Shown here piece after piece: positions 1 through 64,000 of a DNA stretch of 64,000 nt; position 1 is the stretch's first letter; every line of letters begins with the position of its first letter. Location: positions 3,413,001 to 3,477,000 of the forward strand of contig NZ_CP048209.1 in assembly GCF_010119935.1 (NCBI RefSeq), written 5' to 3'. Position numbers and translations under genes: made by a program. Below the pieces are notes generated by a model, which was given only the letters and a program-made list of their open reading frames with translations, did no database searches and was not told the origin of the DNA. This stretch comes from Paenibacillus lycopersici (GTDB lineage: Bacteria; Bacillota; Bacilli; Paenibacillales; Paenibacillaceae).

Positions 1-1038
1 GACGCCGGCCTCCCGCAGAAGCTCGAACATGACGAGCATAATGAGCGCCTCGACGAAGGCAGGGAAGGGGACGCCTTCCCGCTGAGCGGCCAAATTAATG
101 AGCAGCTCGGAGGGAATCATCTCCTGGTTGTAATTGGAGAGCGCGATAAAGATGCTCGGCGTATAGACGGAGAGCAGGAACGACAGAAATCGAAGCCAAC
201 GAAGCAACGTAGCGAACAGCGGCTGCTGGTAATAATCCTCTGCGCTTACGAAGAACTGGAAGAACGAGACCGGCGTAATCAGACTGCTCGGCGTCCCGTC
301 GGTGAAAATCAGGATCTTCCCTTCGACAAGGTGAGCCGACGCGATATCGGGCCGTTCCGTATTCAGCATGCGGGGGAAGGGGGTGAGCTCCTTGTCCTCG
401 ATCCACTCCTCGATATTCGCCCCTTCGAAGACGGCTTCGGTACGGATCTGTCCGATTCGCTCGCGATAAGCCTGGATCCGCGCTTCCGACGCCTTGCCCT
501 GAACGTATCCCATCAGCACCTTGGTACACGAGAGCTCCCCGATTTCAAAGGTTTCGAAGACGAGCTGCGGCGACTTGATCCGGCTGCGAACGAGGCCAAC
601 GTTAGTCATGATGGCTTCGGTAAAGGCTTCGCTCGGGCCGCGAACCGTCTTCTCGGTCTTCGGTTCCTGAATGTTCCGATGCGGAAAAGCAGGCGCCGAG
701 AGAAGGTAGCCGGCATCGATACCGGCAATGAATATAATGCACTGGCCGTGGTGTAACGCGGATACCCATTGGGCGAAGGACTTCTCCTCGGTACACGGTA
801 AGCTGGACAGCTTGTCGCGAATTAGCGCTGTTCGGTTCTCGTGATACGGCCGCTCGCGGTCTATATGGATGTCCAGCAAAGGGGATAAGACCGTCTTCTC
901 AATGAGCGCCGTGTCGACGATGGTATCCAGGTAGCAGCAAGTGACGGGGATATCCGAATCGACCAATATGCGTTGAACGTTGAAGTCGGGCTGCCGTTCG
1001 AATTGATGGATGAATGCCGACTGGGCTGACGTTTTCAT
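1..1038 (-). CDS. GerA-family spore germination receptor A subunit (C-terminus beyond window)
   Basis: This is the A subunit of a nutrient germinant receptor in the inner spore membrane. Reading leftward from ATG at 1036-1038 gives 346 codons with no stop before the window edge, so the C-terminus is missing. The N-terminal cytoplasmic part is followed by the family stretch IFTDGTPSSLITPVSFFQFF and then membrane segments around RWLRFLSFLLSVYTPSIFIAL. Near the edge it reads EMIPSELLINLAAQREGVPFP, a hallmark of GerAA proteins. A GAGGGAAG ribosome-binding site precedes the start. The B and C subunits are presumably to the left, outside the window. It is a different gene from the gerA-type operon at 37.5-41.0 kb, so the organism has at least two receptors. 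The germinant cannot be deduced. Confidence 0.9.
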   Translation of the reverse strand, partial: MKTSAQSAFIHQFERQPDFNVQRILVDSDIPVTCCYLDTIVDTALIEKTVLSPLLDIHIDRERPYHENRTALIRDKLSSLPCTEEKSFAQWVSALHHGQCIIFIAGIDAGYLLSAPAFPHRNIQEPKTEKTVRGPSEAFTEAIMTNVGLVRSRIKSPQLVFETFEIGELSCTKVLMGYVQGKASEARIQAYRERIGQIRTEAVFEGANIEEWIEDKELTPFPRMLNTERPDIASAHLVEGKILIFTDGTPSSLITPVSFFQFFVSAEDYYQQPLFATLLRWLRFLSFLLSVYTPSIFIALSNYNQEMIPSELLINLAAQREGVPFPAFVEALIMLVMFELLREAGV

Positions 1039-1119
1039 ATGCTTCCCTCATGCGTGGAATGTGATTGGAATTTCCCTATAGAATGACCTTATTTTTCCTG
1101 GAATATGCAGCTAATCGAC

Positions 1120-1154
1120 CAAAACAAAAAATACCCAGTAATATACTGGGTATT
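1120..1154 (-). terminator. Intrinsic terminator after the esterase gene
   Basis: On the minus strand a perfect 10-bp inverted repeat (AATACCCAGT/ACTGGGTATT, 1130-1139 and 1145-1154, 5-nt loop) is followed by TTTTTGTTTT. It lies downstream of the leftward esterase and upstream of the leftward gerA gene. The same sequence read on the plus strand belongs to a repeated leader-like element (see 1130-1190). Confidence 0.75.
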
Positions 1155-1190
1155 AGCTGCCGGCGAACCGGGGATAGGTGCAGAGCTATT
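1130..1190 (+). promoter_or_regulatory. Leader-like RNA element, orphan copy
   Basis: Read rightward, this stretch has the same organisation as the leader at 18484-18562. It has a hairpin with AATACC/GGTATT ends, then a GCTNCCGG segment forming a CCGG-NNAA-CCGG mini-hairpin (here loop CGAA, there TCAA), then a GTGCA-containing third stem. The arms of the first hairpin differ between the copies but remain paired. No rightward gene follows here: the next plus-strand sequence is antisense to the esterase. It may therefore be a relic of a lost gene. I could not match it to a known riboswitch class. Confidence 0.4.
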
Positions 1191-1264
1191 ATTTCCAAGC
1201 TGCTATGATGTCGACCATAATTTGTGAGGTTAATAAGAACGGGAGGAGTGCCTTGCTTGGCTCT

Positions 1265-1918
1265 CTACAGAGCGTGTTGGAGCAGCCATTCGTACAATTC
1301 CGGATTCTCATACGTTTCCGTCCAAGAATCATGATCGGCTTCCGGATAGACGGTTAATTTCACGTTGCCGCCAATCGCCTGCAAGGCGTCTACCATTTTC
1401 TCCGACTCCGAGAGCGGCACGACGTCATCTTTGGCACCGTGGAAGACCCAGACCGGCGTTTCCTTCAGCGGTTCGACTCGCTCCGGATTGCCTCCGCCGC
1501 ATATCGGCACGATCGCGGCGAATCTGCCGGGCTGAACGGCCGCTAACTGCCAAGCCCCATAGCCTCCCATGCTCAATCCCGTCAAATAAACCCTGGACGT
1601 GTCGACATTGTAGCTCTTAACGATCTCGTCAAGCAGGAGGATGAGAGCATCCGTCTCGGCGCCCCAAAAGGAATCTTCCGGACATTGCGGAGATACCGCG
1701 ATGAACGGGAAATCGGTTTGCGTCTGCGCGATCTTCGGTATTCCGTGAACAGCCACGCGCTCCACGTTGTCGCCGCGCTCGCCGGAACCATGCAGGAACA
1801 AAATCAGCGGCCACTTCTTCGTAGCATCGTTCTCGTAGCCGTCCGGAATATGCAGCAAATAGTTCAAAGACACTTTCTTCAGGATTTCTTTCTCTAACCG
1901 ACGGGCAGTCTGCGTCAT
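1265..1918 (-). CDS. Alpha/beta-hydrolase esterase (phospholipase/carboxylesterase-like)
   Basis: This 217-residue protein has no signal peptide and is probably a cytosolic serine esterase or acylhydrolase. The oxyanion-type motif LFLHGSGERG lies at residues 40-49. The nucleophile elbow GLSMGG places Ser116. Asp164 or Asp165 (GAKDDVVP) and His196 (EADHDSW) complete a plausible catalytic triad. The sequence resembles the small esterases often annotated as predicted peptidases or dienelactone-hydrolase-like proteins; the physiological substrate is unknown. It stands alone, reads leftward, and is followed by a good terminator at 1120-1154. Confidence 0.85.
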   Translation of the reverse strand: MTQTARRLEKEILKKVSLNYLLHIPDGYENDATKKWPLILFLHGSGERGDNVERVAVHGIPKIAQTQTDFPFIAVSPQCPEDSFWGAETDALILLLDEIVKSYNVDTSRVYLTGLSMGGYGAWQLAAVQPGRFAAIVPICGGGNPERVEPLKETPVWVFHGAKDDVVPLSESEKMVDALQAIGGNVKLTVYPEADHDSWTETYENPELYEWLLQHAL

Positions 1919-2041
1919 TAGACATTCTCCTTATCGGAACTAACTTTTATTTCCTTTATTGTACCATACGCCAGGAGGCTTGTTCATTGAAAGTAACGAT
2001 GAAAAGCTGGAGGATGATTTTCATTAACCTCTAGTCCAATT

Positions 2042-2081
2042 AAATGGAGCTTGGACGCGTTAAGGCACGCAAGCTCCATTT
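2042..2081 (-). terminator. Terminator of the ars operon
   Basis: A 12-bp inverted repeat (AAATGGAGCTTG/CAAGCTCCATTT) lies just beyond the stop of the last ars gene. There is only a short T-rich tail on the minus strand. Confidence 0.6.
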
Positions 2082-2097
2082 TCCTAATGTAGTCCTG

Positions 2098-2571
2098 TTA
2101 TTGCTTGAAATTCGTGAACCTAACCGCCACCGGTGCTGTCGTAGGCGCACAGCACGGCGAAGGGTCGCGCGCTTCGCTTGCGGATTCGAATTCCGAATCT
2201 TCTTTGGTGGCGAAGATCTCCCAGGCATTCCCGTCCGGGTCATGTACCCATATTTTATCCTGAACGGCATAGCAGCATGTGGTGTTCATCTCGTCGATCG
2301 GCAACAAACCCGCTTGCCGTAATCGTTCACCAGTGGCTAGCACGTCTTCAGTCGTATCGACTTGAAACCCCAAATGGTTCAAAACGCCATTACTCTCAAA
2401 CGGTCGAACGTTAAGCGAGAAATGCAGAGGCGGGTTTTGAAGCTCAAACTTGGCGTAATTGTCTTTTATTTTCGCAGGCTCGGTTCCGAAGAAGCCGCGG
2501 TAGAAGGGAAGCGATTTCTCCAGATCCGTACAGTTTAGCGCGATGTGCATGCGTGTGATCGAAGTTGTCAT
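2098..2571 (-). CDS. arsI: ArsI-type glyoxalase-fold C-As lyase
   Basis: This 157-residue protein of the vicinal-oxygen-chelate (glyoxalase) fold belongs to the ArsI/CadI group. ArsI enzymes use Fe(II) and oxygen to break the carbon-arsenic bond of trivalent organoarsenicals. The N-terminal strand has RMHIALNCTDL, with metal-ligand candidate His9. A second metal site is likely His65 (LNHLGFQV) and Glu118 (WEIF). The adjacent cysteines Cys99-Cys100 (NTTCCYAVQDK) match the substrate-binding pair of ArsI. A further C-terminal pair, Cys140-Cys141, could also bind arsenic. It is the last gene of the arsRBCI operon, 2 bases after arsC, which supports an arsenic role over a generic dioxygenase. Confidence 0.85.
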   Translation of the reverse strand: MTTSITRMHIALNCTDLEKSLPFYRGFFGTEPAKIKDNYAKFELQNPPLHFSLNVRPFESNGVLNHLGFQVDTTEDVLATGERLRQAGLLPIDEMNTTCCYAVQDKIWVHDPDGNAWEIFATKEDSEFESASEARDPSPCCAPTTAPVAVRFTNFKQ

Positions 2572-2573
2572 CC

Positions 2574-2999
2574 TTACTCACCGTCTCTCAGGAATTGTTC
2601 GATTCGAGCCTTGATTGCATCGCGAACCTGTCGGAATTGCGCGAGAATCTCTTCTTCAGTGCCCGTCGATTTGGCCGGGTCTTCAAAGCCCCAATGCCAG
2701 CGGATGACATTCTGGTTCATCGTCACCGGACAATGCTCGTCAGCGTGTCCGCAAAGCGTAATCACATACGTGGCGCGGTTTAATGTTTCGGAGTCAATGA
2801 CTTTCGAAGCGTTGCTGCTGATATCGACGCCGGCTTCCTTCATTACTTGAACGGCGCGAAGGTTTAAACCATGCGCTTCAAGACCGGCGCTCTTCGCTTC
2901 GTAGCGATCGCCGCCAAGCGCATTCAAGAATCCGTCCGCGATTTGACTGCGGCAGGAGTTGCCGGTGCACAAGAAATAGACCAGTGGTTTGTTACTCAT
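2574..2999 (-). CDS. arsC: Arsenate reductase, thioredoxin-coupled
   Basis: This is a 141-residue low-molecular-weight-phosphatase-fold arsenate reductase that reduces arsenate to arsenite for export by ArsB. The P-loop is CTGNSCRSQ with the nucleophile at Cys11. The other redox cysteines lie in [12 protein letters not shown], matching the three-cysteine relay of Bacillus/Staphylococcus ArsC. I chose the ATG at 2997-2999, preceded by AAGGGGCC. An in-frame upstream start at 3062 would add 21 non-conserved residues and overlap arsB further. Length agrees with the family (about 139 residues). Confidence 0.92.
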
Positions 3000-3040
3000 T
3001 CTGATAGGCCCCTTCGCAATCGATTTGGTGTCAGCAAGTC

Positions 3041-4333
3041 TTACCCCACGACTTTTAACCACAGGTAGAGACCGGATAACGTAATGAACAGAACAGGAAC
3101 GGTTAATATCATACCCGTCTTAAAGTACGCCCACCAGGAGATCTTCACGCCTTTGCCGGACAATACATGCAGCCAGAGTAAAGTGGCGAGCGATCCGATC
3201 GGCGTAATCTTGGGCCCCAGATCGGAGCCGATGACATTCCCGTATATGAACGCTTCCCGAAGCATGCCCAGCGGATTGGTACCCTGAATGGCCAGCGCGT
3301 CAATCATAACGGTGGGCATGTTGTTCATGAACGAAGAGAGGATGGCCGCAATGAAACCGGATCCTATCGCAGCGGTGAACAAGCCATGTTCACCGGTCCA
3401 CCTGAAGAGGGAACCAAGCTCGTCTGTCAAACCCGCGTTTCGAAGACCATACACAACCACGTACATACCGATCGAGAACACGACAACGGACCACGGCGCG
3501 CCTTGTACCAGTTGCCAGGTACGGATAGCCGGGCTTCGTCTGGCAAGGAACAGAAAGACAAGCGCTGCGGCACCGGCAAGAATGGATACCGGGACGTCGA
3601 TAAATCCGCTTAATAAATAAGCCGCGAGCAAGACGGCAAGGATGACCCACGAGAGCTTGAACAGCCTGATGTCCTTGATCGCCTCGACAGGTTGTTTCAA
3701 TTGGGCTAGGTCATATCGCTTCGGAATGCTCTTCTTGTAGAACAGGTAGAGTACGAGCAAGCTGGCCGCAATCGAGAAGAGCGTCGGAACAATCATTCGG
3801 CCGGCGTATTCCGCGAATCCGATGCCGAAGAAGTCCGATGAAACGATGTTCACGAGATTGCTGACTACCAGCGGCAGCGAGGCCGTATCGGAGATGAATC
3901 CGCTCGCCATGATGAAGGGCAGAATCATGCGTTCATCGAACTTGAGCGCTCTGACCATCGCCAGTACAATCGGAGTCAGGATAAGCGCTGCGCCGTCATT
4001 AGCGAAGAACGCGGCAACCGCAGCGCCTAGCAGGATAACATAGACGAACATTAACTTGCCGTTCCCTCTGGCGAGGCGAGCCATGTGAAGTGCAGCCCAT
4101 TCAAAGAACCCGATCTCATCGAGAAGGAGAGAGATGAGAATAACCGCTACGAACGCAAGCGTGGCATTCCAGACGATTCGGGTCACATCCCCTACATCGT
4201 GAAGATCGACAACGCCGACGATTAAAGCGATAACCGCGCCGCCGCACGCCGACCAGCCGATGTTGAGACTTCTCGGCTGCCAAATGACGAATACTAACGT
4301 AAGCAGGAATAGAATCAACGCGAAAGCCGGCAT
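3041..4333 (-). CDS. arsB: Arsenite efflux permease
   Basis: This 430-residue integral membrane protein of the ArsB/NhaD-like family exports arsenite (and antimonite), energised by the membrane potential. Around 11-12 hydrophobic segments run the length of the protein. Characteristic stretches are [18 protein letters not shown] near residue 113 and [21 protein letters not shown] near 142, which follow the usual ArsB pattern. It lies between arsR and arsC in a compact leftward operon. No arsA ATPase is present, as is usual in Bacillota. Confidence 0.93.
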
Positions 4334-4348
4334 AGTCCCTCCAGATTT

Positions 4349-4645
4349 TTAAGTACAGCCTCTCGATTGGCGTGCATCGATCTGTTCTTGCATGGAGGGC
4401 AGTTGATCGATAACTTGCTTCAAATAAGGCTTGTCGGCTACGTTCAACGAATAATAACTCCACTGGCTGCGGCGCTCTTCATTAATTAATCCGCCGGTTC
4501 TAAGTTTCTTCAAATGCTGACTGATATTCGGCTGCGTTGTTTCCAGCAAATCAACAATATCGCAAACGCACAGCTCTCCATGACGGAGTAAAGCGATGAT
4601 CGACAACCTGGATTTGTCGGAGAGCAGCTTGAGGGTAGCGGACAT
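4349..4645 (-). CDS. arsR: ArsR-family arsenic-sensing repressor
   Basis: This 98-residue winged-helix repressor carries the metalloid-sensing motif ELCVCDIV (cysteines near residues 26 and 28) in the recognition region, followed by TTQPNISQHLKKLRTGGLI. It is the first gene of the leftward ars operon. Binding of arsenite to the cysteines releases the protein from the operator at 4733-4752, giving self-control of arsRBCI. Confidence 0.93.
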   Translation of the reverse strand: MSATLKLLSDKSRLSIIALLRHGELCVCDIVDLLETTQPNISQHLKKLRTGGLINEERRSQWSYYSLNVADKPYLKQVIDQLPSMQEQIDARQSRGCT

Positions 4646-4729
4646 TTCTTCAATGGACGGCAGCGTGGTTCACACTCCTTTTCAGTGCTTCGGATTTTCC
4701 GTTCGGACACTATGTAGTATACATGGCTG

Positions 4730-4758
4730 ATTATATAAGCAAATAGTTATATTAGCAA
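4730..4758 (-). promoter_or_regulatory. ars promoter with ArsR-type operator
   Basis: On the minus strand the -35 box TTGCTA (4753-4758) and -10 box TATAAT (4730-4735) are 17 bp apart. Inside and overlapping the spacer is a perfect inverted repeat ATATAA-N8-TTATAT (4733-4752), the usual ArsR binding pattern. Binding there would block RNA polymerase. Confidence 0.75.
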
Positions 4759-4848
4759 GCGCTAATGCTAAAGTTTTTTCTTTTCTATGACAATCGCAAT
4801 GTTGACCTCAGAACAAGCATGTCATTGCAATTTGTATATCATTCGATT

Positions 4849-4875
4849 ATTATGGATAACAAAGGTCTATAATGA
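4849..4875 (+). promoter_or_regulatory. Promoter/operator of the Rrf2-type regulator
   Basis: The segment ATTATGGATA followed five bases later by GGTCTATAATGA contains the likely -10 box TATAAT. About 20 of 27 bases recur in the same order at 5416-5442, upstream of the flavoprotein gene. A shared site for the regulator encoded at 4904 is the simplest explanation. Confidence 0.5.
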
Positions 4876-4903
4876 ATATATTATCGAGGAGGGAGAGCGA
4901 ACC

Positions 4904-5398
4904 TTGCAATTCTCCAAGAGCACGGATTATGCGCTGCATGCTTTGATCCATCTGGGACAATCGGAGCGATCCAGCAATGTCGGGATTAAGGGATTAGCCG
5001 GAGTGCTTGATGTTTCAGAGAGCTATCTATCCAAAATCATGTCCAAGCTGAGGCAAGACGGGATCGTACGCGCAGCGCCTGGGGTGAACGGCGGTTACGA
5101 GCTTGCACGACCGGCGGATCAAATTACGTTCCTCGATGTGATCCAGGTTATCGAAGGGCGGCAGCAGCTATTCGAGTGCTCCAATTCGAGATCGCGGCAG
5201 CATCAGTTGTTGGCGGAAGACGGGGCCGTGCATCGAGATGGGAACGATGGGAACAAGCTGGAGAAGAACGAATGCTTGGTCGAGAAAGTGATGTACGGCG
5301 CTGAACAGCATCTGTACCAATACTTACGGGAACATACGATTCAATCGGTATTGGACGAGGCGTTCAAGCGTCGCAATCATGCGGAAAATAAGAAGTGA
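4904..5398 (+). CDS. Rrf2-family transcriptional regulator
   Basis: This is a 164-residue winged-helix regulator. I chose the TTG at 4904, preceded by GAGGAGGGAGAG, because Rrf2 proteins begin with a short strand before FSKSTDYALHALIHLG; an earlier ATG would add 39 unrelated residues. The helix-turn-helix covers VSESYLSKIMSKLRQDGIV, and the wing has GVNGGYELARP. Only two cysteines are present (in FECSNS and NECLVEK), so an IscR/NsrR-like iron-sulfur cluster with three cysteines is unlikely; it is closer to CymR/YwnA-type members. It probably controls itself and the following flavoprotein gene through a shared site. Confidence 0.85.
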   Translation: MQFSKSTDYALHALIHLGQSERSSNVGIKGLAGVLDVSESYLSKIMSKLRQDGIVRAAPGVNGGYELARPADQITFLDVIQVIEGRQQLFECSNSRSRQHQLLAEDGAVHRDGNDGNKLEKNECLVEKVMYGAEQHLYQYLREHTIQSVLDEAFKRRNHAENKK

Positions 5399-5415
5399 AG
5401 GCTTCTTGTATGTCA

Positions 5416-5456
5416 ATTATGGATATTGTCGATCTATATAGAGGGTATGGATCGAC
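5416..5456 (+). promoter_or_regulatory. Putative Rrf2 target site and inverted repeat before the flavoprotein gene
   Basis: ATTATGGATA...GATCTATATAGA at 5416-5442 matches the site in front of the regulator gene. An overlapping inverted repeat, GTCGATC (5428-5434) and GATCGAC (5450-5456), could be a second operator half or an RNA hairpin. Confidence 0.45.
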
Positions 5457-5511
5457 GACATTTTTATGGTCCAAATACGGACACTATAGATCCATGGAGG
5501 ATTGATTGGAT

Positions 5512-6435
5512 ATGAATACTAAACATTTCGATGTGACTATTATTGGCGGCGGACCGGCCGGGCTGAACGCAGCGCTGGTACTTGGGAGGGCAAGGAAAAC
5601 GGTTGCGGTGATCGATGAAGGCCGCCCCCGCAACGCTGTAACCCGCGAGGTTCACGGGTTTCTTACTCGCGACGGGATCAGTCCGAGCGAATTTCGAAGA
5701 ATTGCGAAGGAAGAGATCAGCGTCTATCCGGGCGTATCATTCATTGCGGATACGGCGGCGACAATCACGGGAAACGACGGCCGGTTTCAAATCGAGACGG
5801 AGCAAGGACAAACGGTTACAAGCAAGAAAATATTGTTCGCCGTCGGTATGAAGGATCAGCTGCCGAAGATTCCCGGATTAGCGGACGTATACGGGACAAG
5901 TGCTTTTGTCTGTCCTTATTGCGATGGTTGGGAGTTACGCGATCAGCCGCTAGTCATCATTACGAAAGGGGCTATGCTTATGCACTTCGCTCCGCTCATC
6001 TCCGGTTGGACGAGAAGCTTTACCATCTGCTCGAATGGACCGGATGAACTGACGGATGCCGAGCGCGAAGCACTCCGGCGTAATCAAGTGCCTCTGTTCG
6101 ACTCACCGATCCGGCAAATTGATTCGGATCATGGCATCGTCAGGCAGGTCGTACTTGAGGACGGGGAGACGATTCCGTGCACGGGGATCTTCTTCAAACC
6201 GGATCTGATTACGGGATCGGACTTGCCGCAAACGATCGGATGCGAGATTACGGAGTGGGGAGCGGTCGTCGTCGATGAGTTCGGAAAAACGAATGTGCCG
6301 GGCGTGTTCAGCGCTGGAGACGTTACATCGCGGATGCATCAGGCTATAGCCGCGGCTTCGATGGGCTCTTTCGTTGCCGCGGTCATTAACGGAGAACTGA
6401 ACACCGAGGCCTGGGAGAAGAACGGATCATCTTAA
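5512..6435 (+). CDS. Thioredoxin-reductase-like NAD(P)/FAD oxidoreductase
   Basis: This is a protein of about 307 residues in the thioredoxin reductase / AhpF C-terminal fold. The FAD-binding GGGPAGLNAA is at the N-terminus. The redox centre is CPYCDGWE (typical TrxR is CATCDG), and the C-terminal FAD motif is GVFSAGDVT. The NADPH-binding GxGxxA motif between the halves is degenerate (ITKGAMLMH), so the electron donor may differ from classical TrxR. This CPYCDG subgroup is often found beside Rrf2 regulators, as here. Start choice is between ATG 5512 and TTG 5506, which has better spacing from GGAGG at 5496-5500. Confidence 0.8.
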   Translation: MNTKHFDVTIIGGGPAGLNAALVLGRARKTVAVIDEGRPRNAVTREVHGFLTRDGISPSEFRRIAKEEISVYPGVSFIADTAATITGNDGRFQIETEQGQTVTSKKILFAVGMKDQLPKIPGLADVYGTSAFVCPYCDGWELRDQPLVIITKGAMLMHFAPLISGWTRSFTICSNGPDELTDAEREALRRNQVPLFDSPIRQIDSDHGIVRQVVLEDGETIPCTGIFFKPDLITGSDLPQTIGCEITEWGAVVVDEFGKTNVPGVFSAGDVTSRMHQAIAAASMGSFVAAVINGELNTEAWEKNGSS

Positions 6436-6519
6436 GATTGCGAAGCAGATCTACTATCCATCAGTTTCTTTTGCCGACGAGCTCCGCATGGCGTGCCGAA
6501 CATTCCCGTAAAGAGGAAT

Positions 6520-6560
6520 TTAAAAAAAGCCCGATAATTGATCGGGCTTGTTGCTTTTCT
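6520..6560. terminator. Bidirectional terminator between flavoprotein and opuC-type operon
   Basis: A 9-bp inverted repeat AAGCCCGAT/ATCGGGCTT (6527-6549) has T-rich sequence on both sides. The minus-strand tail is TTTTTTTAAA. It can end both converging transcripts. The rest of 6436-6669 shows nothing else. Confidence 0.75.
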
Positions 6561-6669
6561 TAAGGCAGGCGTGCAGATTTACGCCATATAGCCGAATAAC
6601 TGCGATTCAGATGGCAGAGGAACTCGCGCCGCGGCAAGGCGACGGCGGATACGGCCTGCTGCCTTCGGT

Positions 6670-7365
6670 TTAACCTTGCGTCTTGGGCGTCGGAGGCACG
6701 ACGTTCTTCGAACGCCGGTTATCCACCCTCAGTCTGCGCTGCAGGAAGCCCAGCACGATATCGGCCGCAATCGCCAGCAGCGCCGCCGGTACCGCGCCGG
6801 CGAAGATGCGCAGCGAATTGCCGATGTTGATTCCCGCGTAGATTTCCCGGCCAAGGCCGCTTCCTCCGATGAGCGGGGCGATCGTGGCGACGCCGATGGC
6901 GATCACCGCGGAAATCCTCAGCCCGGTCATGATATATGTCAGCGCGAGCGGGAAGCGGACGTGGAACAGAATCTGCATGGCGCTCATGCCGACGCCTCGT
7001 CCCGCCTCCACATAGCTCGGCGTAATCTGCTGCAGCCCGATGTACGTGTTTCGTACGATGGGGTTCAGCGAATAGAGAAACAGACCGACCGTAACCGTCG
7101 TCGACCCGAGACCCATGATGAGCAGGAGCAGGACCAGCATGGCCAAGCTCGGAACGACCTGTAGAATATTCATGAGGGCCAGAATGATCCGGGCGAGAGC
7201 ACGGCTTCGCGTACAGAGCGCGCCCAGCGGCACGCCGACGAGGAAAGCGAGCCCGACGCCCGTAAGGACCATCAGAATATGCTGATATAGATAACCCAGC
7301 AGCATCCCGTAATTCCGCTGTACGTAGTCTATGAAATCCCAAAACGTTAAATGCGGTTCAACCAT
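6670..7365 (-). CDS. opuCD: Osmoprotectant ABC transporter permease (OpuCD-like)
   Basis: This 231-residue permease of the glycine betaine/carnitine/choline transporter family has about six membrane segments and the conserved IAPLIGGSGLGREIYAGI stretch near residue 165. Length matches Bacillus OpuCD (about 229). It is the last gene of the leftward operon ATPase-permease-binding protein-permease. It would pair with the 219-residue permease to form the channel for compatible solutes under osmotic stress. The substrate range is inferred only from the family. Confidence 0.85.
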   Translation of the reverse strand: MVEPHLTFWDFIDYVQRNYGMLLGYLYQHILMVLTGVGLAFLVGVPLGALCTRSRALARIILALMNILQVVPSLAMLVLLLLIMGLGSTTVTVGLFLYSLNPIVRNTYIGLQQITPSYVEAGRGVGMSAMQILFHVRFPLALTYIMTGLRISAVIAIGVATIAPLIGGSGLGREIYAGINIGNSLRIFAGAVPAALLAIAADIVLGFLQRRLRVDNRRSKNVVPPTPKTQG

Positions 7366-7377
7366 TCCTAATCCTCC

Positions 7378-8277
7378 TTACGATTTAAGCAAGCCGACCT
7401 TCTTCAAGTAGGCGATGGCGACTTCGCGCTCGCTTTTTTTTCCGATATCGACTTCATAATTCAGATCGACCATCGTTTGCACGTCGATTTTGCCGATCAG
7501 CTCCGAGACGGCCTCCGCCACGCCCGGATACTTCTTGACGGCATCGTTACGGATGACCGGCGATGCATCGTACGGCGGGAAGAAATGCTTGTCGTCCTCC
7601 AAGGTCTTCAAGCGATATGCCTTGAGACGCGAGTCGGTGGAGTACGCGAGGACGATATCGACCTGGTTTTGGGCGACCGCGTTATAGACGAGGCTCAATT
7701 CCATCGGGAACGTCTTGCCGAACGTAATGCCGTAATACTTGGCGAAGGCCGGATAGCCGTCCGAAGGACGTTCAAGCCAGGACGTGTCCACCCCAAGCCG
7801 CATGCTCGGCGCATCCGCTGCAATATCGGAAATTTTCTCGTATCCTTTGGACTTGGCCAGATCGGCCCGCACGGTGAACGCGTAAGTGTTCTCGAAGCCG
7901 AGCGGATCCATCCAGTCGAGATCGTAATATTTCTTGAAGCCGGCTTGCGCCTGCTCGAGCACCTGCTGACGATCCTTCGTCTCCTGAATGGGAAAATGGT
8001 TATTGAAGATTTCGCCGGAGTAGAGCGTGCCCATCTGCAGGTCGTTGCGTTTGAGCGCTTGAAGAACGACGGGACTGGACGCGAGATCCGGAATGATCTC
8101 CGCCTTGACGTCCGTACGGTCCTCGATCAGCGCTTTGTACATTTCGGCTAAAATTTTGGTCTCGGTGAACGTTTGCGCGCCAATGATGAATGTATTGCCC
8201 GTGCCGCAGGCACCGAGCGTCAACATCATCGCGCACAAGCCGAGCACCGTTATCGTCTTGGTCAGCTTTGCAATCAT
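7378..8277 (-). CDS. opuCC: Osmoprotectant-binding lipoprotein (OpuCC-like)
   Basis: This 299-residue extracellular solute-binding lipoprotein has a signal peptide ending in the lipobox LTLGAC, with Cys24 as the lipidated residue. The mature part begins FIIGAQTFTETKILAEMY, typical of OpuCC/OpuBC/ProX-type proteins. I chose the ATG at 8275-8277, preceded by GGAGG. The frame stays open much further upstream, but that part is the opposite reading of the neighbouring permease gene. It delivers glycine betaine, carnitine, choline or similar solutes to the two permeases. Confidence 0.87.
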   Translation of the reverse strand: MIAKLTKTITVLGLCAMMLTLGACGTGNTFIIGAQTFTETKILAEMYKALIEDRTDVKAEIIPDLASSPVVLQALKRNDLQMGTLYSGEIFNNHFPIQETKDRQQVLEQAQAGFKKYYDLDWMDPLGFENTYAFTVRADLAKSKGYEKISDIAADAPSMRLGVDTSWLERPSDGYPAFAKYYGITFGKTFPMELSLVYNAVAQNQVDIVLAYSTDSRLKAYRLKTLEDDKHFFPPYDASPVIRNDAVKKYPGVAEAVSELIGKIDVQTMVDLNYEVDIGKKSEREVAIAYLKKVGLLKS

Positions 8278-8291
8278 CGGTTTCCTCCATG

Positions 8292-8951
8292 TCAAATCGT
8301 CATTCGCTTCGCGCCGCCGTACCGTACGGTCAGCCACTTCTCCAGCAAGCCAAGCAGCCAGTCCACAAGCAAGGCGAGCAGAATGGAGCCCAAGGCGCCC
8401 GTAACGATAAGCTCGGGCTTGTTCACCGCCATCCCCGACACGATCAGCTGGCCGAGTCCGCCGGCGCCGATCAGGGTTGCGAGCGTCGCCCAGCTGATGA
8501 TGTACACCATCGTGACCCGAACGCCCGACATGATGTAGGGCACCGACAGCGGCAGCTGGATCAGCAGAATGCGCTGCATCGTCCCGTAGCCCATGCCCCT
8601 GGCCGATTCCAGCACGTTGCGGTCGACGGATTCGAAGCCGTCGTAGGTATTGCGAAGAATCGGCATGATGGTGTACAGCAGCAGCGCGACGACCGCCGGC
8701 TTCGTGCCGATTCCCATGAGCGGAATCAAGACGGCCAGAAGCGCCAGGCTCGGCACGGTCTGCAGCAGGTTGGCCACGAAGAACACGCTGCCGTTGATCC
8801 ATCGGATCTGGTTGTACACGAGCGCGATGCCGAGCGGCACGGCTAATACGGTGCCGAGAACGATCGCCGTGAGCGAGATGGCCAAGTGCTGGCCGAGCGC
8901 ATGGAGGATATCGGCGTAACGTTCCTGCAGGAACGACCAATAAGCGAGCAT
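8292..8951 (-). CDS. opuCB: Osmoprotectant ABC transporter permease (OpuCB-like)
   Basis: This 219-residue membrane protein is the same length as Bacillus OpuCB (about 217), with the conserved ATLIGAGGLGQLIVSGMA stretch near residue 140 and an EAA-like segment ESARGMGYGTMQRILLIQLP. The stop TGA lies just before the binding-protein ribosome site. Only 3 bases separate it from the ATPase gene, which indicates one transcript. Confidence 0.87.
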   Translation of the reverse strand: MLAYWSFLQERYADILHALGQHLAISLTAIVLGTVLAVPLGIALVYNQIRWINGSVFFVANLLQTVPSLALLAVLIPLMGIGTKPAVVALLLYTIMPILRNTYDGFESVDRNVLESARGMGYGTMQRILLIQLPLSVPYIMSGVRVTMVYIISWATLATLIGAGGLGQLIVSGMAVNKPELIVTGALGSILLALLVDWLLGLLEKWLTVRYGGAKRMTI

Positions 8952-8954
8952 CCG

Positions 8955-10130
8955 TTACACCTCCTCCTCTGGGGTAGGGAGGATCTCTGCCAGATGGCGT
9001 ACGATGCTGCCCCTCGTGATCAGCCCGACGAGACGGTCCTGTTCATCGATGACGGCGAGATTGGACAGCCGGTTATGACTCATCATCTCCACCGACTCGG
9101 AAAGCGAGGAGCCGCTGCGGACAAAATAAAGCACGGGCTTCATGACGTCGGCCACCGTTATATTTTCCTCCCCGTAATGCTCCAGCACGTTATAGATCGA
9201 CACGATTCCTTTGAGATGCCGCTGCCGGTCGATGATGAACAGCGAATCGACCTTGCGCCGCTCCATGATGGAGATCGCTTCGGCCAACCCTTTATTCGGA
9301 TACGCCGTCACGGGCTGGTTCACCATGACTTCGTTGACGCTCGGACTGTCATAATGATAGTCCTGGCTCTCTTCCTGATGCAGCCGTTTCTGACCGATGA
9401 ACGACGCCACGAATTCATTCGCGGGGTAGCGCAATATCCGTTCCGGCGTATCGCACTGCACGACTTCGCCGCTTTGCATGAGAACGATGCGGTCCGCGAT
9501 TTTGAGCGCCTCGTCCATATCGTGCGTGACGAAAATAATCGTTTTGTGCAGCTCCTGCTGCAGCCTGACGATCTCGTCCTGCAGCTGCTCGCGGCTGATC
9601 GGATCGAGCGCGCTGAACGGCTCGTCCATCAGAATGACGTCGGGATCCGCCGCGAAGGCGCGGATGACCCCGATGCGCTGCTGCTGGCCGCCGCTGAGCT
9701 CGGACGGATAACGGTCGCGGTAGGTGGACGGCTCCAGTCCGACCAGCCGCAACAGCTCGTCGACGCGCTGCGCGATGCGGTCGGCCGGCCATTTCCTTAA
9801 TCGGGGGACGACGCCGACGTTTCGCCCGATCGTCATATGGGGAAATAATCCTATGCTTTGAATGACATAGCCGATCCCGCGGCGCAGCTCGACCGGATCG
9901 ATCTCGCGCGTATCTTTGCCATTGATCAGAATCGAGCCGCTCGTCGGCGTGACGAGATGATTGATCATCTTCATCGTCGTCGATTTCCCGCAGCCGCTCG
10001 GACCGATGAGTACCGTGAGCTCGCCTTTCCTGAACTCAAGATTGATATTCTTTAATGCTTGATACCCATCCGGGTAGACCTTGTTGACGTTGTTCATTAC
10101 AATCATGCAGGTATCCATCCTTTTCGACAT
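8955..10130 (-). CDS. opuCA: Osmoprotectant ABC transporter ATPase with CBS domains (OpuCA-like)
   Basis: This protein of about 391 residues energises the OpuC-type importer. Walker A is GPSGCGKSTT, the signature LSGGQQQRIG and Walker B DVILMDEPFSALDP. After the ATPase domain come two CBS motifs (roughly residues 265-385, with PVTAYPNKGLAEAISIM and DVMKPVLYFV), which sense ionic strength in OpuA-type transporters. The start is uncertain: ATG at 10130, or the ATG 24 bases downstream, which lies 10-11 bases after AAGGA. Confidence 0.88.
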   Translation of the reverse strand: MSKRMDTCMIVMNNVNKVYPDGYQALKNINLEFRKGELTVLIGPSGCGKSTTMKMINHLVTPTSGSILINGKDTREIDPVELRRGIGYVIQSIGLFPHMTIGRNVGVVPRLRKWPADRIAQRVDELLRLVGLEPSTYRDRYPSELSGGQQQRIGVIRAFAADPDVILMDEPFSALDPISREQLQDEIVRLQQELHKTIIFVTHDMDEALKIADRIVLMQSGEVVQCDTPERILRYPANEFVASFIGQKRLHQEESQDYHYDSPSVNEVMVNQPVTAYPNKGLAEAISIMERRKVDSLFIIDRQRHLKGIVSIYNVLEHYGEENITVADVMKPVLYFVRSGSSLSESVEMMSHNRLSNLAVIDEQDRLVGLITRGSIVRHLAEILPTPEEEV

Positions 10131-10288
10131 ACTATTTCCAATTTCCCCGTTTTCATCCTAGAGAAACGTATGACATGTATTTATTTGGCAGGGGAAGGGG
10201 GGAGGCAACCTTTCAGAGTTAACCATATGAATGAGATTTTAAACATGGAAATTACTGGTTTGCCTCTTGGCGCCCCTTTCATGGAACG

Positions 10289-10330
10289 CGAACAAAGCCT
10301 TTCCGGTCTAGTCCGGAAAGGCTTTGTTCG
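10289..10330. terminator. Long perfect inverted repeat, probable terminator of the GNAT gene
   Basis: There are two perfectly complementary 18-bp arms (10289-10306 and 10313-10330) with a 6-nt loop. The outer part is AACAAAG/CTTTGTT, giving a T-rich end on either strand, although no long T-run follows. It lies downstream of the leftward acetyltransferase gene and upstream of the opuC-type operon. Confidence 0.6.
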
Positions 10331-10421
10331 GTTAGTTGGTTCGGCAATGCAGGAATGATTGTTGGTCTAATTTGCAAACGCGTTTATGTATATTTATGCA
10401 AATCTATGCAATTCCGACCTC

Positions 10422-10883
10422 TTAGCTTACATGGATGATCATCGCATTCTCGTCACAATTTGAATATTTTGAACAATGCACGCAATCTTTCCAGATCTTC
10501 GCCATCGGCAAGGTACGTTTATCAATGAGGGTAAACCCGCATTTTTCAAAAAATCCCACCTGATACGTCAGGGATAACAGGGACGTAACCCCCAACGTTT
10601 TGGTTTCCTCAATAACGGCGTTTACCAGTCTTTTCCCGATCCCGTTGCCGAAGCATTCGGAAGAGACGGTTAGCGAACGTACTTCAGCAAGTTCTTTATC
10701 CAGAATATGCAGACTTACGGTTCCAACGATTTCGCCGTCTATTTCTGCGATATAAAAACATTGGAGATTTTCGTAGATCGAGCTAAGCGTCCGATGAAGA
10801 AGCTTACCTTCATCCGCGTAAGCATTAATAAGCTGATGCATTCTATTCGTGTCGTCCATAGTCGCTTTTCTGATTTGATCCAT
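10422..10883 (-). CDS. GNAT N-acetyltransferase, short N-acetylglutamate-synthase-like
   Basis: This 153-residue GNAT-fold acetyltransferase has the acetyl-CoA motif VSSECFGNGIGKRLVNAVI and the C-terminal signature QVGFFEKCGF followed by KDCVHCSKYSNCDE. That Cys-rich tail is typical of short, ArgA-like N-acetylglutamate synthases. The start at 10881-10883 is preceded by GGAGGTG. Upstream in-frame codons add 15 residues without homology. Whether it acts in arginine synthesis cannot be told: no arg genes are nearby. Confidence 0.75.
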   Translation of the reverse strand: MDQIRKATMDDTNRMHQLINAYADEGKLLHRTLSSIYENLQCFYIAEIDGEIVGTVSLHILDKELAEVRSLTVSSECFGNGIGKRLVNAVIEETKTLGVTSLLSLTYQVGFFEKCGFTLIDKRTLPMAKIWKDCVHCSKYSNCDENAMIIHVS

Positions 10884-11087
10884 GAAAGCGGGCACCTCCA
10901 ATAGTTTTATACTGTAATAAATATACATACTAGAGAATTAATATACAACAGTGTTTTTGGATATACCTGGCAGGCAGCACGGCTCCGCCACTGCCCGTTT
11001 CTTGTTACGCGTACGAGCAGGATGAGTGAATGATCCGCAGAATAGTTGGATAGGAAAGAAATCGACATTGCTTATGGAGGAATAACG

Positions 11088-11762
11088 ATGAATATTCCCG
11101 CAAGAGATGCTTTTAACTACGAAGCATTCCCCTCAGAAGTAAGAGAATACTTCTGTGAGGCAGACGTTGCTATTATTAAAAACAAGCCCAGGTCATCTGT
11201 ATTTCATATTATCAGCGCAGCGCATGATTATTTTCTTAAAGTCACGCCAAAAAGCCACATGCATAGCGAAGCTATAATGACGTCGTTTCTGAATAAATAC
11301 GGAAGCTGCCCGAGGGTTATTCAATACATAGCAAATGACACAAACGACTTTCTTATTACAGAGCGATTAGATGGTTCCGATGCGGCAAGTGATGAATATC
11401 TTGAAGAACCTGAGCGATTAGCCGAAGTATTTGGAGAAAGTCTCTTCAAGCTGCACCATGTCAATGCTGAGGATTGCCCGATCGCGAACGGATTAGAGGA
11501 AATGGTCATTCGTGCAGAGCGAAATTATAGTCAAGGTCGAGCCGAAATGGGGCTTCTCAGGTATATAGGGTATGCAAATATCGAGCTTGCCTATAAAGTT
11601 CAGGCATACGGCAAGCATTTAATCGATGAAGATCGACTACGACTTTGCGGGCTTCTTTCCGCGTTCAACGGATTTAGAGGGCAAGATTACTATGAAGTGT
11701 ACGATCATCCATTGAACAAGAACAGGCAGTACGAGGGGGGAATGAATCCTGATGAACGATAA
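11088..11762 (+). pseudogene. Aminoglycoside-phosphotransferase-like gene with internal deletion
   Basis: The reading frame encodes 224 residues, starting at ATG 11088 after GGAGG. The N-terminal lobe is kinase-like (VFHIISAAHDYFLKVTPK, FLITERLDGSDAAS, LFKLHHVNAEDCP). The end, HLIDEDRLRLCGLLSAF, resembles the C-terminal helix of APH(3')-type enzymes. Between them about 60 residues that should contain the catalytic HGDxxxxN loop and the metal-binding DFG-like Asp are absent, with the frame preserved around residues 156-168. Without these it cannot be a kinase, so I call it a decaying gene. It is AT-richer than its surroundings. The tail overlaps the start of the next phosphotransferase by 11 bases. 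Confidence 0.6.
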
Positions 11763-12804
11763 GAGCTCCGACAATGCGGGAGGCGGGCTGCGTGGTCTGC
11801 GCGCAAGGCCTTCGGCAGCGCTGCTTAAGACCGTATACGATGCTTACGGCATATCTGGCATTTCCGGCAGTATTGACCTCGGCGGCTCTGCCAACCTGAA
11901 CCTGCTCGTTAGCGATGCCCACGGCCGCTATGTCGTCCGAGTATACCGTCCGTATGTGAATGAAGCCAGGCTTGCGGACATCCAGCTCGCCCGACAAGAG
12001 TTGAATGCCCGCGGAATACCAACATCGGTCATACGTTCGACACTGGACGGGCGGCAGCATATCGAATTTGACGGTCGGCTCGTGGAAGTTGAACGATACG
12101 CAGAGAGCGATGCCAGCATGGATTCATGGCAGCGCTTTATGGAAGGCCTTCCTCTGCTTGGTCGCATGCATGCGGTTCTTCGTGAAGTACGCTTCGGCTC
12201 TGAAGGCAGCAAGAACCCCGTCTTTGCAAATTACATCGAGCCGCAGGTAGCTTATGAGAGGACATTGCAGGGAACTCGACGCATACGAGGGTGGAATCCG
12301 TCATTGTATAATCAGAGGCTTGCTGATGCCGCAGAGGAATTGGCTCGGCTGGTAACGACCGCTGAACGGGAGTTGATCCCAATGCTTCCGCGGCAGTTGG
12401 TGCATGGCGACTACTGGGATAACAATGTGCGCTTCCGAGATGGGCGTATCGTACTTGTGTCCGATTTCGATTTCATGGGCGAACGCGCCCGCATCGATGA
12501 TCTTGCGCTGACCTTGTATTACTTTGATTGTTCCGGCGAACCGATGTCGGGAAGGCGGTTGGGCAGAATTCGAAGTCTGGTCGATGCCTATGATGAGGGC
12601 TTGTCCGAACATCTATCGGTGACGGAACGTCTGGCCCTCCCGCTGGCAATGGCGCGGCAACCCTTGTGGTCAATGGGGGGCTGGATCGCCTTGCTGGATG
12701 ATGAAGAGGCTGCGCGACGTCACGCGTCAAGCATGCTTCGCGAAATCGAATGGGCATTGAACATCCTCCGCGAGGTAGAACGATGGCAGTCTGCTTTCTC
12801 CTAG
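11752..12804 (+). CDS. APH/choline-kinase-family phosphotransferase
   Basis: This 350-residue protein has a protein-kinase-like fold. The Brenner motif is VHGDYWDNNV near residue 219 and the metal-binding motif is VSDFDFMGE near 236, so catalytic residues are present. The family includes aminoglycoside and homoserine/choline kinases; the substrate here is unknown. It overlaps the end of the truncated APH-like gene, but the two are not similar enough at their starts to suggest a recent duplication. Confidence 0.75.
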   Translation: MNDKSSDNAGGGLRGLRARPSAALLKTVYDAYGISGISGSIDLGGSANLNLLVSDAHGRYVVRVYRPYVNEARLADIQLARQELNARGIPTSVIRSTLDGRQHIEFDGRLVEVERYAESDASMDSWQRFMEGLPLLGRMHAVLREVRFGSEGSKNPVFANYIEPQVAYERTLQGTRRIRGWNPSLYNQRLADAAEELARLVTTAERELIPMLPRQLVHGDYWDNNVRFRDGRIVLVSDFDFMGERARIDDLALTLYYFDCSGEPMSGRRLGRIRSLVDAYDEGLSEHLSVTERLALPLAMARQPLWSMGGWIALLDDEEAARRHASSMLREIEWALNILREVERWQSAFS

Positions 12805-12975
12805 AGTACCCCTGACATTGCTATCTGGGGATTATTGTTCAATCCATGAATGCCGGCAAGGAGTCACGGCAAAGAGTCACAGCCAAGCTATATTTATAAT
12901 GAAGCAAGGACCGAGGCGCGGTAAAATTCGGTTGATTAGACGGCAAACGGACTGCTGAATACAGGAGGTTCTTAT

Positions 12976-13623
12976 ATGCGGAAATACGGCATGAGATGCA
13001 TACTTATGACGCTTCTTGCATGTATTCTTGCTGGTTGTAGTCACCACCCCACGTACGGCACGCCTCCCCCTATAAACAAGCTAAAATGGGGCATGAACGT
13101 AAAGGAGACCTTTCATGTTTTGGGGATCGCTGACAAGGATGTAACCCAAACAACCCTCGGTACAACGATCACTTACCTTGCCAAAGAGAAAATGAAGATC
13201 AATGACCGCTTTGCCGATGTCAGCTTTACGTTCGATACCTATTTTCCCGAGCCCGTATTAATTGGCATCACGGCGAAGTTTCAACCGGAAGATGTCGAAC
13301 ATGCGGAAAAGGAATTAAACAAGCAGCGCGGAAATGGCGACTACCAATATACGGCCGCTAGCGAACCGTCTAACGTTAGCTGGAAAGACGATACGCTTGA
13401 TACGAATAAGGCATGGAAGACGAAGGTGGAAGCGATCTATCGCAATAATGGCATCGCGGTCACCGATAATCTGTTGGAAAACGGAGCAGGGGTAGGCGGG
13501 AAGCCTGTGAATAAGATGATTAGCGAGAGTATCGTGGCGGCCGATAATACCAAAGCTTTCTTGACGTTCTTATGGTGGAGCTCAAGGGTAAAAAACATGA
13601 CAAAGTCAAAAAGAATTGAATAG
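12976..13623 (+). CDS. Lipoprotein of unknown function, C-terminus overlapping a convergent gene
   Basis: ATG at 12976 follows ACAGGAGG. The signal peptide ends in the lipobox ILAGC (Cys21). The mature part reads LKWGMNVKETFHVLGIADKDV, like small Bacillota lipoproteins with a SmpA/OmlA-like beta fold, but I do not recognise the family. The last 63 residues (from about 13437) lie on the opposite strand of a credible membrane-protein gene and look poor (LWWSSRVKNMTKSKRIE). The original stop has therefore probably been lost. Confidence 0.6.
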   Translation: MRKYGMRCILMTLLACILAGCSHHPTYGTPPPINKLKWGMNVKETFHVLGIADKDVTQTTLGTTITYLAKEKMKINDRFADVSFTFDTYFPEPVLIGITAKFQPEDVEHAEKELNKQRGNGDYQYTAASEPSNVSWKDDTLDTNKAWKTKVEAIYRNNGIAVTDNLLENGAGVGGKPVNKMISESIVAADNTKAFLTFLWWSSRVKNMTKSKRIE

Positions 13624-13994
13624 AACAAATTCCAGCCATGTTCATAGCTAATATAGCCAGTTAAATACCAAATCAGTTCAAGGGCGGATAATCCGAAAAC
13701 CCAAGCACAGTAATATATTGTTTTGCGGCGTATGCTTGAGGACGATGGCAGGAAGTGTAAATAGGTAACGACTAACGACGGAAGCAGTACGAATGAGTTT
13801 ACTAATTCTGTATTGACGTGATTCAACAACAGATCAGCGTTATAGATCCACAATTGAAAATCTCTGCATATGAAATTATATAACAAATTGCACAGCGCAA
13901 TATAAAGGATGGTGTCGTAGTACAGCGTCCATTTTTTTGAGGCTCCTGAAAAATAACACCCCAATAAGAATGCAAGGTTACAAAAAAGAATCAT
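13437..13994 (-). CDS. CBO0543-like integral membrane protein
   Basis: This 185-residue protein has about five hydrophobic segments. It shows the pattern of Bacillota CBO0543-type membrane proteins: LEHGWNLFYS-like motif (YEHGWNLFYSILFDFVMF) and a histidine pair LELHHKNVKKA. Its function is unknown. The start at 13994 follows GGTGAG. The last 25 or so residues, after LSLIILF, run into sequence antisense to the lipoprotein gene and are probably not ancestral. Confidence 0.65.
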   Translation of the reverse strand: MILFCNLAFLLGCYFSGASKKWTLYYDTILYIALCNLLYNFICRDFQLWIYNADLLLNHVNTELVNSFVLLPSLVVTYLHFLPSSSSIRRKTIYYCAWVFGLSALELIWYLTGYISYEHGWNLFYSILFDFVMFFTLELHHKNVKKALVLSAATILSLIILFTGFPPTPAPFSNRLSVTAMPLLR

Positions 13995-14275
13995 TCCGGG
14001 CTCACCATTATCATTAGTCTAGTCATTAATTTCCAATTATAACCATGTGAACGCGACTATAATCAAGCGTCATGGCTCGAGCCCCGATCCGAATTCATCG
14101 ATCACGCGCCGACAGTTGCTAAACGCAATCCGCGTGAGCTGTGCCAAGTTCGTAAGCCGCTATCCGATTAATTCCCATGAATGGTTTTGAATATGACAGC
14201 CCATTTGACCGGATGACATTCTTAATCATCACGGTTATATTGGATATAGGCCATAAATTAACCAGGAGGTACAAC

Positions 14276-15337
14276 ATGACCAAGAAGATTAAGGTTGCCG
14301 TCATCGGCTGCGGCACGATCGCCAATTCCGCCCATATCAAAGCTTACCTCGCCAATCCGAATGCGGAGATCAAATATTTCTGCGACATTATCCGCGACAA
14401 GGCCGAAAAAGCCGTTCAGGATTACGGCTGCGGTATTGCCGTGGAAGACTACCGGGAAGTATTGAACGATCCCGAAATCGAAGCGGTATCCGTCTGCACG
14501 CCGAACAATGTCCACTCCACGATCGCGATCGACTGCCTGCGCGCCGGCAAAAACGTGTTGTGCGAGAAACCGGCCGCGCGCACCTACGCCGAAGCGCTCG
14601 AGATGCAGAAGGTTCAGCACGAGACGGGGAAGGTATTGAACATCGGCGTGGTCAACCGGTTTAATACCGGCGTCAACATTATCAAGAATATGATCGAGAA
14701 CGGCGAGCTGGGCGATATTTATCATGTGTACGTCAGCTTCCGTTCGCAGCGTTCGATTCCGGGACTCGGCGGCGCCTTCACCACCAAGGCGATCGCGGGC
14801 GGCGGTGCCTTGATCGACTGGGGCGTGCACTTCCTTGACATCGTCATGTATTGCACGGGAGATCCGCTGCCGAAGACGGTTACGGGACAAGCTTACAGTA
14901 AATTGGGCCGCGACATGAAGAACTACTCGTATTTGAACATGTGGGCGGGTCCGCCTAACTACGAAGGTACATACGACGTCGACGATTTCGTGACCGCGTT
15001 GATCCGCACGGAAGGACCGACGGTAACGGTGAACGGGGCTTGGGCGCAGAACATCGGCGTAGACGAGATGTATATCGACTTCCTGGGAGACAAGGCAGGC
15101 ATCCGGCTGCAATACGGCGCCGAGTTCAAGCTGTACAGCGCGCAGCACGGGGCGCTGCTGGAAACAACGCCGAAATACAACGCGGAGGACATGTTCCAGA
15201 ATGAGATCGACGCGTTCCTGCAATGCATCCAGAGCGGGGAGAAGCTGGCCTCCCATATCGATACCGTCATTCTCTCTTCGCAGATCATGCAGGCGATCTA
15301 TGATTCGTCGGAGAGCGGCTCGGAAATCAAGCTTTAA
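14276..15337 (+). CDS. Gfo/Idh/MocA-family NAD(P) sugar dehydrogenase
   Basis: This 353-residue oxidoreductase starts at ATG 14276, preceded by AGGAGG. The N-terminal Rossmann motif is VIGCGTIANSAHI. The catalytic-lysine motif is LCEKPAA near residue 97, followed by the C-terminal alpha/beta domain with GGGALIDWGVHFLDIV containing the usual Asp and His. The family oxidises or reduces sugars, inositols and bile pigments. No sugar transporter is adjacent, so the substrate cannot be guessed. The gene is monocistronic with a strong terminator at 15373. Confidence 0.85.
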   Translation: MTKKIKVAVIGCGTIANSAHIKAYLANPNAEIKYFCDIIRDKAEKAVQDYGCGIAVEDYREVLNDPEIEAVSVCTPNNVHSTIAIDCLRAGKNVLCEKPAARTYAEALEMQKVQHETGKVLNIGVVNRFNTGVNIIKNMIENGELGDIYHVYVSFRSQRSIPGLGGAFTTKAIAGGGALIDWGVHFLDIVMYCTGDPLPKTVTGQAYSKLGRDMKNYSYLNMWAGPPNYEGTYDVDDFVTALIRTEGPTVTVNGAWAQNIGVDEMYIDFLGDKAGIRLQYGAEFKLYSAQHGALLETTPKYNAEDMFQNEIDAFLQCIQSGEKLASHIDTVILSSQIMQAIYDSSESGSEIKL

Positions 15338-15372
15338 GCGGACGCGCACCGAGATAACCTCAATGCCTCTAC

Positions 15373-15424
15373 AATCAAAAAAGGGATGGAGCAGAATGAA
15401 TGTCTGCTTCATCCTTTTTTGATT
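15373..15424 (+). terminator. Terminator after the Gfo-type gene
   Basis: Long inverted repeat with outer arms AATCAAAAAAGG and CCTTTTTTGATT, ending in a T-run. The following stretch to 15779 shows no gene I can support. A short start-like site (AAAGGAG then ATG at 15559) opens only 37 codons. Confidence 0.75.
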
Positions 15425-15779
15425 GGATCGATCGCGGATTTCTTCAAATCACTCCAAACCAGTGTCAGGATTCGAAATTATTATCATTTGCAGCCGTTCT
15501 CCCGCCCGCTACACTGATGAATGACAGCGCATCCATAACTGAAAGGAGCGATTCCGCAATGAAAGCAGCCGCTGATCCAAGCAACGCCGCCCTTGCGTGT
15601 TCATCGCCGCCTCACGCTCGGCGCCTCACGACGTTTATTCATGCCGGCGAGCGCTTCGGCGTATGTATATGACAAGCCGGGCGAAATCGCGGACAGGCGA
15701 ACCAATCGGAGCATTGAGACGATTCCGCTTCGGCTTTACTATGGTAATGAACGGGGATCGAATAAGAGGAGGGCGGAAC

Positions 15780-16076
15780 ATGAAACGAAAGTATGCAGCA
15801 CTATCCTTGCTTCTTCTGGCTTCAGTTATATGTTTAACGGGATGCGTACCGGGAGACGGAGTGAACAACGAGCATCATCCTGCCGGGTTTTTCTGGGGGA
15901 TTTGGCATGGCTGGATCGCGCCCGTATCTCTGATTATTGGTATTTTCAAACATCATATCCGGGTTTATGAAACGAACAATATTGGATGGTGGTATGACCT
16001 GGGTTTCTACATCGCGGTCATTAGCGGCTTCGGCGGACTCTCGCTGTCACGGCGTAAGAAGGTAAGCAAAGACTAA
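15780..16076 (+). CDS. Small lipoprotein with two membrane segments
   Basis: This 98-residue protein starts at ATG 15780 after AGGAGGG. It has a lipobox ICLTGC (Cys22), then a Trp-rich region (GFFWGIWHGWIAPVSLIIGIF) and a second hydrophobic segment ending in the basic tail SRRKKVSKD. Similar small proteins of unknown role occur in Paenibacillaceae. A terminator follows. Confidence 0.7.
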   Translation: MKRKYAALSLLLLASVICLTGCVPGDGVNNEHHPAGFFWGIWHGWIAPVSLIIGIFKHHIRVYETNNIGWWYDLGFYIAVISGFGGLSLSRRKKVSKD

Positions 16077-16095
16077 CGCGTCCCTAAGAAGAAAT

Positions 16096-16148
16096 AAACT
16101 GCATCCCAATTGTTAGGCACCGGCTGGCAATTGGAAGTGCAGTTTTTT
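16096..16148. terminator. Bidirectional terminator
   Basis: The inverted repeat has outer arms AAACTGCA/TGCAGTTT and inner CCAATTG/CAATTGG. A T-run follows on the plus strand and a T-rich tail on the minus strand. Confidence 0.75.
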
Positions 16149-16155
16149 GGTCCAG

Positions 16156-16338
16156 TTAGACGAGCTTATTCAACTCCACTATTAATTTCTCTTTAATTGC
16201 TTCTAAAACCTCGCTGCTTGGGATAACGCTCTCTGAATACATTGTATTTACCGGCGTTGCCCAAACGGGATATTGGGGCGTCGGCTCGCTCTGACTTCGT
16301 AGCAGCTGAGTAGAGATATTATCCGTACTTTTCGTCAT
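16156..16338 (-). CDS. Small hypothetical protein
   Basis: A 60-codon leftward frame encodes a polar protein with a C-terminal helix (VLEAIKEKLIVELNKLV). It ends just before a terminator that also works leftward. The only ribosome-binding candidate, AAAGGA, is about 15 bases from the ATG, which is long. I do not recognise it and it may be spurious. Confidence 0.35.
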   Translation of the reverse strand: MTKSTDNISTQLLRSQSEPTPQYPVWATPVNTMYSESVIPSSEVLEAIKEKLIVELNKLV

Positions 16339-16500
16339 GGTAGAAGGAGAATCCTTTGGAATCGCGTAAATAACAACTCAAGTTCTTCTGGGATCAATGA
16401 TCGTTTGGATCGCGGTGTTTGTGGATCGCGGTATTTATGGGGAAGTTTCAGAAATGAAGGACCCGGCACGAAATCATATCATGGTCGAAGGCGGGACGAA

Positions 16501-17328
16501 ATGAATCATACGGATATCCGACTTGAACACGGCTTCACCGTCGAGGAGAAGATTGCATCGTTGACGGAGCATGAGCTGCATACGCATGATGCGCTGGAAA
16601 TCAACATTCCGCTGGAGAACAGCATTCGCTGCACGCTGCTTGGGGGCAATTATGATGCCGTTCCCGGCGACGTGTTCTTATTTCGGCCTTTCGAGCCGCA
16701 TTGGAACTTGATCAGGGAAGGGAACAAGCCGGCTCGTTGGATCATGCTGCTGTTCTCGCCGGCCGTCGCCGCCAAATTGCCGGGAGGCAGCAAGCTGCTT
16801 GTGCCGTTCTATCGCATGGACGTGCCTCCGCTTATTCCGGCCGATTCGCCGCAAGCGCGGGAGATCGGCCGCTTGGCGAAGATGCTCGTGCAAGAAGCGA
16901 AGACGCGGCAGCCGGCCTGGGAGCTTCAGCAATTTACGACGCTGCTTCAGATCCTCGTACAGCTGCACCGTTTCTACGAGGAGCAAGAGTCACTGCAACG
17001 GGGAAACGTCATGGATGCTGTCGACATCATTCGATCGGTCGATTACATGATCGCCTGCGGCACGGACGCGGTCGATATGGAGGAAGCGATACGGATATCC
17101 GGCTGCGGCAAGACGCGGTTTTACGAGAAATTCAAGGAATTGACAGGGGTGACGCCGCATGACTTCCTGATCCGGCTGCGTCTGCAGCATGCCAGCCATA
17201 GGCTGCGCATGACGGAAGACCCTATCGTACGGATCGCGCTCGATTGCGGCTTCGGCTCCTCCAGCTATTTCAATAACCGGTTCAAAGAGTTCTACGGCAT
17301 CACGCCACGACAATTCCGCAAACACTGA
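16501..17328 (+). CDS. AraC-family transcriptional regulator
   Basis: This 275-residue regulator has a cupin-type N-terminal sensing domain (HELHTHDALEINIPLE, PGDVFLFRPFEPHW) and a C-terminal double helix-turn-helix (about residues 175-275, ending ALDCGFGSSSYFNNRFKEFYGITPRQFRKH). The cupin and the adjacent catabolic genes suggest a sugar-sensing activator. It is one of two AraC regulators flanking the locus. Either could bind the direct repeats at the 18.4- and 24.2-kb promoters. ATG 16501 is chosen because the cupin begins shortly after; the ribosome site GGCGGGA is weak. Confidence 0.85.
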   Translation: MNHTDIRLEHGFTVEEKIASLTEHELHTHDALEINIPLENSIRCTLLGGNYDAVPGDVFLFRPFEPHWNLIREGNKPARWIMLLFSPAVAAKLPGGSKLLVPFYRMDVPPLIPADSPQAREIGRLAKMLVQEAKTRQPAWELQQFTTLLQILVQLHRFYEEQESLQRGNVMDAVDIIRSVDYMIACGTDAVDMEEAIRISGCGKTRFYEKFKELTGVTPHDFLIRLRLQHASHRLRMTEDPIVRIALDCGFGSSSYFNNRFKEFYGITPRQFRKH

Positions 17329-17395
17329 GACCCTAAGCGACAAAAGCTTGGAGAGGTTGATGAGGTAGATTGAAAGACGCTCATTCTTAACGAAG

Positions 17396-17438
17396 AAGAG
17401 CCTTGCGCCGTTCTTGCTTGAAGGCGCAAAGCTCTTTT
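17396..17438. terminator. Terminator between convergent araC-type and phyH genes
   Basis: 14-bp stem with one mismatch (AAGAGCCTTGCGCC/GGCGCAAAGCTCTT), then TTTT. It is usable by both converging transcripts. Confidence 0.7.
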
Positions 17439-17471
17439 GAACCTGTAGCCGAGCGCCATTCGGGGTGGCTG

Positions 17472-18176
17472 TTAGGCCCTTGGGACGGAGAGCATCGGCC
17501 GATCGTCGATCAGCTTCCCCGTCTTGGCATAGCGGCAGTTGGCCGCGGCCGCCTGGAATGCAAAAGCGCGCCGCGGCCGGTCGGTATGGTTGCGCTTGCT
17601 GTGATGCAAGGTCTCGCGATGGAAGAATACGGCGTCGCCCGGAGACATCGGTCTGCAAGGCATGGCGTTCGCCGGTTCTGCGGCGCGTCTATGCGCGTGG
17701 TCCGGCCCGTTCAGGTTGGGCTGCCGGCCGAGGAGGTGGGAGCCCGGCGCCAGCCAAAGGCCGGCGTTGCGTTCGTCGATCGGATCGAGGGCGATGAAGC
17801 CGTTCAGCATATGGCCCAGCACATGCGTATACTGATTGTCCTGATGCCATTCGAGGCCATTGGCGTTCGGCGCCACGACAGCGAACATGCCGAGCCACAG
17901 CCGTACGTTGTCCCCGAGTATGCGCTCCATCATGCTGACGATACGCGGATCGTTAAGCATGGCAATCGTGTCGGGATACTCGTCTCGATCGTTATCAAGG
18001 CTGATTCCTCTGCTTCTCCATTGGCCGTCTCCCGGACCGTTCGCAAACTTCTCGATCTCCTTGTTGAGCGCCTCCACGGCGTTCGGATCAAGAAAGCCCG
18101 GCGCATAGAAATATCCCTCTCTGTAAAATTGTTCGATTAATTCCTCCGTTAATTGAAACGTTGCTGCGGCTGTCAT
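17472..18176 (-). CDS. Phytanoyl-CoA dioxygenase (PhyH)-family Fe(II)/2-oxoglutarate oxygenase
   Basis: This 234-residue cupin-fold oxygenase has the iron-binding pair HxD at His111/Asp113 (LEWHQDNQY). The distal His is near residue 191 in LHHSKRN, and a nearby Arg (RPRRAFAF) would bind 2-oxoglutarate. In bacteria this family hydroxylates many small molecules, so the substrate is open. It faces away from the sugar isomerase/transporter operon and shares its upstream region. A palindrome TTGAG-N7-CTCAA at 18199-18215 sits just before its ribosome site (GGGAGG) and may be an operator. A second PhyH gene accompanies the other sugar transporter (51804). Confidence 0.85.
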   Translation of the reverse strand: MTAAATFQLTEELIEQFYREGYFYAPGFLDPNAVEALNKEIEKFANGPGDGQWRSRGISLDNDRDEYPDTIAMLNDPRIVSMMERILGDNVRLWLGMFAVVAPNANGLEWHQDNQYTHVLGHMLNGFIALDPIDERNAGLWLAPGSHLLGRQPNLNGPDHAHRRAAEPANAMPCRPMSPGDAVFFHRETLHHSKRNHTDRPRRAFAFQAAAANCRYAKTGKLIDDRPMLSVPRA

Positions 18177-18413
18177 GATTCCTACGCCTCCCTATACGTT
18201 GAGTATACTGCTCAAGTATATGGCGGCGGAGCCGTTCGATCTTGCGGCTTATGCCGCGGGAAATAACAATTTTGTTCGCGTGCGCACCGGCATGCGGACC
18301 AATAAACGAGCGTAATCGTTGAATAGGTTTCGGACGCGAAGGCAGCAGAATAGTCCATGTCGTCGAATGATGGCTGGACGATGCGTTATGCAATGACTCG
18401 ATTTGACCGCAAA

Positions 18414-18472
18414 ATGACATAAAAATCTTGCCGCTTAATGACATTGACCCTCATCGTGTTCGCTGTTATATT
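18414..18472 (+). promoter_or_regulatory. Promoter P1 with AraC-type direct repeats
   Basis: Direct repeats ATGACAT occur at 18414-18420 and 18438-18444, 24 bp apart. The second abuts the -35 box TTGACC (18444-18449). A 17-bp spacer leads to the -10 box TATATT (18467-18472). This is the geometry expected for an AraC activator touching RNA polymerase. The promoter at 24197-24254 has the same layout and partly the same sequence. It drives the leader and the isomerase/ABC operon. Confidence 0.7.
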
Positions 18473-18483
18473 AAATATCAAAC

Positions 18484-18562
18484 AATACCCATTAAATTAC
18501 TAGGTATTTGGCTACCGGTCAACCGGAGACACGTGCAATGCGTACATTGGCGTGTCTTTTTT
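18484..18562 (+). promoter_or_regulatory. Three-hairpin 5' leader ending in an intrinsic terminator
   Basis: It begins about 5 bases after the predicted transcription start. Hairpin 1 is AATACC (18484-18489) with GGTATT (18503-18508). Hairpin 2 is CCGG-TCAA-CCGG (18515-18526). Hairpin 3 is GACACG/CGTGTC plus CAATG/CATTG around a CGTA loop (18528-18556), followed by six T. This is a complete terminator in front of the first gene, so transcription into the operon must be conditional or partial. Hairpins 1 and 2 recur at 1130-1190 with compensating changes. I cannot assign a ligand. Confidence 0.6.
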
Positions 18563-18637
18563 GTGCTCCGAAAGCGGCTGACCTGGCTCGCAGTACTGCG
18601 GAGCAAGGCGCACCTATTTACAAGGAGGGGGATGGGC

Positions 18638-19384
18638 ATGGCTGAAGCGAAGCCCAAAATAGCGATTCAGGCCAGACTTTGGGGGCTGGACAGAGTGAAG
18701 CGCGAGTATGCGGCCGTCTTCGACGAAATGATCGAGGCGGGTTACGACGGAGCCGAAGGGCGCATTACCTTGTTGGAAGACGAGGAGGGGATCGGACGCT
18801 GCCTTGGCGTTCGGCCTTCATTCTCGCTGATCGCGCTGCATGCCGGTTTGCAGCAGTTCGCGGAGCAGGAAGGGAAAGCAGGGCTTGATTCGATGTTGGA
18901 GGGGATGGCGAGGCTCGGCAGCCGTTACTTGCTCGTCAGCATGGGGGCCGAAGCCGATCGGCCGCAATGGCTGGAGCTTGCGGCCGAACTATCCGAGCGC
19001 TGCGCTTCGGCCGGCATTCAATTCGCCTATCATAACCATGACGGCGAATTCGCGGACGGGTACGGCTTCTTCGATCGGCTCGCCAAGCAGTACAACGTGA
19101 AGCTCGCGGCGGATCTGGCCTGGATCTACCGGGCGGGCCATGATCCGTCGGCATTCGTAAGCCGGTATGCGGATTCGATCGCTTACGTGCATCTCAAGGA
19201 CGTCGCCGGCCAGCAATGGAAGGAGCTTGGGGCAGGCAGCGTGCCGCTGCTGCCGCTGCTGCCGCGATTGGACGAATTGCGCCTGCCGTGGTGGACGGTC
19301 GAACAGGACGACAGCGAACGGCCGGCCGGCGACAGCGCCGCCTTTAGCCGCCAGTTCCTGCGGGAGCACGCCGGGCTGCGGTAG
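18638..19384 (+). CDS. Xylose-isomerase-like TIM-barrel sugar phosphate isomerase/epimerase
   Basis: This 248-residue AP-endonuclease-2-like TIM barrel has metal and substrate-site candidates in FAYHNHDGEF, LAADLAWIYRAGHDP, YVHLKDV and WWTVEQDDS. These fit the family of inosose/ketose isomerases. ATG 18638 lies 8 bases after AGGAGGGG; an in-frame ATG six bases earlier is too close to that site. It is the first gene of the operon with two sugar-ABC permeases and a binding protein, and is behind the leader/terminator. Confidence 0.8.
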   Translation: MAEAKPKIAIQARLWGLDRVKREYAAVFDEMIEAGYDGAEGRITLLEDEEGIGRCLGVRPSFSLIALHAGLQQFAEQEGKAGLDSMLEGMARLGSRYLLVSMGAEADRPQWLELAAELSERCASAGIQFAYHNHDGEFADGYGFFDRLAKQYNVKLAADLAWIYRAGHDPSAFVSRYADSIAYVHLKDVAGQQWKELGAGSVPLLPLLPRLDELRLPWWTVEQDDSERPAGDSAAFSRQFLREHAGLR

Positions 19385-19419
19385 GAAACGCTTGAAAGCG
19401 TGAAAGGGGGAGGAACGAT

Positions 19420-20334
19420 CTGTTCTCCGGATCTACATGGCGCCGATACAAGCGCTACAAGATATTGCTGCTGATGCTCGTTCCGGCGCTGCTCTGGTAT
19501 GGCGTGTTCTACTACGGGCCTTTGTACGGCATTCAGCTAGCCTTTAAGAATTATCGTATCTTCGACGGTATTACCGGGAGCCCTTGGGCGGGACTGGAGC
19601 ATTTTCGGCGCATGTTCTCGGGCAGCAACGATTTTCCCGACATCTTGCGGAATACGATCGTGATCAGCTTCTACCATTTGGCGTTCGGCTTTCCCGCGCC
19701 GCTAGTGCTTGCGCTGTTGTTTAACGAGCTGCGGATCAAATGGTTCAAGCGCGTAACCCAGTCGATTACGTATCTGCCTCATTTTCTATCCTGGGTCGTG
19801 CTGTCCGGCTTGCTGGTCACGTTCCTGTCCCCGACGCAAGGGATCGTTAACTACGTGCTGCAGGGCATCGGAATCGACCCGATTTATTTCTTGGGCGAGA
19901 AGGCGTATTTCAGGTTTACGCTCGTCATGTCGTCCATGTGGAAGGAAGTGGGCTGGGGGACGATCGTCTACATGGCGGCGCTGGCCGGCATTGACCCGAA
20001 CCTGTACGAAGCGGCCCGGGTGGACGGCGCCAGCCGCTGGCGGCAGACGCTGAACATTACGCTGCCCGGCTTGCTGCCGGTCGTCGTCATTCTGTTCCTG
20101 CTCCGCATCGGCCACCTGCTTGACGCCGGCTTCGATCAGGTGCTTAACCTGTACAATCCCGCCGTATACGAGGTGGGCGATATTCTCGATACCTACGTGT
20201 ACCGCGTCGGCATTAACCAGATGGATTACAGCTTTACGACGGCCGTCGGCTTATTCAAGAACGTCGTCGGTTTCGGGTTCCTCGTCATCGCCAATTTCGT
20301 GGTCAAGCGGACCGGACAGGAAGGCATATTCTGA
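19420..20334 (+). CDS. Sugar ABC transporter permease, LplB-type
   Basis: This permease of about 304 residues has six membrane segments and the coupling EAA loop YEAARVDGASRWRQTLNITLPG. The family imports complex oligosaccharides or sugar derivatives. In-frame ATG, GTG or TTG codons before the first membrane helix are absent except TTG 19465 and ATG 19473, and both would remove the basic N-terminal segment. CTG 19420 lies 6 bases after GGGGGAGG and would give the typical start FSGSTWRRYKRYKILL. I therefore propose a rare CTG start. A palindrome ACGCTT-GA-AAGCGT sits at 19389-19402. Confidence 0.8.
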   Translation: MFSGSTWRRYKRYKILLLMLVPALLWYGVFYYGPLYGIQLAFKNYRIFDGITGSPWAGLEHFRRMFSGSNDFPDILRNTIVISFYHLAFGFPAPLVLALLFNELRIKWFKRVTQSITYLPHFLSWVVLSGLLVTFLSPTQGIVNYVLQGIGIDPIYFLGEKAYFRFTLVMSSMWKEVGWGTIVYMAALAGIDPNLYEAARVDGASRWRQTLNITLPGLLPVVVILFLLRIGHLLDAGFDQVLNLYNPAVYEVGDILDTYVYRVGINQMDYSFTTAVGLFKNVVGFGFLVIANFVVKRTGQEGIF

Positions 20335-20365
20335 GCATCGCCGAGCAGAGAGGAGGTTATAGAAA

Positions 20366-21256
20366 GTGAATATTCGCATGACCAAAGGCGAGCAAGCCTT
20401 CCAAATCGCGGCCGTCGCGCTGATCGGTCTGCTGAGCTTATCGGTCCTGTATCCGTTCGTTCATCTGTTGTCGGTATCCTTCAGCACGCCGACCGAAGCC
20501 ATCCGGCCGGGCTTTCATCTCTATCCGCTGCATGTCTCGCTGGAAGCCTACAAGAAGACGTTCGATTCGAAGCAAATTTGGATCGGCTTCGGCAACACGG
20601 CGTTTAGGACGGTCGCAGGTTCGCTGCTCTCGCTGTTCTTCATGGCGATCACGGCCTACCCGTTGTCCAAGCCCGATCTGCCGCACCGTTCGTTGTATAC
20701 GATGGTGTTCGTGTTCACGATGTTTTTTCAAGGCGGGCTGATCCCGACCTATCTGCTGGTCAAGAATATCGGGCTGCTCGATTCCAGATGGGTGTTTATC
20801 CTGGCGCCGCCGTTTCTGATATCGACGTTCTCGCTGCTCATCATGCGCAACTTCTTCATGAGCCTCCCGAGCGAACTCGAGGATGCGGCCAAGATCGACG
20901 GAGCAGGCGATCTCCGCGTGCTGTTCTCGGTCATCATGCCGCTGTCGAAGCCGATCCTGGCGACGCTGGGTCTATGGGCGGCGGTTGCGCATTGGAACTC
21001 CTGGTTCGACGGCATGCTGTATATCCAGGACAGCTCGAAAATGCTGCTGCAAACGTATTTGCGCCGGCTGATCGTGGAGAACCGCGACCAAGACGTGCAA
21101 GCGCTGCTCGACCAGACGATGGGCGCGCAGGACGTCATTCCCGAAACGGTGAAGGCGTCTACGCTGATCGTGACCATCGTTCCCATCATCATCGTGTATC
21201 CGTTCTTGCAGAAGTATTTCGTTAAAGGCGTCCTGGTCGGCTCGTTGAAGGGGTAG
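20366..21256 (+). CDS. Sugar ABC transporter permease, YtcP-type
   Basis: This 296-residue permease starts at GTG 20366 after GAGGAGG. It has six membrane helices. The EAA loop is LEDAAKIDGAGDLRVLFSVIMPL, and the end QKYFVKGVLVGSLKG is typical of the carbohydrate uptake CUT1 subfamily. It partners the LplB-type permease 31 bases upstream. No ATPase gene is present; such systems usually share an MsmX-like ATPase encoded elsewhere. Confidence 0.88.
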   Translation: MNIRMTKGEQAFQIAAVALIGLLSLSVLYPFVHLLSVSFSTPTEAIRPGFHLYPLHVSLEAYKKTFDSKQIWIGFGNTAFRTVAGSLLSLFFMAITAYPLSKPDLPHRSLYTMVFVFTMFFQGGLIPTYLLVKNIGLLDSRWVFILAPPFLISTFSLLIMRNFFMSLPSELEDAAKIDGAGDLRVLFSVIMPLSKPILATLGLWAAVAHWNSWFDGMLYIQDSSKMLLQTYLRRLIVENRDQDVQALLDQTMGAQDVIPETVKASTLIVTIVPIIIVYPFLQKYFVKGVLVGSLKG

Positions 21257-21342
21257 CTGATAGAGTTGATGATAGAGCTGCATATAGGGCGGCTTGCCGG
21301 ACGGCTGAATGAGCGGCCTCGCCCATAAGCGAAGCGCAAAAA

Positions 21343-21416
21343 GATCGAAGGAATGGATCGAAGGAATGGATCGAAGGAATGAAAGGAATGAATCAAAGGA
21401 ATGAATCGAAGGAGCG
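21343..21416 (+). repeat. Six imperfect 13-bp tandem repeats
   Basis: The unit GATCGAAGGAATG begins at 21343, 21356 and 21369 exactly. A shortened unit follows at 21382, with variants at 21391 and 21404. Every unit contains a GGA core resembling a ribosome-binding site, and the last one provides the real site for the binding-protein gene. Confidence 0.8.
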
Positions 21417-21424
21417 GAAGAGAT

Positions 21425-23059
21425 ATGACAAGGTCAACGGGCCGGATGCGTACGATCATTCTTATCGCCGCAGCGCTGCTCTTGCTGGTCGCAGCGGGCT
21501 GCGGAAATAACGGCAACGCGGCGAACGGTAAAGCAGGCAGCGGCGGCAATGGCGCCGACACGAGCGCGAACGCCGGCAAGACGAACGAAGGTCAGACGAA
21601 CGCCGATCAGACGAAAACGGAAGCGCCGATGGAAATCACGTGGCTCAGCTTCAATCCCCCGGAAGACGATTCGTCCCCGGTGCAGCAAGCGCTGGAGAAG
21701 AAGTTCAACGTGAAGTTCAAGAACATCCGCATCGAGCGCGCCAATTACAACGAGCAGATGAACATCAAGTTCAGCAGCGGCGAAATTCCCGATCTGATCT
21801 ATCTCGATTCCTCGCCGCAGCGGGTGGAAGAACTCGTGAATCAGGGCGTGTTGGCCGAGCTGCCGGTCGACGAAATCAAATCGCATATGCCGGAGTATGC
21901 CAAGACGCTCGACGATACGGATCCGTCCGTATGGACATACGGGCAGGTCGACGGCAAAAGCTACGGCATTCCGGTCATCTGGCCGATCGGCAGCCTGCCG
22001 TTTCTGCCGGGCTACAATGCCGACTGGCTGGCCAAAATCGGCTACAACGAGCCGCCGAAAACGCTGGATGAATTCGAAGACGTGCTGCGTAAATTCCGCA
22101 ACGACGATCCGGACGGGAACGGCAAGAAGGATACATACGGATACTCGGGGCAAGGGACGGACAGCCGTTCGTTCTCGACCGTATTCGGCGCGTTCCAGGT
22201 AAGGACGGACTATATGGTCGATCCGAAGTCGGGCCAGATCGTCTACGGCATGACGACGGAGGGCGCGCGGGAAGCGTTCAAGCTGCTGAACAAGTGGTAC
22301 AAGGAAGGGCTGATCGATCCGGAGTTCGTCACGAAGACGGCGAACGATTACCACGACGATTTCGTCAACGGCAAAGTCGGCGTCCGCGACTGGATGTCGT
22401 TCCAATTCGAACCGCGCATCGGCATCGTCGGCTCGCCGTTCTATACGAAGAATCCCGACAACCAGATCGTCGTCGGCAAGCAGGTTTCCGGTCCTGACGG
22501 CGACGGCCTGGCATACTCGTACGGCGCCAAGAACGCGTTTCTCGCCATGGGCAGGCAAGTGGCCGACGATCCGGCGAAGAAGGAGAAGCTGTATGAAATC
22601 CTGAACGCGCTGGCAACGGACGACCAGACGTATTTGACCTCCGTATACGGAATCGAAGGCGAGCATTATCACATGGAGAACGGCAAGCCGATCATGAAGC
22701 CGGAGTTCGCCAGCGAGAACAACAAGTATAAGATCGGCGCAGGTACCTTCTACGGACTGTTCGGAACGAAGAGCAAGCTGATGGAGCATTACGATTATAC
22801 CGACGATACGCTGAAGTTTATCGACGGCTTGAGGGAGAAGGGCGGACAGACGCTCGAGTCGCTGCCGCTCTACGTGCCGGCGATGGATAAATACCTGGAT
22901 CTCGGCAAGCTGGCCCAGCAATATTTTATTAAATTCGTTCGCGGGGAAACCGATTTGGACGCCGGCTTCGACACGTTCGTCAAGGCATGGAACAATGCCG
23001 GCGGCAGCGAGATTTTGACCGAGGTCAACGCGAAATACAAGGATACGTTCGCGAAATAA
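21425..23059 (+). CDS. Extracellular sugar-binding lipoprotein
   Basis: This 544-residue solute-binding protein of the LipO type has a signal peptide ending in LVAAGC (Cys26) and a Gly/Asn/Thr-rich linker. It then has the CUT1-type domain (EITWLSFNPPEDDSSP; PVIWPIGSLPFLPGYNADWL). It would capture the ligand for the two upstream permeases. ATG 21425 follows GGAGCGG from the last tandem repeat. A terminator follows at 23156. The size (over 500 residues) suggests an oligosaccharide or bulky conjugate, but this is only a family tendency. Confidence 0.88.
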   Translation: MTRSTGRMRTIILIAAALLLLVAAGCGNNGNAANGKAGSGGNGADTSANAGKTNEGQTNADQTKTEAPMEITWLSFNPPEDDSSPVQQALEKKFNVKFKNIRIERANYNEQMNIKFSSGEIPDLIYLDSSPQRVEELVNQGVLAELPVDEIKSHMPEYAKTLDDTDPSVWTYGQVDGKSYGIPVIWPIGSLPFLPGYNADWLAKIGYNEPPKTLDEFEDVLRKFRNDDPDGNGKKDTYGYSGQGTDSRSFSTVFGAFQVRTDYMVDPKSGQIVYGMTTEGAREAFKLLNKWYKEGLIDPEFVTKTANDYHDDFVNGKVGVRDWMSFQFEPRIGIVGSPFYTKNPDNQIVVGKQVSGPDGDGLAYSYGAKNAFLAMGRQVADDPAKKEKLYEILNALATDDQTYLTSVYGIEGEHYHMENGKPIMKPEFASENNKYKIGAGTFYGLFGTKSKLMEHYDYTDDTLKFIDGLREKGGQTLESLPLYVPAMDKYLDLGKLAQQYFIKFVRGETDLDAGFDTFVKAWNNAGGSEILTEVNAKYKDTFAK

Positions 23060-23075
23060 AGGCGTTCTTCTGCAA

Positions 23076-23130
23076 CGGCAGGCGGACAGAGGATCCGCTA
23101 TGTGATCGCAATCGGCGATATGAGGCAGTT
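23076..23130 (+). repeat. Interspersed repeat, copy 1
   Basis: A segment that matches the reverse complement of 43161-43210 over 50 bp with about 42 identities, including 33 consecutive identical bases. Its core GCGGA-N7-TCCGC can form a small hairpin. It lies directly behind the binding-protein gene. Confidence 0.8.
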
Positions 23131-23155
23131 TCCTATGGACGTTCTTGACAAGCCG

Positions 23156-23182
23156 GGAGGCATCTGGCGAGATGCCTCCTTC
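23156..23182 (+). terminator. Terminator of the isomerase/ABC operon
   Basis: Perfect 10-bp arms GGAGGCATCT/AGATGCCTCC with a GGCG loop, followed by TTCCTT. It lies between convergent genes. Confidence 0.75.
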
Positions 23183-23223
23183 CTTATGCGGCAGCTTGCC
23201 CCGGACATGCGGGGCAGCCCGCA

Positions 23224-24102
23224 TTAGTGCTTCAAATGCCGATAGTGGTTGGGGGGAAGGCCGACATGCTTCTTGAACGCTTTCGAGAAGGTGAATAAGT
23301 CGGGGTATCCGACGGATTGCGCGATCTCGGCCAGCTTGTACTCCGTTTCCGCCAGCATCGATTTGGCCGCGTCGATCTTCAGCTGCTGCAAGTAGCGGAC
23401 CGGCGTCATGCCGTACGCTTTTCGAAAGGACTTGCTGAAGTACGTGCGGTCGACTCCGGCATACTTGGAAATCTCCTGCACGGTGATGCCTTCCGCGAAA
23501 TGCAAGTTCATGTAGGCCATGCCTTTGTCGAGCCATGACTCGGCGCCGGCTTCCTTCCGGCTCGGCTTCTCGGCCGTCTCCGTCAGCCAGCCCAGAATGC
23601 CTAAGAAAATGCTGGACTTCATCAGTTCCGCGCCGTCGCCGCCGTCCTTGCGAATCAAGGCAAAGAACGATTCCATCCGCCGTTCAAGCTCCGCATCGGC
23701 AGGCCGGCTCAGGTACGGCGATTCGGGGCGCAAGCCGATCCTGTCCAGAACGTCCTTCGCCATTCTGCCGTCGAAGGCGACCCATGCCAGCTTCAGCGGA
23801 TGCTCGGCGGAGGTGTAATACTCTTGCGAGACATGCGGAAACAGGCAAAACAAATCGCCGCTCTTCAGCGAGTAGGTATGATCCTCCTGCGAGAAGAAGC
23901 CGATCCCGTCCACGACATAGTGCAGGCTGTAATAAGGGGTGAAGCGCGGTCCGACGTGGTAATTCGGCTTCGCCTCGTTCCTTCCGAGCCGGGCCGGCCA
24001 CACGGCATTGGCGCGTTCGAACGAGGTCGGCGTGAATAAGTGGTTCTCGATCCACTGAATGTTCTCTTCCTGCCAAAATGCATCTCTAGGGCTGGCGTTC
24101 AT
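23224..24102 (-). CDS. AraC-family transcriptional regulator
   Basis: This 292-residue regulator has a cupin N-terminus (YHVGPRFTPYYSLHYVVDG, LKSGDLFCLFPHVSQEY) and a C-terminal double helix-turn-helix (about residues 190-290, ITVQEISKYAGVDRTYFSKSF and LAEIAQSVGYPDLFTFSKAFKKHVG). It is divergent from the monooxygenase operon and separated by promoter P2, so it is the prime candidate to bind the direct repeats there and at P1. Confidence 0.87.
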   Translation of the reverse strand: MNASPRDAFWQEENIQWIENHLFTPTSFERANAVWPARLGRNEAKPNYHVGPRFTPYYSLHYVVDGIGFFSQEDHTYSLKSGDLFCLFPHVSQEYYTSAEHPLKLAWVAFDGRMAKDVLDRIGLRPESPYLSRPADAELERRMESFFALIRKDGGDGAELMKSSIFLGILGWLTETAEKPSRKEAGAESWLDKGMAYMNLHFAEGITVQEISKYAGVDRTYFSKSFRKAYGMTPVRYLQQLKIDAAKSMLAETEYKLAEIAQSVGYPDLFTFSKAFKKHVGLPPNHYRHLKH

Positions 24103-24196
24103 CTCTCAGACGCTCCTCATTGTCAATTCATCGTTATGTCCAGTGTAAGAGAGAAGCAAAATCTCGGCAAGAGTGTCAATGCAATATTCACGCAAA

Positions 24197-24254
24197 ATGA
24201 CAAAAACATTGGTCTCGTACTGACATTTACCGCCTATTCGAGAACTGATATATT
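24197..24254 (+). promoter_or_regulatory. Promoter P2 with AraC-type direct repeats
   Basis: ATGACA (24197-24202) and TGACAT (24221-24226) are direct repeats; the second overlaps the -35 box TTTACC (24226-24231). A 17-bp spacer leads to TATATT (24249-24254). GCAAAATGACA and TGACATTKACC are shared almost exactly with P1. Confidence 0.7.
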
Positions 24255-24267
24255 CAAATTGCAAATA

Positions 24268-24292
24268 AATCCCATTAAACTAATCGGGTATT
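24268..24292 (+). promoter_or_regulatory. 5' stem-loop similar to hairpin 1 of the P1 leader
   Basis: AATCCC...GGGTATT with loop CATTAAACTAATC resembles the P1 hairpin (loop CATTAAATTACTA). It starts at about the same distance from the -10 box and ends just before the ribosome site GAAGGA of the monooxygenase gene. The other two hairpins of the P1 leader are absent. Confidence 0.5.
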
Positions 24293-24309
24293 GAGAAGGA
24301 TGTGATCGC

Positions 24310-25431
24310 ATGGCAGAAATCGAGTTTGGCTGGTTCATTCCTACGACAGGGGACGGCCCGCATATCGGCGTGCGGCCGGAACGGGAGTCGACGCCGGAAT
24401 ACATGGCGAGCGTTGCGCAGGAAGCGGAGAAGGCCGGATATGAATTCGCGCTGATCCCGGCTGGCGGAGACTGCCTGGATGCTTGGATCGTGGGCACCTA
24501 CATTGCTTCGCGGACGAAATCGTTCAAGCCGCTCGTGGCGATGCGGCCCGGTCTGATGGCTCCGATCCTCGCGGCGCGAATGGGCGCTACCCTAGACCGG
24601 ATAACGGGCGGCAGGGCGATGATCAATGTCGTAACCGGCCACTATCCGGATGATTTGAAAGCAACCGGGGACCTCCTTCATATCAGCCATGACGAGCGGT
24701 ACGACCGCACGCGGGAGTTCATGGAGATCGTCAAGGGCGTATGGAACGACAAGGAACGCGGCGGCTTTGATTACAAAGGCGACTATTACGAAATCGAAGG
24801 CGGCCTCAGCCGTCCGATGCCGCTCCAGCAGCCTTATCCGCCGTTGTATTTCGGCGGGAGCTCCGCGGCCGGCAAGAAGGTTGCCGCGGAGCTGGCGGAT
24901 GTCTATCTCATGTGGGCGGAGCCGCTGCCGTGGATTCAAGGGCAGATCGCGGAGATGGAAGGACAGCTGGAGGAGCTTCGCCGGACGAAGGGGATCAAGC
25001 GCACGCTGCGCTACGGCTTGCGGGCGCAAATCGTCGTTCGCGACACGGAGGAGGAGGCGTGGGAGGCGGCCCGGGATATCATCAGCAAAGCCGACCCGGC
25101 GTTGAAATCGTCTTCCGAGAAGCTGCACGCCAGAACGGATGCCACGAATCAGAAGCGGCAGATGGACTTGTGGCAGCAATCCAAGGACCAGGATTACGTG
25201 ATCGGCCCTAATCTATGGTCCGGCTTGTCGGCCATCCGGGGAGGCGGCGCCGTGGCGATCGTCGGCACGCCCGAGCAAGCGGCAGAGCGGATTCTGGAAT
25301 TCGTCGAGATCGGGATCAGCACCTTCATTCTGTCCGGCTACCCGCATCTGGAAGAAGCGCGCCGGTCGGGAGAAGCGGTGCTGCCGCTGGTCAAGCAACG
25401 GCTGCAGGCACAAGGAGGCGTTAAGCGATGA
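24310..25431 (+). CDS. SsuD-like FMN-dependent monooxygenase (LLM class)
   Basis: This 373-residue flavin monooxygenase is closely similar in order of motifs to alkanesulfonate monooxygenase SsuD: FGWFIPTTGDG, CLDAWI (Cys55), QPYPPLYFGGSS, NLWSGLSAIRGG and SGYPHLEEA. SsuD and the sulfoquinovose enzyme SmoC split C-S bonds using FMNH2 supplied by a separate reductase. From memory of SsuD/SmoC, the sulfonate contacts are Trp, Arg, His and Tyr; here Trp202, Arg238 and Tyr344 are kept but the His position is Gln240. No flavin reductase is in the operon (one FMN reductase is at 58275). It is translationally coupled to a Gfo dehydrogenase, which suggests an oxygenation product that is a sugar aldehyde or ketone. 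Confidence 0.85.
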   Translation: MAEIEFGWFIPTTGDGPHIGVRPERESTPEYMASVAQEAEKAGYEFALIPAGGDCLDAWIVGTYIASRTKSFKPLVAMRPGLMAPILAARMGATLDRITGGRAMINVVTGHYPDDLKATGDLLHISHDERYDRTREFMEIVKGVWNDKERGGFDYKGDYYEIEGGLSRPMPLQQPYPPLYFGGSSAAGKKVAAELADVYLMWAEPLPWIQGQIAEMEGQLEELRRTKGIKRTLRYGLRAQIVVRDTEEEAWEAARDIISKADPALKSSSEKLHARTDATNQKRQMDLWQQSKDQDYVIGPNLWSGLSAIRGGGAVAIVGTPEQAAERILEFVEIGISTFILSGYPHLEEARRSGEAVLPLVKQRLQAQGGVKR

Positions 25432-26444
25432 CAAGATACAATATCGCCGTGATCGGGACGGGAGACATGGGCGGCAACCACGTGAGGGGCTGGATCGCGG
25501 CGGGACATCATGTCGTTTCCGTAACGGACGTGGATCTGCCCCGAGCGCAGGAGCTGGCTGAACGATATAACGTGCCGAACGTGTATGCGGATCACCGCGA
25601 AGCGCTCGAAGACGATTCCGTGGACATCGTCTCCGTCTGCCTGCCGCTGCGGTTTCATGCCCCGATCACCATCGATGCCGCGGCGAGAGGAAAACACGTC
25701 TTTTGCGAGAAGCCGCTCGCCAGCTCGTTCGAGGACGCGCGGCGGATGGAAGAAGCGGTGGAACGGGCGGGAGTCCGATTCGGCATCGGGTTCCAGCGCA
25801 ACTTCGCCGAAGGCGTATCGGCCGCGAAGCGCTGGGCGGAGGAAGGCAGATTCGGACATCCGCTCGTATTCAGCTCCGATCTGCTGCAGGAAGTGCGGCC
25901 GAAGATCGCCATGCATGACAAGAACGGCAATAAAGGGCCGTTCGTGGATGCCTGCTGCCATTATTTCTACATGTGGAATACGGTGTTTCAATCCAAACCG
26001 AAGCGGTTGTTCGCAAGCGGCGGCATCCTGGCCAAGGACCGGCCGGAAATCGCCCATTTCGACGAATTGGCGATCGATACGGGCGTCGTCACCGTCGAAT
26101 ACGATTCCGGCGATATCGGGACGATGACGGTTTCCTGGGGGCTGGCCAAGCATACCCGGCTGCGCGGGAGACCCGATCGCATCATCGGGCCGCTGGGCGG
26201 GGCGGAAGGCTCCTTTAACCAATTCGGCGGCGACATTCTGATCGACTTGTTCGTCGGCGACGGGCAAGAGCGCATCGTGCTGAAGCAGGAGGATCTCTTC
26301 CGGACGGAGCTGAAGCTGTTCGCGGATGCCATTGCGGAGGGCCGCCCTGCGCCGGTTGGCTTCGACCAGGGGAAGGAAATGCTGGCGATGTCGTTTGCCG
26401 TCCTGGAATCGATCGAGACCGGACGCATCATTGAACTGGCATAG
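25428..26444 (+). CDS. Gfo/Idh/MocA-family oxidoreductase
   Basis: This 338-residue NAD(P)-dependent sugar dehydrogenase/reductase has a Rossmann motif VIGTGDMGGNHV. The catalytic motif is FCEKPLASS near residue 93, and VDACCHYFYMW supplies the usual His in the C-terminal domain. The start overlaps the stop of the monooxygenase gene (ATGA), implying coupled translation and a linked reaction. Reduction of an aldehyde produced by the monooxygenase, or oxidation of a ring hydroxyl, are both possible. Confidence 0.87.
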   Translation: MTRYNIAVIGTGDMGGNHVRGWIAAGHHVVSVTDVDLPRAQELAERYNVPNVYADHREALEDDSVDIVSVCLPLRFHAPITIDAAARGKHVFCEKPLASSFEDARRMEEAVERAGVRFGIGFQRNFAEGVSAAKRWAEEGRFGHPLVFSSDLLQEVRPKIAMHDKNGNKGPFVDACCHYFYMWNTVFQSKPKRLFASGGILAKDRPEIAHFDELAIDTGVVTVEYDSGDIGTMTVSWGLAKHTRLRGRPDRIIGPLGGAEGSFNQFGGDILIDLFVGDGQERIVLKQEDLFRTELKLFADAIAEGRPAPVGFDQGKEMLAMSFAVLESIETGRIIELA

Positions 26445-26494
26445 AACAGTCATAGAACTGGCATAGAACTTTCATAGAACAGCCATAGAGCTAT
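26440..26494 (+). repeat. Five 11-bp tandem repeats
   Basis: CATAGAAC-type units start at 26440, 26451, 26462, 26473 and 26484 (the last is CATAGAGC). The first contains the TAG stop of the dehydrogenase gene. The array fills the spacer to the next ribosome site. Confidence 0.8.
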
Positions 26495-26507
26495 AAGGAG
26501 CACTGCT

Positions 26508-27383
26508 ATGGAAATCGGTTTTTATCACGCTTGTTTTCCCGAGTGGGATCCGGCGCGCACGTTCGCCTGGGCGAGTCGGCACGGATTCCGGGGCATCGAG
26601 CTCCACGGAGGGCAACGGTACCGCTTCTTGAATTGGCGGGAGCTCGCCGAAGGCAAGGGCGCGGGGGAGCTCTTGAAGCTTCAGGAAGCCTCCGGCATTC
26701 CGCTGATCGGCATCATGTACGGCGCCATTCCGTTCCTTTCGCCGAATCCGGCCGAGCGGGCGGAGGCGGCGGACACGATCGCAACGCTGCTGAGAGCGGC
26801 GCGCAATCTCGGCATCGAAGTCGTCTCCACGTTCACCGGACGGGATCCTTCGAAGACGTTGGAAGCGAATCTGGACCTGTTCGGGGAAGTATTCCGCCCG
26901 ATCGCGGATACGGCCGAACGGCTCGGCGTGAAGCTGGCCTTCGAGAACTGCCCGATGCTCGACCATTGGCCGCCGGCGCACAATATCGCCGTTTCTCCGT
27001 TCATGTGGACGGCGCTGTTCGAACGGGTGCCGTCTCCGGCGCTCGGGCTCAATATCGATCCTTCCCATCTCGGGTGGCAGGGGATCGATGCAGGCCAAGC
27101 GGTACGGGACTTCAAGGACCGGATTTTTGCGGCGCAGGCGAAGGATACGGAGGTGCTGCCGGATGTCTTGCGGCATGAAGGCATGCTGACGAACCGCTGG
27201 TGGCGCCATCGCCTGCCCGGTCAAGGGGACGTCGACTGGAACGGCTATATAACGGCTCTGCACGAAATCGGTTATGCAGGCGTGCTCAGCATCGAGCACG
27301 AAGATCCGGTCTGGTCCGGGTCGGAGGACAAAGTAGAGCGAGGGCTGCTGCTCGCGAAGCGGTATCTGGAACAGTATATCTAA
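26508..27383 (+). CDS. TIM-barrel sugar phosphate isomerase/epimerase
   Basis: This 291-residue xylose-isomerase-like barrel has metal-site candidates in LAFENCPM (Glu), LNIDPSHLGWQGI (Asp/His), AQAKDTEVL and LSIEHEDPVWSG (Glu). This pattern is common in sugar-catabolic operons that process 3-keto sugars and inosose-like intermediates. ATG 26508 is preceded by AAGGAG. It follows the monooxygenase and dehydrogenase, presumably on one transcript. Confidence 0.83.
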   Translation: MEIGFYHACFPEWDPARTFAWASRHGFRGIELHGGQRYRFLNWRELAEGKGAGELLKLQEASGIPLIGIMYGAIPFLSPNPAERAEAADTIATLLRAARNLGIEVVSTFTGRDPSKTLEANLDLFGEVFRPIADTAERLGVKLAFENCPMLDHWPPAHNIAVSPFMWTALFERVPSPALGLNIDPSHLGWQGIDAGQAVRDFKDRIFAAQAKDTEVLPDVLRHEGMLTNRWWRHRLPGQGDVDWNGYITALHEIGYAGVLSIEHEDPVWSGSEDKVERGLLLAKRYLEQYI

Positions 27384-27434
27384 TCGTTCGCCGAACGATT
27401 TCCACCATATCATGTGATCGCGGAGTTGATGCTT

Positions 27435-28229
27435 GTGTTGCGTTTTGCGGCGCACTTGGAAATGAATTTCGGCAAAGAGGTATCGTTCGCCGATCGCTGG
27501 CATGCGGCAGCGGACAGCGGCTTCGCCGGCTGCGAGTTCGTGTGGCGCCAGCATGAATGGCAAGAGGTGCAGGACTTGCGGAAGGCTCGGCCGCTGCAGG
27601 TGTCGTGCATGGGAGGCACGACCGGCTTCCAGACCGGAGGCGGCCGGCCGCTGCTAACCCGTCCGGAGGATCGGGAATGGCTGGCCCGCGATGTCCGGAC
27701 AGCCGTCGATTACGCGCAACGGACGGCTTGTCCGCGCCTGATCTTCGTGCCGGGCAATCTCCAGCCGGGCTGGAGCATCGAGCGGCATCGGAAGGAAGCC
27801 GTCGAGTCCTTGCGCGCGATCGTTCCGATCGTGGAAGAAGCCGGGGTAACCGTCGTACTGGAGCCGCTCAACAGCAAGGCGGACCATCCGGGCATCTATT
27901 GCGACTCGTCGGCGGAAGCGATGCGGATCGTCGAGCAGGTAGGGAGCCGGAACGTTAAGCTCTTGTACGATATCTATCATATGCAGATCATGGAAGGCAG
28001 CTTGATCGAAACGATCCGGAAGCACCACGATCTAATCGGCTACTATCACGTCGCCAAGGTTCCCGGCCGCCACGAGCCGTTAGGCGGCGAAGTGAATCTG
28101 CCGCCCGTGCTGGAAGCCATTGCGGAGACCGGGTACGATGGCTTTATCGGGTTGGAATACAGCCCCGAGCGCTCCGCCGAGGAGGCTTATCGCAGTGTGA
28201 AGGCGGCATATCCCGCCTATCTGCGCTGA
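27435..28229 (+). CDS. Hydroxypyruvate-isomerase-like sugar isomerase
   Basis: This TIM barrel of 264 residues belongs to the Hyi/OtnI branch. Diagnostic stretches are VVLEPLNSKADHPGIY, LLYDIYHMQIMEG, HVAKVPGRHEP and IGLEYSPE, containing the Glu, Asp, His and Glu ligands. Members interconvert hydroxypyruvate/tartronate semialdehyde or 2-oxo-tetronates. I chose GTG 27435, 9 bases after GGAG, because family members begin LRFAA right after Met; ATG 27429 and GTG 27414 are in-frame alternatives. It is the last gene of the operon, with a terminator at 28241. Confidence 0.83.
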   Translation: MLRFAAHLEMNFGKEVSFADRWHAAADSGFAGCEFVWRQHEWQEVQDLRKARPLQVSCMGGTTGFQTGGGRPLLTRPEDREWLARDVRTAVDYAQRTACPRLIFVPGNLQPGWSIERHRKEAVESLRAIVPIVEEAGVTVVLEPLNSKADHPGIYCDSSAEAMRIVEQVGSRNVKLLYDIYHMQIMEGSLIETIRKHHDLIGYYHVAKVPGRHEPLGGEVNLPPVLEAIAETGYDGFIGLEYSPERSAEEAYRSVKAAYPAYLR

Positions 28230-28240
28230 AGAGAATTAAC

Positions 28241-28278
28241 GAACGCCCTCTAGCATTCCTGCTTGAGGGCGTTCTTTT
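28241..28278 (+). terminator. Terminator of the monooxygenase operon
   Basis: Perfect arms GAACGCCCTC/GAGGGCGTTC followed by TTTT. A TATAAT box right after it (around 28282) may start the next transcript. Confidence 0.8.
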
Positions 28279-28408
28279 GTGGTATAATTTAGGGAAAACT
28301 TGCTTGGGTGCCAAGCTATATGGGATTACAGGGGGCTAAGAAAGGAACGATCCCGTCTGTCAATTGATGGTACTATTCGAATTAATACTTACCAATGAGG
28401 GTGATCTC

Positions 28409-28966
28409 GTGAAGTTTGTCTTGATATTCGGTCCCCAGGCTGTAGGCAAAATGACGGTTGGACATGAATTGGAACGGATAACGGAATTAAAGCTGTTCCA
28501 CAACCATATGACAATCGAGTTGTTGGCTCCCTATTTTGGCTTCAGTCCTAAAATGTGGGAATTAGTGGATACATTCCGTCGGGACATATTTGAAGCAGCC
28601 GCTAGCAGTGATATGTACGGAATGATATTTACGTATGTGTGGGGTTTCGATTTACCGAACGATTGGGATTACGTCGAGAGAATTATCAAGATCTTTGAGG
28701 ATCAGGGCGGAGAAAGCTATTTTGTTGAGCTTGAAGCCGAACTCGAAGAGCGAATCGAGCGAAACAAAACGCCTCATAGGCTTGCGCATAAACCGACAAA
28801 AAGAGATATAGCACGCTCCGAACAGAATCTGAGACAGACGATGGAGCAGCATCGATTGAATTCATTAGAGGGAGAAATTCAGAAAGAAAACTATATCAGA
28901 ATTAATAACTCGCAGCTAAACGCTCAAGAGGTTGCCGAAATCATCAAGAACAGATTCGCCTTATAA
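28409..28966 (+). CDS. P-loop kinase-like protein
   Basis: This 185-residue protein has an N-terminal Walker A GPQAVGKMTV. It resembles small nucleotide-binding proteins of the shikimate/adenylylsulfate-kinase superfamily. Conserved-looking parts are LKLFHNHMTIELLAPYF and RNKTPHRLAHKPTKRD. The function is unknown. GTG 28409 is chosen because it follows GAGGGTG by 5 bases and places the P-loop near the N-terminus. It belongs to an AT-richer accessory stretch. Confidence 0.7.
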   Translation: MKFVLIFGPQAVGKMTVGHELERITELKLFHNHMTIELLAPYFGFSPKMWELVDTFRRDIFEAAASSDMYGMIFTYVWGFDLPNDWDYVERIIKIFEDQGGESYFVELEAELEERIERNKTPHRLAHKPTKRDIARSEQNLRQTMEQHRLNSLEGEIQKENYIRINNSQLNAQEVAEIIKNRFAL

Positions 28967-29098
28967 TCCGATAGCGAAATGAATACACGGCAGCAGGTTC
29001 GTAACAAACCGGCTGCCGTTTGTGTTCAGTCGGCGATGGATCGCGAAAGGAACGGCCGGTGCAAATACTTATGCTTACGGAAAGGAGGAATCAACCGG

Positions 29099-29749
29099 AT
29101 GGTTTCGTTTCTTCTATCGATTTTGTTATATCCGTCTCCGAAGATGGCGTTCTCCGATCATGAGATTGCTCAATACGATCAATTGGCTTCGACCATTCAT
29201 GAGGGGCGGTTGATTCACTATCAGTTACCCTTTCATAAGGCCCGATTTCTCATGTATTTGTCCTTGAAGGGGAAATACGTTTTTCATGGCTCGAATAATC
29301 AGCATATCGAACGCTTTGCGCCTCGCGAACAAACCTTGTATAACGGAGAATTAACGAAAGCCGTATTCGCATCCTCGGACCCGATCTGGTCCATGTTTTT
29401 TGCTATATTCAATCGGAGCCGATTAGTTGGGAGCTTCAGGAATGGCTGTATAATTGGGCGGAAGAAGAAATATTACTTCTTCTCGATCAATGAATCGACA
29501 ATGAAGAACGAGCCGTGGACCGAAGGTGCGGTATACCTCCTTCCTAGAGATCAATTTACAGCCTCGGGTCAAGGGAAGCTCCAGTTTGACGAGCTGATCA
29601 GTCGCGAACCGATTATCCCAATCGGCAAGATACATGTCTCGCTGGATGACTTTTGGTTTCGGCATCGAATTGCCATGCATAAGGATAACGAGTCATTGTT
29701 AAAAACCTGGCTATTGTACAAGGCAAGGACATTGATAGGGAATCCGTAG
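29099..29749 (+). CDS. Hypothetical protein with possible ADP-ribosyltransferase-like pattern
   Basis: This 216-residue protein starts at ATG 29099 after AAAGGAGG. The first part is hydrophobic (MVSFLLSILLYPSP). The middle reads YVFHGSNNQHIERFAPREQ and later AVFASSDPIWSMFFAIFNR, reminiscent of the H...Y/S...E layout of ART-fold proteins, but this similarity is weak and I would not assign an activity. No signal peptide cleavage site is obvious. Confidence 0.55.
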   Translation: MVSFLLSILLYPSPKMAFSDHEIAQYDQLASTIHEGRLIHYQLPFHKARFLMYLSLKGKYVFHGSNNQHIERFAPREQTLYNGELTKAVFASSDPIWSMFFAIFNRSRLVGSFRNGCIIGRKKKYYFFSINESTMKNEPWTEGAVYLLPRDQFTASGQGKLQFDELISREPIIPIGKIHVSLDDFWFRHRIAMHKDNESLLKTWLLYKARTLIGNP

Positions 29750-29833
29750 CGGGCAAGCAGCGGCATATATGGCGAATAACTGGTATTATGTTAGAACATG
29801 ATTTTCCTTACTATGAACAACGAGGTGACTGTT

Positions 29834-30208
29834 GTGGAAGATTTGCTTTCACGAATGAAGCATACGCACGGTAGGATCATTGATGGAAAGCGGCATATCT
29901 GGGACGTCGAGAAGCTGTGGGCCTTATCGAAGAACGTACCCGTTCGCAAAATTACGATTGATTCCATCACGGAGCTTGATCAGGATTGTTGGTTTAAAGA
30001 CAGCAGGAGTAGATCGATTCCAACGATACGCAATGTTGCGTTTCATTGCCAGCGGATTATCGACGCAAACATGGAGTACCCCATCTTATTATGCTCGGAT
30101 GGACAATTAATTGATGGCGGACATCGCATTGCGAAAGCATTAATCGATGGGAAAAGCGAAATGGATGCCGTCTATATTACATTGCCAACGGCGGATGTCA
30201 TTCAATGA
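29834..30208 (+). CDS. ParB/sulfiredoxin-like small protein
   Basis: This 124-residue protein starts at GTG 29834, preceded by GAGGTG. The C-terminal half YPILLCSDGQLIDGGHRIAKALIDG resembles the ParB N-terminal-like nuclease/CTPase fold (DGxxxxGxHR). No helix-turn-helix is attached, so it is not a partition protein. The function is unknown. Confidence 0.6.
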   Translation: MEDLLSRMKHTHGRIIDGKRHIWDVEKLWALSKNVPVRKITIDSITELDQDCWFKDSRSRSIPTIRNVAFHCQRIIDANMEYPILLCSDGQLIDGGHRIAKALIDGKSEMDAVYITLPTADVIQ

Positions 30209-30409
30209 AGCATAATTTTCAAAGTGTTTGTTTTTCTTCACTCTAAAGGAGCTTCTTGTGATTCAGCATCCGCATGCAGGCATTCAATTTCCTGCTGGCA
30301 CGGTTGAAGCACGTGAGGATTCCGCACGCTTACCTGCCTCGGAATAGCGAAAAAGTCGAAAGGTTGCTTTTTGGGCAACATTCCTGCCGCAGACCGTGAA
30401 TTCTTCCCA

Positions 30410-30879
30410 AGGGCAGGATTTCGGTGCTCAGCACCGGGAAATTAGGCGAATTCTTTCCCGTGGGCAGGATTTCAGCGCTCCGCGGAAGGATTTTCCATTA
30501 AATCCTTCCCCCGGGAAGGATTTTCAGCAGTAGACTTGCAAAAAACCTCACACTCCTGCTGCAGAATAGCAAAAAGTCGTGGCTAAAACTGGAAAGCTGC
30601 CATTCGGGCAACTTTACCCGCCGCAGACCGGCAAAAGTGTCGATAAAGCTGCCATTCGGGCAACTTTACCCGCCGCAGACTGGCAAAAGTGTCGATAAAG
30701 TTGTCATTCGAGCAGCTTTATCCGCTGCAGACCGGCAAAAGTGTCGATAAAGTTGTCATTCGGGCAGCTTTATCCGCTGCAGACCGGCAAAAGTGTCGAT
30801 AAAGTTGTCATTCGGGCAGCTTTATCCGCCGCGGACGGTCATGAAAAGCCGCGAAGTCCAGGATTTCAGCGCTCCGCGG
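30410..30879 (+). repeat. Composite repeat block inside the Nudix pseudogene
   Basis: A 21-bp sequence (core AGGATTTCAGCGCTCCGCGG) occurs identically at 30465-30485 and 30859-30879, with a degenerate copy near 30414. It brackets the 52-bp tandem array. A palindrome ATCCTTCCC/GGGAAGGAT lies around 30501-30520. Confidence 0.75.
30593..30841 (+). repeat. 52-bp tandem repeat array
   Basis: Units start at 30593, 30645, 30697, 30749 and 30801 (the last is cut after about 41 bp). A degenerate relative lies near 30350-30400. Units 1-2 and units 3-4 form two sequence subtypes. Each unit contains AAAG-TG-C...GG-CA-CTTT arms that can pair, with G-T pairs in units 3 and 4. Confidence 0.9.
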
Positions 30880-31240
30880 CAGCATTTCCCGTGAAATCCA
30901 CGCGATCCCAATTACATCACTTATCAAATCACTGGCTGGGTAGAAGACTCGAATATCGCTTCTACGATTTCGAGACATTTTTACCATCTTCGTTCTGATT
31001 GTGACCAAAATGAATGGGGGCAGGAAGCGGATAATCATACGTTCAAATTGTTCTGGTCTCCGCTCGATCAGTTGCCGGAGATTGTTTCTCCACAAAAGGA
31101 GTGGCTTGTGTTTGTATACAATGAATTGATGTACGCTTTCTAGGGGACTTCCGTGCAAGCTGCGAATATCCGGTGGATCTTGAGGTCATCGACGCAGAAT
31201 TGATTTTTTTGGCGACCAAGAACAAGAGAGGAATACTGAG

Positions 31241-31774
31241 ATGGAGAAGGGTAAGATCGTTTTTTTGAACGGTGTAACTAGCGCTGGAAAAACTTCTATA
31301 GTTGATGCTATTCAGTTAAGATCAAATGAATTTTTTTATGTTGTTGCCAACGATCTTTTTGAAAATACGATTGGGGATCATTATCTTCGTGAAAACTACT
31401 GGAAATATTTAAGTGATGCGATAGTTATGATGTATCATACGGCAAAACTATTTTCTGATCATGGGAAGAATGTGCTTATCGATGGCATTTTGGTAGAAAG
31501 ACCCGAGTTAAAACCGCATTATGAACAAGTGAAGGACATATTTGCCGGGTATCCATTCTATATGGTTGAGGTATATTGTCCTTTGGAAGTTTGTCGCCAA
31601 AGGAATATTGAACGCGGAGATAGAACCGAAGATCAATCAGAATGGCAAAATAAAATAATGGCCAAGGATATACAGTATAGCTGCACTGTTAATACGCATT
31701 TACATTCTTCAGAAGAATGCGCCGATGCCATTCTGGAAAGTTTGTTTGGCGGTACGAGCAACATAAGCACATGA
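31241..31774 (+). CDS. Chloramphenicol-phosphotransferase-like P-loop kinase
   Basis: This 177-residue protein has Walker A NGVTSAGKTS at the N-terminus. Its overall plan is that of the CPT family (LNG-SAGKT, then VLIDGILVERPE, YCPLEVCRQRNIERGDR), members of which phosphorylate chloramphenicol or unknown substrates. A resistance role is not shown. The gene is markedly AT-rich compared with the GC-rich sigma/anti-sigma pair that follows, which suggests separate ancestry. ATG 31241 follows GAGAGGA. Confidence 0.75.
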   Translation: MEKGKIVFLNGVTSAGKTSIVDAIQLRSNEFFYVVANDLFENTIGDHYLRENYWKYLSDAIVMMYHTAKLFSDHGKNVLIDGILVERPELKPHYEQVKDIFAGYPFYMVEVYCPLEVCRQRNIERGDRTEDQSEWQNKIMAKDIQYSCTVNTHLHSSEECADAILESLFGGTSNIST

Positions 31775-31901
31775 AGCAATAGGGACAATAATTGAACAAA
31801 GTGAGAGAAGAAGGGCCACCTCCAAAGGATGGTCCTGATAGCCCGAGAATTTACCGCTACCGACATCGAGGAGAATACTGTAGGCAGGTTTTTATGCGAC
31901 G

Positions 31902-31928
31902 GAAAACCGTTTCTCCCTTCCCGGCGTC
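31902..31928 (+). promoter_or_regulatory. Candidate ECF-type autoregulatory promoter
   Basis: GAAAACC (31902-31908) and CGTC (31925-31928) are 16 bp apart, the usual -35 AAC / -10 CGT geometry of ECF sigma factors. It lies just before the sigma gene. Confidence 0.5.
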
Positions 31929-31945
31929 TAATACTCATCAAGGTC

Positions 31946-32503
31946 ATGCGGGAGGTTAAGATACTGGATACGATCGAGCAGATAACAGCGGCCGCATCCG
32001 GCATGGACGACGCGTTCCTGCGGCTGATGGGGGCGAGCAAGGAACGGCTGTTCCGGATCGCGCTGGCCTACCTTCATCGCGAGGCCGATGCCGTGGAAGC
32101 CGTGCAGGAGGCGACCTACCGCGCGTACAAGAGTTTCCGCAAGCTGAAGGATCCGGCGTACTTCCATACATGGGCGGTGCGGATCGTGCTCAACGTCTGC
32201 GCCGACGAGTTCCGCAAGCGGAAGCGCCGCGAGCCGGCCGAAGGCCGGGAGACGGAGGGAGCGACAGGCTCGTTCGCGGACGACAGCGATACGCGGGTCA
32301 GCTTGCGCCGGCTCGTCGACGGGCTGCCGCGGGAGCAGAAGGACATTATTATCCTGAAATATTATCAGCAGCTCACCTTGACGGAGATCGCGGCCGTACT
32401 GGAATGCCCGGAGGGCACCGTTAAGACTCGGCTGCACAAAGCGCTCGTGAGGCTGCGAAGTGAGCTGGGGGAGGAGGGAAGCCATGATTTTGCCAGAGCA
32501 TGA
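31946..32503 (+). CDS. ECF-family RNA polymerase sigma factor
   Basis: This protein of about 185 residues has region 2 in RIALAYLHREADAVEAVQEATYRAYKSF and region 4 in LPREQKDIIILKYYQQLTLTEIAAVLECPEGTVKTRLHKAL. It resembles the SigV-like group. Its stop overlaps the start of the DUF4179 anti-sigma gene by 20 bases. The start is uncertain. ATG 31946 lies only about 10 bases after the proposed transcription start, while GGGAGG at 31949-31954 points to a non-standard CTG at 31964. Confidence 0.85.
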   Translation: MREVKILDTIEQITAAASGMDDAFLRLMGASKERLFRIALAYLHREADAVEAVQEATYRAYKSFRKLKDPAYFHTWAVRIVLNVCADEFRKRKRREPAEGRETEGATGSFADDSDTRVSLRRLVDGLPREQKDIIILKYYQQLTLTEIAAVLECPEGTVKTRLHKALVRLRSELGEEGSHDFARA

Positions 32504-33833
32504 ACGGCATCGTGTCGAAGCGGAGTTGAAGGCTGAGCAGACGTCGTGGGACGCTGCACCGCTGCCGGCCGCCTTGGACGAAGCTGTGCTGCGCGGCATG
32601 GCGCGCGCGGGACGAACCGGGCGCAGGCGCGCGAGGCGGACCGCGACGGCGACGTCCGCTGCCCTGCTGCTCGTGCTGCTGTTCGGTCTGCTGCGGGTCT
32701 CCCCGGCCTTCGCCGCGGCCGTAGCGGAGCTGCCCGGCATGTCGGGCCTCGTCTCGCTGGTCGCCGGAGACAAAGGGCTAGAGGGCGCCGTGCGGAACGA
32801 TTTCGTGCAGCCGGTCAACGCCGGCGACAGCCATGACGGCGTGACCTTCACCGTCACCGGAATCATCGCGGACGATACGCGGCTGAACGTCTTCTATACC
32901 GTGAAGCTGTCCGAGAAGATGGATCATCTTCCTTATGACCGGCCGCGCGCCTATGACGCGGATACGGGGAAGCCGCTGCAGGCTTCCTACTCTTCCGGAA
33001 GTTCGGGATCTAACGGCGATCTGCGTTCCGAATTTCAAGAGCGCATGGACATCAGCCTGGCGGCCGGGACGGAGATGCCGGAGCGCATCAAGCTTAGCAT
33101 CGGACTGACGGCCTATTCGCAGGACATGACGTGGAACGCAACCTTCCCGATCGATAAAGCGCGATTCGACGGCCTGTCGGAGACGATTCCGCTCGAGCAA
33201 ACCATCGTCGTGCAGGGACAGCGGATCCGGTTCACGCGGGCGGTCGTGCATCCGACGAGCATCGAGGTCGACGCGGAATTCGACGAAGCGAACGCCATGA
33301 AGATCTTCTGGCTGGGCGATCTCCGGATCGTGACGGATGCCGGCGAGGAGCTCCGCAGCTACGGGTCGACGTCAGTCTCGCCGAACAAGGTGACGCTGCG
33401 GTTCGAGAGCGCCTTCTTCTCGAAGCCCAAGCATCTGACGCTGGAAGGCGCCCGTATTATGGCGCTGGACAAATCGAAGCTGGAGTTGAAGCTGGATCTG
33501 GCGAACCAACGCATCGTGCAAGCGCCCGACGACCAGGTGAGCCTGATTTCCGCCGAGAAATCCGGAGCGGGCCGGGTTTCGGTGCGGCTGGGCGTGAAGA
33601 CCGATACGGACCGAGACCATTATTCCTTTTCGATCGTCGACGGGACGTTTCATGACGCGGCAGGCCGCGAGTTTCAGATCGGCGGCTATCGGACCTCAAG
33701 CACGAACGGGACCGACGGGATCGTTACGACGTTCGACGCCATGCTCGACCAACCGTACACGAATCCGTTGACGTTTCGAATCACGGACTATCCGTCCTGG
33801 ATCGAACAGCCGTTCCAGGTGAAACTGAAGTAG
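32484..33833 (+). CDS. Membrane anti-sigma factor, DUF4179 type
   Basis: This 449-residue protein starts at ATG 32484 after GGGAGGAGGG. A short cytoplasmic N-terminal part would hold the sigma factor. It is followed by a basic stretch and one membrane helix (about residues 53-75, SAALLLVLLFGLLRVSP), and a large extracellular beta-rich domain typical of DUF4179 (NDFVQPVNAGDSHDGVTFTVTGI). Translational overlap with the sigma gene supports a partner role. The external signal is unknown. Confidence 0.83.
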   Translation: MILPEHERHRVEAELKAEQTSWDAAPLPAALDEAVLRGMARAGRTGRRRARRTATATSAALLLVLLFGLLRVSPAFAAAVAELPGMSGLVSLVAGDKGLEGAVRNDFVQPVNAGDSHDGVTFTVTGIIADDTRLNVFYTVKLSEKMDHLPYDRPRAYDADTGKPLQASYSSGSSGSNGDLRSEFQERMDISLAAGTEMPERIKLSIGLTAYSQDMTWNATFPIDKARFDGLSETIPLEQTIVVQGQRIRFTRAVVHPTSIEVDAEFDEANAMKIFWLGDLRIVTDAGEELRSYGSTSVSPNKVTLRFESAFFSKPKHLTLEGARIMALDKSKLELKLDLANQRIVQAPDDQVSLISAEKSGAGRVSVRLGVKTDTDRDHYSFSIVDGTFHDAAGREFQIGGYRTSSTNGTDGIVTTFDAMLDQPYTNPLTFRITDYPSWIEQPFQVKLK

Positions 33834-33850
33834 AAGCGGCAGGCCAAGCG

Positions 33851-33880
33851 GGGCCGCCGATCGCAACCGATCGGCGGCCC
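33851..33880 (+). terminator. GC-rich hairpin after the anti-sigma gene
   Basis: Perfect 13-bp arms GGGCCGCCGATCG/CGATCGGCGGCCC with a CAAC loop. There is no T-run, so termination efficiency is uncertain. Confidence 0.55.
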
Positions 33881-33945
33881 GATATCCTCCTCCTGACACG
33901 GGGTCTGATATCACGAGGAAGGTTGGACGAAATTGGCCCGAAAGG

Positions 33946-33957
33946 TGACATTTGTCA
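33946..33957 (+). promoter_or_regulatory. Palindromic operator candidate TGACATTTGTCA
   Basis: A perfect 5-bp inverted repeat about 100 bases upstream of the membrane-protein gene at 34054, followed by a related half-site TCATGATAGC. The spacing and sequence recall response-regulator sites of the DesR/LiaR class, but I cannot assign a regulator. Confidence 0.35.
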
Positions 33958-34053
33958 TCCCGTTTTCATGATAGCTACAACTAATTTGCAATCCTGCATG
34001 ATGGTATCTTTGGTGTATAGGCAACATTCGATCACTTAAGGAGGACATCGTGC

Positions 34054-34671
34054 ATGGCGCATGACCATATTCCCAGAGCCGCTATTACAGGGGCAGCCAC
34101 AGGCGTGCTTTTCATGGGTTTTTTCGGTACGTTGTGGGCATCAATCGGCATCGGCGGCCTGCAAGGTCTGGGTCTCTATTGGCTGTTGATCCCGTCATTG
34201 TTGATCGGAAGCCTGTTTATCAGCGGCGGGGTTCAATTGATTAAGGCGTCCAGAGCGGTTTCGAGTACGATGACGGATACGGATAGCCGTTACATGAAAC
34301 GGACGATGAAGCGGTTCGGGATGATTTTCGGACTTGAGGGCGCGATGATCGGCATCGCAAGCGGATTATGCGGCGCCACCGATCATATGGATGTTTTATT
34401 CCCCGTCATGGCCTTTATTGTCGGCGCGCATTTCTTTCCGCTGGCGCATCTCTTCCGGATCCGGATTCATTATTGGGCTGGTACGCTTATGTGCGTCCTT
34501 GCCGGGATTACGTTGCTGACGATGCCTGCGAGAGGGACATGGGGGCAGCATCGGATTGTGATATGGTGGGTGTCCGTCGGTTTTGGCTCGGCGCTGATCT
34601 TATGGGCAACCGGCGCAGCGATTTGGCTTATGGGCCGCAGGCTGCTTGCCCGTGCCCGGAAGACAGCCTAA
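34054..34671 (+). CDS. Integral membrane protein of unknown function
   Basis: This 205-residue protein has about six hydrophobic segments (MGFFGTLWASIGIGG; YWLLIPSLLIGSLFI; FGLEGAMIGIASGLCG; VMAFIVGAHFFPLAHLF; and two more) and a basic C-terminus. It resembles Bacillota membrane proteins annotated only as DUFs. ATG 34054 follows AAGGAGG. It is monocistronic. Confidence 0.65.
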   Translation: MAHDHIPRAAITGAATGVLFMGFFGTLWASIGIGGLQGLGLYWLLIPSLLIGSLFISGGVQLIKASRAVSSTMTDTDSRYMKRTMKRFGMIFGLEGAMIGIASGLCGATDHMDVLFPVMAFIVGAHFFPLAHLFRIRIHYWAGTLMCVLAGITLLTMPARGTWGQHRIVIWWVSVGFGSALILWATGAAIWLMGRRLLARARKTA

Positions 34672-34788
34672 TATTCCCATTCTCATACGAATGATTTGTA
34701 CAGACGGCTAAGCCACCACTCATTTCACTTCACGACCTCTGAAAAATGTCTCGCAACGGTAACCACTACATGTCAAGGTGGAGATATT

Positions 34789-36036
34789 TTGGCGCAATCC
34801 CTACAAGGCATCATGGGGAATTTTATGTTTATATGCGTTCCATCGATTATTTATTTCGCGATATGGACGAAGTACGGCGCAAGTACCGGCAAGATGTCCA
34901 AGCTTGTATCGTTCTTATTTTTAAGCACGACCATCGTATTATGCATGTCCTATCCGTACGAATACGATGGCAACTATTTGATCGATTTTCGCCTTATCCC
35001 GCTCGTGCTGGGCACGTTATATTTTGGCCGGCTGGTAGGAGCGACGCTGCTTGTCATTCTATTCGCGTTCCGATTCACGATCGGGGGCTCCGGCATCTAT
35101 ATCGGTCTGCTGGTAGCTGCGATTGTGTTCTTGAGTCTCGCGTTCATCATGACCAAAATACGCTTGAACAGCCGCAAGAAACTATTCATCGCCCTCTTTA
35201 TGTCTACATTCCTAAGCCAGGTCCTATTGAAAGCGATCTTGCTGTCGCTGAACGACATCAGCTTCAGCTTAGCCTGTCATCTGATTCTATTCGGCCTTAT
35301 TCAATTTGTCGGCATTTGCCTATCGGTCTACTACGTTGAATTAATACGCAGCCATTTCAGCATGCTGGAAGAAATGAAAGAGATCGAGAAGATGAAGGCG
35401 ATTAGTCAGGTTGCGGCTAGCGTCGCGCATGAAATCCGAAATCCGTTAACGGCCGTGAACGGGCTGCTGCAAGTGTTCAAAGAGAAGGAGCTGCCTGCCG
35501 GGAAGCGCGAATTATTGGCGAATACGGCGATCCTTGAACTGAGTTCGGCGATCAATACCATTTCTGATTATCTTACCTTCGCGCAGCCCCGTATTACGAC
35601 GATGACCCTCCTGGACTTGTCGGCAGAGCTTCGGCATGTTGTCCGCATGCTGACACCCTATGCAGACACGGAACTAGTCACGTTAACGGCTGCCTCTTAT
35701 ACCGATCAAACGGTTCCCGGCGACAGCGAACTGCTCCGCCGCAGTCTGATCAACTTGATCAAAAATAGCATTGAAGCTTCAGCGAACGGGAGCGTAGACG
35801 TAACGGTTCAACGGATACGCAAAGCGGTCGTGATCCGGATTCAGGATACGGGCTGCGGCATGACGAAGCAACAAATCCATAGGCTCGGTACGCCGTACTA
35901 TTCGCTTAAAGAAAAAGGCACGGGTCTCGGTACGATGGTCGCCTTCAGCATCATCCGGGCCATGAACGGCGCCATACATGTCGAAAGCGAAATTAATAAG
36001 GGGAGTTTGGTTGAGATTTCATTTCCCGTCGAGTGA
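34789..36036 (+). CDS. KinB-like sensor histidine kinase (sporulation-type)
   Basis: This 415-residue kinase starts at TTG 34789, preceded by AAGGTGGAG. The N-terminal 180 residues form about six membrane helices of the 5TM-LYT type. A HisKA domain follows with AHEIRNPLTAVNG (His214). The ATPase domain has LINLIKNSIEA (N box), QDTGCGMT (G1) and KGTGLGTM (G2). This architecture is that of KinB, which feeds phosphate into the Spo0 relay. There is no response regulator beside it, as expected for a relay kinase. Confidence 0.8.
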   Translation: MAQSLQGIMGNFMFICVPSIIYFAIWTKYGASTGKMSKLVSFLFLSTTIVLCMSYPYEYDGNYLIDFRLIPLVLGTLYFGRLVGATLLVILFAFRFTIGGSGIYIGLLVAAIVFLSLAFIMTKIRLNSRKKLFIALFMSTFLSQVLLKAILLSLNDISFSLACHLILFGLIQFVGICLSVYYVELIRSHFSMLEEMKEIEKMKAISQVAASVAHEIRNPLTAVNGLLQVFKEKELPAGKRELLANTAILELSSAINTISDYLTFAQPRITTMTLLDLSAELRHVVRMLTPYADTELVTLTAASYTDQTVPGDSELLRRSLINLIKNSIEASANGSVDVTVQRIRKAVVIRIQDTGCGMTKQQIHRLGTPYYSLKEKGTGLGTMVAFSIIRAMNGAIHVESEINKGSLVEISFPVE

Positions 36037-36084
36037 CGAGCGACGGGTGATCTGCATTTGCCAACGAAAGATCTCTGACCTATC

Positions 36085-36290
36085 TTGACATTGATTTGAT
36101 CCCTTGTGGTATACTGAAATAGAAAAAACCAATGTTCATGTCGTAATGATAAATTGCTTCTTGATCACTGGTTTTCTTCGTTCTCGAAGGCGGGAAGGAT
36201 TACGGGTATTGTCCAATGCCTTGTTATTAACCCACCGAAAAAGCAATTTGCGTACGAAAGTACGCAGAATGTTTTTTTGGTGGTTTTTTT
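36085..36290 (+). promoter_or_regulatory. psiE leader with terminator hairpin
   Basis: A TTGACA box near 36085 and TATACT around 36110 suggest transcription from about 36120. The leader then has complementary segments AAAACCA (36124 onward) and TGGTTTT (around 36165). It ends in a long hairpin whose outer arms CCACC (36232-36236) and GGTGG (36279-36283) enclose GCGTAC-GAAA-GTACGC, followed by seven T. A terminator in front of psiE implies attenuation. I do not recognise a known riboswitch. Confidence 0.5.
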
Positions 36291-36317
36291 ATATTCAAAA
36301 GGGGGAATCTAGACGAG

Positions 36318-36749
36318 ATGTTCGGATTACTAGAATTGAAGGGGAAAACCTGGATTGTCAGGGCTTTTCAATTGCTGCTCAATGCATCGCTTGTCATTCT
36401 AGCGTTGATCCTGTGCTATTACCTCGTTTGCGAGCTTTGCACCATCATAAAAGAGGTGTTCCTTGGAAACAATAACGTTCACAGCGTATTGGAAAACGTT
36501 CTGGCGTTCTTCTTGTACTTCGTGTTTATTTCGATGATCGTGAAGTATTTCTGCGAAAATGATCATTTCCCATTGCGGTACCTCCTGTACATCGGCATCA
36601 CGGGCTCGATCCGGTTCATCATCGTGAACCACGACAATACATCGGATAACTTATACTTATCGCTGTCGATTCTTGTGCTTGTGATCAGCTATGTGCTGCT
36701 AGCTCCGGGATTACTGCGTGCCGGCAAGGAGGGAGAAGCGAATGACTAG
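36318..36749 (+). CDS. psiE: PsiE-family membrane protein
   Basis: This 143-residue protein has four membrane helices. The signature MIVKYFCENDHFPLRYLLYIGITGSIRFIIVNHD matches PsiE, a phosphate-starvation-inducible protein in E. coli whose biochemical role is unknown. ATG 36318 follows GGGGGAATC, at the end of a regulated leader. The next gene overlaps its end by 8 bases. Confidence 0.85.
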   Translation: MFGLLELKGKTWIVRAFQLLLNASLVILALILCYYLVCELCTIIKEVFLGNNNVHSVLENVLAFFLYFVFISMIVKYFCENDHFPLRYLLYIGITGSIRFIIVNHDNTSDNLYLSLSILVLVISYVLLAPGLLRAGKEGEAND

Positions 36750-37122
36750 AAACCTCGGACATGAATTCAGCCAGCTGGTGCGCGAGATCCGCAAAGAATA
36801 TGTTGGAAACGGGCCGAAAGAGATAACGACCCGTTTCGCCGGTTCATGGGCCATCAGTGAAATGAAAGGCAATCTGACCTATATCGAGAAGTTCATGATC
36901 AGCTCCGAAGAAGGCAAGCGGATGGTGCATGAATCCCGTACGAAATTGGTGAAGAAGATCTATCAGAATCCCGAGGTGCTGCGTAAGTTCGAAGAGCTTG
37001 TCCAAGCCCGAATCGTGCGCATATTCACCGACATTAACATCGAGGAAGATATTGCGATGACGGTGTATGTATTCGACAAGACGATCGAGGATGCGTCGAA
37101 TAAGCCTGCCAGGGAGCAATGA
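36742..37122 (+). CDS. DUF2294-family protein
   Basis: This 126-residue soluble protein starts at ATG 36742 after GGAGGGAG and overlaps the psiE stop. It has the DUF2294 pattern: GNGPKEITTRFAGSWAISEMKGNLTYIEKFM, then SEEGKRMVHESRTKLV. Members in Bacillus have no firm function; some are linked to membrane-potential or sodium-related genes. Coupling to psiE suggests that they act together. Confidence 0.78.
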   Translation: MTRNLGHEFSQLVREIRKEYVGNGPKEITTRFAGSWAISEMKGNLTYIEKFMISSEEGKRMVHESRTKLVKKIYQNPEVLRKFEELVQARIVRIFTDINIEEDIAMTVYVFDKTIEDASNKPAREQ

Positions 37123-37303
37123 AGTATACATGATTCGAACAGGACGGATTCGATCAAGACAGATTCGATCAGGGCATGCCTGCCTTTGTAGTATTTAACG
37201 GTTTACCTTCGGTAAGCCGGATCTTATCCTGCCCATTTATGCGAATCCAGCCGTAATGCGAATAAGACCGAACACGAATGAATGAGAGGAAGGAACGAAC
37301 AAC

Positions 37304-37513
37304 ATGAGCAATTGTCCACAGTGCGGGGTTGGCGTCATTGAACAGATCGGATACATCGAAATCAAACAAGGTCCGATAGAAATCGTGCTTAAGCCGGAGC
37401 TGCCGGATCGGGCAATACCGGCGATTACGATTAAATTATGCAGCAGGGGGCCATGCACGTACATGGAATGGGGAGCGGCTCCGGAATCCTTTACGCTTAG
37501 CAAGAAACGCTGA
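37304..37513 (+). CDS. Small zinc-ribbon-like protein
   Basis: This 69-residue protein starts at ATG 37304 after AGGAAGGA. It has CPQC at the N-terminus and single cysteines in LCSRGPC, a four-cysteine layout that could hold zinc. No family is recognised. It ends 2 bases before the convergent gerC-type gene. Confidence 0.6.
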   Translation: MSNCPQCGVGVIEQIGYIEIKQGPIEIVLKPELPDRAIPAITIKLCSRGPCTYMEWGAAPESFTLSKKR

Positions 37514-37514
37514 C

Positions 37515-38582
37515 TTATTCGATCTTCACGATTTCTCGCTTTACCTGTACGGGGCTCACCTTGAAGACAAGGCGCGACAGAAATTGGTCCTTATTGAAAT
37601 TGGCGGCGTTATAGGCATGACGGGATCTGTACCTGAGGCCGAAACCGATCGGATCGAGCTTGTTATCTCGAATCCGAAGCAACAGCCGTTCAGTGTCCGC
37701 TTGCACCGTTCGCTTCATTTGCTGTTCAATCTTCTGCATATTCGCATCGGCTGCCTTCATCAGGATATTCGATTGTTCTTCCACGCGAACGGTCATTCGA
37801 ATCTGGAGCCGCGCGGTGATAGCGGGAGCCGATTCCGTTATCGAATAACTGGCCTTGCCCTTTACGATTTTCAACGCATACGATCCTTGATCCATATGCA
37901 TGATCCATTCGGAGTCTTGAACCCCGGTGGTTAATAGCGCGATCAATCGAGACTCCGCAGAACTTAACTTAAGCTGAATACTCGATTTGTTGAAGAGCGC
38001 CGTACGTTCCACGCGAATGCGTTCTTGCTGACGCTCGACGATTGGCATCGCGAGATTAAGCGCGGGGTCGATTTCCCTTCGGTAGGCATCGAATAACGTC
38101 AATGTTCCGACATTGGATGACTCGTATTCGTTCAGGTAGAAGATCGAGTAGAGGAAGAAGCCGGCCACGGGCTCCTGCTGGGGCCGATGCAGCAATACGT
38201 TGTACGCGTTCGGTTCGGCGACGGCCAAGTATGCATTCTTCTGGAATTCCCGATTCTTGACGAAGAAGTCTAGCAAGGGGCGAATTTCTTTGCGGGCGAG
38301 CGCCTCCCCGAATAGAATGACTTTCGTATGGCCGAAGAACAGCTTCTTGTCGGTCTGGGCTCTCGCTTTATACAGGGCTTCCGAGATCGTGCCGGCATCC
38401 GCCGACAACAAGACGAAGTCGGTTCCCGTCTGTTTCGGATCCCCTTTGAACAGCGAGATTTTCAAGGTGACTTTATAGCGTTTCCCGGGCTGGTCCGATT
38501 GGTCGATCCCGATGACGCTGACGAATGCCCGTCTATCAATGGCCAGCGCGCATCCGCTAAGCGTAACGATCAGCATGATCAA
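37515..38582 (-). CDS. gerC: Spore germination lipoprotein, GerAC-type
   Basis: This is the lipoprotein subunit of a germinant receptor. The hydrophobic signal ends in the lipobox VTLSGCALAIDRRAFVSV. The body is the Ger(x)C fold (GHTKVILFGEALARKEI, LLDFFVKNREFQ). The start is unresolved. TTG 38582 overlaps the gerB stop (TTGA) but gives a signal without basic residues. ATG 38762 has an excellent AGGAGGG site but would overlap gerB by 184 bases and add residues that look like a shadow of gerB. I give the shorter form. It is the last gene of a leftward gerA-gerB-gerC operon. Confidence 0.8.
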   Translation of the reverse strand: MIMLIVTLSGCALAIDRRAFVSVIGIDQSDQPGKRYKVTLKISLFKGDPKQTGTDFVLLSADAGTISEALYKARAQTDKKLFFGHTKVILFGEALARKEIRPLLDFFVKNREFQKNAYLAVAEPNAYNVLLHRPQQEPVAGFFLYSIFYLNEYESSNVGTLTLFDAYRREIDPALNLAMPIVERQQERIRVERTALFNKSSIQLKLSSAESRLIALLTTGVQDSEWIMHMDQGSYALKIVKGKASYSITESAPAITARLQIRMTVRVEEQSNILMKAADANMQKIEQQMKRTVQADTERLLLRIRDNKLDPIGFGLRYRSRHAYNAANFNKDQFLSRLVFKVSPVQVKREIVKIE

Positions 38583-39679
38583 GAGCGAGACGCTAATGAC
38601 GAATGGCGTTGTCTTGCTCGCACGGCCCAGAGGACGAGGAGGACGAATACGATCTCTCCCCAGAATCGGGTGTTGATGAACATCGTAAAGGGCACCGCGA
38701 GCTCGCTTGCGAAAGAATTGGTGCAAATCGCCGCAACACCGAACAACGAAAGTACGAGCCATCGAAATTTCCCTCCTGAGCGCAGGTCCGCTTGATTGAT
38801 GAATTGCAAGGAGCAATGCCAGCACAAGATAACGAACGCGAGCGTAGTTTCGACGTAGAACAAATAGAAGATATGAACCATCCGCCCGATCAGTATATTC
38901 TCAAACCTCATGCTGTCGCCTACGGCCAGCCAGGCGATCTTCAAGTTCTCTACGCCGTAGCGGCCGAAATAGCCCACGGGGACGAGGAACGTGAACAGTT
39001 GGACGGCAAACCCTGCGGCAAGTCCCGCGAATCGCAGCCATTTGGGTACATAACGCAAATGCTCGTGGAAGACAAGTAACGGGGTAATGCAAGTGAACAT
39101 ACTCGCCGCCGCGGTAATCGAGGTAAGGTCGGGTCGCGAGCCGATGGTCATGATGACCTCGATCATGGAATCGACCTGGATCAGGTCATCGGTAGCGGTA
39201 CGCCATGCCAGCAATATGAGCACCGGAAGCGACAGGATGACGATGAACTCGAAGATGAACAGAAGGGACTTCGAATCGAGACCCGCGACCGGCAGAATGC
39301 ATGCAAGGAAGAGACACAGGATCATGATCGAAGAATGGCCGGATATTAAGAAGATCTTGGCCGATTGCGTAATCTCGATGAGAAAAAATAACCCGCACCC
39401 CCAAGAGAGCGCGCATTGTATGACCAGGAAGGGGATTAACAACCAGCCTGGAACAGCGTTCTTCAAAGTGCGGAATATCGGCTGGCCGGGGAATTTATTG
39501 ATTTGACTGTATAAGATAGCAAAAATAAGCAAGCCTGCGGCTCCTGCGGTCAATAGGCTCGTGAAGCTTCCGGTCAACTGATGGCGGTAGAGGATCGTGG
39601 TGATCAAACTGCTTAATCCCATTAATGAATTGAGCATGATGATGTAGAAGAAATACCGATTAACCAACAATCTATGCAC
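38579..39679 (-). CDS. gerB: Spore germination permease, GerAB-type
   Basis: This 366-residue amino acid/polyamine transporter-like protein of the GerAB family has ten hydrophobic segments. Recognisable parts are INKFPGQPIFRTLKNAVPGWLL near residue 60 and the SIRLEN-like region GDSMRFENILIGRM. This subunit recognises the germinant in characterised receptors. The start at 39679 immediately precedes the stop of gerA on the leftward strand, so translation is likely coupled. Confidence 0.88.
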   Translation of the reverse strand: MHRLLVNRYFFYIIMLNSLMGLSSLITTILYRHQLTGSFTSLLTAGAAGLLIFAILYSQINKFPGQPIFRTLKNAVPGWLLIPFLVIQCALSWGCGLFFLIEITQSAKIFLISGHSSIMILCLFLACILPVAGLDSKSLLFIFEFIVILSLPVLILLAWRTATDDLIQVDSMIEVIMTIGSRPDLTSITAAASMFTCITPLLVFHEHLRYVPKWLRFAGLAAGFAVQLFTFLVPVGYFGRYGVENLKIAWLAVGDSMRFENILIGRMVHIFYLFYVETTLAFVILCWHCSLQFINQADLRSGGKFRWLVLSLFGVAAICTNSFASELAVPFTMFINTRFWGEIVFVLLVLWAVRARQRHSSLASRS

Positions 39680-41011
39680 CTACTTCATGGGTCGTTTTAA
39701 CAAGACCATATAGGGCGTCGTGCCCAAGCTTCGAAGGCCGCACAGGAAGGACACGAGCCCGATGGAAGCGACGACGATTCCGAGCATGCCGAACAGCGCG
39801 CCCATGATGATGATCGGATAACGGGTGATGCGAATGGCCTGATGCATTGCATTGACGGGAATAACGAAGTTCGATATGGCAACGGATGAGGTCACGATAA
39901 TCATGACGGTCGAAACCAACCCGGCTTGGACGGCGGTTTCCCCGAGGATTAGTCCGCCTACCGTCGTAGCTGTCGAGCTGATGGTCTTCGGAAGACGTAT
40001 GCTCGCTTCGATCAAGAATTCGACCATCAGCATCATGAATAGAATTTCCAAGTACGGCGGAAGAGCGACCGAAACGCGGCTGCCCGCGATGAGCAGAGCT
40101 AATTGAACGTTAATAATATCCGGTGAAAAGGAAATAATAGCGACATATAATCCTGGCAGAAACAACGTAATCAGCAGCGCTAAGAAACGAGTGCCTACGA
40201 GAAACTCGCCCACGATAGACAATTGCGCAATATCATCCATCGATTTAAAGAAATCGAAGAAGGAAGCAGGGCCGATCAAGCTCCAGGATGAACCCTCGAT
40301 GAGCAGCACGATCCGCCCGTCGAACAAGTTCCTGACGACCCGGTCCGTACGCTCCGTCGCCAGAAACAATGGAAACGGGTTGCCTCTGCGACTGGTTAGA
40401 AGCCGCTGCAATTGTCCCGCGGATTGGATGACTTCATTACGCAATGCGCTGAGCTTCGTTCGTAGATATTGAAGGGCTTGCGGGTCCACCAGCTTCTCGT
40501 CGTACACAAGGACCGATCTGGTTTTCGAATCCACCGCAAGCTGCAGTTCTTCAACGCGCAGCGTGGATAGACGGTAATGATTGCGGATCATATTAAGCGA
40601 AATATCGGGTTTCTCGCTCAGAGAATCGCTCGGTCCCTGCTGAACGTTCTCTTCCGTGGACTGGCTCACGGACCGGGTAGCGAAGCTGCTCATGTTCACG
40701 GTGTATACTCGTTCTCCGATCGAGACGGCAACCGCGCCTGCCAATAACTTTGGTATGGCGTCTGCTTCGCGTGCTTCTTCCGACCATTGATCCAACGACT
40801 TCAGATAAAGGTCGTAATCCGCAAGCATTGTCGCGCTGTAGAAGGGGGCAATTAAATCGCGCGATAGCTTCTTCTCGTCGCACAGCGTTTTGAAGTACTG
40901 AAGAGATACATTCAGATTGGCGTTCTCCAGATCGCGTTTAACAAAATCGCTGTTGTGCTTCAATGCCTGAAAATCCACGATCCTCGCCTCCTGGAACGTT
41001 ATTTTATCCAT
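39680..41011 (-). CDS. gerA: Spore germination protein, GerAA-type
   Basis: This 443-residue A subunit has a soluble N-terminal domain of about 230 residues, the motif GRIVLLIEGSSWSLIGPASFFDFF, and four to five membrane helices. The conserved region PPYLEILFMMLMVEFLIEASIRLPKTI is followed by GGLILGETAVQAGLVS. It is the first gene of the operon, expected to be transcribed by the forespore sigma factor, although I could not place that promoter confidently. It is only distantly like the partial gene at 1-1038. Confidence 0.92.
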   Translation of the reverse strand: MDKITFQEARIVDFQALKHNSDFVKRDLENANLNVSLQYFKTLCDEKKLSRDLIAPFYSATMLADYDLYLKSLDQWSEEAREADAIPKLLAGAVAVSIGERVYTVNMSSFATRSVSQSTEENVQQGPSDSLSEKPDISLNMIRNHYRLSTLRVEELQLAVDSKTRSVLVYDEKLVDPQALQYLRTKLSALRNEVIQSAGQLQRLLTSRRGNPFPLFLATERTDRVVRNLFDGRIVLLIEGSSWSLIGPASFFDFFKSMDDIAQLSIVGEFLVGTRFLALLITLFLPGLYVAIISFSPDIINVQLALLIAGSRVSVALPPYLEILFMMLMVEFLIEASIRLPKTISSTATTVGGLILGETAVQAGLVSTVMIIVTSSVAISNFVIPVNAMHQAIRITRYPIIIMGALFGMLGIVVASIGLVSFLCGLRSLGTTPYMVLLKRPMK

Positions 41012-41133
41012 TTGTTGGTTAATTATCCGCTTGGGACTTCAGAAATTGATTAGCCGGGACTTTCGAAAACGTGGCATTTACCGTCATTCGGTCGTCATTC
41101 GGACAAAATATGGTCATTGTTTTACCATTAAGT

Positions 41134-41152
41134 GATATTGATATTCATTATC
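41134..41152 (+). promoter_or_regulatory. Fur box
   Basis: GATATTGATATTCATTATC matches the 19-bp Fur consensus GATAATGATAATCATTATC at 17 positions. It lies just upstream of the broken ABC ATPase gene, which was therefore once probably iron-repressed. Confidence 0.8.
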
Positions 41153-41159
41153 AATGATG

Positions 41160-41938
41160 AAGTGACATATGGCGATACAACAATCGTGCATCCGATCTCG
41201 TTCGAAGTGGAGCAAGGAAGCATCGGGCTCCGGCAAAATCACGCTGGCGCGAGCCGTCTACGGACTCATACCGGATGATGCGGTAGAAGGAACCGTGCTG
41301 ATTAACGGTTATGCGAGCTATGGAAACGAAGGAGCGGGCTTGATGCAGCAATGGGCGGATGCCGTATTTATCGATCCAGATCCGGTGCGCGTCGTCGATT
41401 CGGATCGTCGCAGCCGGATAGACCGAACAAGATCAGGCGGCCAGGCCATGCAGCTCGTCTTCGGTCGATGAATCCGTATTGGCACCTGAAGAAAATCATC
41501 GCGGAGCCGCTGCGGCTGAGCGGGTTGAGCAAGAAATCGGCCAACGAACAAGCGGCTGCGATGCTCGCGAGGGATCGGTTGTCCGCCGAATGATTAGAGC
41601 GGTTCCCATCGGAATGCTCGGGCGGACAGAAGCAGAGAATCGCTATCGCCAAGGCGCTGGCGGTGGCGCCGGCCCTGCTTGTGGCCGATGAGGTCACGTC
41701 GGCGCTGGATCCGGACAACGAAGCGGAAATCATGCGGCTGCTATGGGAACGGAGACGTTCCGTAGGAATATCCATTCTGTATATCACGCACTGGATTGAG
41801 ACCGTCCCTGGCTTCGCAGACCGGGTCGCGGTCATGAGGAACGGTTCGATTCAAGAGTACGGAAGCGCGAATACGGTATTTACGAACCCGCAGTCGGAAT
41901 ATACGCGAGCGTTGTTGGTATCTACCTGCTATTGAAAT
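41160..41938 (+). pseudogene. Broken Opp/Nik-type ABC transporter ATPase
   Basis: Three pieces of one ATPase can be read. The first piece, VTYGDTTIVHPISFEVEQGS, loses its frame before the P-loop. The second, ASGSGKITLARAVYGLIPDD, has Ile where Walker A needs Thr. The third, SMNPYWHLKKIIAEPLRLSG..., is in another frame and runs into an in-frame TGA at 41591-41593, exactly where a Trp or similar is expected. It then continues LERFPSECSGGQKQRIAIAKAL and LLVADEVTSALDP to the end. The family imports peptides, nickel or metallophores, and the Fur box points to iron or metallophore uptake. It is non-functional. Confidence 0.8.
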
Positions 41939-41941
41939 AGA

Positions 41942-42001
41942 CATCTATGGAGATATTGTTTAATGGAATTAAACATTAAACGAATTAAATATCCATAGAT
42001 G
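41942..42001. repeat. Nested inverted repeat
   Basis: Outer 10-bp arms CATCTATGGA/TCCATAGATG enclose inner arms GTTTAATG/CATTAAAC. It lies between the dead ATPase and the leftward TetR gene and may end the latter's transcript, although there is no T-run. Confidence 0.55.
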
Positions 42002-42002
42002 C

Positions 42003-42617
42003 TCACCTATCGCAGCTTGCGGGCATAGGGCATAGCTCCTGAAGATGGCGGACGACGATTCGCTCAACGGTCCCCGGCGTGTAAAATTCCGGGCGGAGCA
42101 ATGCGAGGATCGTCAAGCCTTCGACAATCGCCGCCAATCGTAATGTTTCGAGTTGGATGTCCGCCGAAGAGGGGAGAAGCTTCGCCTCGGCTAGAATTTC
42201 GAGTACGGCTTTAGTCAGGCCGTGGAGTCCGTCCGTGAGCTCGTCTTTCTTCGTTCGTAATGCCGCACTCGTGAGCGAGCGGATGGCGAAGATCCACCAG
42301 ACGCCGGCGGCTGTTCGTTTATCCGCATCCAGAGGGAGCAGCAGCAACAGAATTTCCTTCGCAGCCTTCATTGGAACGGGGCTTAGTTCCAGGCGTTCTT
42401 CTGCTCGGGCAGCTCCTCTTGTCAAATAATAATCCACGATAAATAGCAACAGCTCGTCCTGTGTCGAAAAATAATGCCGCAATGCGCCGGGCGACAACCC
42501 TGCCGCGGCTGCAACGGCACGGATCGATGCATGCTCGATCCCTTTTTCTTCAATAATATTCCATGCTGATTCGGCGATCAGTTTTCTTTTTTGTTCGTGG
42601 TCTACGACTTTCGGCAA
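42003..42617 (-). CDS. TetR/AcrR-family regulator
   Basis: This protein of about 204 residues has an N-terminal helix-turn-helix ESAWNIIEEKGIEHASIRAVAAAAGLSPGALRHYFSTQDELL, a BetI/PfmR-like pattern (ALRHYF), and an all-helical ligand domain. I chose TTG 42617, 9 bases after AGGGGG; an ATG 30 bases earlier adds ten residues. The operator at 42644-42676 lies directly upstream, so it is probably self-repressed. No efflux pump or fatty-acid gene is adjacent to suggest a ligand. Confidence 0.85.
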   Translation of the reverse strand: MPKVVDHEQKRKLIAESAWNIIEEKGIEHASIRAVAAAAGLSPGALRHYFSTQDELLLFIVDYYLTRGAARAEERLELSPVPMKAAKEILLLLLPLDADKRTAAGVWWIFAIRSLTSAALRTKKDELTDGLHGLTKAVLEILAEAKLLPSSADIQLETLRLAAIVEGLTILALLRPEFYTPGTVERIVVRHLQELCPMPASCDR

Positions 42618-42643
42618 CGGCAAATGCCCCCTTGTTTTAAATA

Positions 42644-42676
42644 ACACACTGTATTAATATAATCAATACAGTGTGT
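42644..42676. promoter_or_regulatory. TetR operator candidate
   Basis: Perfect 12-bp arms ACACACTGTATT/AATACAGTGTGT separated by 9 bp, located between the tetR-type gene and the divergent small Cys-rich gene. Confidence 0.75.
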
Positions 42677-42761
42677 GATTTAGAATTTACTCCGTTATAT
42701 CGCGTCACAGTCATCACGTCAAGAGTACTGGACTTTGTCGGGATTGCCGGGAGGGGATGCA

Positions 42762-42968
42762 ATGCAAGAGCAGATCGATGGATTTTTTTGTTTTCATTCT
42801 ACCTGCTATAGTTGCAGAAGAATGTTTTATGTCATGGAGGGAACGCAAGCTTACGATCGTATGAAGAGAAATATCAACGCCCTGCATTGCTGCGAGGATT
42901 GCAAAAACAGAATCGAGCTGGAAGCGCGGCTGCAGCTCGGAAGACGACTGTTGACCGGCAGAGATTAA
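42762..42968 (+). CDS. Small cysteine-rich zinc-ribbon-like protein
   Basis: This 68-residue protein starts at ATG 42762, 5 bases after GGGAGGGG. It has CYSCRRMFYV and CCEDCKNR, two CxxC-type knuckles that could hold zinc. It is divergent from the TetR gene and shares its operator region, so it may be regulated by it. No family is recognised. Confidence 0.6.
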   Translation: MQEQIDGFFCFHSTCYSCRRMFYVMEGTQAYDRMKRNINALHCCEDCKNRIELEARLQLGRRLLTGRD

Positions 42969-43153
42969 GCTTCGTGTCAGAAGGGGCTGTCCTGTACAGG
43001 ATGGCCCTCATACTTGTCGTTCAACGGACATGAGATCCTTTATTTGCTCGTATGCACCGATTTTTCGCTCGCTGCCGGACAGGAAATTCGCTATTTGTGC
43101 CGAAAGCCGGGTTTATGCTGCATGCCGGAGCCAATAGCGCATCCTATGTCCGA

Positions 43154-43210
43154 TCGCTGCCTCCAAAACGCCGATATCGATCACATAGCGGATCCTCTGT
43201 CCGCCTGCCG
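43154..43210 (-). repeat. Interspersed repeat, copy 2 (inverted)
   Basis: Reverse-complement copy of 23076-23130. A second, diverged unit with CGGACATAGGATGCGCTAT lies next to it on the same strand (about 43133-43153), so this copy looks like a short tandem of two units. The stretch 42969-43497 holds this and one hairpin, but no credible gene. Confidence 0.75.
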
Positions 43211-43356
43211 CCTGCCTATGTCCGTTCATGGAGGAGGAGGTAATCATCTGACGATGCAGGCTGCCCTAGTGTAACGCTGTCCGCCGTAGGAAGGGGCTAG
43301 AACAACATCCTATCAACAGCTTGCGCATAGGGTGAAGAACCCTCTCCTTAAGAAAG

Positions 43357-43401
43357 GGCTTTCCATAATCATCTAACGATGACGTATGGGAAGCCTTATT
43401 T
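43357..43401 (+). terminator. Hairpin before the GNAT gene
   Basis: Arms GGCTTTCCATA and TATGGGAAGCC with further pairing ATCATC/GATGAC, followed by TTATTT. It may end a transcript from the small Cys-rich gene. Confidence 0.55.
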
Positions 43402-43497
43402 GCGTTGTCCTTAAGCCCGTCATTCTAAAATAAGAAATTCCCTGATAGAATAAACGTTAGAATCGCGTTTATAATGCGGACAGTCAAAGGAGAGTTC

Positions 43498-44325
43498 ATG
43501 TTAACCCCACGACAATTGGAAGCTATTGAACAGCTGCAGCAAGCGTGCGAAACGCATGATCATGTACAACTGAAACTTAACTGGGACATGCTTAGGGACC
43601 GCGGGTCCGATCCATTGGATTTTTTTCATTACGAAAAAGACGTTCTTATCGCGTTTATGGGGCTGTACCCCTTCGGCTCCACAGTGGAAGTTTGCGGCAT
43701 GGTGCATCCGAGCGAACGGCGGAAGGGGCATTTCCAGCAATTGTTCAGACAAGCCATGGAGAAGGCGTATCGGAACGGATACAAGAAAATCTTGTTGAAC
43801 GCGCCTGCGGGATCCGATACGGCGAAAGCTTTTTTGAGCCAGGCAGGTGCTGCGTATGCCTTCTCGGAGCATCAAATGGAATGGGAAGGGATGCCTCTTG
43901 AAGAGTCGGGCGCAATTCTCCTCAGGCAAGCAGCGTTAGAAGATTACGCAATGCGCGTACGATTATCCGTTACGGCGTTCGGCGTGGACGAAGAAGACGC
44001 CAGAGTCTTGGAAAGCAGGGACCTGGGGGAGAACACGGTAGTCTTCATGATTGATGCGGACGAAGGAACGGTAGGGAAGATCAGAGTGAGCCGCGAAGAG
44101 GGGCAAGCATGGATTTATGGATTTGCCGTGTTGCCGGAATACCAGGGCAAGGGAATAGGCAGACAAGCGTTGCGCCGAGTCATTAACGAGCAGCGCTCGG
44201 CCGGATACTCCGTACACTTAGAAGTCGAAACGAAAAACGATCATGCGCTGCGGTTATATGAATCCGTTGGATTCAAGGCGGTGCATGCGCAGGATTACTA
44301 TAGCTATCAGCCCCGTTTCTCATAA
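43498..44325 (+). CDS. GNAT acetyltransferase with two GNAT domains
   Basis: This 275-residue protein starts at ATG 43498 after AAAGGAGAG. The N-terminal GNAT-like half has VHPSERRKGHFQQLFRQAM. The C-terminal half has the complete acetyl-CoA motif VLPEYQGKGIGRQALRRVI and ends ALRLYESVGFKAVHAQDYY. Tandem GNAT proteins of this kind are common in Bacillota; the substrate is unknown. Confidence 0.8.
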   Translation: MLTPRQLEAIEQLQQACETHDHVQLKLNWDMLRDRGSDPLDFFHYEKDVLIAFMGLYPFGSTVEVCGMVHPSERRKGHFQQLFRQAMEKAYRNGYKKILLNAPAGSDTAKAFLSQAGAAYAFSEHQMEWEGMPLEESGAILLRQAALEDYAMRVRLSVTAFGVDEEDARVLESRDLGENTVVFMIDADEGTVGKIRVSREEGQAWIYGFAVLPEYQGKGIGRQALRRVINEQRSAGYSVHLEVETKNDHALRLYESVGFKAVHAQDYYSYQPRFS

Positions 44326-44446
44326 TCGGATGCACCGCGATATTGCGGTCTGCCTATGAAGAGGGATTTATCCTGTTCAGAGAGAAGTAATAGCCCTAAC
44401 ATTACGCCGATGGATGTCATAACCGAAGCCGGGGGAACCTCGCCTT

Positions 44447-46228
44447 ATGAACTTGCTGCGCAAGCTGCCTATCCGCGAGCAGATGTACATCATCGCGCTG
44501 CTGACGATGGTCGTGTTCGTCGCGATCCTGCTGTTCAATTACAACCGCAGCGCGTCGTTCATCGCTAAGAACAACGAAGTGTACACGAACGAAATTTTCG
44601 GGCAGACGGAGCAGACGATTCTGTCCAACTACGACGTCGTCAAATGGCTGACCTACAATATCGCTTACAATCAATTGATCCAGGACTACCTGCTGGACAA
44701 GGACATGCTGTCCAAGGTGAAGCGCTATCCCACGATCAAGAATCTGTTCCTCAATCTTTCGACCGTGAAGCCGGGCATCTCGGACTTCGTCGTCGTCGGC
44801 AAGAACGGCGACTGGTTCTCGCTGCAGGGCTCGTCGGCCAGCGAGTTCGGCGACTTCATGCCGGAGAAGGCGGATTCCTACTTCTCGAAGGTGCAGGAAT
44901 GCAAGAGCTCCGTCGGGTCCTCGAGCTACTGCTTCGCGGTCGGCACGAATATTTTCTCCAGCGACTTGAAACGCGAATACACGAACGTCATCGGGCGGAT
45001 CATCCTGATCATCGACGCGTCGACGCTAACCGGCGGATACGACCTGAAATCGCTGCAGCCGGGCACGGACCTCTACCTGCTCGACCGGACGGGCCGCATC
45101 TTCATGAGCAACGACCGCGGGATGATCGGCAAGCCGTTCGAGGTGCCGTCGATGTCGGGCAGCAGCGGCGTGGTCCGGCTGAACGGCGAGCTGACGCATA
45201 TTCAGGTGGACGAGCTGCCGCAGATCGGCGGGCGGATCGTCCGGGTCATCCCCGATGACGTCTTCTTCCGGGACATCCGCAAGCTGCAGCGGCAGTCGCT
45301 GCTGGCGCTTGCCGCGGGTATTCTGCTGCTGGCCGTCCCGTTCCTGCTCATTCTGAACAACATGATCTTCCCGATGCGCAAGCTGTATCAGTACCTGCGC
45401 ATCAGCGACAGCGGCGACCTGAACAAGCGGATCAAGCTGCGGGGCTCCGCCGAGGCGGCCGTCATCGGCAACCGGTACAACCAGATGCTGTCGAGCGTAC
45501 AGCATTTGACGAAGCAGCTGGTGGCGTCGAACGAGCAGCTGTACCGGACGGAGATCGGGAGGAAGCAGGCGGAATTCGATTTTTTGAAGAGCCAGGTCAA
45601 TCCGCATTTCCTGTACAACACGCTCGACGCGATCAGCGGCATCGCCGCGGCGCGCGAGGTTCCGGAGATTCGGGACATGACGCGGTCGCTGTCGCGGATC
45701 TTCCGCTACAGCATCAAGGGGCAGGATATCGTGCCGCTCGGGAACGAGCTCCGCATCGTCGAAGCGTTCATGAACATTCAGACCATCCGCTTCTCCCACC
45801 GGTTCCGGTTCGCCTGCGCCGTGCCGGACGCGCTGTTCGCGATTCCGGTGCCGAAGATGATCCTGCAGCCGATCGTCGAGAACGCCGTCTACCACGGACT
45901 CGAGCCGCAGTACGAGCCGGGTATGCTGACGCTGACGGCGGCGGCGGAAGGCGGAGAGAACGGCCCCGTCCTGGTCTTGCGCGTCTGCGACGACGGCGTC
46001 GGCATGGACGAGGGGCGGCTCGCGGCCGTCCGGGAGCAGCTAACGGCCGGCGGGCGCGATACGGAATCGGACGGCACTCGGGGGATCGGGTTGTCGAACG
46101 TGCAGCATCGGCTGCAATTTCTCTATGGAAGCGATTACGGCATCGCGATCGAAAGCCGGCCTAAGGCGGGAACCGAAGTGACGCTCCGCATCCCCATACG
46201 GAAGGAAGGCGATGATTCGCATGTATAA
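44447..46228 (+). CDS. YesM-type sensor histidine kinase
   Basis: This 593-residue kinase has two membrane helices (about residues 11-31 and 284-306) flanking a large extracellular sensor domain, then a HAMP linker. The His_kinase domain has the phospho-acceptor SQVNPHFLYNTLDAI (His387). The ATPase domain has IVENAVYHGLEP, DDGVGMDEG and GIGLSNVQHRL. It is paired with the YesN-type regulator, which overlaps its last 17 bases. Together they would sense an extracellular sugar and control the following transporter. Confidence 0.9.
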   Translation: MNLLRKLPIREQMYIIALLTMVVFVAILLFNYNRSASFIAKNNEVYTNEIFGQTEQTILSNYDVVKWLTYNIAYNQLIQDYLLDKDMLSKVKRYPTIKNLFLNLSTVKPGISDFVVVGKNGDWFSLQGSSASEFGDFMPEKADSYFSKVQECKSSVGSSSYCFAVGTNIFSSDLKREYTNVIGRIILIIDASTLTGGYDLKSLQPGTDLYLLDRTGRIFMSNDRGMIGKPFEVPSMSGSSGVVRLNGELTHIQVDELPQIGGRIVRVIPDDVFFRDIRKLQRQSLLALAAGILLLAVPFLLILNNMIFPMRKLYQYLRISDSGDLNKRIKLRGSAEAAVIGNRYNQMLSSVQHLTKQLVASNEQLYRTEIGRKQAEFDFLKSQVNPHFLYNTLDAISGIAAAREVPEIRDMTRSLSRIFRYSIKGQDIVPLGNELRIVEAFMNIQTIRFSHRFRFACAVPDALFAIPVPKMILQPIVENAVYHGLEPQYEPGMLTLTAAAEGGENGPVLVLRVCDDGVGMDEGRLAAVREQLTAGGRDTESDGTRGIGLSNVQHRLQFLYGSDYGIAIESRPKAGTEVTLRIPIRKEGDDSHV

Positions 46229-47639
46229 GGCGATGCTCGTGGACGACGAGCAGTGGGTCGTGGCCAATCTGCGCAGCGCCGTAGATTGGGCGCGGTTCGG
46301 ATTCGAAATCGTCGGCACGGAGACGCACAGCCCGACGGCGCGCGAGCGGATCCGGGAGCTCCGCCCGGACGTGGTGTTCGTCGACATTCGCATGCCGGTC
46401 ATCAGCGGGCTCGAGCTCATTAAGCAATGCCGGGAGCTGCAGCCGGACCTGCTGTTCATCGTGGTCAGCGGCTTTGCCGAGTTCTCGTATGTGCAAAAAT
46501 GCCTGAACTTGGGCGCGATCGGCTATTGCCTTAAGCCCGTCGAGGAAGAGGAACTCGCGCCGCTGCTCAAGAAGACGAAGGACATGCTCGACGAACGGGC
46601 GGAGAAGGGCGTGCCGTCCATGCTCGAATGTCTGTTGGAAGACTCGCCGGCCGGACTCGAGCGGTTCGAGCTGCTGCTCGCGCAAGCGGGCATCGATCCC
46701 GACCGGGGCATGCGCGTGGCGGCGACCGTGGATCTCGAGGGGCCGGAGCCGCTGACGCCTTACCGGCACGTCAAGCTGATCGGACGCGGCGGCCGGAGCC
46801 TCTACATCGCCCAAGAGGACCCTCATGCACCGCTGCAGGAGCATCTGCGCCGCTACGCAGGGCGATTCGCGGGCATCGGCCTCAGCCGGACGGTGCATCT
46901 CGCCGAAGCGGTTAAGGCGGCGATCGAGGAAGCGGAGATGGCGGCGTACCAGTATTTCATCGCCGGCGAGCCGACGGTGTACCAAGCGGGCGAGCAGACG
47001 GGCTTCGCCGCGTTCAGGCAGCTGTCGGAGGCGCTGCGCAAGCAGGACATGTCCGAGCTGACGAAGCTGTACGACGACTATGCCGCCTGGTTCCGTTCGG
47101 GGGCGTACCAGATTAAGCACGCGTTCTTCCTCTATAACACCGTGCTGACCGCAATTATTCAGGCGCAGCGGACGGATACGGAGCAGCTGGAAGGCTATCT
47201 GCTCATTGATTACGAGCGCCTGATCGAGCGCTACGAGAATCTCGGCGAGCTGATGCGGGATTTGCAGCGGATGACGACGGCCTATCTTGGCGGCATGTAC
47301 ATACAGGGTCTGGGTCAGATTCGCAGCGACGCGTTCCTCGCGGTGCTGCGTTACGTGAATGACAACTACCGGCGGAACCTGACGCTGCAGATGCTGGCGG
47401 ACGAATTCTACATGAACCGCAATTACATCGGGCAGCTGTTCATCAAGCATGTCAGCCGGTCCTTCACCGATTACTTGGCCGAGCTGCGGATCCGGCGGGC
47501 TTGCGAGCTGCTGCGGGACAGCAATATGCCCGTGCATCGGGTCGGCGAAGAGGTCGGCTATCACGATGCGTATTACTTCAGCAAGATTTTCAAGAAAATG
47601 ACCGGCAGGACACCCAGAGCCTACAGGATGAACGAATGA
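46212..47639 (+). CDS. YesN-type response regulator with AraC output
   Basis: This 475-residue regulator has an N-terminal receiver domain with acidic pocket Asp11/Asp12, phospho-acceptor Asp58 (VVFVDIRMPVISG) and Lys near residue 108. A linker domain follows, and the AraC-type double helix-turn-helix lies at about residues 370-470 (LTLQMLADEFYMNRNYIGQLFIKHV; VGEEVGYHDAYYFSKIFKKMTGRTP). ATG 46212 or 46221 could start it. It probably activates the operon from 47929. Confidence 0.9.
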   Translation: MIRMYKAMLVDDEQWVVANLRSAVDWARFGFEIVGTETHSPTARERIRELRPDVVFVDIRMPVISGLELIKQCRELQPDLLFIVVSGFAEFSYVQKCLNLGAIGYCLKPVEEEELAPLLKKTKDMLDERAEKGVPSMLECLLEDSPAGLERFELLLAQAGIDPDRGMRVAATVDLEGPEPLTPYRHVKLIGRGGRSLYIAQEDPHAPLQEHLRRYAGRFAGIGLSRTVHLAEAVKAAIEEAEMAAYQYFIAGEPTVYQAGEQTGFAAFRQLSEALRKQDMSELTKLYDDYAAWFRSGAYQIKHAFFLYNTVLTAIIQAQRTDTEQLEGYLLIDYERLIERYENLGELMRDLQRMTTAYLGGMYIQGLGQIRSDAFLAVLRYVNDNYRRNLTLQMLADEFYMNRNYIGQLFIKHVSRSFTDYLAELRIRRACELLRDSNMPVHRVGEEVGYHDAYYFSKIFKKMTGRTPRAYRMNE

Positions 47640-47665
47640 GCGAGCCTGCCGCAGCCAAGCAGGAC

Positions 47666-47708
47666 AAGGGGCCTTTCTCCGGGTAACGGGCGGGAATGGC
47701 TCCTTTTT
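47666..47708 (+). terminator. Probable terminator after the two-component genes
   Basis: AAGGGGCC and GGCTCCTTTTT can pair, with one G-T pair, around a loop. The tail is five T. Confidence 0.5.
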
Positions 47709-47845
47709 GTCTTCCGCCTCGCGCGGACGCCGGTAAATGGACGATCGCGCGATAATGTTGTCTTCTCGCTCGCGCTTGCACTCCATAGACGGGAGCGGAG
47801 CGTCAACATATCGATTCCCTGCACAAGTTCGGCTGGCTTTTGCCA

Positions 47846-47862
47846 ATGGTAAGCGCTTACAA
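47846..47862 (+). promoter_or_regulatory. Catabolite-responsive element (cre) candidate
   Basis: GGTAAGCGCTTACA matches the symmetric cre form TGTAAGCGCTTACA at 13 of 14 positions or close to it. It sits about 70 bases upstream of the first permease gene, suggesting CcpA repression of this sugar-uptake operon. Confidence 0.6.
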
Positions 47863-47928
47863 TCATGTCTAAAATGAAAGTTGTCGCAAGACGGAGACAG
47901 CATTCCTTAAGGCAGGGAGAGGTGCAGG

Positions 47929-48921
47929 ATGAATGGATCGATTTCGCGCGAAGGAGCGATTCGGCCGGGCTACGGCCCGCAGCCGCCCGAGGACGCCAAA
48001 CGATTGAAGAGAGCCCGCTTATGGCGAAGAGTGAAGCAGTACCGGGTGTTCTACCTGCTGCTCGTTCCGGTCGTCGCGTATTTCGCGGTTTTCTCGTACG
48101 TGCCGATGTACGGCATCACGCTGGCGTTCAAGAAGTACATGTTCAACAAAGGCGTGCTGAAGAGCCCTTGGGTCGGCTTGGACAACTTTCGGTACATTTT
48201 CCGCTATTCGGACTTCTGGACGGCGTTCCGCAATACGATCCTGATCAGCTGCGGCCGGCTGCTTGTCGAGTTTCCGATGGCGATCATCATGGCGCTGCTG
48301 CTGAACGAAATCGCGCGCTCGAAGCTGAAACGGGTGTACCAGACGGTATTCACCTTCCCGCACTTCCTGTCGTGGGTCGTGCTCGGAGGCATTCTGGTCA
48401 ATATTCTCGGCAACACGGGCGCGATCGCGACGCTGTTCGCGAAGCTCGATCTGCCTTACGTCAGCTTCCTCGGCGATCCCGCCACGTTCCGGCCGCTGCT
48501 GTACGTCACGAACATCTGGAAGGAAGCCGGCTGGGGCGCGATCATCTATTTCGCGGCGATCGCGGGCATCAGCCCGGAGCTGTACGAAGCGGCTTACGTC
48601 GACGGAGCGAATCGCTGGAAGCAGATGCTTCATATTACTTGGCCATCGATCCGCAGCGTCGTCGCGATGATGCTTATCCTGGCGGTGGGCGGCATCATGG
48701 ACGGGGGCTTCGACCAAATCTTCAACCTCTACAGCGCGCCGGTCTACCAGGTCGCCGACACGCTGGACACGTTCATGTACCGGTTATCATTCGCGGGCCG
48801 CGTCAATCTGGGCTTCGGCATCGTGACCGCGGTCGGCTTGTTCAAGTCGGTCATCAGCCTGTGCCTGCTCATCATCGCCAATCAGTCTGTCAAACGACTC
48901 GGACAGGAGGGACTCGTCTAA
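47929..48921 (+). CDS. Sugar ABC transporter permease, LplB-type
   Basis: This 330-residue permease starts at ATG 47929 after GGGAGAGG. It has a basic N-terminus, then six membrane helices with the EAA loop YEAAYVDGANRWKQMLHITWPS and VADTLDTFMYRLSF. It is homologous to the permease at 19420. The stop overlaps the next start by one base (TAATG). Confidence 0.9.
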   Translation: MNGSISREGAIRPGYGPQPPEDAKRLKRARLWRRVKQYRVFYLLLVPVVAYFAVFSYVPMYGITLAFKKYMFNKGVLKSPWVGLDNFRYIFRYSDFWTAFRNTILISCGRLLVEFPMAIIMALLLNEIARSKLKRVYQTVFTFPHFLSWVVLGGILVNILGNTGAIATLFAKLDLPYVSFLGDPATFRPLLYVTNIWKEAGWGAIIYFAAIAGISPELYEAAYVDGANRWKQMLHITWPSIRSVVAMMLILAVGGIMDGGFDQIFNLYSAPVYQVADTLDTFMYRLSFAGRVNLGFGIVTAVGLFKSVISLCLLIIANQSVKRLGQEGLV

Positions 48922-49826
48922 TGGCCGAAGCTGTCTTAACGAATCAGACGGGACACGAGGATCGCCTCGCGAACCGGGGGAAGAGCCGGGCGGACCTGCT
49001 GCTGCACGCGGTCTTCATCCTTCTGGGCATCTGCGCCGTCTTCCCGTTCTACACCGTCATTATCACGTCGTTCGGCACGCCGAAGGGCATGCTGCTGCCG
49101 ACGCACTTCACGTTCGAGGGCTACAAGCAGATCATCGAATTCGGCATCGGCCGGGCGTTCGTCGTCTCGACGCTGGTTACGGTATCGGGCACCGCGCTGA
49201 GCCTCACCCTGACGATCATCGCGGCGTACACGCTATCCAAGAAAGCGATGCCCGGGCGCAACGCGCTCATGACGATCATCATCTTCACGATGTTCTTCGG
49301 CGGGGGTCTCATCCCGTACTACTTGACGGTGAAGGGCGTCGGCCTGTATAACAGTTACCTGGTCATGATCCTGCCGTCGGCGATCAGCACCTATTACGTC
49401 TGGATCATGATGAGCTTCTTCCGGGACTTCCCGGCGAGCCTGGAGGAATCGGCGCGGATCGACGGCGCCGGCGATCTGACGATTCTGCTGCGGATCGTCA
49501 TCCCGACCTCGCTGCCGGTGCTGGCGTCCATCTCGCTCTTCTACGCGGTGGACCGCTGGAACGACTGGTATGGCCCGATGCTGTTCCTGTCGGATTCCGA
49601 CAAATACCCGCTGCAGCTGATGCTGCGCAACATCCTGATGAATATCAGCCAGATTCTGAGCAAGAACGTCGGCATGTCCGCAATCGACCAGTCCAAAATC
49701 AACATTCCGCAGGAAGCGATGCAAATGGCGGCGATCGTCATCGCGAGCTTCCCGATCATGGCCATCTACCCGTTCCTGCAAAAGTATTTCGCCAAGGGGG
49801 TGATGGTCGGTTCCATCAAGGGCTGA
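48921..49826 (+). CDS. Sugar ABC transporter permease, YtcP-type
   Basis: This 301-residue permease has six helices and the EAA loop LEESARIDGAGDLTILLRIVIPT. It ends in QKYFAKGVMVGSIKG, typical for the CUT1 second permease. The frame stays open further upstream through the previous gene, but ATG 48921 with GGACAGGAGGG upstream is clearly the start. The ATPase is again missing from the operon. Confidence 0.9.
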   Translation: MAEAVLTNQTGHEDRLANRGKSRADLLLHAVFILLGICAVFPFYTVIITSFGTPKGMLLPTHFTFEGYKQIIEFGIGRAFVVSTLVTVSGTALSLTLTIIAAYTLSKKAMPGRNALMTIIIFTMFFGGGLIPYYLTVKGVGLYNSYLVMILPSAISTYYVWIMMSFFRDFPASLEESARIDGAGDLTILLRIVIPTSLPVLASISLFYAVDRWNDWYGPMLFLSDSDKYPLQLMLRNILMNISQILSKNVGMSAIDQSKINIPQEAMQMAAIVIASFPIMAIYPFLQKYFAKGVMVGSIKG

Positions 49827-49893
49827 CGGCCCTTGCCGATCGCGATCATTCACGTATCATTGCGGGGTCAATCCATTATAGGAGGCAATCGTT

Positions 49894-51522
49894 ATGAAGA
49901 GAGGTCAAACTTTCGCCGCGGGCATCGCGAGCCTGGCGCTCGCCGCAACGCTGCTCGCCGGCTGCGGCTCGAATTCGCCGTCCGGGAACGAAGGGACGGG
50001 CAGCGTCCCTGCATCGTCGAACGACGGCGCGGACTCGAGTTCGAATACGAATAAGAATACGAACGCGAATGCCGCGGAGGACGATCTGTTCAAGGATCAT
50101 TTGGACATTTCGCTCGCGTTCTACGACATCGCCACTTCGATCAAAGCCGACCAGCCCGACCCGATGCTGCAAATGATCGAGCAGAAATTCAACATCACGA
50201 TCAAGCCCGTGAACGAATCGTGGGGCGACTACGGGGACCGCACGAAGCTGTGGGCGGCTTCGGGTCAGCTGCCGGACGCGTTCTTCTTCGACCAGACGAG
50301 CGGCGACCTCGTGAACCAATGGGCGGACCAGGGCATCATCAAGCCGCTGCCGGACGACATGAGCCCGTATCCCAACCTGAAGAAATACATCGACCTGCCC
50401 GATGTGGCCGGCGCCGCGGCGGCGGACGGCAAAAACTATTTCATCCCGCGCATGCTGGCCAACCGCAACGAGCTGCCGATGGACCGGGGCATCGAGATCC
50501 GCAAGGATTGGATGGACGAACTCGGCCTGCAGGATCCGACGACGTACGACGAGCTGAAGAACGTGCTGAAGACGATCGCCGACAAGAAGCATGTCATCGG
50601 CCTTACGGCCGGCGGCATCGGCTGGATCCGCGAGAGCGTGTTCCAGAATATCAATCCGGCGTCCGCATGGTGGCAGAAGGTGAACGGCCAATGGCAGCCG
50701 GGCTGGATGACGGACGGCTACGCGGAACAGATCGCGCAAATCCGGGACCTGTACCAATCCGGACTGCTGGACAAAGATTTCGCGCTGCCGAACGTCGACG
50801 CGGAGAATAAGTTCATGCAAGGCAAAGCGGCGGCGCTGGTGACGACGCCGAAGACGATGAACGCCGAGCCGGCGCTGTGGAACAAGGCGAATCCGAACTC
50901 CAGCATTCTGGATCATGTGAAGATTCTGAACCCGGTACCGGCTTCGGACGGGAAGAATTACCTGTACGGCTATTTCGATTACTGGTCCGGCACGCTGTTC
51001 AGCGGCACTGCATCGGACGCGAAGCAGGAGCGCCTTCTCGCGCTGATGGATTGGCTCGCCTCGCCGGAAGGGCAGAAGGTGACGCGCTACGGCCTGCAGG
51101 GCGTGGACTGGGAGCCGAACGGCGACATGGTAACGAACAAGCATCAGAGCGAGAAGGATTTCGACTTGATGAAGCTGTACCCGTCCAATAACGTGTTCAG
51201 CGCGCTGGCCATCTGGTCGGATGGCAATAAGTATGTCGAGGGCTATCCGGCGACGGAGACGGGCAAGGTTCAGGAGTACATCGACAATGTCGAGGCCGAA
51301 CAGCTGCAATCCGGCGAGAAACCGCCGATCAACTGGATCGTCAACGCCTTCGCCAGCTCCTTGAGTACGGGCGGCGGGGATTTGGACGCGCTCGTAACCC
51401 AGCTGGTCATCGGCAAAGAGGACATCAAGGCGGCCATGAAGAAATACGTCGACGAGCAGATGGGCCTCGGGCTCGCGGACGCGATCAAAGCCGTCAACGA
51501 CAAGTATCCCGACGAGAACTGA
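49894..51522 (+). CDS. Extracellular sugar-binding lipoprotein
   Basis: This 542-residue binding protein has a signal peptide ending in TLLAGC (Cys24), followed by a Ser/Asn-rich linker of about 40 residues. The CUT1-type domain has KFNITIKPVNESWGDYGDRTKLWAASGQLPDAFF. ATG 49894 follows AGGAGG. It is the ligand-capturing part of the transporter; a terminator is at 51587. Confidence 0.9.
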   Translation: MKRGQTFAAGIASLALAATLLAGCGSNSPSGNEGTGSVPASSNDGADSSSNTNKNTNANAAEDDLFKDHLDISLAFYDIATSIKADQPDPMLQMIEQKFNITIKPVNESWGDYGDRTKLWAASGQLPDAFFFDQTSGDLVNQWADQGIIKPLPDDMSPYPNLKKYIDLPDVAGAAAADGKNYFIPRMLANRNELPMDRGIEIRKDWMDELGLQDPTTYDELKNVLKTIADKKHVIGLTAGGIGWIRESVFQNINPASAWWQKVNGQWQPGWMTDGYAEQIAQIRDLYQSGLLDKDFALPNVDAENKFMQGKAAALVTTPKTMNAEPALWNKANPNSSILDHVKILNPVPASDGKNYLYGYFDYWSGTLFSGTASDAKQERLLALMDWLASPEGQKVTRYGLQGVDWEPNGDMVTNKHQSEKDFDLMKLYPSNNVFSALAIWSDGNKYVEGYPATETGKVQEYIDNVEAEQLQSGEKPPINWIVNAFASSLSTGGGDLDALVTQLVIGKEDIKAAMKKYVDEQMGLGLADAIKAVNDKYPDEN

Positions 51523-51586
51523 GCGGCAGATCCGGACATGCGGAAGCAATGAAGAACAAGCAAGCAAGCGATGCGTGATCGAAGGG

Positions 51587-51610
51587 GGCGGCCGGTTCGG
51601 CCGCCTTTTT
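51587..51610 (+). terminator. Terminator of the second sugar-uptake operon
   Basis: Arms GGCGGCC/GGCCGCC with a 5-nt loop, then five T. Confidence 0.85.
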
Positions 51611-51803
51611 CACGGATGGACGGCACATGCCGCGATATGCTGCGATCCGGCGGAGGGGCTGTCAAATAGCGCAAGCAATGCTATGATGAGAATTGTGCAT
51701 CTATCATACAAGCAAGCGCGGCCGAGAAGGCAAGCGTGAAAGAGCACTCGTAACCGTAAACAAGCAGATCGTGATCGGGGATCCATCCAATTATGCGAGG
51801 TGA

Positions 51804-52646
51804 ATGAGGTTGAAAATTAGCAAAGAAGAACTGGAAACGCTGCAGCTGCACGACGCGACCGTCGAACTTGCCGTTAACCTGATTAAAGTGAACGGGTACG
51901 TGATTATTGAAGGCGTCCTGCCTCAAGAGAAAGTGACCGAGCTCAGGGAAGCGTTCAAGGCTTGCATGAACTGGTTCATCGACAAGCACGGGGAAGAAAT
52001 CTATCTGAACAAAAAAGGATTCAACGAAGGCACCAATCACTTGGGCATTCTTCTTCCTTTTGCGCCGCCGTTCAACGATTCGCTCGTGATCGAGCATCCG
52101 TTCGCGCTGGCGATTATCGACCGTATTCTCGGAACGGATTACGCCGTTACGCTATTCTCGTCGAACACCTCTCTCCCGGGCGGCAAGAAGGCGCAGCCGG
52201 TCCACCCGGATTATGGCGCGAGATTCGGCGATTTGTGCAAGATATCGCTTCCGATCACGGATTTAGTCTTCAATATTCCGCTCGTCGACGTCGATGACGG
52301 GAACGGTCCGATGGAGATTTGGCCGGGCGGAACCCATCTGCTGCCTGACCATTATTACGGCCCGAACGGCCCGAATCCGGATGAATTGGCATCGCATATG
52401 CACTCGATCAAAGTACATATGCCGGCAGGCTCGATTCTGATCCGGGACGTGCGCATGTGGCATCGGGGAACGCCGAACCGCAGCAACGAGATCCGTCCGA
52501 ATCTGGCGCTGATTTACAGTGCCTCCCACCGGGATAACTCCGTTCAAATTCCGCAGGAAACGTACGATAACCTGTCCGAACGCGCCAAGCATCTGTTCCG
52601 CTGGCAAAAGATCGGCTATCCGGTTATCGAACCGACGCACGAATAG
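51804..52646 (+). CDS. PhyH-family Fe(II)/2-oxoglutarate dioxygenase
   Basis: This 280-residue oxygenase has HxD at His134/Asp136 (PVHPDYGARFGD), distal His220 in RMWHRGTPNRS, and Arg231 for 2-oxoglutarate. The large body and MEIWPGGTHLLPDHYY fit the PhyH family. The start is ATG 51804 or TTG 51810; the latter has better spacing from GAGGTG. It is transcribed separately, after the transporter terminator, but echoes the PhyH next to the first transporter. Confidence 0.85.
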   Translation: MRLKISKEELETLQLHDATVELAVNLIKVNGYVIIEGVLPQEKVTELREAFKACMNWFIDKHGEEIYLNKKGFNEGTNHLGILLPFAPPFNDSLVIEHPFALAIIDRILGTDYAVTLFSSNTSLPGGKKAQPVHPDYGARFGDLCKISLPITDLVFNIPLVDVDDGNGPMEIWPGGTHLLPDHYYGPNGPNPDELASHMHSIKVHMPAGSILIRDVRMWHRGTPNRSNEIRPNLALIYSASHRDNSVQIPQETYDNLSERAKHLFRWQKIGYPVIEPTHE

Positions 52647-52728
52647 AGCGCGTTGGGTTCGTTGTAAGACCACGATAGGGCAGTATCGGTTGATAGATCA
52701 GTGATTAATGCTATTAATCAGTTAGTCC

Positions 52729-52754
52729 AAGCCGCGTATATCGCGGCTTCTTTG
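52729..52754 (+). terminator. Terminator after the PhyH gene
   Basis: Perfect 8-bp arms AAGCCGCG/CGCGGCTT with a TATAT loop, then CTTTG. Confidence 0.65.
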
Positions 52755-52856
52755 TGTTTACTAGGCGCGGCACGGCTTTACGCCGGATTAGACCCTGTCG
52801 ATGTTGCCAATTATGGTAAGATAAAGGTGATACGGAAGGAAGGGAGCGGGATAAAC

Positions 52857-53297
52857 ATGAAATCGAGGTTGGGAATTCTCTTCTTGATAGGTATGATCGC
52901 ATTAGTCGGGTGCGCTAGCAATAAAAATGCCGAGGAACATGAATATAGCGTTCAAGACGTTACTCGCGCTTTGGAGTCGCAGCATGTAACGCTAGCGCCG
53001 TACGGGATGGCAGGCACTATACCAACGTTAAATAAAGTCGTTCCAGAAATGAACGCGATCGAGGGCGAAGCAGCTACGGATCACGCGGATCCGGAATTTG
53101 CTTATTTTTATCGATTCGATACGGAATCAGCTCGTAAATCCGGTGTTAAAGCGTTTAATAAGCAGATGATAAATGCCCAATTCACCACGTATCCTTTTCT
53201 ATATGAGAAGGGAAATCTCCTGATGATTTATTGGGCGAAATCAAAAGAGACGCCGCTCCTTAACGAACAGATCACATCAGCCATTGAAAGCCTGTAA
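52857..53297 (+). CDS. Small lipoprotein of unknown function
   Basis: This 146-residue protein starts at ATG 52857 after AAGGAAGGGAG. It has a lipobox ALVGC (Cys19). The mature domain is alpha/beta with no recognised family (YSVQDVTRALESQHVTLAPYG). It is monocistronic and converges on the peptidase gene. Confidence 0.7.
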   Translation: MKSRLGILFLIGMIALVGCASNKNAEEHEYSVQDVTRALESQHVTLAPYGMAGTIPTLNKVVPEMNAIEGEAATDHADPEFAYFYRFDTESARKSGVKAFNKQMINAQFTTYPFLYEKGNLLMIYWAKSKETPLLNEQITSAIESL

Positions 53298-53330
53298 AGG
53301 TAAACCAATCCAGATATGAACCGCAGCACA

Positions 53331-53382
53331 AAAAACCAGCAGGGGTCCGGAACGTATCGTTCCGAGACTTCCGCTGGTTTTT
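53331..53382. terminator. Bidirectional terminator
   Basis: Outer arms AAAACCAGC/GCTGGTTTTT and inner CGGAAC/GTTCCG, with A and T runs on both sides. It separates convergent genes. Confidence 0.8.
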
Positions 53383-53422
53383 GTACGGAGCATAGATCAC
53401 GCAGTACAGCCTGCTAACCGGC

Positions 53423-55117
53423 TTACAGCGCTGTGTCGTCCACGCTATTCAGCCATGCCTCGATGGTGCCGATGACGGAGGCGACGCAGCCGTCTTCGAA
53501 CGGCGAGATCAAGCCGGCCACGCTTGCGAGCTCGGTGAAGGAGAGGCTGCCGCCCAGACGGCATAGGCCGAGGTAATCATTCCATGCGGCCTCGCGGTCT
53601 TCGCGGGACTTCTTCCAGAATTGAAACGCGCAAAGCTGCGCCAGCGTGTAGTCGATATAGTAGAACGGCGAGTTGAAGATATGCCCCTGCTTGTGCCAGA
53701 AGCCGCCTGCCGCCAAGTACGAGTTGTTCGCGTAATCGCGATGAGGGAGATATTTCTTCTCGATCTCGCGCCATGCCTGCTTCCTCTCGGCCGGCGTCGC
53801 TTCCGGATTCGCATACACGTAATGCTGAAATTCGTCCACGGTCACGCCGTACGGAATGAAGATCAGCGAGCTGGCGAGATGGTCGAACCGGTATTTGTCC
53901 GCGTCCTCCTTGAAGAACTGCTCCATCCACGGCCAAGTCAGGAACTCCATGCTCATGGAATGGATCTCGCAGGCTTCGTAGGTAGGGAAGGCATATTCCG
54001 GCACCGCGTAGCCACGGCTCTCGTACACCTGGAACGCATGCCCTGCCTCGTGGGTCAGCACGTCGATATCGCCGGAAGTGCCGTTGAAGTTGGAGAAAAT
54101 ATACGGCGCTTGGTATTCGCTGATATACGTGCAGTAACCGCCGCCTTGTTTGCCCTTCTTGGCGACGAGGTCCATCAGCTCGTTGTCTTGCATGAACCGG
54201 AAGAACGCGTCCGTCTCCGGCGACAGCTCCGCGTACATCTTCGCGCCTCCGGCTATGATCCAGTCCGGGTCGCCCTTCGGCGTCGCGTTGCCGGACAGGA
54301 AGGCGAGGTTCTCGTCGTAATAGAGCAGGCTGTCGACACCGATGCGGTTCCGTTGACGTTCCTTGAGCTTCGTCGCGGCCGGGACGATATAGTCCTGCAC
54401 TTGCTTACGGAAGTTCGCGACCATGCCGGCGTCGTAGTCGGTCCGGCTCATGCGGGCGTAGCCGAGCTCGATGAAGTTGTCGAAGCCGAGCTTCTTCGCG
54501 ATGCGCGTGCGGACGTTGACCAGGTCATCATAGATGCGGTCGAGGGTCGCTTCGTTCTCCGCCAAGAAGCCGGAGGACGCTTCGGCGGCTCTTCTGCGCA
54601 TATCGCGGTCGGTCGACTGCTGGAACGGACCGAGCTGCGCGAGCGTGCGCTCTTCGCCTTCGAACGGGATTTTCGCGGAAGCGATCAGCTTCGTGTATTC
54701 CGTCGTCAACTTGTTCTCCTGCTGGAGATCCTCGATCGCTTCCGGACTGAACGTCTTCAAGGACAGCTCGGCGAGCCGGAATAGCTGGCGTCCCCACTTG
54801 TCCTCCAACGCGTTCCGGAACGCCGAGCCGACCAGCGCCCTGTAATAGTCCGTCACGAATTCCTGCACGACGGGGCTGTTCTCGTCGAAGAAGTCCTGCT
54901 CGGCCTTGTAGAATTCGTCGTTCGTATCGATGGAGTGGCGAATGCTGGCGATCGTCTGCATCGTGTCGAACTCGCTGCGGAGCTTGTTGAGGCCCGCCAT
55001 CGCGGAATCCTGCTCCTCGAAACTGCCGGCCGCGGCGAATACGCCGAGCAGTTCCTTGAATTTCGCCTCGAACGCCTTCACGTCCGGTCTCTCGTATGTA
55101 TATTCGCTAAATCTCAT
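53423..55117 (-). CDS. M3-family oligoendopeptidase (PepF-like)
   Basis: This 564-residue cytosolic zinc peptidase has the catalytic motif LTHEAGHAFQ (HEAGH), with the third zinc ligand Glu expected in TYEACEIHSMSMEFL. It belongs to the M3 oligoendopeptidases that trim peptides of about 7-17 residues. ATG 55117 is chosen: the body MRFSEYTYERPDVKAFEAKF starts there, while earlier in-frame codons add 41 unconserved residues. Confidence 0.9.
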   Translation of the reverse strand: MRFSEYTYERPDVKAFEAKFKELLGVFAAAGSFEEQDSAMAGLNKLRSEFDTMQTIASIRHSIDTNDEFYKAEQDFFDENSPVVQEFVTDYYRALVGSAFRNALEDKWGRQLFRLAELSLKTFSPEAIEDLQQENKLTTEYTKLIASAKIPFEGEERTLAQLGPFQQSTDRDMRRRAAEASSGFLAENEATLDRIYDDLVNVRTRIAKKLGFDNFIELGYARMSRTDYDAGMVANFRKQVQDYIVPAATKLKERQRNRIGVDSLLYYDENLAFLSGNATPKGDPDWIIAGGAKMYAELSPETDAFFRFMQDNELMDLVAKKGKQGGGYCTYISEYQAPYIFSNFNGTSGDIDVLTHEAGHAFQVYESRGYAVPEYAFPTYEACEIHSMSMEFLTWPWMEQFFKEDADKYRFDHLASSLIFIPYGVTVDEFQHYVYANPEATPAERKQAWREIEKKYLPHRDYANNSYLAAGGFWHKQGHIFNSPFYYIDYTLAQLCAFQFWKKSREDREAAWNDYLGLCRLGGSLSFTELASVAGLISPFEDGCVASVIGTIEAWLNSVDDTAL

Positions 55118-55269
55118 GCTCCATGCACCGCCTTCCGGTTTATTAAGACGCAAGCGTCTACAGCAGGCTATGCGATTCGGCCCGATAACCGCGTCCGGCA
55201 AGCTCGTCACCGGGCCGGCATGCATACAACCTGATTCCATTATACGCGCGTTTCAAGATTTTCCTAGAA

Positions 55270-56655
55270 CTAAGATTTCTTCGCTCGCCGCATCGCAAGA
55301 TACGATAGAAGGCTGCCGCCGGCTAATAGAATAGCCGTGACGAAGAGCGATGCGTGCATCCCGGATAAGAAAGACTCTCGCGCGTTAACCAGTGCCCCCG
55401 TCATGGCAACGCCTAATGTTGCCCCAAGCTGCCGGCTCGAATTAATCATTCCGGAAGCCGTGCCCACTTGCTCCTTGGGCGATGAAGAGATAACGGCAGC
55501 CATCAGAGACGGAATCGTAAGCGATAGGCCGTACCCGAGCAGGAGCAGCCCCGCTAAGGTGAGCCCATAGCTTGTCGTGACGGTAACCCCGACGAGCAGC
55601 GCTGCCCCTGCCGCCGCGGAAGCGAAGCCGAAGGTCATCGGCATGCGCGGACCATGCCGGCCGACGATCCGTCCCGTGACAATCGGATTGACCGCCATCG
55701 GAATCATCATCGGCAGTAAAGCAAGTCCCGCCGTATGGGCGGATAGCCCGCGTTCTTGCTGGAAGAACATCGGAATAACGAACAGAATGCCGGATAGCCC
55801 TATATTAACGAGCATGCCTGCAGCCATGCCGGCCGACAGCGCAGCGCTTCGGAATAACTGAAACGGGATAAGCGGCAGCTTGCTGCGCGTTTCGACGATG
55901 ATCAATGCGGCCATGCCTGCGAGCGCCAATCCGAACGCGCCCAGAATAACGGTCGAGCGCCAGCCGTAGGACTCGCCTTCCATCAGGGCGTACGACAAAG
56001 CCGCGATCGACACGATAGCGAGCAGCTGACCCGGGATATCCAGGCTTCGCCGCGGATTGCGGGCCGTCTCGCGAATCGACGTCCAAGCGACGACAAGGCT
56101 TATAAGCGCGAGGGGAAGGTTCAGCAGAAAAATGCTTCGCCATCCGAGCGAATCAACCAGCAGCCCGCCAACGACCGGTCCGGCCGCCAGCGCAATTCCC
56201 GTAACGGCTGCCCATATCCCTAACGACCGCGCTCGCTCGCCGGGGTCCGGATAAGCATGGGCGATGAGCGTCAGCGAAGCCGGCAGCAGCGCCGCTCCGC
56301 CGATGCCAAGCACGGCCCTCATCGTAATCAGGGCACCAATCGAGGCAACGGCTGCCGATACGCCCGAGGCAGCCAGTATAAGGACCAGTCCGCCGATGAA
56401 CATTTTTTTGGCCCCGAGCTTATCCGTCAACGCCCCCATCGACAGCAGCAATCCCGCGAATACGATCGTGTAGGCGTTCACCGCCCATTGCAGGCCGGAT
56501 ATGCCGCCGCCCAGGTCGGCATGAATGGCAGGCAGCGCCACGCTGACGACGGTCATATCCAGCAGCACCATAAAGTAGCCGAGCGAAAGGCCGAGTAGAA
56601 CAACGAGCCTGGCCGAACGCGTCGGCGCTTTGGTCTGCATCACCGCTTCTTGCAA
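55270..56655 (-). CDS. MFS multidrug-type exporter, 14-helix DHA2-like
   Basis: This 461-residue transporter has motif A-like GALTDKLGAKKMFIGG and motif C-like GIALAAGPVVGGLLVD. About 13-14 helices are seen. It is probably a proton-driven drug or metabolite exporter. The start is TTG 56655 or ATG 56640. It is divergent from an XRE/MmyB-type regulator at 56781, which is the likely controller. Confidence 0.85.
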   Translation of the reverse strand: MQEAVMQTKAPTRSARLVVLLGLSLGYFMVLLDMTVVSVALPAIHADLGGGISGLQWAVNAYTIVFAGLLLSMGALTDKLGAKKMFIGGLVLILAASGVSAAVASIGALITMRAVLGIGGAALLPASLTLIAHAYPDPGERARSLGIWAAVTGIALAAGPVVGGLLVDSLGWRSIFLLNLPLALISLVVAWTSIRETARNPRRSLDIPGQLLAIVSIAALSYALMEGESYGWRSTVILGAFGLALAGMAALIIVETRSKLPLIPFQLFRSAALSAGMAAGMLVNIGLSGILFVIPMFFQQERGLSAHTAGLALLPMMIPMAVNPIVTGRIVGRHGPRMPMTFGFASAAAGAALLVGVTVTTSYGLTLAGLLLLGYGLSLTIPSLMAAVISSSPKEQVGTASGMINSSRQLGATLGVAMTGALVNARESFLSGMHASLFVTAILLAGGSLLSYLAMRRAKKS

Positions 56656-56780
56656 TCGAATGACACCCTTTCTGTTCCGTGAATTTCTTGCTTGCTAAGC
56701 GTAAAGTAGATCGTATACTTAGACGAGATGTCCGATTATCCTAGGAGAAATCATCATAGGCTAGAGAAGGGAACGATCGT

Positions 56781-57626
56781 ATGCCAATGGAACCATCGGA
56801 ACAGGAACGACTCCAAGAGCTGGCCCGTTTCCTGAAGACGCGCAGGGCTCGCATCTCGCCCGAGCAGGCCGGCCTGCCGAATACCGGCCGGAGACGAACG
56901 CCCGGACTTCGCCGCTCGGAGGTCGCTCAGCTGGCATGGATCAGCGTCGACTGGTATACGAGGCTTGAGCAAGGCCGGGATATCCAGGTATCCGCTCAAG
57001 TGCTGGACAATATCGCGGAGGCGCTGAAGCTGAATGCGACGGAGCGCCGGCATTTGTATATGCTGGCGCTGCAGCAGCTGCCGCCCGACTTCACGCAGTC
57101 CGTCAGATCCGTCAGCCCGTACCTGCAACGATTCCTTGATCAGCAGGGGACGAGTCCGGCCCTTGTAACCGACCAGCAGCTGAACATCGTCGCATGGAAC
57201 CAAGCTTCGAACCTGATCTACGGCGATTATGAAATGTTGTCTGTTCGCGATCGCAATTCGCTCTGGCGCACGTTTACTTCGCCCGTGATCCGACGCTTGC
57301 TGCAAGAGAAGTGGGAGGCCCACGCCCGGCACCGGCTCGCGCAATTCCGCGCCAATTACGGCAAATTCACGGGCGATCCCCAGTGGATTGCACTGATTGA
57401 GGAGCTAAGCGGGATTAGCGAGCCATTCCGAAGCTGGTGGCAGGAGCATGACGTTATCGTGGGACCCGAAGGCAAGAAGATCAACTATCATCCGATTGCA
57501 GGACGGCTGGAATTCGACCAGCTCGCGTTTCAAGTATCGGACGCGCCTCATCTCACCGTCACCATCAACATGCCGGCCGACGAAGAGACGACGACGCGCG
57601 TACGGACGCTGCTGGAACGCGGTTAG
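56781..57626 (+). CDS. XRE-family regulator with MmyB-like ligand domain
   Basis: This 281-residue protein has an N-terminal helix-turn-helix LRRSEVAQLAWISVDWYTRLEQGRDIQVSAQVL. The C-terminal MmyB-like domain spans about residues 110-280 (VTDQQLNIVAWNQASNLIYGD; FRSWWQEHDV), which binds fatty-acid-like ligands in MmyB. It is divergent from the MFS exporter. Confidence 0.85.
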   Translation: MPMEPSEQERLQELARFLKTRRARISPEQAGLPNTGRRRTPGLRRSEVAQLAWISVDWYTRLEQGRDIQVSAQVLDNIAEALKLNATERRHLYMLALQQLPPDFTQSVRSVSPYLQRFLDQQGTSPALVTDQQLNIVAWNQASNLIYGDYEMLSVRDRNSLWRTFTSPVIRRLLQEKWEAHARHRLAQFRANYGKFTGDPQWIALIEELSGISEPFRSWWQEHDVIVGPEGKKINYHPIAGRLEFDQLAFQVSDAPHLTVTINMPADEETTTRVRTLLERG

Positions 57627-57785
57627 CCTTCGGCAATACCACAATAGGAACAGCGAAATCGTTGTTCCATTGTCTAACCGGACATGGAATTCGGCGGCCT
57701 CGATTGCAATCGTGCCGCATCGTTCGCTACAATAATGATAGTATGCGCGATAGGCCACTATTGTCGGTGAAAGGAAGATTCACGA

Positions 57786-58262
57786 ATGGGAGATATGTTG
57801 GTTAAATTGTATCAATTGCCGGAGTCCGAATCGGCGAAGCAATTCGCGGAGCGTACCGGGATTACGGTCCGCAGAGCGATCGGCCCGGAGCTGGTCACCG
57901 TTGCCGAGTGGATCGAGAAGCGGTTCGGCAAAGGCTGGCGCAGCGAGACCGAGATCGCTTTCGCCCGCCAGCCGGTCGCCTGCCTCATTGCCGTCAAGGA
58001 CGGCGAGCTGCTCGGCTTCGCCTGCTACGATGCGACGTGCAGGGGCTTCTTCGGCCCGACAGGCGTGGACGAACAGATGCGAGGCCTCGGAATCGGCAAA
58101 CAGCTGCTGTTCGAAGCGCTGCATGCGATGCGGGATTACGGGTACGCGTACGGCATCATCGGAGGCGCGGGCCCGGTCGACTTCTACAGACGCGCGGTCG
58201 GCGCGGTCGAGATCGAACAGCCGGAACCGGGCATCTATTCGGGCATGCTGAAGCTCGTGTAG
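57786..58262 (+). CDS. GNAT acetyltransferase
   Basis: This 158-residue GNAT protein starts at ATG 57786 after AAAGGAAG. The acetyl-CoA motif is VDEQMRGLGIGKQLLFEAL, and the end GAGPVDFYRRAVGAV is typical. The substrate is unknown. It lies 12 bases before the FMN reductase gene and probably shares its transcript. Confidence 0.78.
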   Translation: MGDMLVKLYQLPESESAKQFAERTGITVRRAIGPELVTVAEWIEKRFGKGWRSETEIAFARQPVACLIAVKDGELLGFACYDATCRGFFGPTGVDEQMRGLGIGKQLLFEALHAMRDYGYAYGIIGGAGPVDFYRRAVGAVEIEQPEPGIYSGMLKLV

Positions 58263-58274
58263 GCAGCAGATCAA

Positions 58275-58847
58275 ATGGATAAGTTGGTGAGCGTTATGGA
58301 TCAACGCCCTCTAGTAGTGATGGGGATATCCGGAAGTCTCCGCGAGGGATCGACGAATTCACGAATTCTGGCGTCCATCGCGGGCATGATGTCTCCAAGT
58401 GTCGAGTTTCGAACGTACGATGGGCTCGCGAGCTTGCCGCATTTCAATCCGGACCTGGATATCGACGGTGCCGAGCCTCATGAAGCGGTGGTCGATTGGC
58501 GGGAACGGCTGAGGGCAGCGGATGCGATCGTGATCTGCACGCCGGAATATGCACGCGGAGTCCCGGGCTCGCTTAAGAATGCGCTCGATTGGGTCGTTTC
58601 TTCGGGCGAATGGATGAATTTGCCAACGGCGGTTATTAGCGTGTCCCCGCATCCCGAAGGCGGAGCGGCCGCGCTGTCTTCGTTAATTCAGACGCTTCGA
58701 ATGATGAGCGCGGCGGTTCCGGACGATGCGACGCTGGCCGTTCCGTTCGTAGGCAGGAAGCTAGGGACCGATGGCAGCGTGACGGACACGGATACCTTAA
58801 CATCGCTTCGCAATCTCGCAGCGGCGCTGATGCAGGCATTAGCCTAA
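58275..58847 (+). CDS. NADPH-dependent FMN reductase
   Basis: This 190-residue flavodoxin-fold reductase has the FMN-phosphate loop GISGSLREGSTNSRI near the N-terminus and PEYARGVPGSLKNALDWV near residue 95, the family signature. It could supply reduced flavin or act on quinones or azo dyes. It could feed the SsuD-like monooxygenase, but it lies 33 kb away and there is no direct link. Start alternatives are ATG 58275 and ATG 58296, the latter after GGTGAG. Confidence 0.85.
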   Translation: MDKLVSVMDQRPLVVMGISGSLREGSTNSRILASIAGMMSPSVEFRTYDGLASLPHFNPDLDIDGAEPHEAVVDWRERLRAADAIVICTPEYARGVPGSLKNALDWVVSSGEWMNLPTAVISVSPHPEGGAAALSSLIQTLRMMSAAVPDDATLAVPFVGRKLGTDGSVTDTDTLTSLRNLAAALMQALA

Positions 58848-58875
58848 CGGGAACGGGAACATACGGACGAACTGT

Positions 58876-59047
58876 GAACCAGCCGTCACCAAGCCGGCTG
58901 GTTCGGAACGGTACCGGCAGTCCATGCTACGCCGGCGAAGCGCCAACAGGAGCTGTTCGTGCTCCAGGCGCGGTTGGCCACAAGCCTGCTGCTCGAAGCA
59001 TTGTTTATTTCTCCACATTCTGAGTCGCTCATCGGAGCGACTTTTTT
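58876..59047 (+). terminator. Two hairpins after the FMN reductase
   Basis: The first is GAACCAGCC/GGCTGGTTC (58876-58904) without a T-run. The second is GTCGCTC/GAGCGAC (59024-59041) followed by six T, a good terminator. The sequence between them shows no gene I can support. Confidence 0.65.
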
Positions 59048-59126
59048 ACGTTCTGGCAAACGCAGGAAGGGATTATATTCCAATCAAGCGAATAAGAATC
59101 ATACCCGGTCATAGAGGAGGGGGAAC

Positions 59127-59567
59127 ATGCAGCCGATTCTCGTTGCTATTCCTGCTTGTACGATTATTGGTTTTGGAAACATCGGTAAACCGACCGATCC
59201 TGGCGATGTCTGGCCGGCTTTGTTTTCCCGGATCAACGACATAACCGATCGCGTTAATCCCCATGAGACCATAGGATTAATCAAACGCAACGAACTCGGC
59301 TATCTGGCAGGCGTGAAAACCGCTTCTAACAGCGAAGTGCCGGAAGGAATGTCTATGTATCCCATTCCCGCAGGCCAATATGCAGGCGTAACTCATCGAG
59401 GACCCGTCAGCAAGATCAACGAAACGTTCGAAAAGCTGACGGACTGGCTCGGCGCTAATCATTATGAGCCGTTCGATGTGGTTTGTTTCGAAGTCTACGA
59501 TGAACGATTCAAGCATGAACAAGACGATAGCGAGCTCGATATGTTCATTCAGCTCAAACCCGTATAA
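59127..59567 (+). CDS. GyrI-like/effector-binding domain protein
   Basis: This 146-residue stand-alone effector-binding (GyrI-like) domain lacks a DNA-binding part. It has the family pattern: IIGFGNIGKPTDPGDVWPALFSRI at the start and MSMYPIPAGQYAGVTHRGPVSKINETFEKL in the middle, ending with a strand-rich LDMFIQLKPV. Such proteins bind hydrophobic or cationic small molecules. ATG 59127 follows GGAGGGGG. Confidence 0.78.
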   Translation: MQPILVAIPACTIIGFGNIGKPTDPGDVWPALFSRINDITDRVNPHETIGLIKRNELGYLAGVKTASNSEVPEGMSMYPIPAGQYAGVTHRGPVSKINETFEKLTDWLGANHYEPFDVVCFEVYDERFKHEQDDSELDMFIQLKPV

Positions 59568-59664
59568 CGGTTGGCCATCGCGCTCCCCCTCGGCACTAAG
59601 CTCAATAAGACATAAGGGTGAGATCGGGAATATCGCTCTGCAATCCAACACGAGGGGGTACGCT

Positions 59665-60558
59665 ATGAGTTCCATTCGCAACGTTATCGACAAATTAAAG
59701 CTGAACGTCTCGAAAATAGAAGATGTTCCGGAGTCGTATAGTTCAGAGGTATACAAACTTACCCTTGCCGGCGGAGAACAAGCGTATGTCAAAATTCCGT
59801 TTAACAAGGATAAGCTGTATCGTGAGTTTCGGATGCTTGACACATTGAAGGATGTCATACCTGTTCCTAACGTACTGGATGTTTGGGAAGGGGACGAAAC
59901 GACTACCGGCGCATTGCTTCTATCGGCGATACAAGGCATGGCTTGCACAGCAGATATGGATGAGAAGCTAGCTTTTCAAATCGGCGCGAATCATGCGATG
60001 CTTCATGAGGTTGCAACGCCAGGCTACGGGGTCCATGCAACGGATGGATTCAAGCTGCTTGACCGGAATAATTGGAGACTGCATATCAGGGATAATGTCG
60101 AAAAGTGGAAAGAGCCTTGCAAAGCGATTCTCGATCCAGAGCTGTATGAACGATGCGTGCAGCGCTTTGAAGACGTATATGCTGCTTTACCGGAGCCTGA
60201 CGGGCCATGCATCGTTCATATGGATTTTAGACCTGGCAATATACTCGTACATGCTAACAAAGTTACGGGCATTATTGACTTCGAGAGTGCCCGCGGCGGC
60301 TCCTCCGAAATCGACTTTACCAAAATCAATCGTTATATTTGGTCAGTAAACCCGCGAACAAAGCTGCCGTACATCGAAGGGTATCGATCGATTCGCCCCA
60401 TGGTGAATCTGGAGACGGTGCTGCCGTTCTATGATTTTTACGATGCGTTCAGTGCCGTCGTGTGGTGCAAGAACAGAGGTATCGATAAGAACCGGCCGTT
60501 TCTTCGGGAAAACATCTCTATTTTGCAGCAATCAGTGGGGATGGAGCAGATACGTTAA
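59665..60558 (+). CDS. APH/choline-kinase-like phosphotransferase
   Basis: This 297-residue kinase-like protein starts at ATG 59665 after GAGGGGGTACGCT. The ATP-binding lobe has YVKIPFNKDKLYREFRML. The catalytic loop is VHMDFRPGNIL (Asp near 190), and the metal Asp is in GIIDFESARGG. All key residues are present, unlike the truncated gene at 11088. The substrate is unknown. Confidence 0.78.
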   Translation: MSSIRNVIDKLKLNVSKIEDVPESYSSEVYKLTLAGGEQAYVKIPFNKDKLYREFRMLDTLKDVIPVPNVLDVWEGDETTTGALLLSAIQGMACTADMDEKLAFQIGANHAMLHEVATPGYGVHATDGFKLLDRNNWRLHIRDNVEKWKEPCKAILDPELYERCVQRFEDVYAALPEPDGPCIVHMDFRPGNILVHANKVTGIIDFESARGGSSEIDFTKINRYIWSVNPRTKLPYIEGYRSIRPMVNLETVLPFYDFYDAFSAVVWCKNRGIDKNRPFLRENISILQQSVGMEQIR

Positions 60559-60706
60559 ATGGAGCAGACACGCTATGAGAGGCGCATTAAGATGCAACAA
60601 GATAAGGTATCCAAAGCCATCCGGCCGGATGGCTTTCGTCATTCATACGGAGAAGTGCAATCATTTCGTTTTTGAATCGTCTGTCAGTATAGAGGGGGCA
60701 GATGAT

Positions 60707-61282
60707 ATGAGCAGACTTATTCAACCAAGGATAACAAAATCGTCACTGTGGTCGGGGTACGCAGTGTTTATATGGTCGATCGGCTACATGCTCCCGCACC
60801 TCTATTGGGCGCTGGGCGGCAAGAGGGGCGGAGGGATACTGAAACCTGATCTCGTGCAATCGATCGATTTTGAATGGATCAATTGGATTGCCTCCGTATT
60901 TCTAACGGCTGCCGGATTCCTTGGACTTGCGTTTATCTATTGGGCCAAGGGCAGAGTTTCCAGCTTGATGCTGCTATTCGCAGCTTGGGCAGGATGTTCG
61001 TTAGCCGCTTCGCACGGCATTTATGGAGTGGGTTATCGCATCCTTCAAATCAGCGGGATAACCGGGTTGGAATCGGGCTCATTTCACATGGATGAAGATA
61101 CTTATGTGCTATGGGATCTAGCGCTCTTCGAACCGTGGTTTTTAATCGAGGGAATTTTATTAATTATCGCAGGGTGGAGTTTCTTGAAGGAAGCCCGAAG
61201 CAGGAAAATCTGGCTGGCGGCTTGCCTATTCGGCATTCTTGTCGGCTTGGTCACGGGGATAACGGGCGTGCGATTCGCATGA
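60707..61282 (+). CDS. DUF3995-like membrane protein
   Basis: This 191-residue protein starts at ATG 60707 after GAGGGGGC. It has four to five hydrophobic segments (GYAVFIWSIGYMLPHLYWALGG; SVFLTAAGFLGLAFIYW; SLMLLFAAWAGCSLAASHG; WFLIEGILLIIAGWSFL). Its family occurs in Bacillota and actinobacteria without a known role. Confidence 0.65.
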   Translation: MSRLIQPRITKSSLWSGYAVFIWSIGYMLPHLYWALGGKRGGGILKPDLVQSIDFEWINWIASVFLTAAGFLGLAFIYWAKGRVSSLMLLFAAWAGCSLAASHGIYGVGYRILQISGITGLESGSFHMDEDTYVLWDLALFEPWFLIEGILLIIAGWSFLKEARSRKIWLAACLFGILVGLVTGITGVRFA

Positions 61283-61515
61283 GCCGTCCTTGCGATGCAA
61301 GGCCATGAGCCTGATTATAGGAGACGGAATCCGGAATCCCGATCTAGATAATGGAAGACTTCACGTTCATACCGCGATGGATGTGTGTTATATTGAATGA
61401 GGGACGCCGGGTGATGATTTTCAATAAATCTTGGAAATTCGGGATGGCACTTAACCGATCGCTACATAAGCCGGATGTCGCGAAGACAGACACAATAGGG
61501 AGGAAACGGATTACG

Positions 61516-62997
61516 ATGGAAGCTGCAAGTCAAGCTGCAATGAACGCGGAAGGGCCGGATTTGACTCAAATCAAACGAGCGCCGATTGTTATCGCGCTGA
61601 TTATCGGGGCATTCGTTGCGATTTTGAACGAAACGCTGCTCGGTAACGCTTTTCCGGACTTAATCACGGCATTACATGTAACGCCTTCTACGATCCAATG
61701 GCTGTCCACCGCCTATATGCTGGTGGTTGGCGTGCTCGTGCCGGTAACGGCGATTTTGCAAGAATGGTTCACGACGCGGCAAATGTTCATCGGGGCGATG
61801 ACATTGTTCCTCATAGGTACGATTATTGCGGCGGTTGCACCGGGTTTCGAAGTGCTGCTGGTCGGGCGCGTCGTGCAGGCGTTCGGTACCGGATTGATGC
61901 TGCCGGTTATGATGAACACGATTCTTGCGATCTTCCCGCCCGAGAAGCGCGGCGGCGCGATGGGGCTGATCGGCCTGGTGATCATGGTCGCGCCGGCAAT
62001 CGGACCGACGGTATCGGGTCTCATTCTCGATCAGCTGGAATGGCGCTGGCTGTTCTACCTCATCATTCCGCTTGCGGCATTCTCGATTATTTTCGCATCG
62101 ATCTATATGAAGAACGTATCGAAGATCACGAAGCCGAAGGTTGACATCCTGTCGATCATTCTCTCGACGATCGGCTTTGGCGGTGTCGTATACGGATTCA
62201 GTAAGTCGGGCGACCTTGGCTGGGGCGATCCCCAAGTGTATTTGATGGTCGCGGCAGGCGTCCTCGGTATTCTGGTCTTTGCCGTGCGCCAGATGACGCT
62301 CAAAAGCCCGGTTATGGATATGCGCGCGTTCAAGTTCCCTATGTTCGCTCTCGTTACGGTGCTTATGCTCGTGATGATGATGACGTTGTTCTCGACGCTG
62401 ACATTGCTGCCGATGTACCTGCAAGGTCCGCTGATGCTGACGGCCTTCACTTCGGGTCTGATTATGCTGCCGGGCGGCATTGTCAACGGAATGATGGCGC
62501 CCGTAGCCGGCATTCTGTTCGACAAATTCGGGCCGCGCGTCCTCGTTATCCCGGGGCTTGCCATTGTTGTTCTCGCCGTCTACATGTTCACCGGCGTGGA
62601 TATGGAGACGACGAAAGGCTACCTGATCGCGGTGCATATCATTATGATGATCGGGATATCGCTCGTGATGATGCCTGCGCAGACGACGGCGCTGAACCAG
62701 CTGCCGCGCGCGCTGTATCCGCACGGTACGGCGATCATGAACACGCTGCAGCAAGTTGCCGGCGCGATCGGCGTGGCGCTGTTCATCAGCATCATGTCCA
62801 ACGGCACGAAGGATTATCTCGCGAAGTCGAGCAACCCTGCAGACCCGCTTGAATCGTTAAGAGGCATGGTCGAGGGCTTGCACAATGCATTCTGGGTAGG
62901 CTTCTGCATCGGCGTGCTCGCGCTCGTGATCGGCCTGTTCATTCGCCGCACGAAGCCGCCTGAAGGCGAAGAGCCGCGCCCAGGCATGGGACATTGA
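61516..62997 (+). CDS. MFS exporter of the EmrB/QacA (DHA2) family
   Basis: This 493-residue transporter has 14 predicted helices and starts at ATG 61516, about 11 bases after GGGAGG; earlier in-frame codons add 55 unlikely residues. Features are FVAILNETLLGNAFPDL in helix 1, VVGVLVPVTAILQEWF (motif A region) and IGLVIMVAPAIGPTVSGLILD (motif C). It resembles LmrB-type lincomycin/multidrug exporters of Bacillus. A strong terminator follows at 63073. Confidence 0.85.
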   Translation: MEAASQAAMNAEGPDLTQIKRAPIVIALIIGAFVAILNETLLGNAFPDLITALHVTPSTIQWLSTAYMLVVGVLVPVTAILQEWFTTRQMFIGAMTLFLIGTIIAAVAPGFEVLLVGRVVQAFGTGLMLPVMMNTILAIFPPEKRGGAMGLIGLVIMVAPAIGPTVSGLILDQLEWRWLFYLIIPLAAFSIIFASIYMKNVSKITKPKVDILSIILSTIGFGGVVYGFSKSGDLGWGDPQVYLMVAAGVLGILVFAVRQMTLKSPVMDMRAFKFPMFALVTVLMLVMMMTLFSTLTLLPMYLQGPLMLTAFTSGLIMLPGGIVNGMMAPVAGILFDKFGPRVLVIPGLAIVVLAVYMFTGVDMETTKGYLIAVHIIMMIGISLVMMPAQTTALNQLPRALYPHGTAIMNTLQQVAGAIGVALFISIMSNGTKDYLAKSSNPADPLESLRGMVEGLHNAFWVGFCIGVLALVIGLFIRRTKPPEGEEPRPGMGH

Positions 62998-63072
62998 GTG
63001 ACGCCACGATCGCTTACTAACCATATGAAGGCAGCCGGTGCAATAGCGCGCTGACTTCAAGCGGCCATGAAA

Positions 63073-63106
63073 GCCGCGGAATCCGACGGGATTCCGCGGT
63101 TTTTTT
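63073..63106 (+). terminator. Terminator after the DHA2 exporter
   Basis: Perfect arms CCGCGGAATCC/GGATTCCGCGG and seven T. Confidence 0.9.
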
Positions 63107-63188
63107 CTTGTTGATTCTGCGTTTATTGCTGTTCGATATAATGATTCGGGAAGCATCAACGATCATACATGGTAAAGGTGGGTTATAT

Positions 63189-64000
63189 GTGAAGGAACGG
63201 AACGGCGCGAAGACGGCCGGGGGTAATCCCGGAAGAAAGCTGACGATGATTTTGGCCGGCTCGCTTGTGGCGGTGTCGGTGTTCTCGCCCATGGGGGGAA
63301 AAGTGGCATATGCTTTTGATCAACTGGGCGGGAATGGTACATCGGACGACCCGTGGCAAATCACCAATCGACAGCAATTGGAATTAATCGGGTATGCGCA
63401 ATATTCGTATAGCAGTCCTTATATTTTGATGAACGACATTGATCTATCCGATGCGAACTGGTTTCCGATCCGCTACTTGTCCGGGACGTTCGACGGCAAC
63501 GGCAAAAAAATCACAGGCTTGAATATCGATATGCCCGACGATGACAATGTCGGTTTATTCGCCGAAATTTTGAACGGGCATGTATACAACTTAACTGTCG
63601 AAACCGGTCAGGAAGGCATTACCGGCCACGATAACGTCGGCATCATTGCCGGGTCCGTCGAGCAAACGGACGATGATGATAACGGCATGTCGACAACATC
63701 CTTAATGTTCATTTCCGCCACGGGAGACGTTAAAGGGAATAAAAATGTCGGCGGCTTGGTCGGCAAGGCCAGCGGAGACGACAATGCGAGCATGGCGTTT
63801 GCGTACAATCATATCGGTCCGGGTACCGTGACCGGCGCCAATTCGGTTGGAGGACTGGCAGGATTCCTGATGAGCGGATTGGTATACAGCTCTCATGCCG
63901 AAGCTTTCGTAGCTGCGGGAGAAGGCGACGCAGAGGAAGATCATTCGCGGATAGGAGGTCTGCTCGGAGCCTTTACCGACTCGAACGTTACCAGAAGCTA
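63189..64000 (+). CDS. Secreted GLUG-repeat protein (C-terminus beyond window)
   Basis: It starts at GTG 63189, 6 bases after AAAGGTGGG, and is open to the window end (270 codons). A basic N-terminus and hydrophobic stretch (MILAGSLVAVSVFS) end in AYA, a likely signal-peptidase site. The mature part begins GGNGTSDDPWQITNRQQLE, and contains repeated GLUG-type units such as LSGTFDGNGKKITGL, DDNVGLFAEI, NVGGLVGKASG and SVGGLAGFL. GLUG repeats occur in large Gram-positive surface proteins and peptidases, often followed by Ig-like and SLH domains. Its length and anchoring cannot be seen here. Confidence 0.85.
   Translation, partial: MKERNGAKTAGGNPGRKLTMILAGSLVAVSVFSPMGGKVAYAFDQLGGNGTSDDPWQITNRQQLELIGYAQYSYSSPYILMNDIDLSDANWFPIRYLSGTFDGNGKKITGLNIDMPDDDNVGLFAEILNGHVYNLTVETGQEGITGHDNVGIIAGSVEQTDDDDNGMSTTSLMFISATGDVKGNKNVGGLVGKASGDDNASMAFAYNHIGPGTVTGANSVGGLAGFLMSGLVYSSHAEAFVAAGEGDAEEDHSRIGGLLGAFTDSNVTRS

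Follow-up and report, generated by a model that had tools for sequence, protein, structure and literature searches.

A probable AraC-controlled locus for sulfosugar uptake and desulfonation in Paenibacillus lycopersici

A locus of the Gram-positive Paenibacillus family, located in a window of 64,000 nucleotides from the Paenibacillus lycopersici genome, probably mediates import of a plant sulfosugar and removal of its sulfur by a relative of sulfonate-cleaving oxygenases. The route employing a sulfosugar-desulfurising monooxygenase has so far been described mainly in Proteobacteria; the host here belongs to the Bacillota. Comparison with related genomes suggests sulfoquinovose (SQ), free or as a glycoside, as the substrate, and a probability of roughly 0.65 is assigned to the reading that the locus serves AraC-controlled uptake and desulfonation of SQ, or of an SQ glycoside such as SQ-glycerol. 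That a Bacillota might degrade a sulfonated or otherwise modified sugar oxidatively was the original suggestion; for a sulfonated sugar, the comparison between genomes supports it, with SQ as the best candidate.

In the pathway proposed (designations as in Table 1), AraC2 would bind one box upstream of each operon, and the substrate would be imported by the lipoprotein and the two permeases, together with an ATPase encoded elsewhere. Using NAD+, Gfo2 may then oxidize the sulfosugar at C3, after which loss of the aglycone and addition of water would be catalysed by one or two PF01261 proteins; Gfo2, acting in reverse, would then reduce 3-keto-SQ to SQ. This predicted division of labour resembles that of LgdA-B1-B2-C for levoglucosan. 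LLM, with FMNH2 from an unlinked reductase, would cleave the C6-S bond, giving rise to sulfite and 6-oxoglucose, the latter being reduced to glucose by an unlinked reductase.

Layout and control of the locus

The gene for AraC2 is positioned between an importer operon and an enzyme operon (Table 1), and apparently one regulator serves both. The pattern ATGACAWAN{16,17}TGACATT occurs at exactly two sites in the 6.74 Mb genome, one per operon promoter (reversed-pattern control: 0), and a TATATT −10 element follows both boxes at equal distance. When the two promoter regions (18391-18508 and 24177-24292) were aligned, the score was 82, and none of 1000 dinucleotide-shuffled pairs scored above 36. 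The matching promoters noted originally are borne out by the sequence, as are the gene families (two AraC regulators, two sugar-type permeases, one lipoprotein, one LLM of the SsuD family, one Gfo, and three PF01261 proteins); the LLM gene overlaps that of Gfo2, whose start at 25428 precedes the LLM end at 25431. The interval first proposed, 16501 to 28229, was too wide at its left end: the gene set is real, and the conserved unit spans 18414-28229. AraC1 (16501-17328) and a PhyH gene (17472-18176, minus strand) were rejected as parts of it because, when used as BLAST queries, neither was assigned a gene of the related clusters in Cohnella or in G188, a second genome from the genus of the window.

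Of 49 related loci, 15 have a similar motif pair upstream of the LLM gene (L039, L080, L086, and L091, repeat fetches of a genome, and L231 were dropped; L085 and L242, apparently one genome, count twice). An AraC2 homologue lies within 3.5 kb of LLM in 30 of the 41 loci whose LLM carries Gln at SsuD position 228 (Q228), versus none of the 73 loci of ordinary SsuD with His at this position (H228). A hairpin is visible by eye in the leader before Iso1. A riboswitch or attenuator in this leader was considered and rejected, since no Rfam match was obtained at the gathering threshold and the fold z was only −1.14.

Table 1. Features of the locus (window positions; percentages are identities to counterparts in other genomes).
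Feature	Position	Strand	Remarks
AraC box 1	18414..18445	+	upstream of isomerase/importer operon; ATGACAWAN{16,17}TGACATT
Promoter-like site, extended −10	18444..18472	+	TTGACC-17-TATATT; placed relative to box as at 24226
Importer operon	18632-23059		isomerase, two permeases, lipoprotein
Iso1, PF01261 TIM-barrel protein (LgdB1-like)	18632..19384	+	62% Cohnella, 41% G188
Perm1, sugar-type ABC permease	19465..20334	+	PF00528; 77% Cohnella, 66% G188 SQ cluster
Perm2, sugar-type ABC permease	20366..21256	+	NCBIfam sugar-permease matches below cut-off; 80% Cohnella, 65% G188
Substrate-binding lipoprotein	21401..23059	+	PF13416; 76% Cohnella, 56% G188
AraC2, probable regulator of both operons	23224..24102	−	
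AraC box 2	24197..24227	+	upstream of LLM operon
Promoter-like site, extended −10	24226..24254	+	TTTACC-17-TATATT
Enzyme operon	24310-28229		LLM monooxygenase, Gfo, two isomerases
LLM flavin monooxygenase	24310..25431	+	SsuD sister group, Gln at SsuD position 228
Gfo2, Gfo/Idh/MocA oxidoreductase	25428..26444	+	PF01408; 4-base overlap with LLM gene
Iso2, PF01261 TIM-barrel protein	26508..27383	+	67% in G188 and G016, adjoining SftI-type gene
Iso3, PF01261, hydroxypyruvate-isomerase-like (below cut-off)	27414..28229	+	63% G188 SQ cluster, 59% G105

Gfo2 and the isomerase-like proteins in related clusters

In Cohnella zeiphila, most genes of the locus form one contiguous set. The linkage of LLM, Gfo, and isomerases, the conservation of which had been proposed as a check, is kept in Cohnella, but it was found in two genomes only, this one and the window's; the other fetched Q228 LLM loci have no Gfo2, and 30 of 41 related loci carry another importer. 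The single cluster of G188 contains counterparts of Gfo2 (57%), all three isomerase-like proteins, both permeases, and the lipoprotein (Table 1). It also harbors an SQ isomerase-type gene (NF048012, 680.6 bits; cut-off 700; no PDB match) and genes for a PF00365 phosphofructokinase, a PF01116 class II aldolase, an aldehyde dehydrogenase, and a SuyB-like protein; no LLM was found in this genome at E 1e-90 (all four candidates scored). In G016, Gfo2-Iso2 adjoin an SQ isomerase of the G188 type (674.7 bits), while in Chlorohelix (343) and G660 (286) the scores are far below the cut-off of 700. On a Chlorohelix plasmid, genes for sulfite reductase and TauE share a region with a Gfo-isomerase pair, G660 has Iso2 near GlpK, GlpA, and GlpB, and in G105 Gfo2 and Iso3 adjoin with the rest of the set absent. 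Whole-genome searches scored the best few candidates per genome (six for LLM, seven to eight for Gfo2/Iso2, five for SBP), and all counts derived from them are lower bounds because the LLM search overlooked LLMs that inspection later revealed at 9 of 16 loci.

All five SftI clusters above the cut-off in 295 genomes contain a GH31 YihQ-like gene (55-59%) and no Gfo2/Iso2 within the 18-20 kb fetched, whereas in the two SftI clusters below the cut-off Gfo2/Iso2 are present and YihQ is absent. Thus, across these seven genomes, the Gfo2/Iso2 pair stands where the GH31 sulfoquinovosidase YihQ is missing. No YihQ-grade protein was detected in the window genome (G000), G184, G188, G016, or G660 (at most 33%; 29% in G000; controls 72 and 100%).

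Orthologues of Gfo2 were found in G188, G016, Cohnella, and G105. Six orthologues share an RPK..MH loop, with Arg and Lys conserved in the region corresponding to the sulfonate-binding loop of GH188. Gfo2 is nevertheless rejected as a GH188 enzyme on sequence: local identity to the Gfo proteins of three SmoC clusters, whose GH188 status is inferred from PMC10755693, is 25-32%, compared with 48-65% among those proteins themselves. Gfo2 also lacks a Tyr at the Tyr136 column of GH188, which says little because LgdA, a plain dehydrogenase, retains it. Against the NCBIfam levoglucosan dehydrogenase (LgdA) model, Gfo2 scored 94.5 bits (cut-off 650). Iso1 matched a PF01261-type neighbour of a levoglucosan dehydrogenase (34% over 119 aa, E 1.7e-14); searches of PDB and plasmids with Iso1 and Iso2 revealed no characterised close relative, and YihM, which gave no match at E 1e-3, was rejected as related to Iso1-3.

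Gfo2 and the isomerases might instead act on free, imported SQ, interconverting epimers or anomers of the sulfosugar or processing 6-oxoglucose after LLM, with no glycoside being split. PF01261 proteins do include epimerases (the NCBIfam matches being below cut-off). Because the cluster contains no 6-oxoglucose reductase, Gfo2, the gene of which overlaps that of LLM, could be this enzyme, and its confinement, among the fetched Q228 LLM loci, to Cohnella and the window fits such a role. However, Gfo2 and Iso1-3 also occur together in G188, a genome that yielded no LLM and in which 6-oxoglucose is not expected, and both the position of Gfo2-Iso2 at the place of the missing YihQ and the resemblance of Iso1 to LgdB1 argue for cleavage of a glycoside. 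This alternative is therefore considered unlikely, if still the strongest competitor of the SQ glycoside reading.

The monooxygenase and its importers

LLM scored 349.7 bits against TIGR03565 (SsuD), below the cut-off of 518.2, and the closest solved structures are the sulfonate monooxygenases MsuD and SsuD (41-42% identity). Two trees were calculated with the H228 set thinned, one of 90 rows by a quick method (L039, L080, and L086, repeat fetches, dropped) and one of 42 rows by a careful method (L002 and L076 left out); L057 was set aside because its LLM coverage is partial. In the careful tree, the SmoC clade (4 rows, 100/100) and the SsuD clade (19 rows, 100/97) are separate, and the window LLM falls outside both, in a group that lies on the side of SsuD and is the sister of SsuD/MsuD; the enzyme thus clusters with C-S-cleaving enzymes, as anticipated. 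It keeps Cys54, Arg226, Arg297, Tyr331, and His333 of the six active-site residues of SsuD, the sixth, His228, being Gln. His228 and His11 are altered in all Q228 rows (His11 is Thr in the window). Gln228, as read in the fetched loci, does not mark one strict clade, since L083 with His is nested inside.

Elsewhere in Paenibacillaceae, a second, unrelated importer stands beside LLM in 30 of 41 Q228 loci and in none of 73 with ordinary SsuD (H228; L039, L080, L086, and L091 removed from these counts as repeat fetches of a genome). Its SBP, encoded within 7 kb of LLM in those 30 loci, is 54-65% identical to the SBPs of three of five GH31 SQ clusters, and these SQ-type matches score 462-527 bits (next-best 88). 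Among 295 sampled Paenibacillaceae genomes, at least 47 have a Q228-group LLM beside an SQ-type importer (38, plus 9 from inspected loci). Among 16 inspected loci, from a total of 31 where no neighbour was listed for the SQ-type SBP, four had importer genes without LLM and three placed the SBP family (48-52%) in another sugar context. The window lipoprotein is of another type than that in the GH31 SQ clusters.

That LLM is instead an alkanesulfonate or methanesulfonate scavenging enzyme that shares its regulation with the importer of some unrelated sugar appears improbable. Its nearest characterised relatives are MsuD and SsuD, and one related LLM (L082) is accompanied by an SBP that passes the SsuA-family cut-off; yet both of the two unrelated LLM-adjacent importers have relatives in SQ clusters, the window genome possesses a separate SsuD that groups with the canonical SsuDs, and two SsuD histidines are changed throughout the Q228 rows. 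Slightly less probable still is another sulfosugar, for example sulfofucose or sulforhamnose, as the true substrate: the dissimilar lipoprotein and three isomerase-like proteins able to remodel stereochemistry would suit it, but an SQ-type isomerase adjoins Iso2 in the G188 and G016 clusters.

Implications and comparison with known systems

Paenibacillaceae are common in soil and rhizosphere. SQ is produced at 10 billion tons a year, as stated in PMC10755693, and the routes listed for Firmicutes in PMC9594981 and PMC12890257 end in C3 or C2 sulfonates. If the SQ reading is correct, Paenibacillaceae would, unlike these, free SQ sulfur directly as sulfite, and surveys requiring SmoA, SmoB, and SmoC together, as in PMC13372026, would overlook them. 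The Gfo-isomerase module is of the companion-gene kind that PMC8873060 sought without success, and makes the hypothesis put forward there directly testable. Even odds are given to a broader proposal, in which a Bacillota SQ monooxygenase evolved from SsuD stock (the Gln228 group) independently of proteobacterial SmoC; Gfo2 and PF01261 eliminase/hydratase proteins would constitute a third, multi-enzyme sulfoquinovoside cleavage beside GH31 and GH188, the modules could be swapped with sulfo-EMP2 and YihQ, and both modules would be naturally fused in the window.

With sulfo-SMO/sulfo-ASMO (SmoC/SquD; Agrobacterium, Novosphingobium), the locus shares an LLM-fold FMNH2 monooxygenase, sugar import genes, and a regulator of its own. 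It differs in the descent of LLM, in its Bacillota host (sulfo-ASMO is exclusive to aerobic bacteria, mainly α- and β-Proteobacteria, according to the review PMC12890257), and, as first noted, in the lack of a sulfoquinovosidase of GH31 or GH188, an AKR reductase (SmoB), and a flavin reductase (SmoA/SsuE) among the genes classified at 14-28 kb; the sole PF01613 match of the genome is ∼1.5 Mb away. Some known clusters described in PMC9594981 likewise have no SsuE. SsuD/MsuD share the fold and five active-site residues with LLM and differ at positions 228 and 11 and in the importer, which is sugar-type here and not SsuABC. The levoglucosan system resembles the locus in combining a Gfo and PF01261 proteins with a sugar ABC importer, whereas Gfo2 is far below the levoglucosan dehydrogenase cut-off and relatives of the window genes associate with SQ genes. 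The NAD+-dependent sulfoquinovosidase of GH188 (SqgA) is likewise Gfo-like, with Arg/Lys in the sulfonate loop region, and is also present in SQ clusters without GH31, while Gfo2 is distant from it and accompanied by separate isomerases. The Firmicutes sulfo-EMP2 pathway (SqvD/SftI, SqiK, SqiA, SlaB) has none of its enzymes in the window (SftI/SqvD: 0 matches in G000, both candidates scored), where LLM takes their place; its families are joined with Gfo2-Iso2 in the clusters of G188 and G016.

A co-regulated two-operon cluster

The host belongs to the Paenibacillaceae, the family of Cohnella zeiphila (G184), and its genome (G000) is a single contig of 6.74 Mb. Two operons lie on either side of one regulator gene at 18.4–28.2 kb of the window; an ATPase gene is absent from operon 1, and the genes for the oxidoreductase Gfo2 and the flavin monooxygenase LLM overlap by 4 bases. 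Matching promoters had been predicted for importer and enzyme operons, and the upstream regions indeed align over ∼120 bases with a score of 82, compared with at most 36 for 1,000 dinucleotide-shuffled pairs. The box ATGACAWAN{16,17}TGACATT occurs twice genome-wide, exactly upstream of the two operons (the reversed control pattern: no match genome-wide), and a promoter-like site with extended −10 TATATT begins where each box ends. A pair of TGACA motifs, 23–24 bases apart, precedes LLM in 15 of 49 loci (two probably from one genome) with Gln at SsuD position 228 (Q228) versus none of 73 SsuD loci with His (H228); an AraC2 homologue lies within 3.5 kb of LLM in 30/41 versus 0/73. Because the upstream regions align, the box is unique to them, and AraC2 homologues and TGACA pairs track Q228 LLMs, the sequences make AraC2 very probably the controller of both operons. 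The two-operon cluster is a real, co-regulated unit. Further left, AraC1 and a PhyH-family gene were rejected as members, having no assigned counterpart in related clusters. The Iso1 leader fold is not unusual (z −1.14).

Features of the cluster and of compared loci
Feature	Coordinates	Strand	Content or context
Operon 1			Iso1 (PF01261), two sugar-type permeases (Perm1, Perm2), binding lipoprotein (SBP)
AraC2		minus	between operon 1 and operon 2
Operon 2			LLM (PF00296), Gfo2, Iso2, Iso3 (Iso2 and Iso3 both PF01261)
Hairpin, then T run (by eye)	window 18527-18566		leader, between Iso1 promoter and Iso1
Additional PF01261 protein, Cohnella zeiphila	L078:11146-11946		between LLM and Gfo2; 28% identity to Iso3 over 165 aa
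M24-peptidase/creatinase-fold protein	L168:6875-7960; L167:10714-11826		kept in both SftI clusters with Gfo2-Iso2
YihM, E. coli	L210:5166-6146		annotated TIM-barrel protein, near sulfoquinovose operon

Placement of the monooxygenase

LLM scores far higher on SsuD models than on other LLM models (349.7 bits, below the curated cut-off of 518.2), and in a structural alignment its predicted model is 41–42% identical to MsuD and SsuD. Its predicted kinship with sulfonate-cleaving enzymes was followed into an SsuD/SmoC tree, in which three groups separate and LLM falls into its own, outside those of SsuD and SmoC, the proteobacterial sulfoquinovose (SQ) monooxygenase. In a careful tree of 42 rows, these comprise 19 SsuD rows (support 100/97), four SmoC rows (100/100), and 18 Q228 rows plus L083 (95/94), LLM pairing with that of Cohnella zeiphila (100/99). 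Without L083, the 18 Q228 rows do not form a single clade in the best tree; a single clade is not rejected (p-AU 0.34). At positions 54, 226, 228, 297, 331, and 333, which we take to have active-site roles in SsuD, Q228 rows keep Cys54, Arg226, Arg297, mostly Tyr331 (Phe in L056 and L059), and mostly His333 (Asn in L058, L060, L061, L082, and L086), with Gln for His228; none has His at position 11, and Met195 is shared with SmoC. At ≥51% identity, there are at least 56 LLM rows in at least 54 of 295 family genomes, Gln228 being read from the fetched loci only. G000 also encodes an SsuD, which groups with canonical SsuDs.

Among Q228 LLMs, those of L058, L060, and L061/L086 form a long-branch subgroup. 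Their neighbors are more LLMs, an aldo-keto reductase, three proteins of 587–714 aa in tandem and, at most of these loci, a nitroreductase. They carry Arg11 and Asn333; another substrate is therefore likely.

Neighborhoods pointing to sulfoquinovose

The predicted linkage of LLM with Gfo2 and isomerases recurs in C. zeiphila (G184) as one contiguous set: AraC2, LLM (74%), another PF01261 protein, Gfo2 (53%), Iso2 (63%), Iso1 (62%), Perm1 (77%), Perm2 (80%), and SBP (76%). The window has no gene at the place of the additional PF01261 protein; Iso3 was not found within the fetched C. zeiphila stretch. At most other fetched LLM loci a different importer accompanies LLM, its SBP sharing 54–65% identity and an HWRGED stretch with the SBPs of three of five clusters combining SftI (SQ isomerase family) with the GH31 sulfoquinovosidase YihQ. 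This SQ-type SBP lies within 7 kb of LLM at 30/41 Q228 versus 0/73 H228 loci (462–527 bits; next-best score 88). It was found in at least 73/295 genomes: by a listed LLM in 38, by SftI in 4, and by neither in 31. Of the latter loci, 16 were inspected: nine have an LLM after all (all Gln228), four have importer genes without LLM (three of these genomes have LLM elsewhere), and three (SBP 48–52%) belong to another sugar gene set. Across the 295 genomes, 45 have LLM and SBP, 9 LLM only, 28 SBP only, and 213 neither (Fisher p 7e-25, species not being independent). A divergent SQ-type SBP (48–52%) at L232, L239, and L240 (genomes G004, G023, and G047) accompanies, by eye, DapA-type aldolase-, isomerase-, IclR-, Gfo-, and enolase-like genes, perhaps another sulfosugar or sugar-acid pathway. 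One genome, G123, has both a YihQ-SftI cluster (L237) and a separate AraC-LLM-importer cluster (L213).

Gfo2 and Iso2 are rare: at E 1e-60, with the best 7–8 candidates scored per genome, Gfo2 was found in at least 5/295 and Iso2 in at least 4/295 genomes; among these, G000 and G184 have LLM. The congeneric G188 combines Iso1, an M24-like gene, GntR, Gfo2 plus a second Gfo, Iso2, and a protein of SQ-isomerase type (NF048012, 680.6 bits versus cut-off 700) with PF00365, PF01116, aldehyde dehydrogenase, Perm1, Perm2, SBP, Iso3, and UxaA-family genes. The larger UxaA-family protein (in NCBIfam matching galactarate dehydratase only, 141 bits versus cut-off 731) is 67% identical to one encoded on a Paracoccus plasmid alongside a sulfate exporter and dehydrogenases of the hydroxyacid and Ldh types, an arrangement associated with sulfolactate sulfo-lyase. 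In genome G016, Gfo2 and Iso2 occur with a gene of SftI type (674.7 bits), genes for PFK, aldolase, and ALDH, and an SBP of the SQ type; G105 has only Gfo2, Iso3, and an AraC. Outside the family, a Chlorohelix plasmid carries a Gfo (37%) and isomerase (41%) flanked by permease genes; its surrounding region also encodes an SftI-family isomerase (343 bits), sulfite reductase, TauE, PPi-PFK, and SSADH. In G660, Iso2 (57%) is accompanied by a Gfo, GlpK, GlpA, GlpB, an SftI-family protein (286 bits), and aldolase.

SftI was found in 7/295 genomes at E 1e-100. The five clusters above cut-off have an adjoining YihQ-like GH31 gene, whose product is 55–59% identical to YihQ of E. coli, with no Gfo2/Iso2 within the stretch fetched, whereas the two below have Gfo2/Iso2 and lack YihQ, a contrast resting on these seven clusters. 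No YihQ-grade protein was found in G000, G184, G188, G016, or G660. E. coli YihM has no BLAST similarity to Iso1–3 at E 1e-3.

By association, then, the substrate with the best support is SQ or one of its glycosides, in keeping with the original suggestion of an oxidative route for a sulfonated or otherwise modified sugar in a Bacillota. In literature searches, mostly outside subscription journals, SQ with Paenibacillus gave no account of such a system among the matches listed, SQ with "sugar phosphate isomerase" or with monooxygenase and Bacillota gave nothing, alkanesulfonate monooxygenase with Paenibacillus gave nothing on SQ among the matches listed, and SQ with Gfo gave only PMC8873060.

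Proposed chemistry and known systems

Where clusters desulfonate by differing routes, the genes that they have in common should work ahead of the branching, therefore in import and SQ release, and we infer the chemistry accordingly: the Gfo2, isomerase, and importer genes would serve SQ import and release ahead of desulfonation. In levoglucosan catabolism, as excerpts of PMC7676230 describe, a Gfo and PF01261 proteins perform oxidation, elimination, hydration, and reduction; on this model, Gfo2 and the PF01261 proteins may release SQ, after which LLM would replace isomerase, kinase, aldolase, and dehydrogenase. Neither a flavin reductase nor a reductase for 6-oxoglucose is encoded in the two operons. 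Iso1 shares 34% identity over 119 aa with a PF01261-type neighbor of a levoglucosan dehydrogenase of Paenibacillus athensensis, and the second Gfo of G188 shares 38% with that dehydrogenase.

Sulfo-ASMO is placed mainly in Proteobacteria by a review (PMC12890257), and the G188 cluster has the families that PMC9594981, as excerpted, gives for sulfo-EMP2 (PF02952, PF00365, and PF01116). For Arthrobacter, PMC8873060 proposes an oxidoreductive SQ-release route, companion genes not being found there; from that cluster a GH188 enzyme (NAD+-dependent sulfoquinovosidase) was later reported (PMC10755693, in part). By alignment, the column of GH188 Tyr136 holds Tyr in none of six Gfo2 orthologues but does in the levoglucosan dehydrogenase LgdA, whereas in the region of the loop by which GH188 binds sulfonate via Arg166 and Lys172, all six share RPK and a nearby MH.
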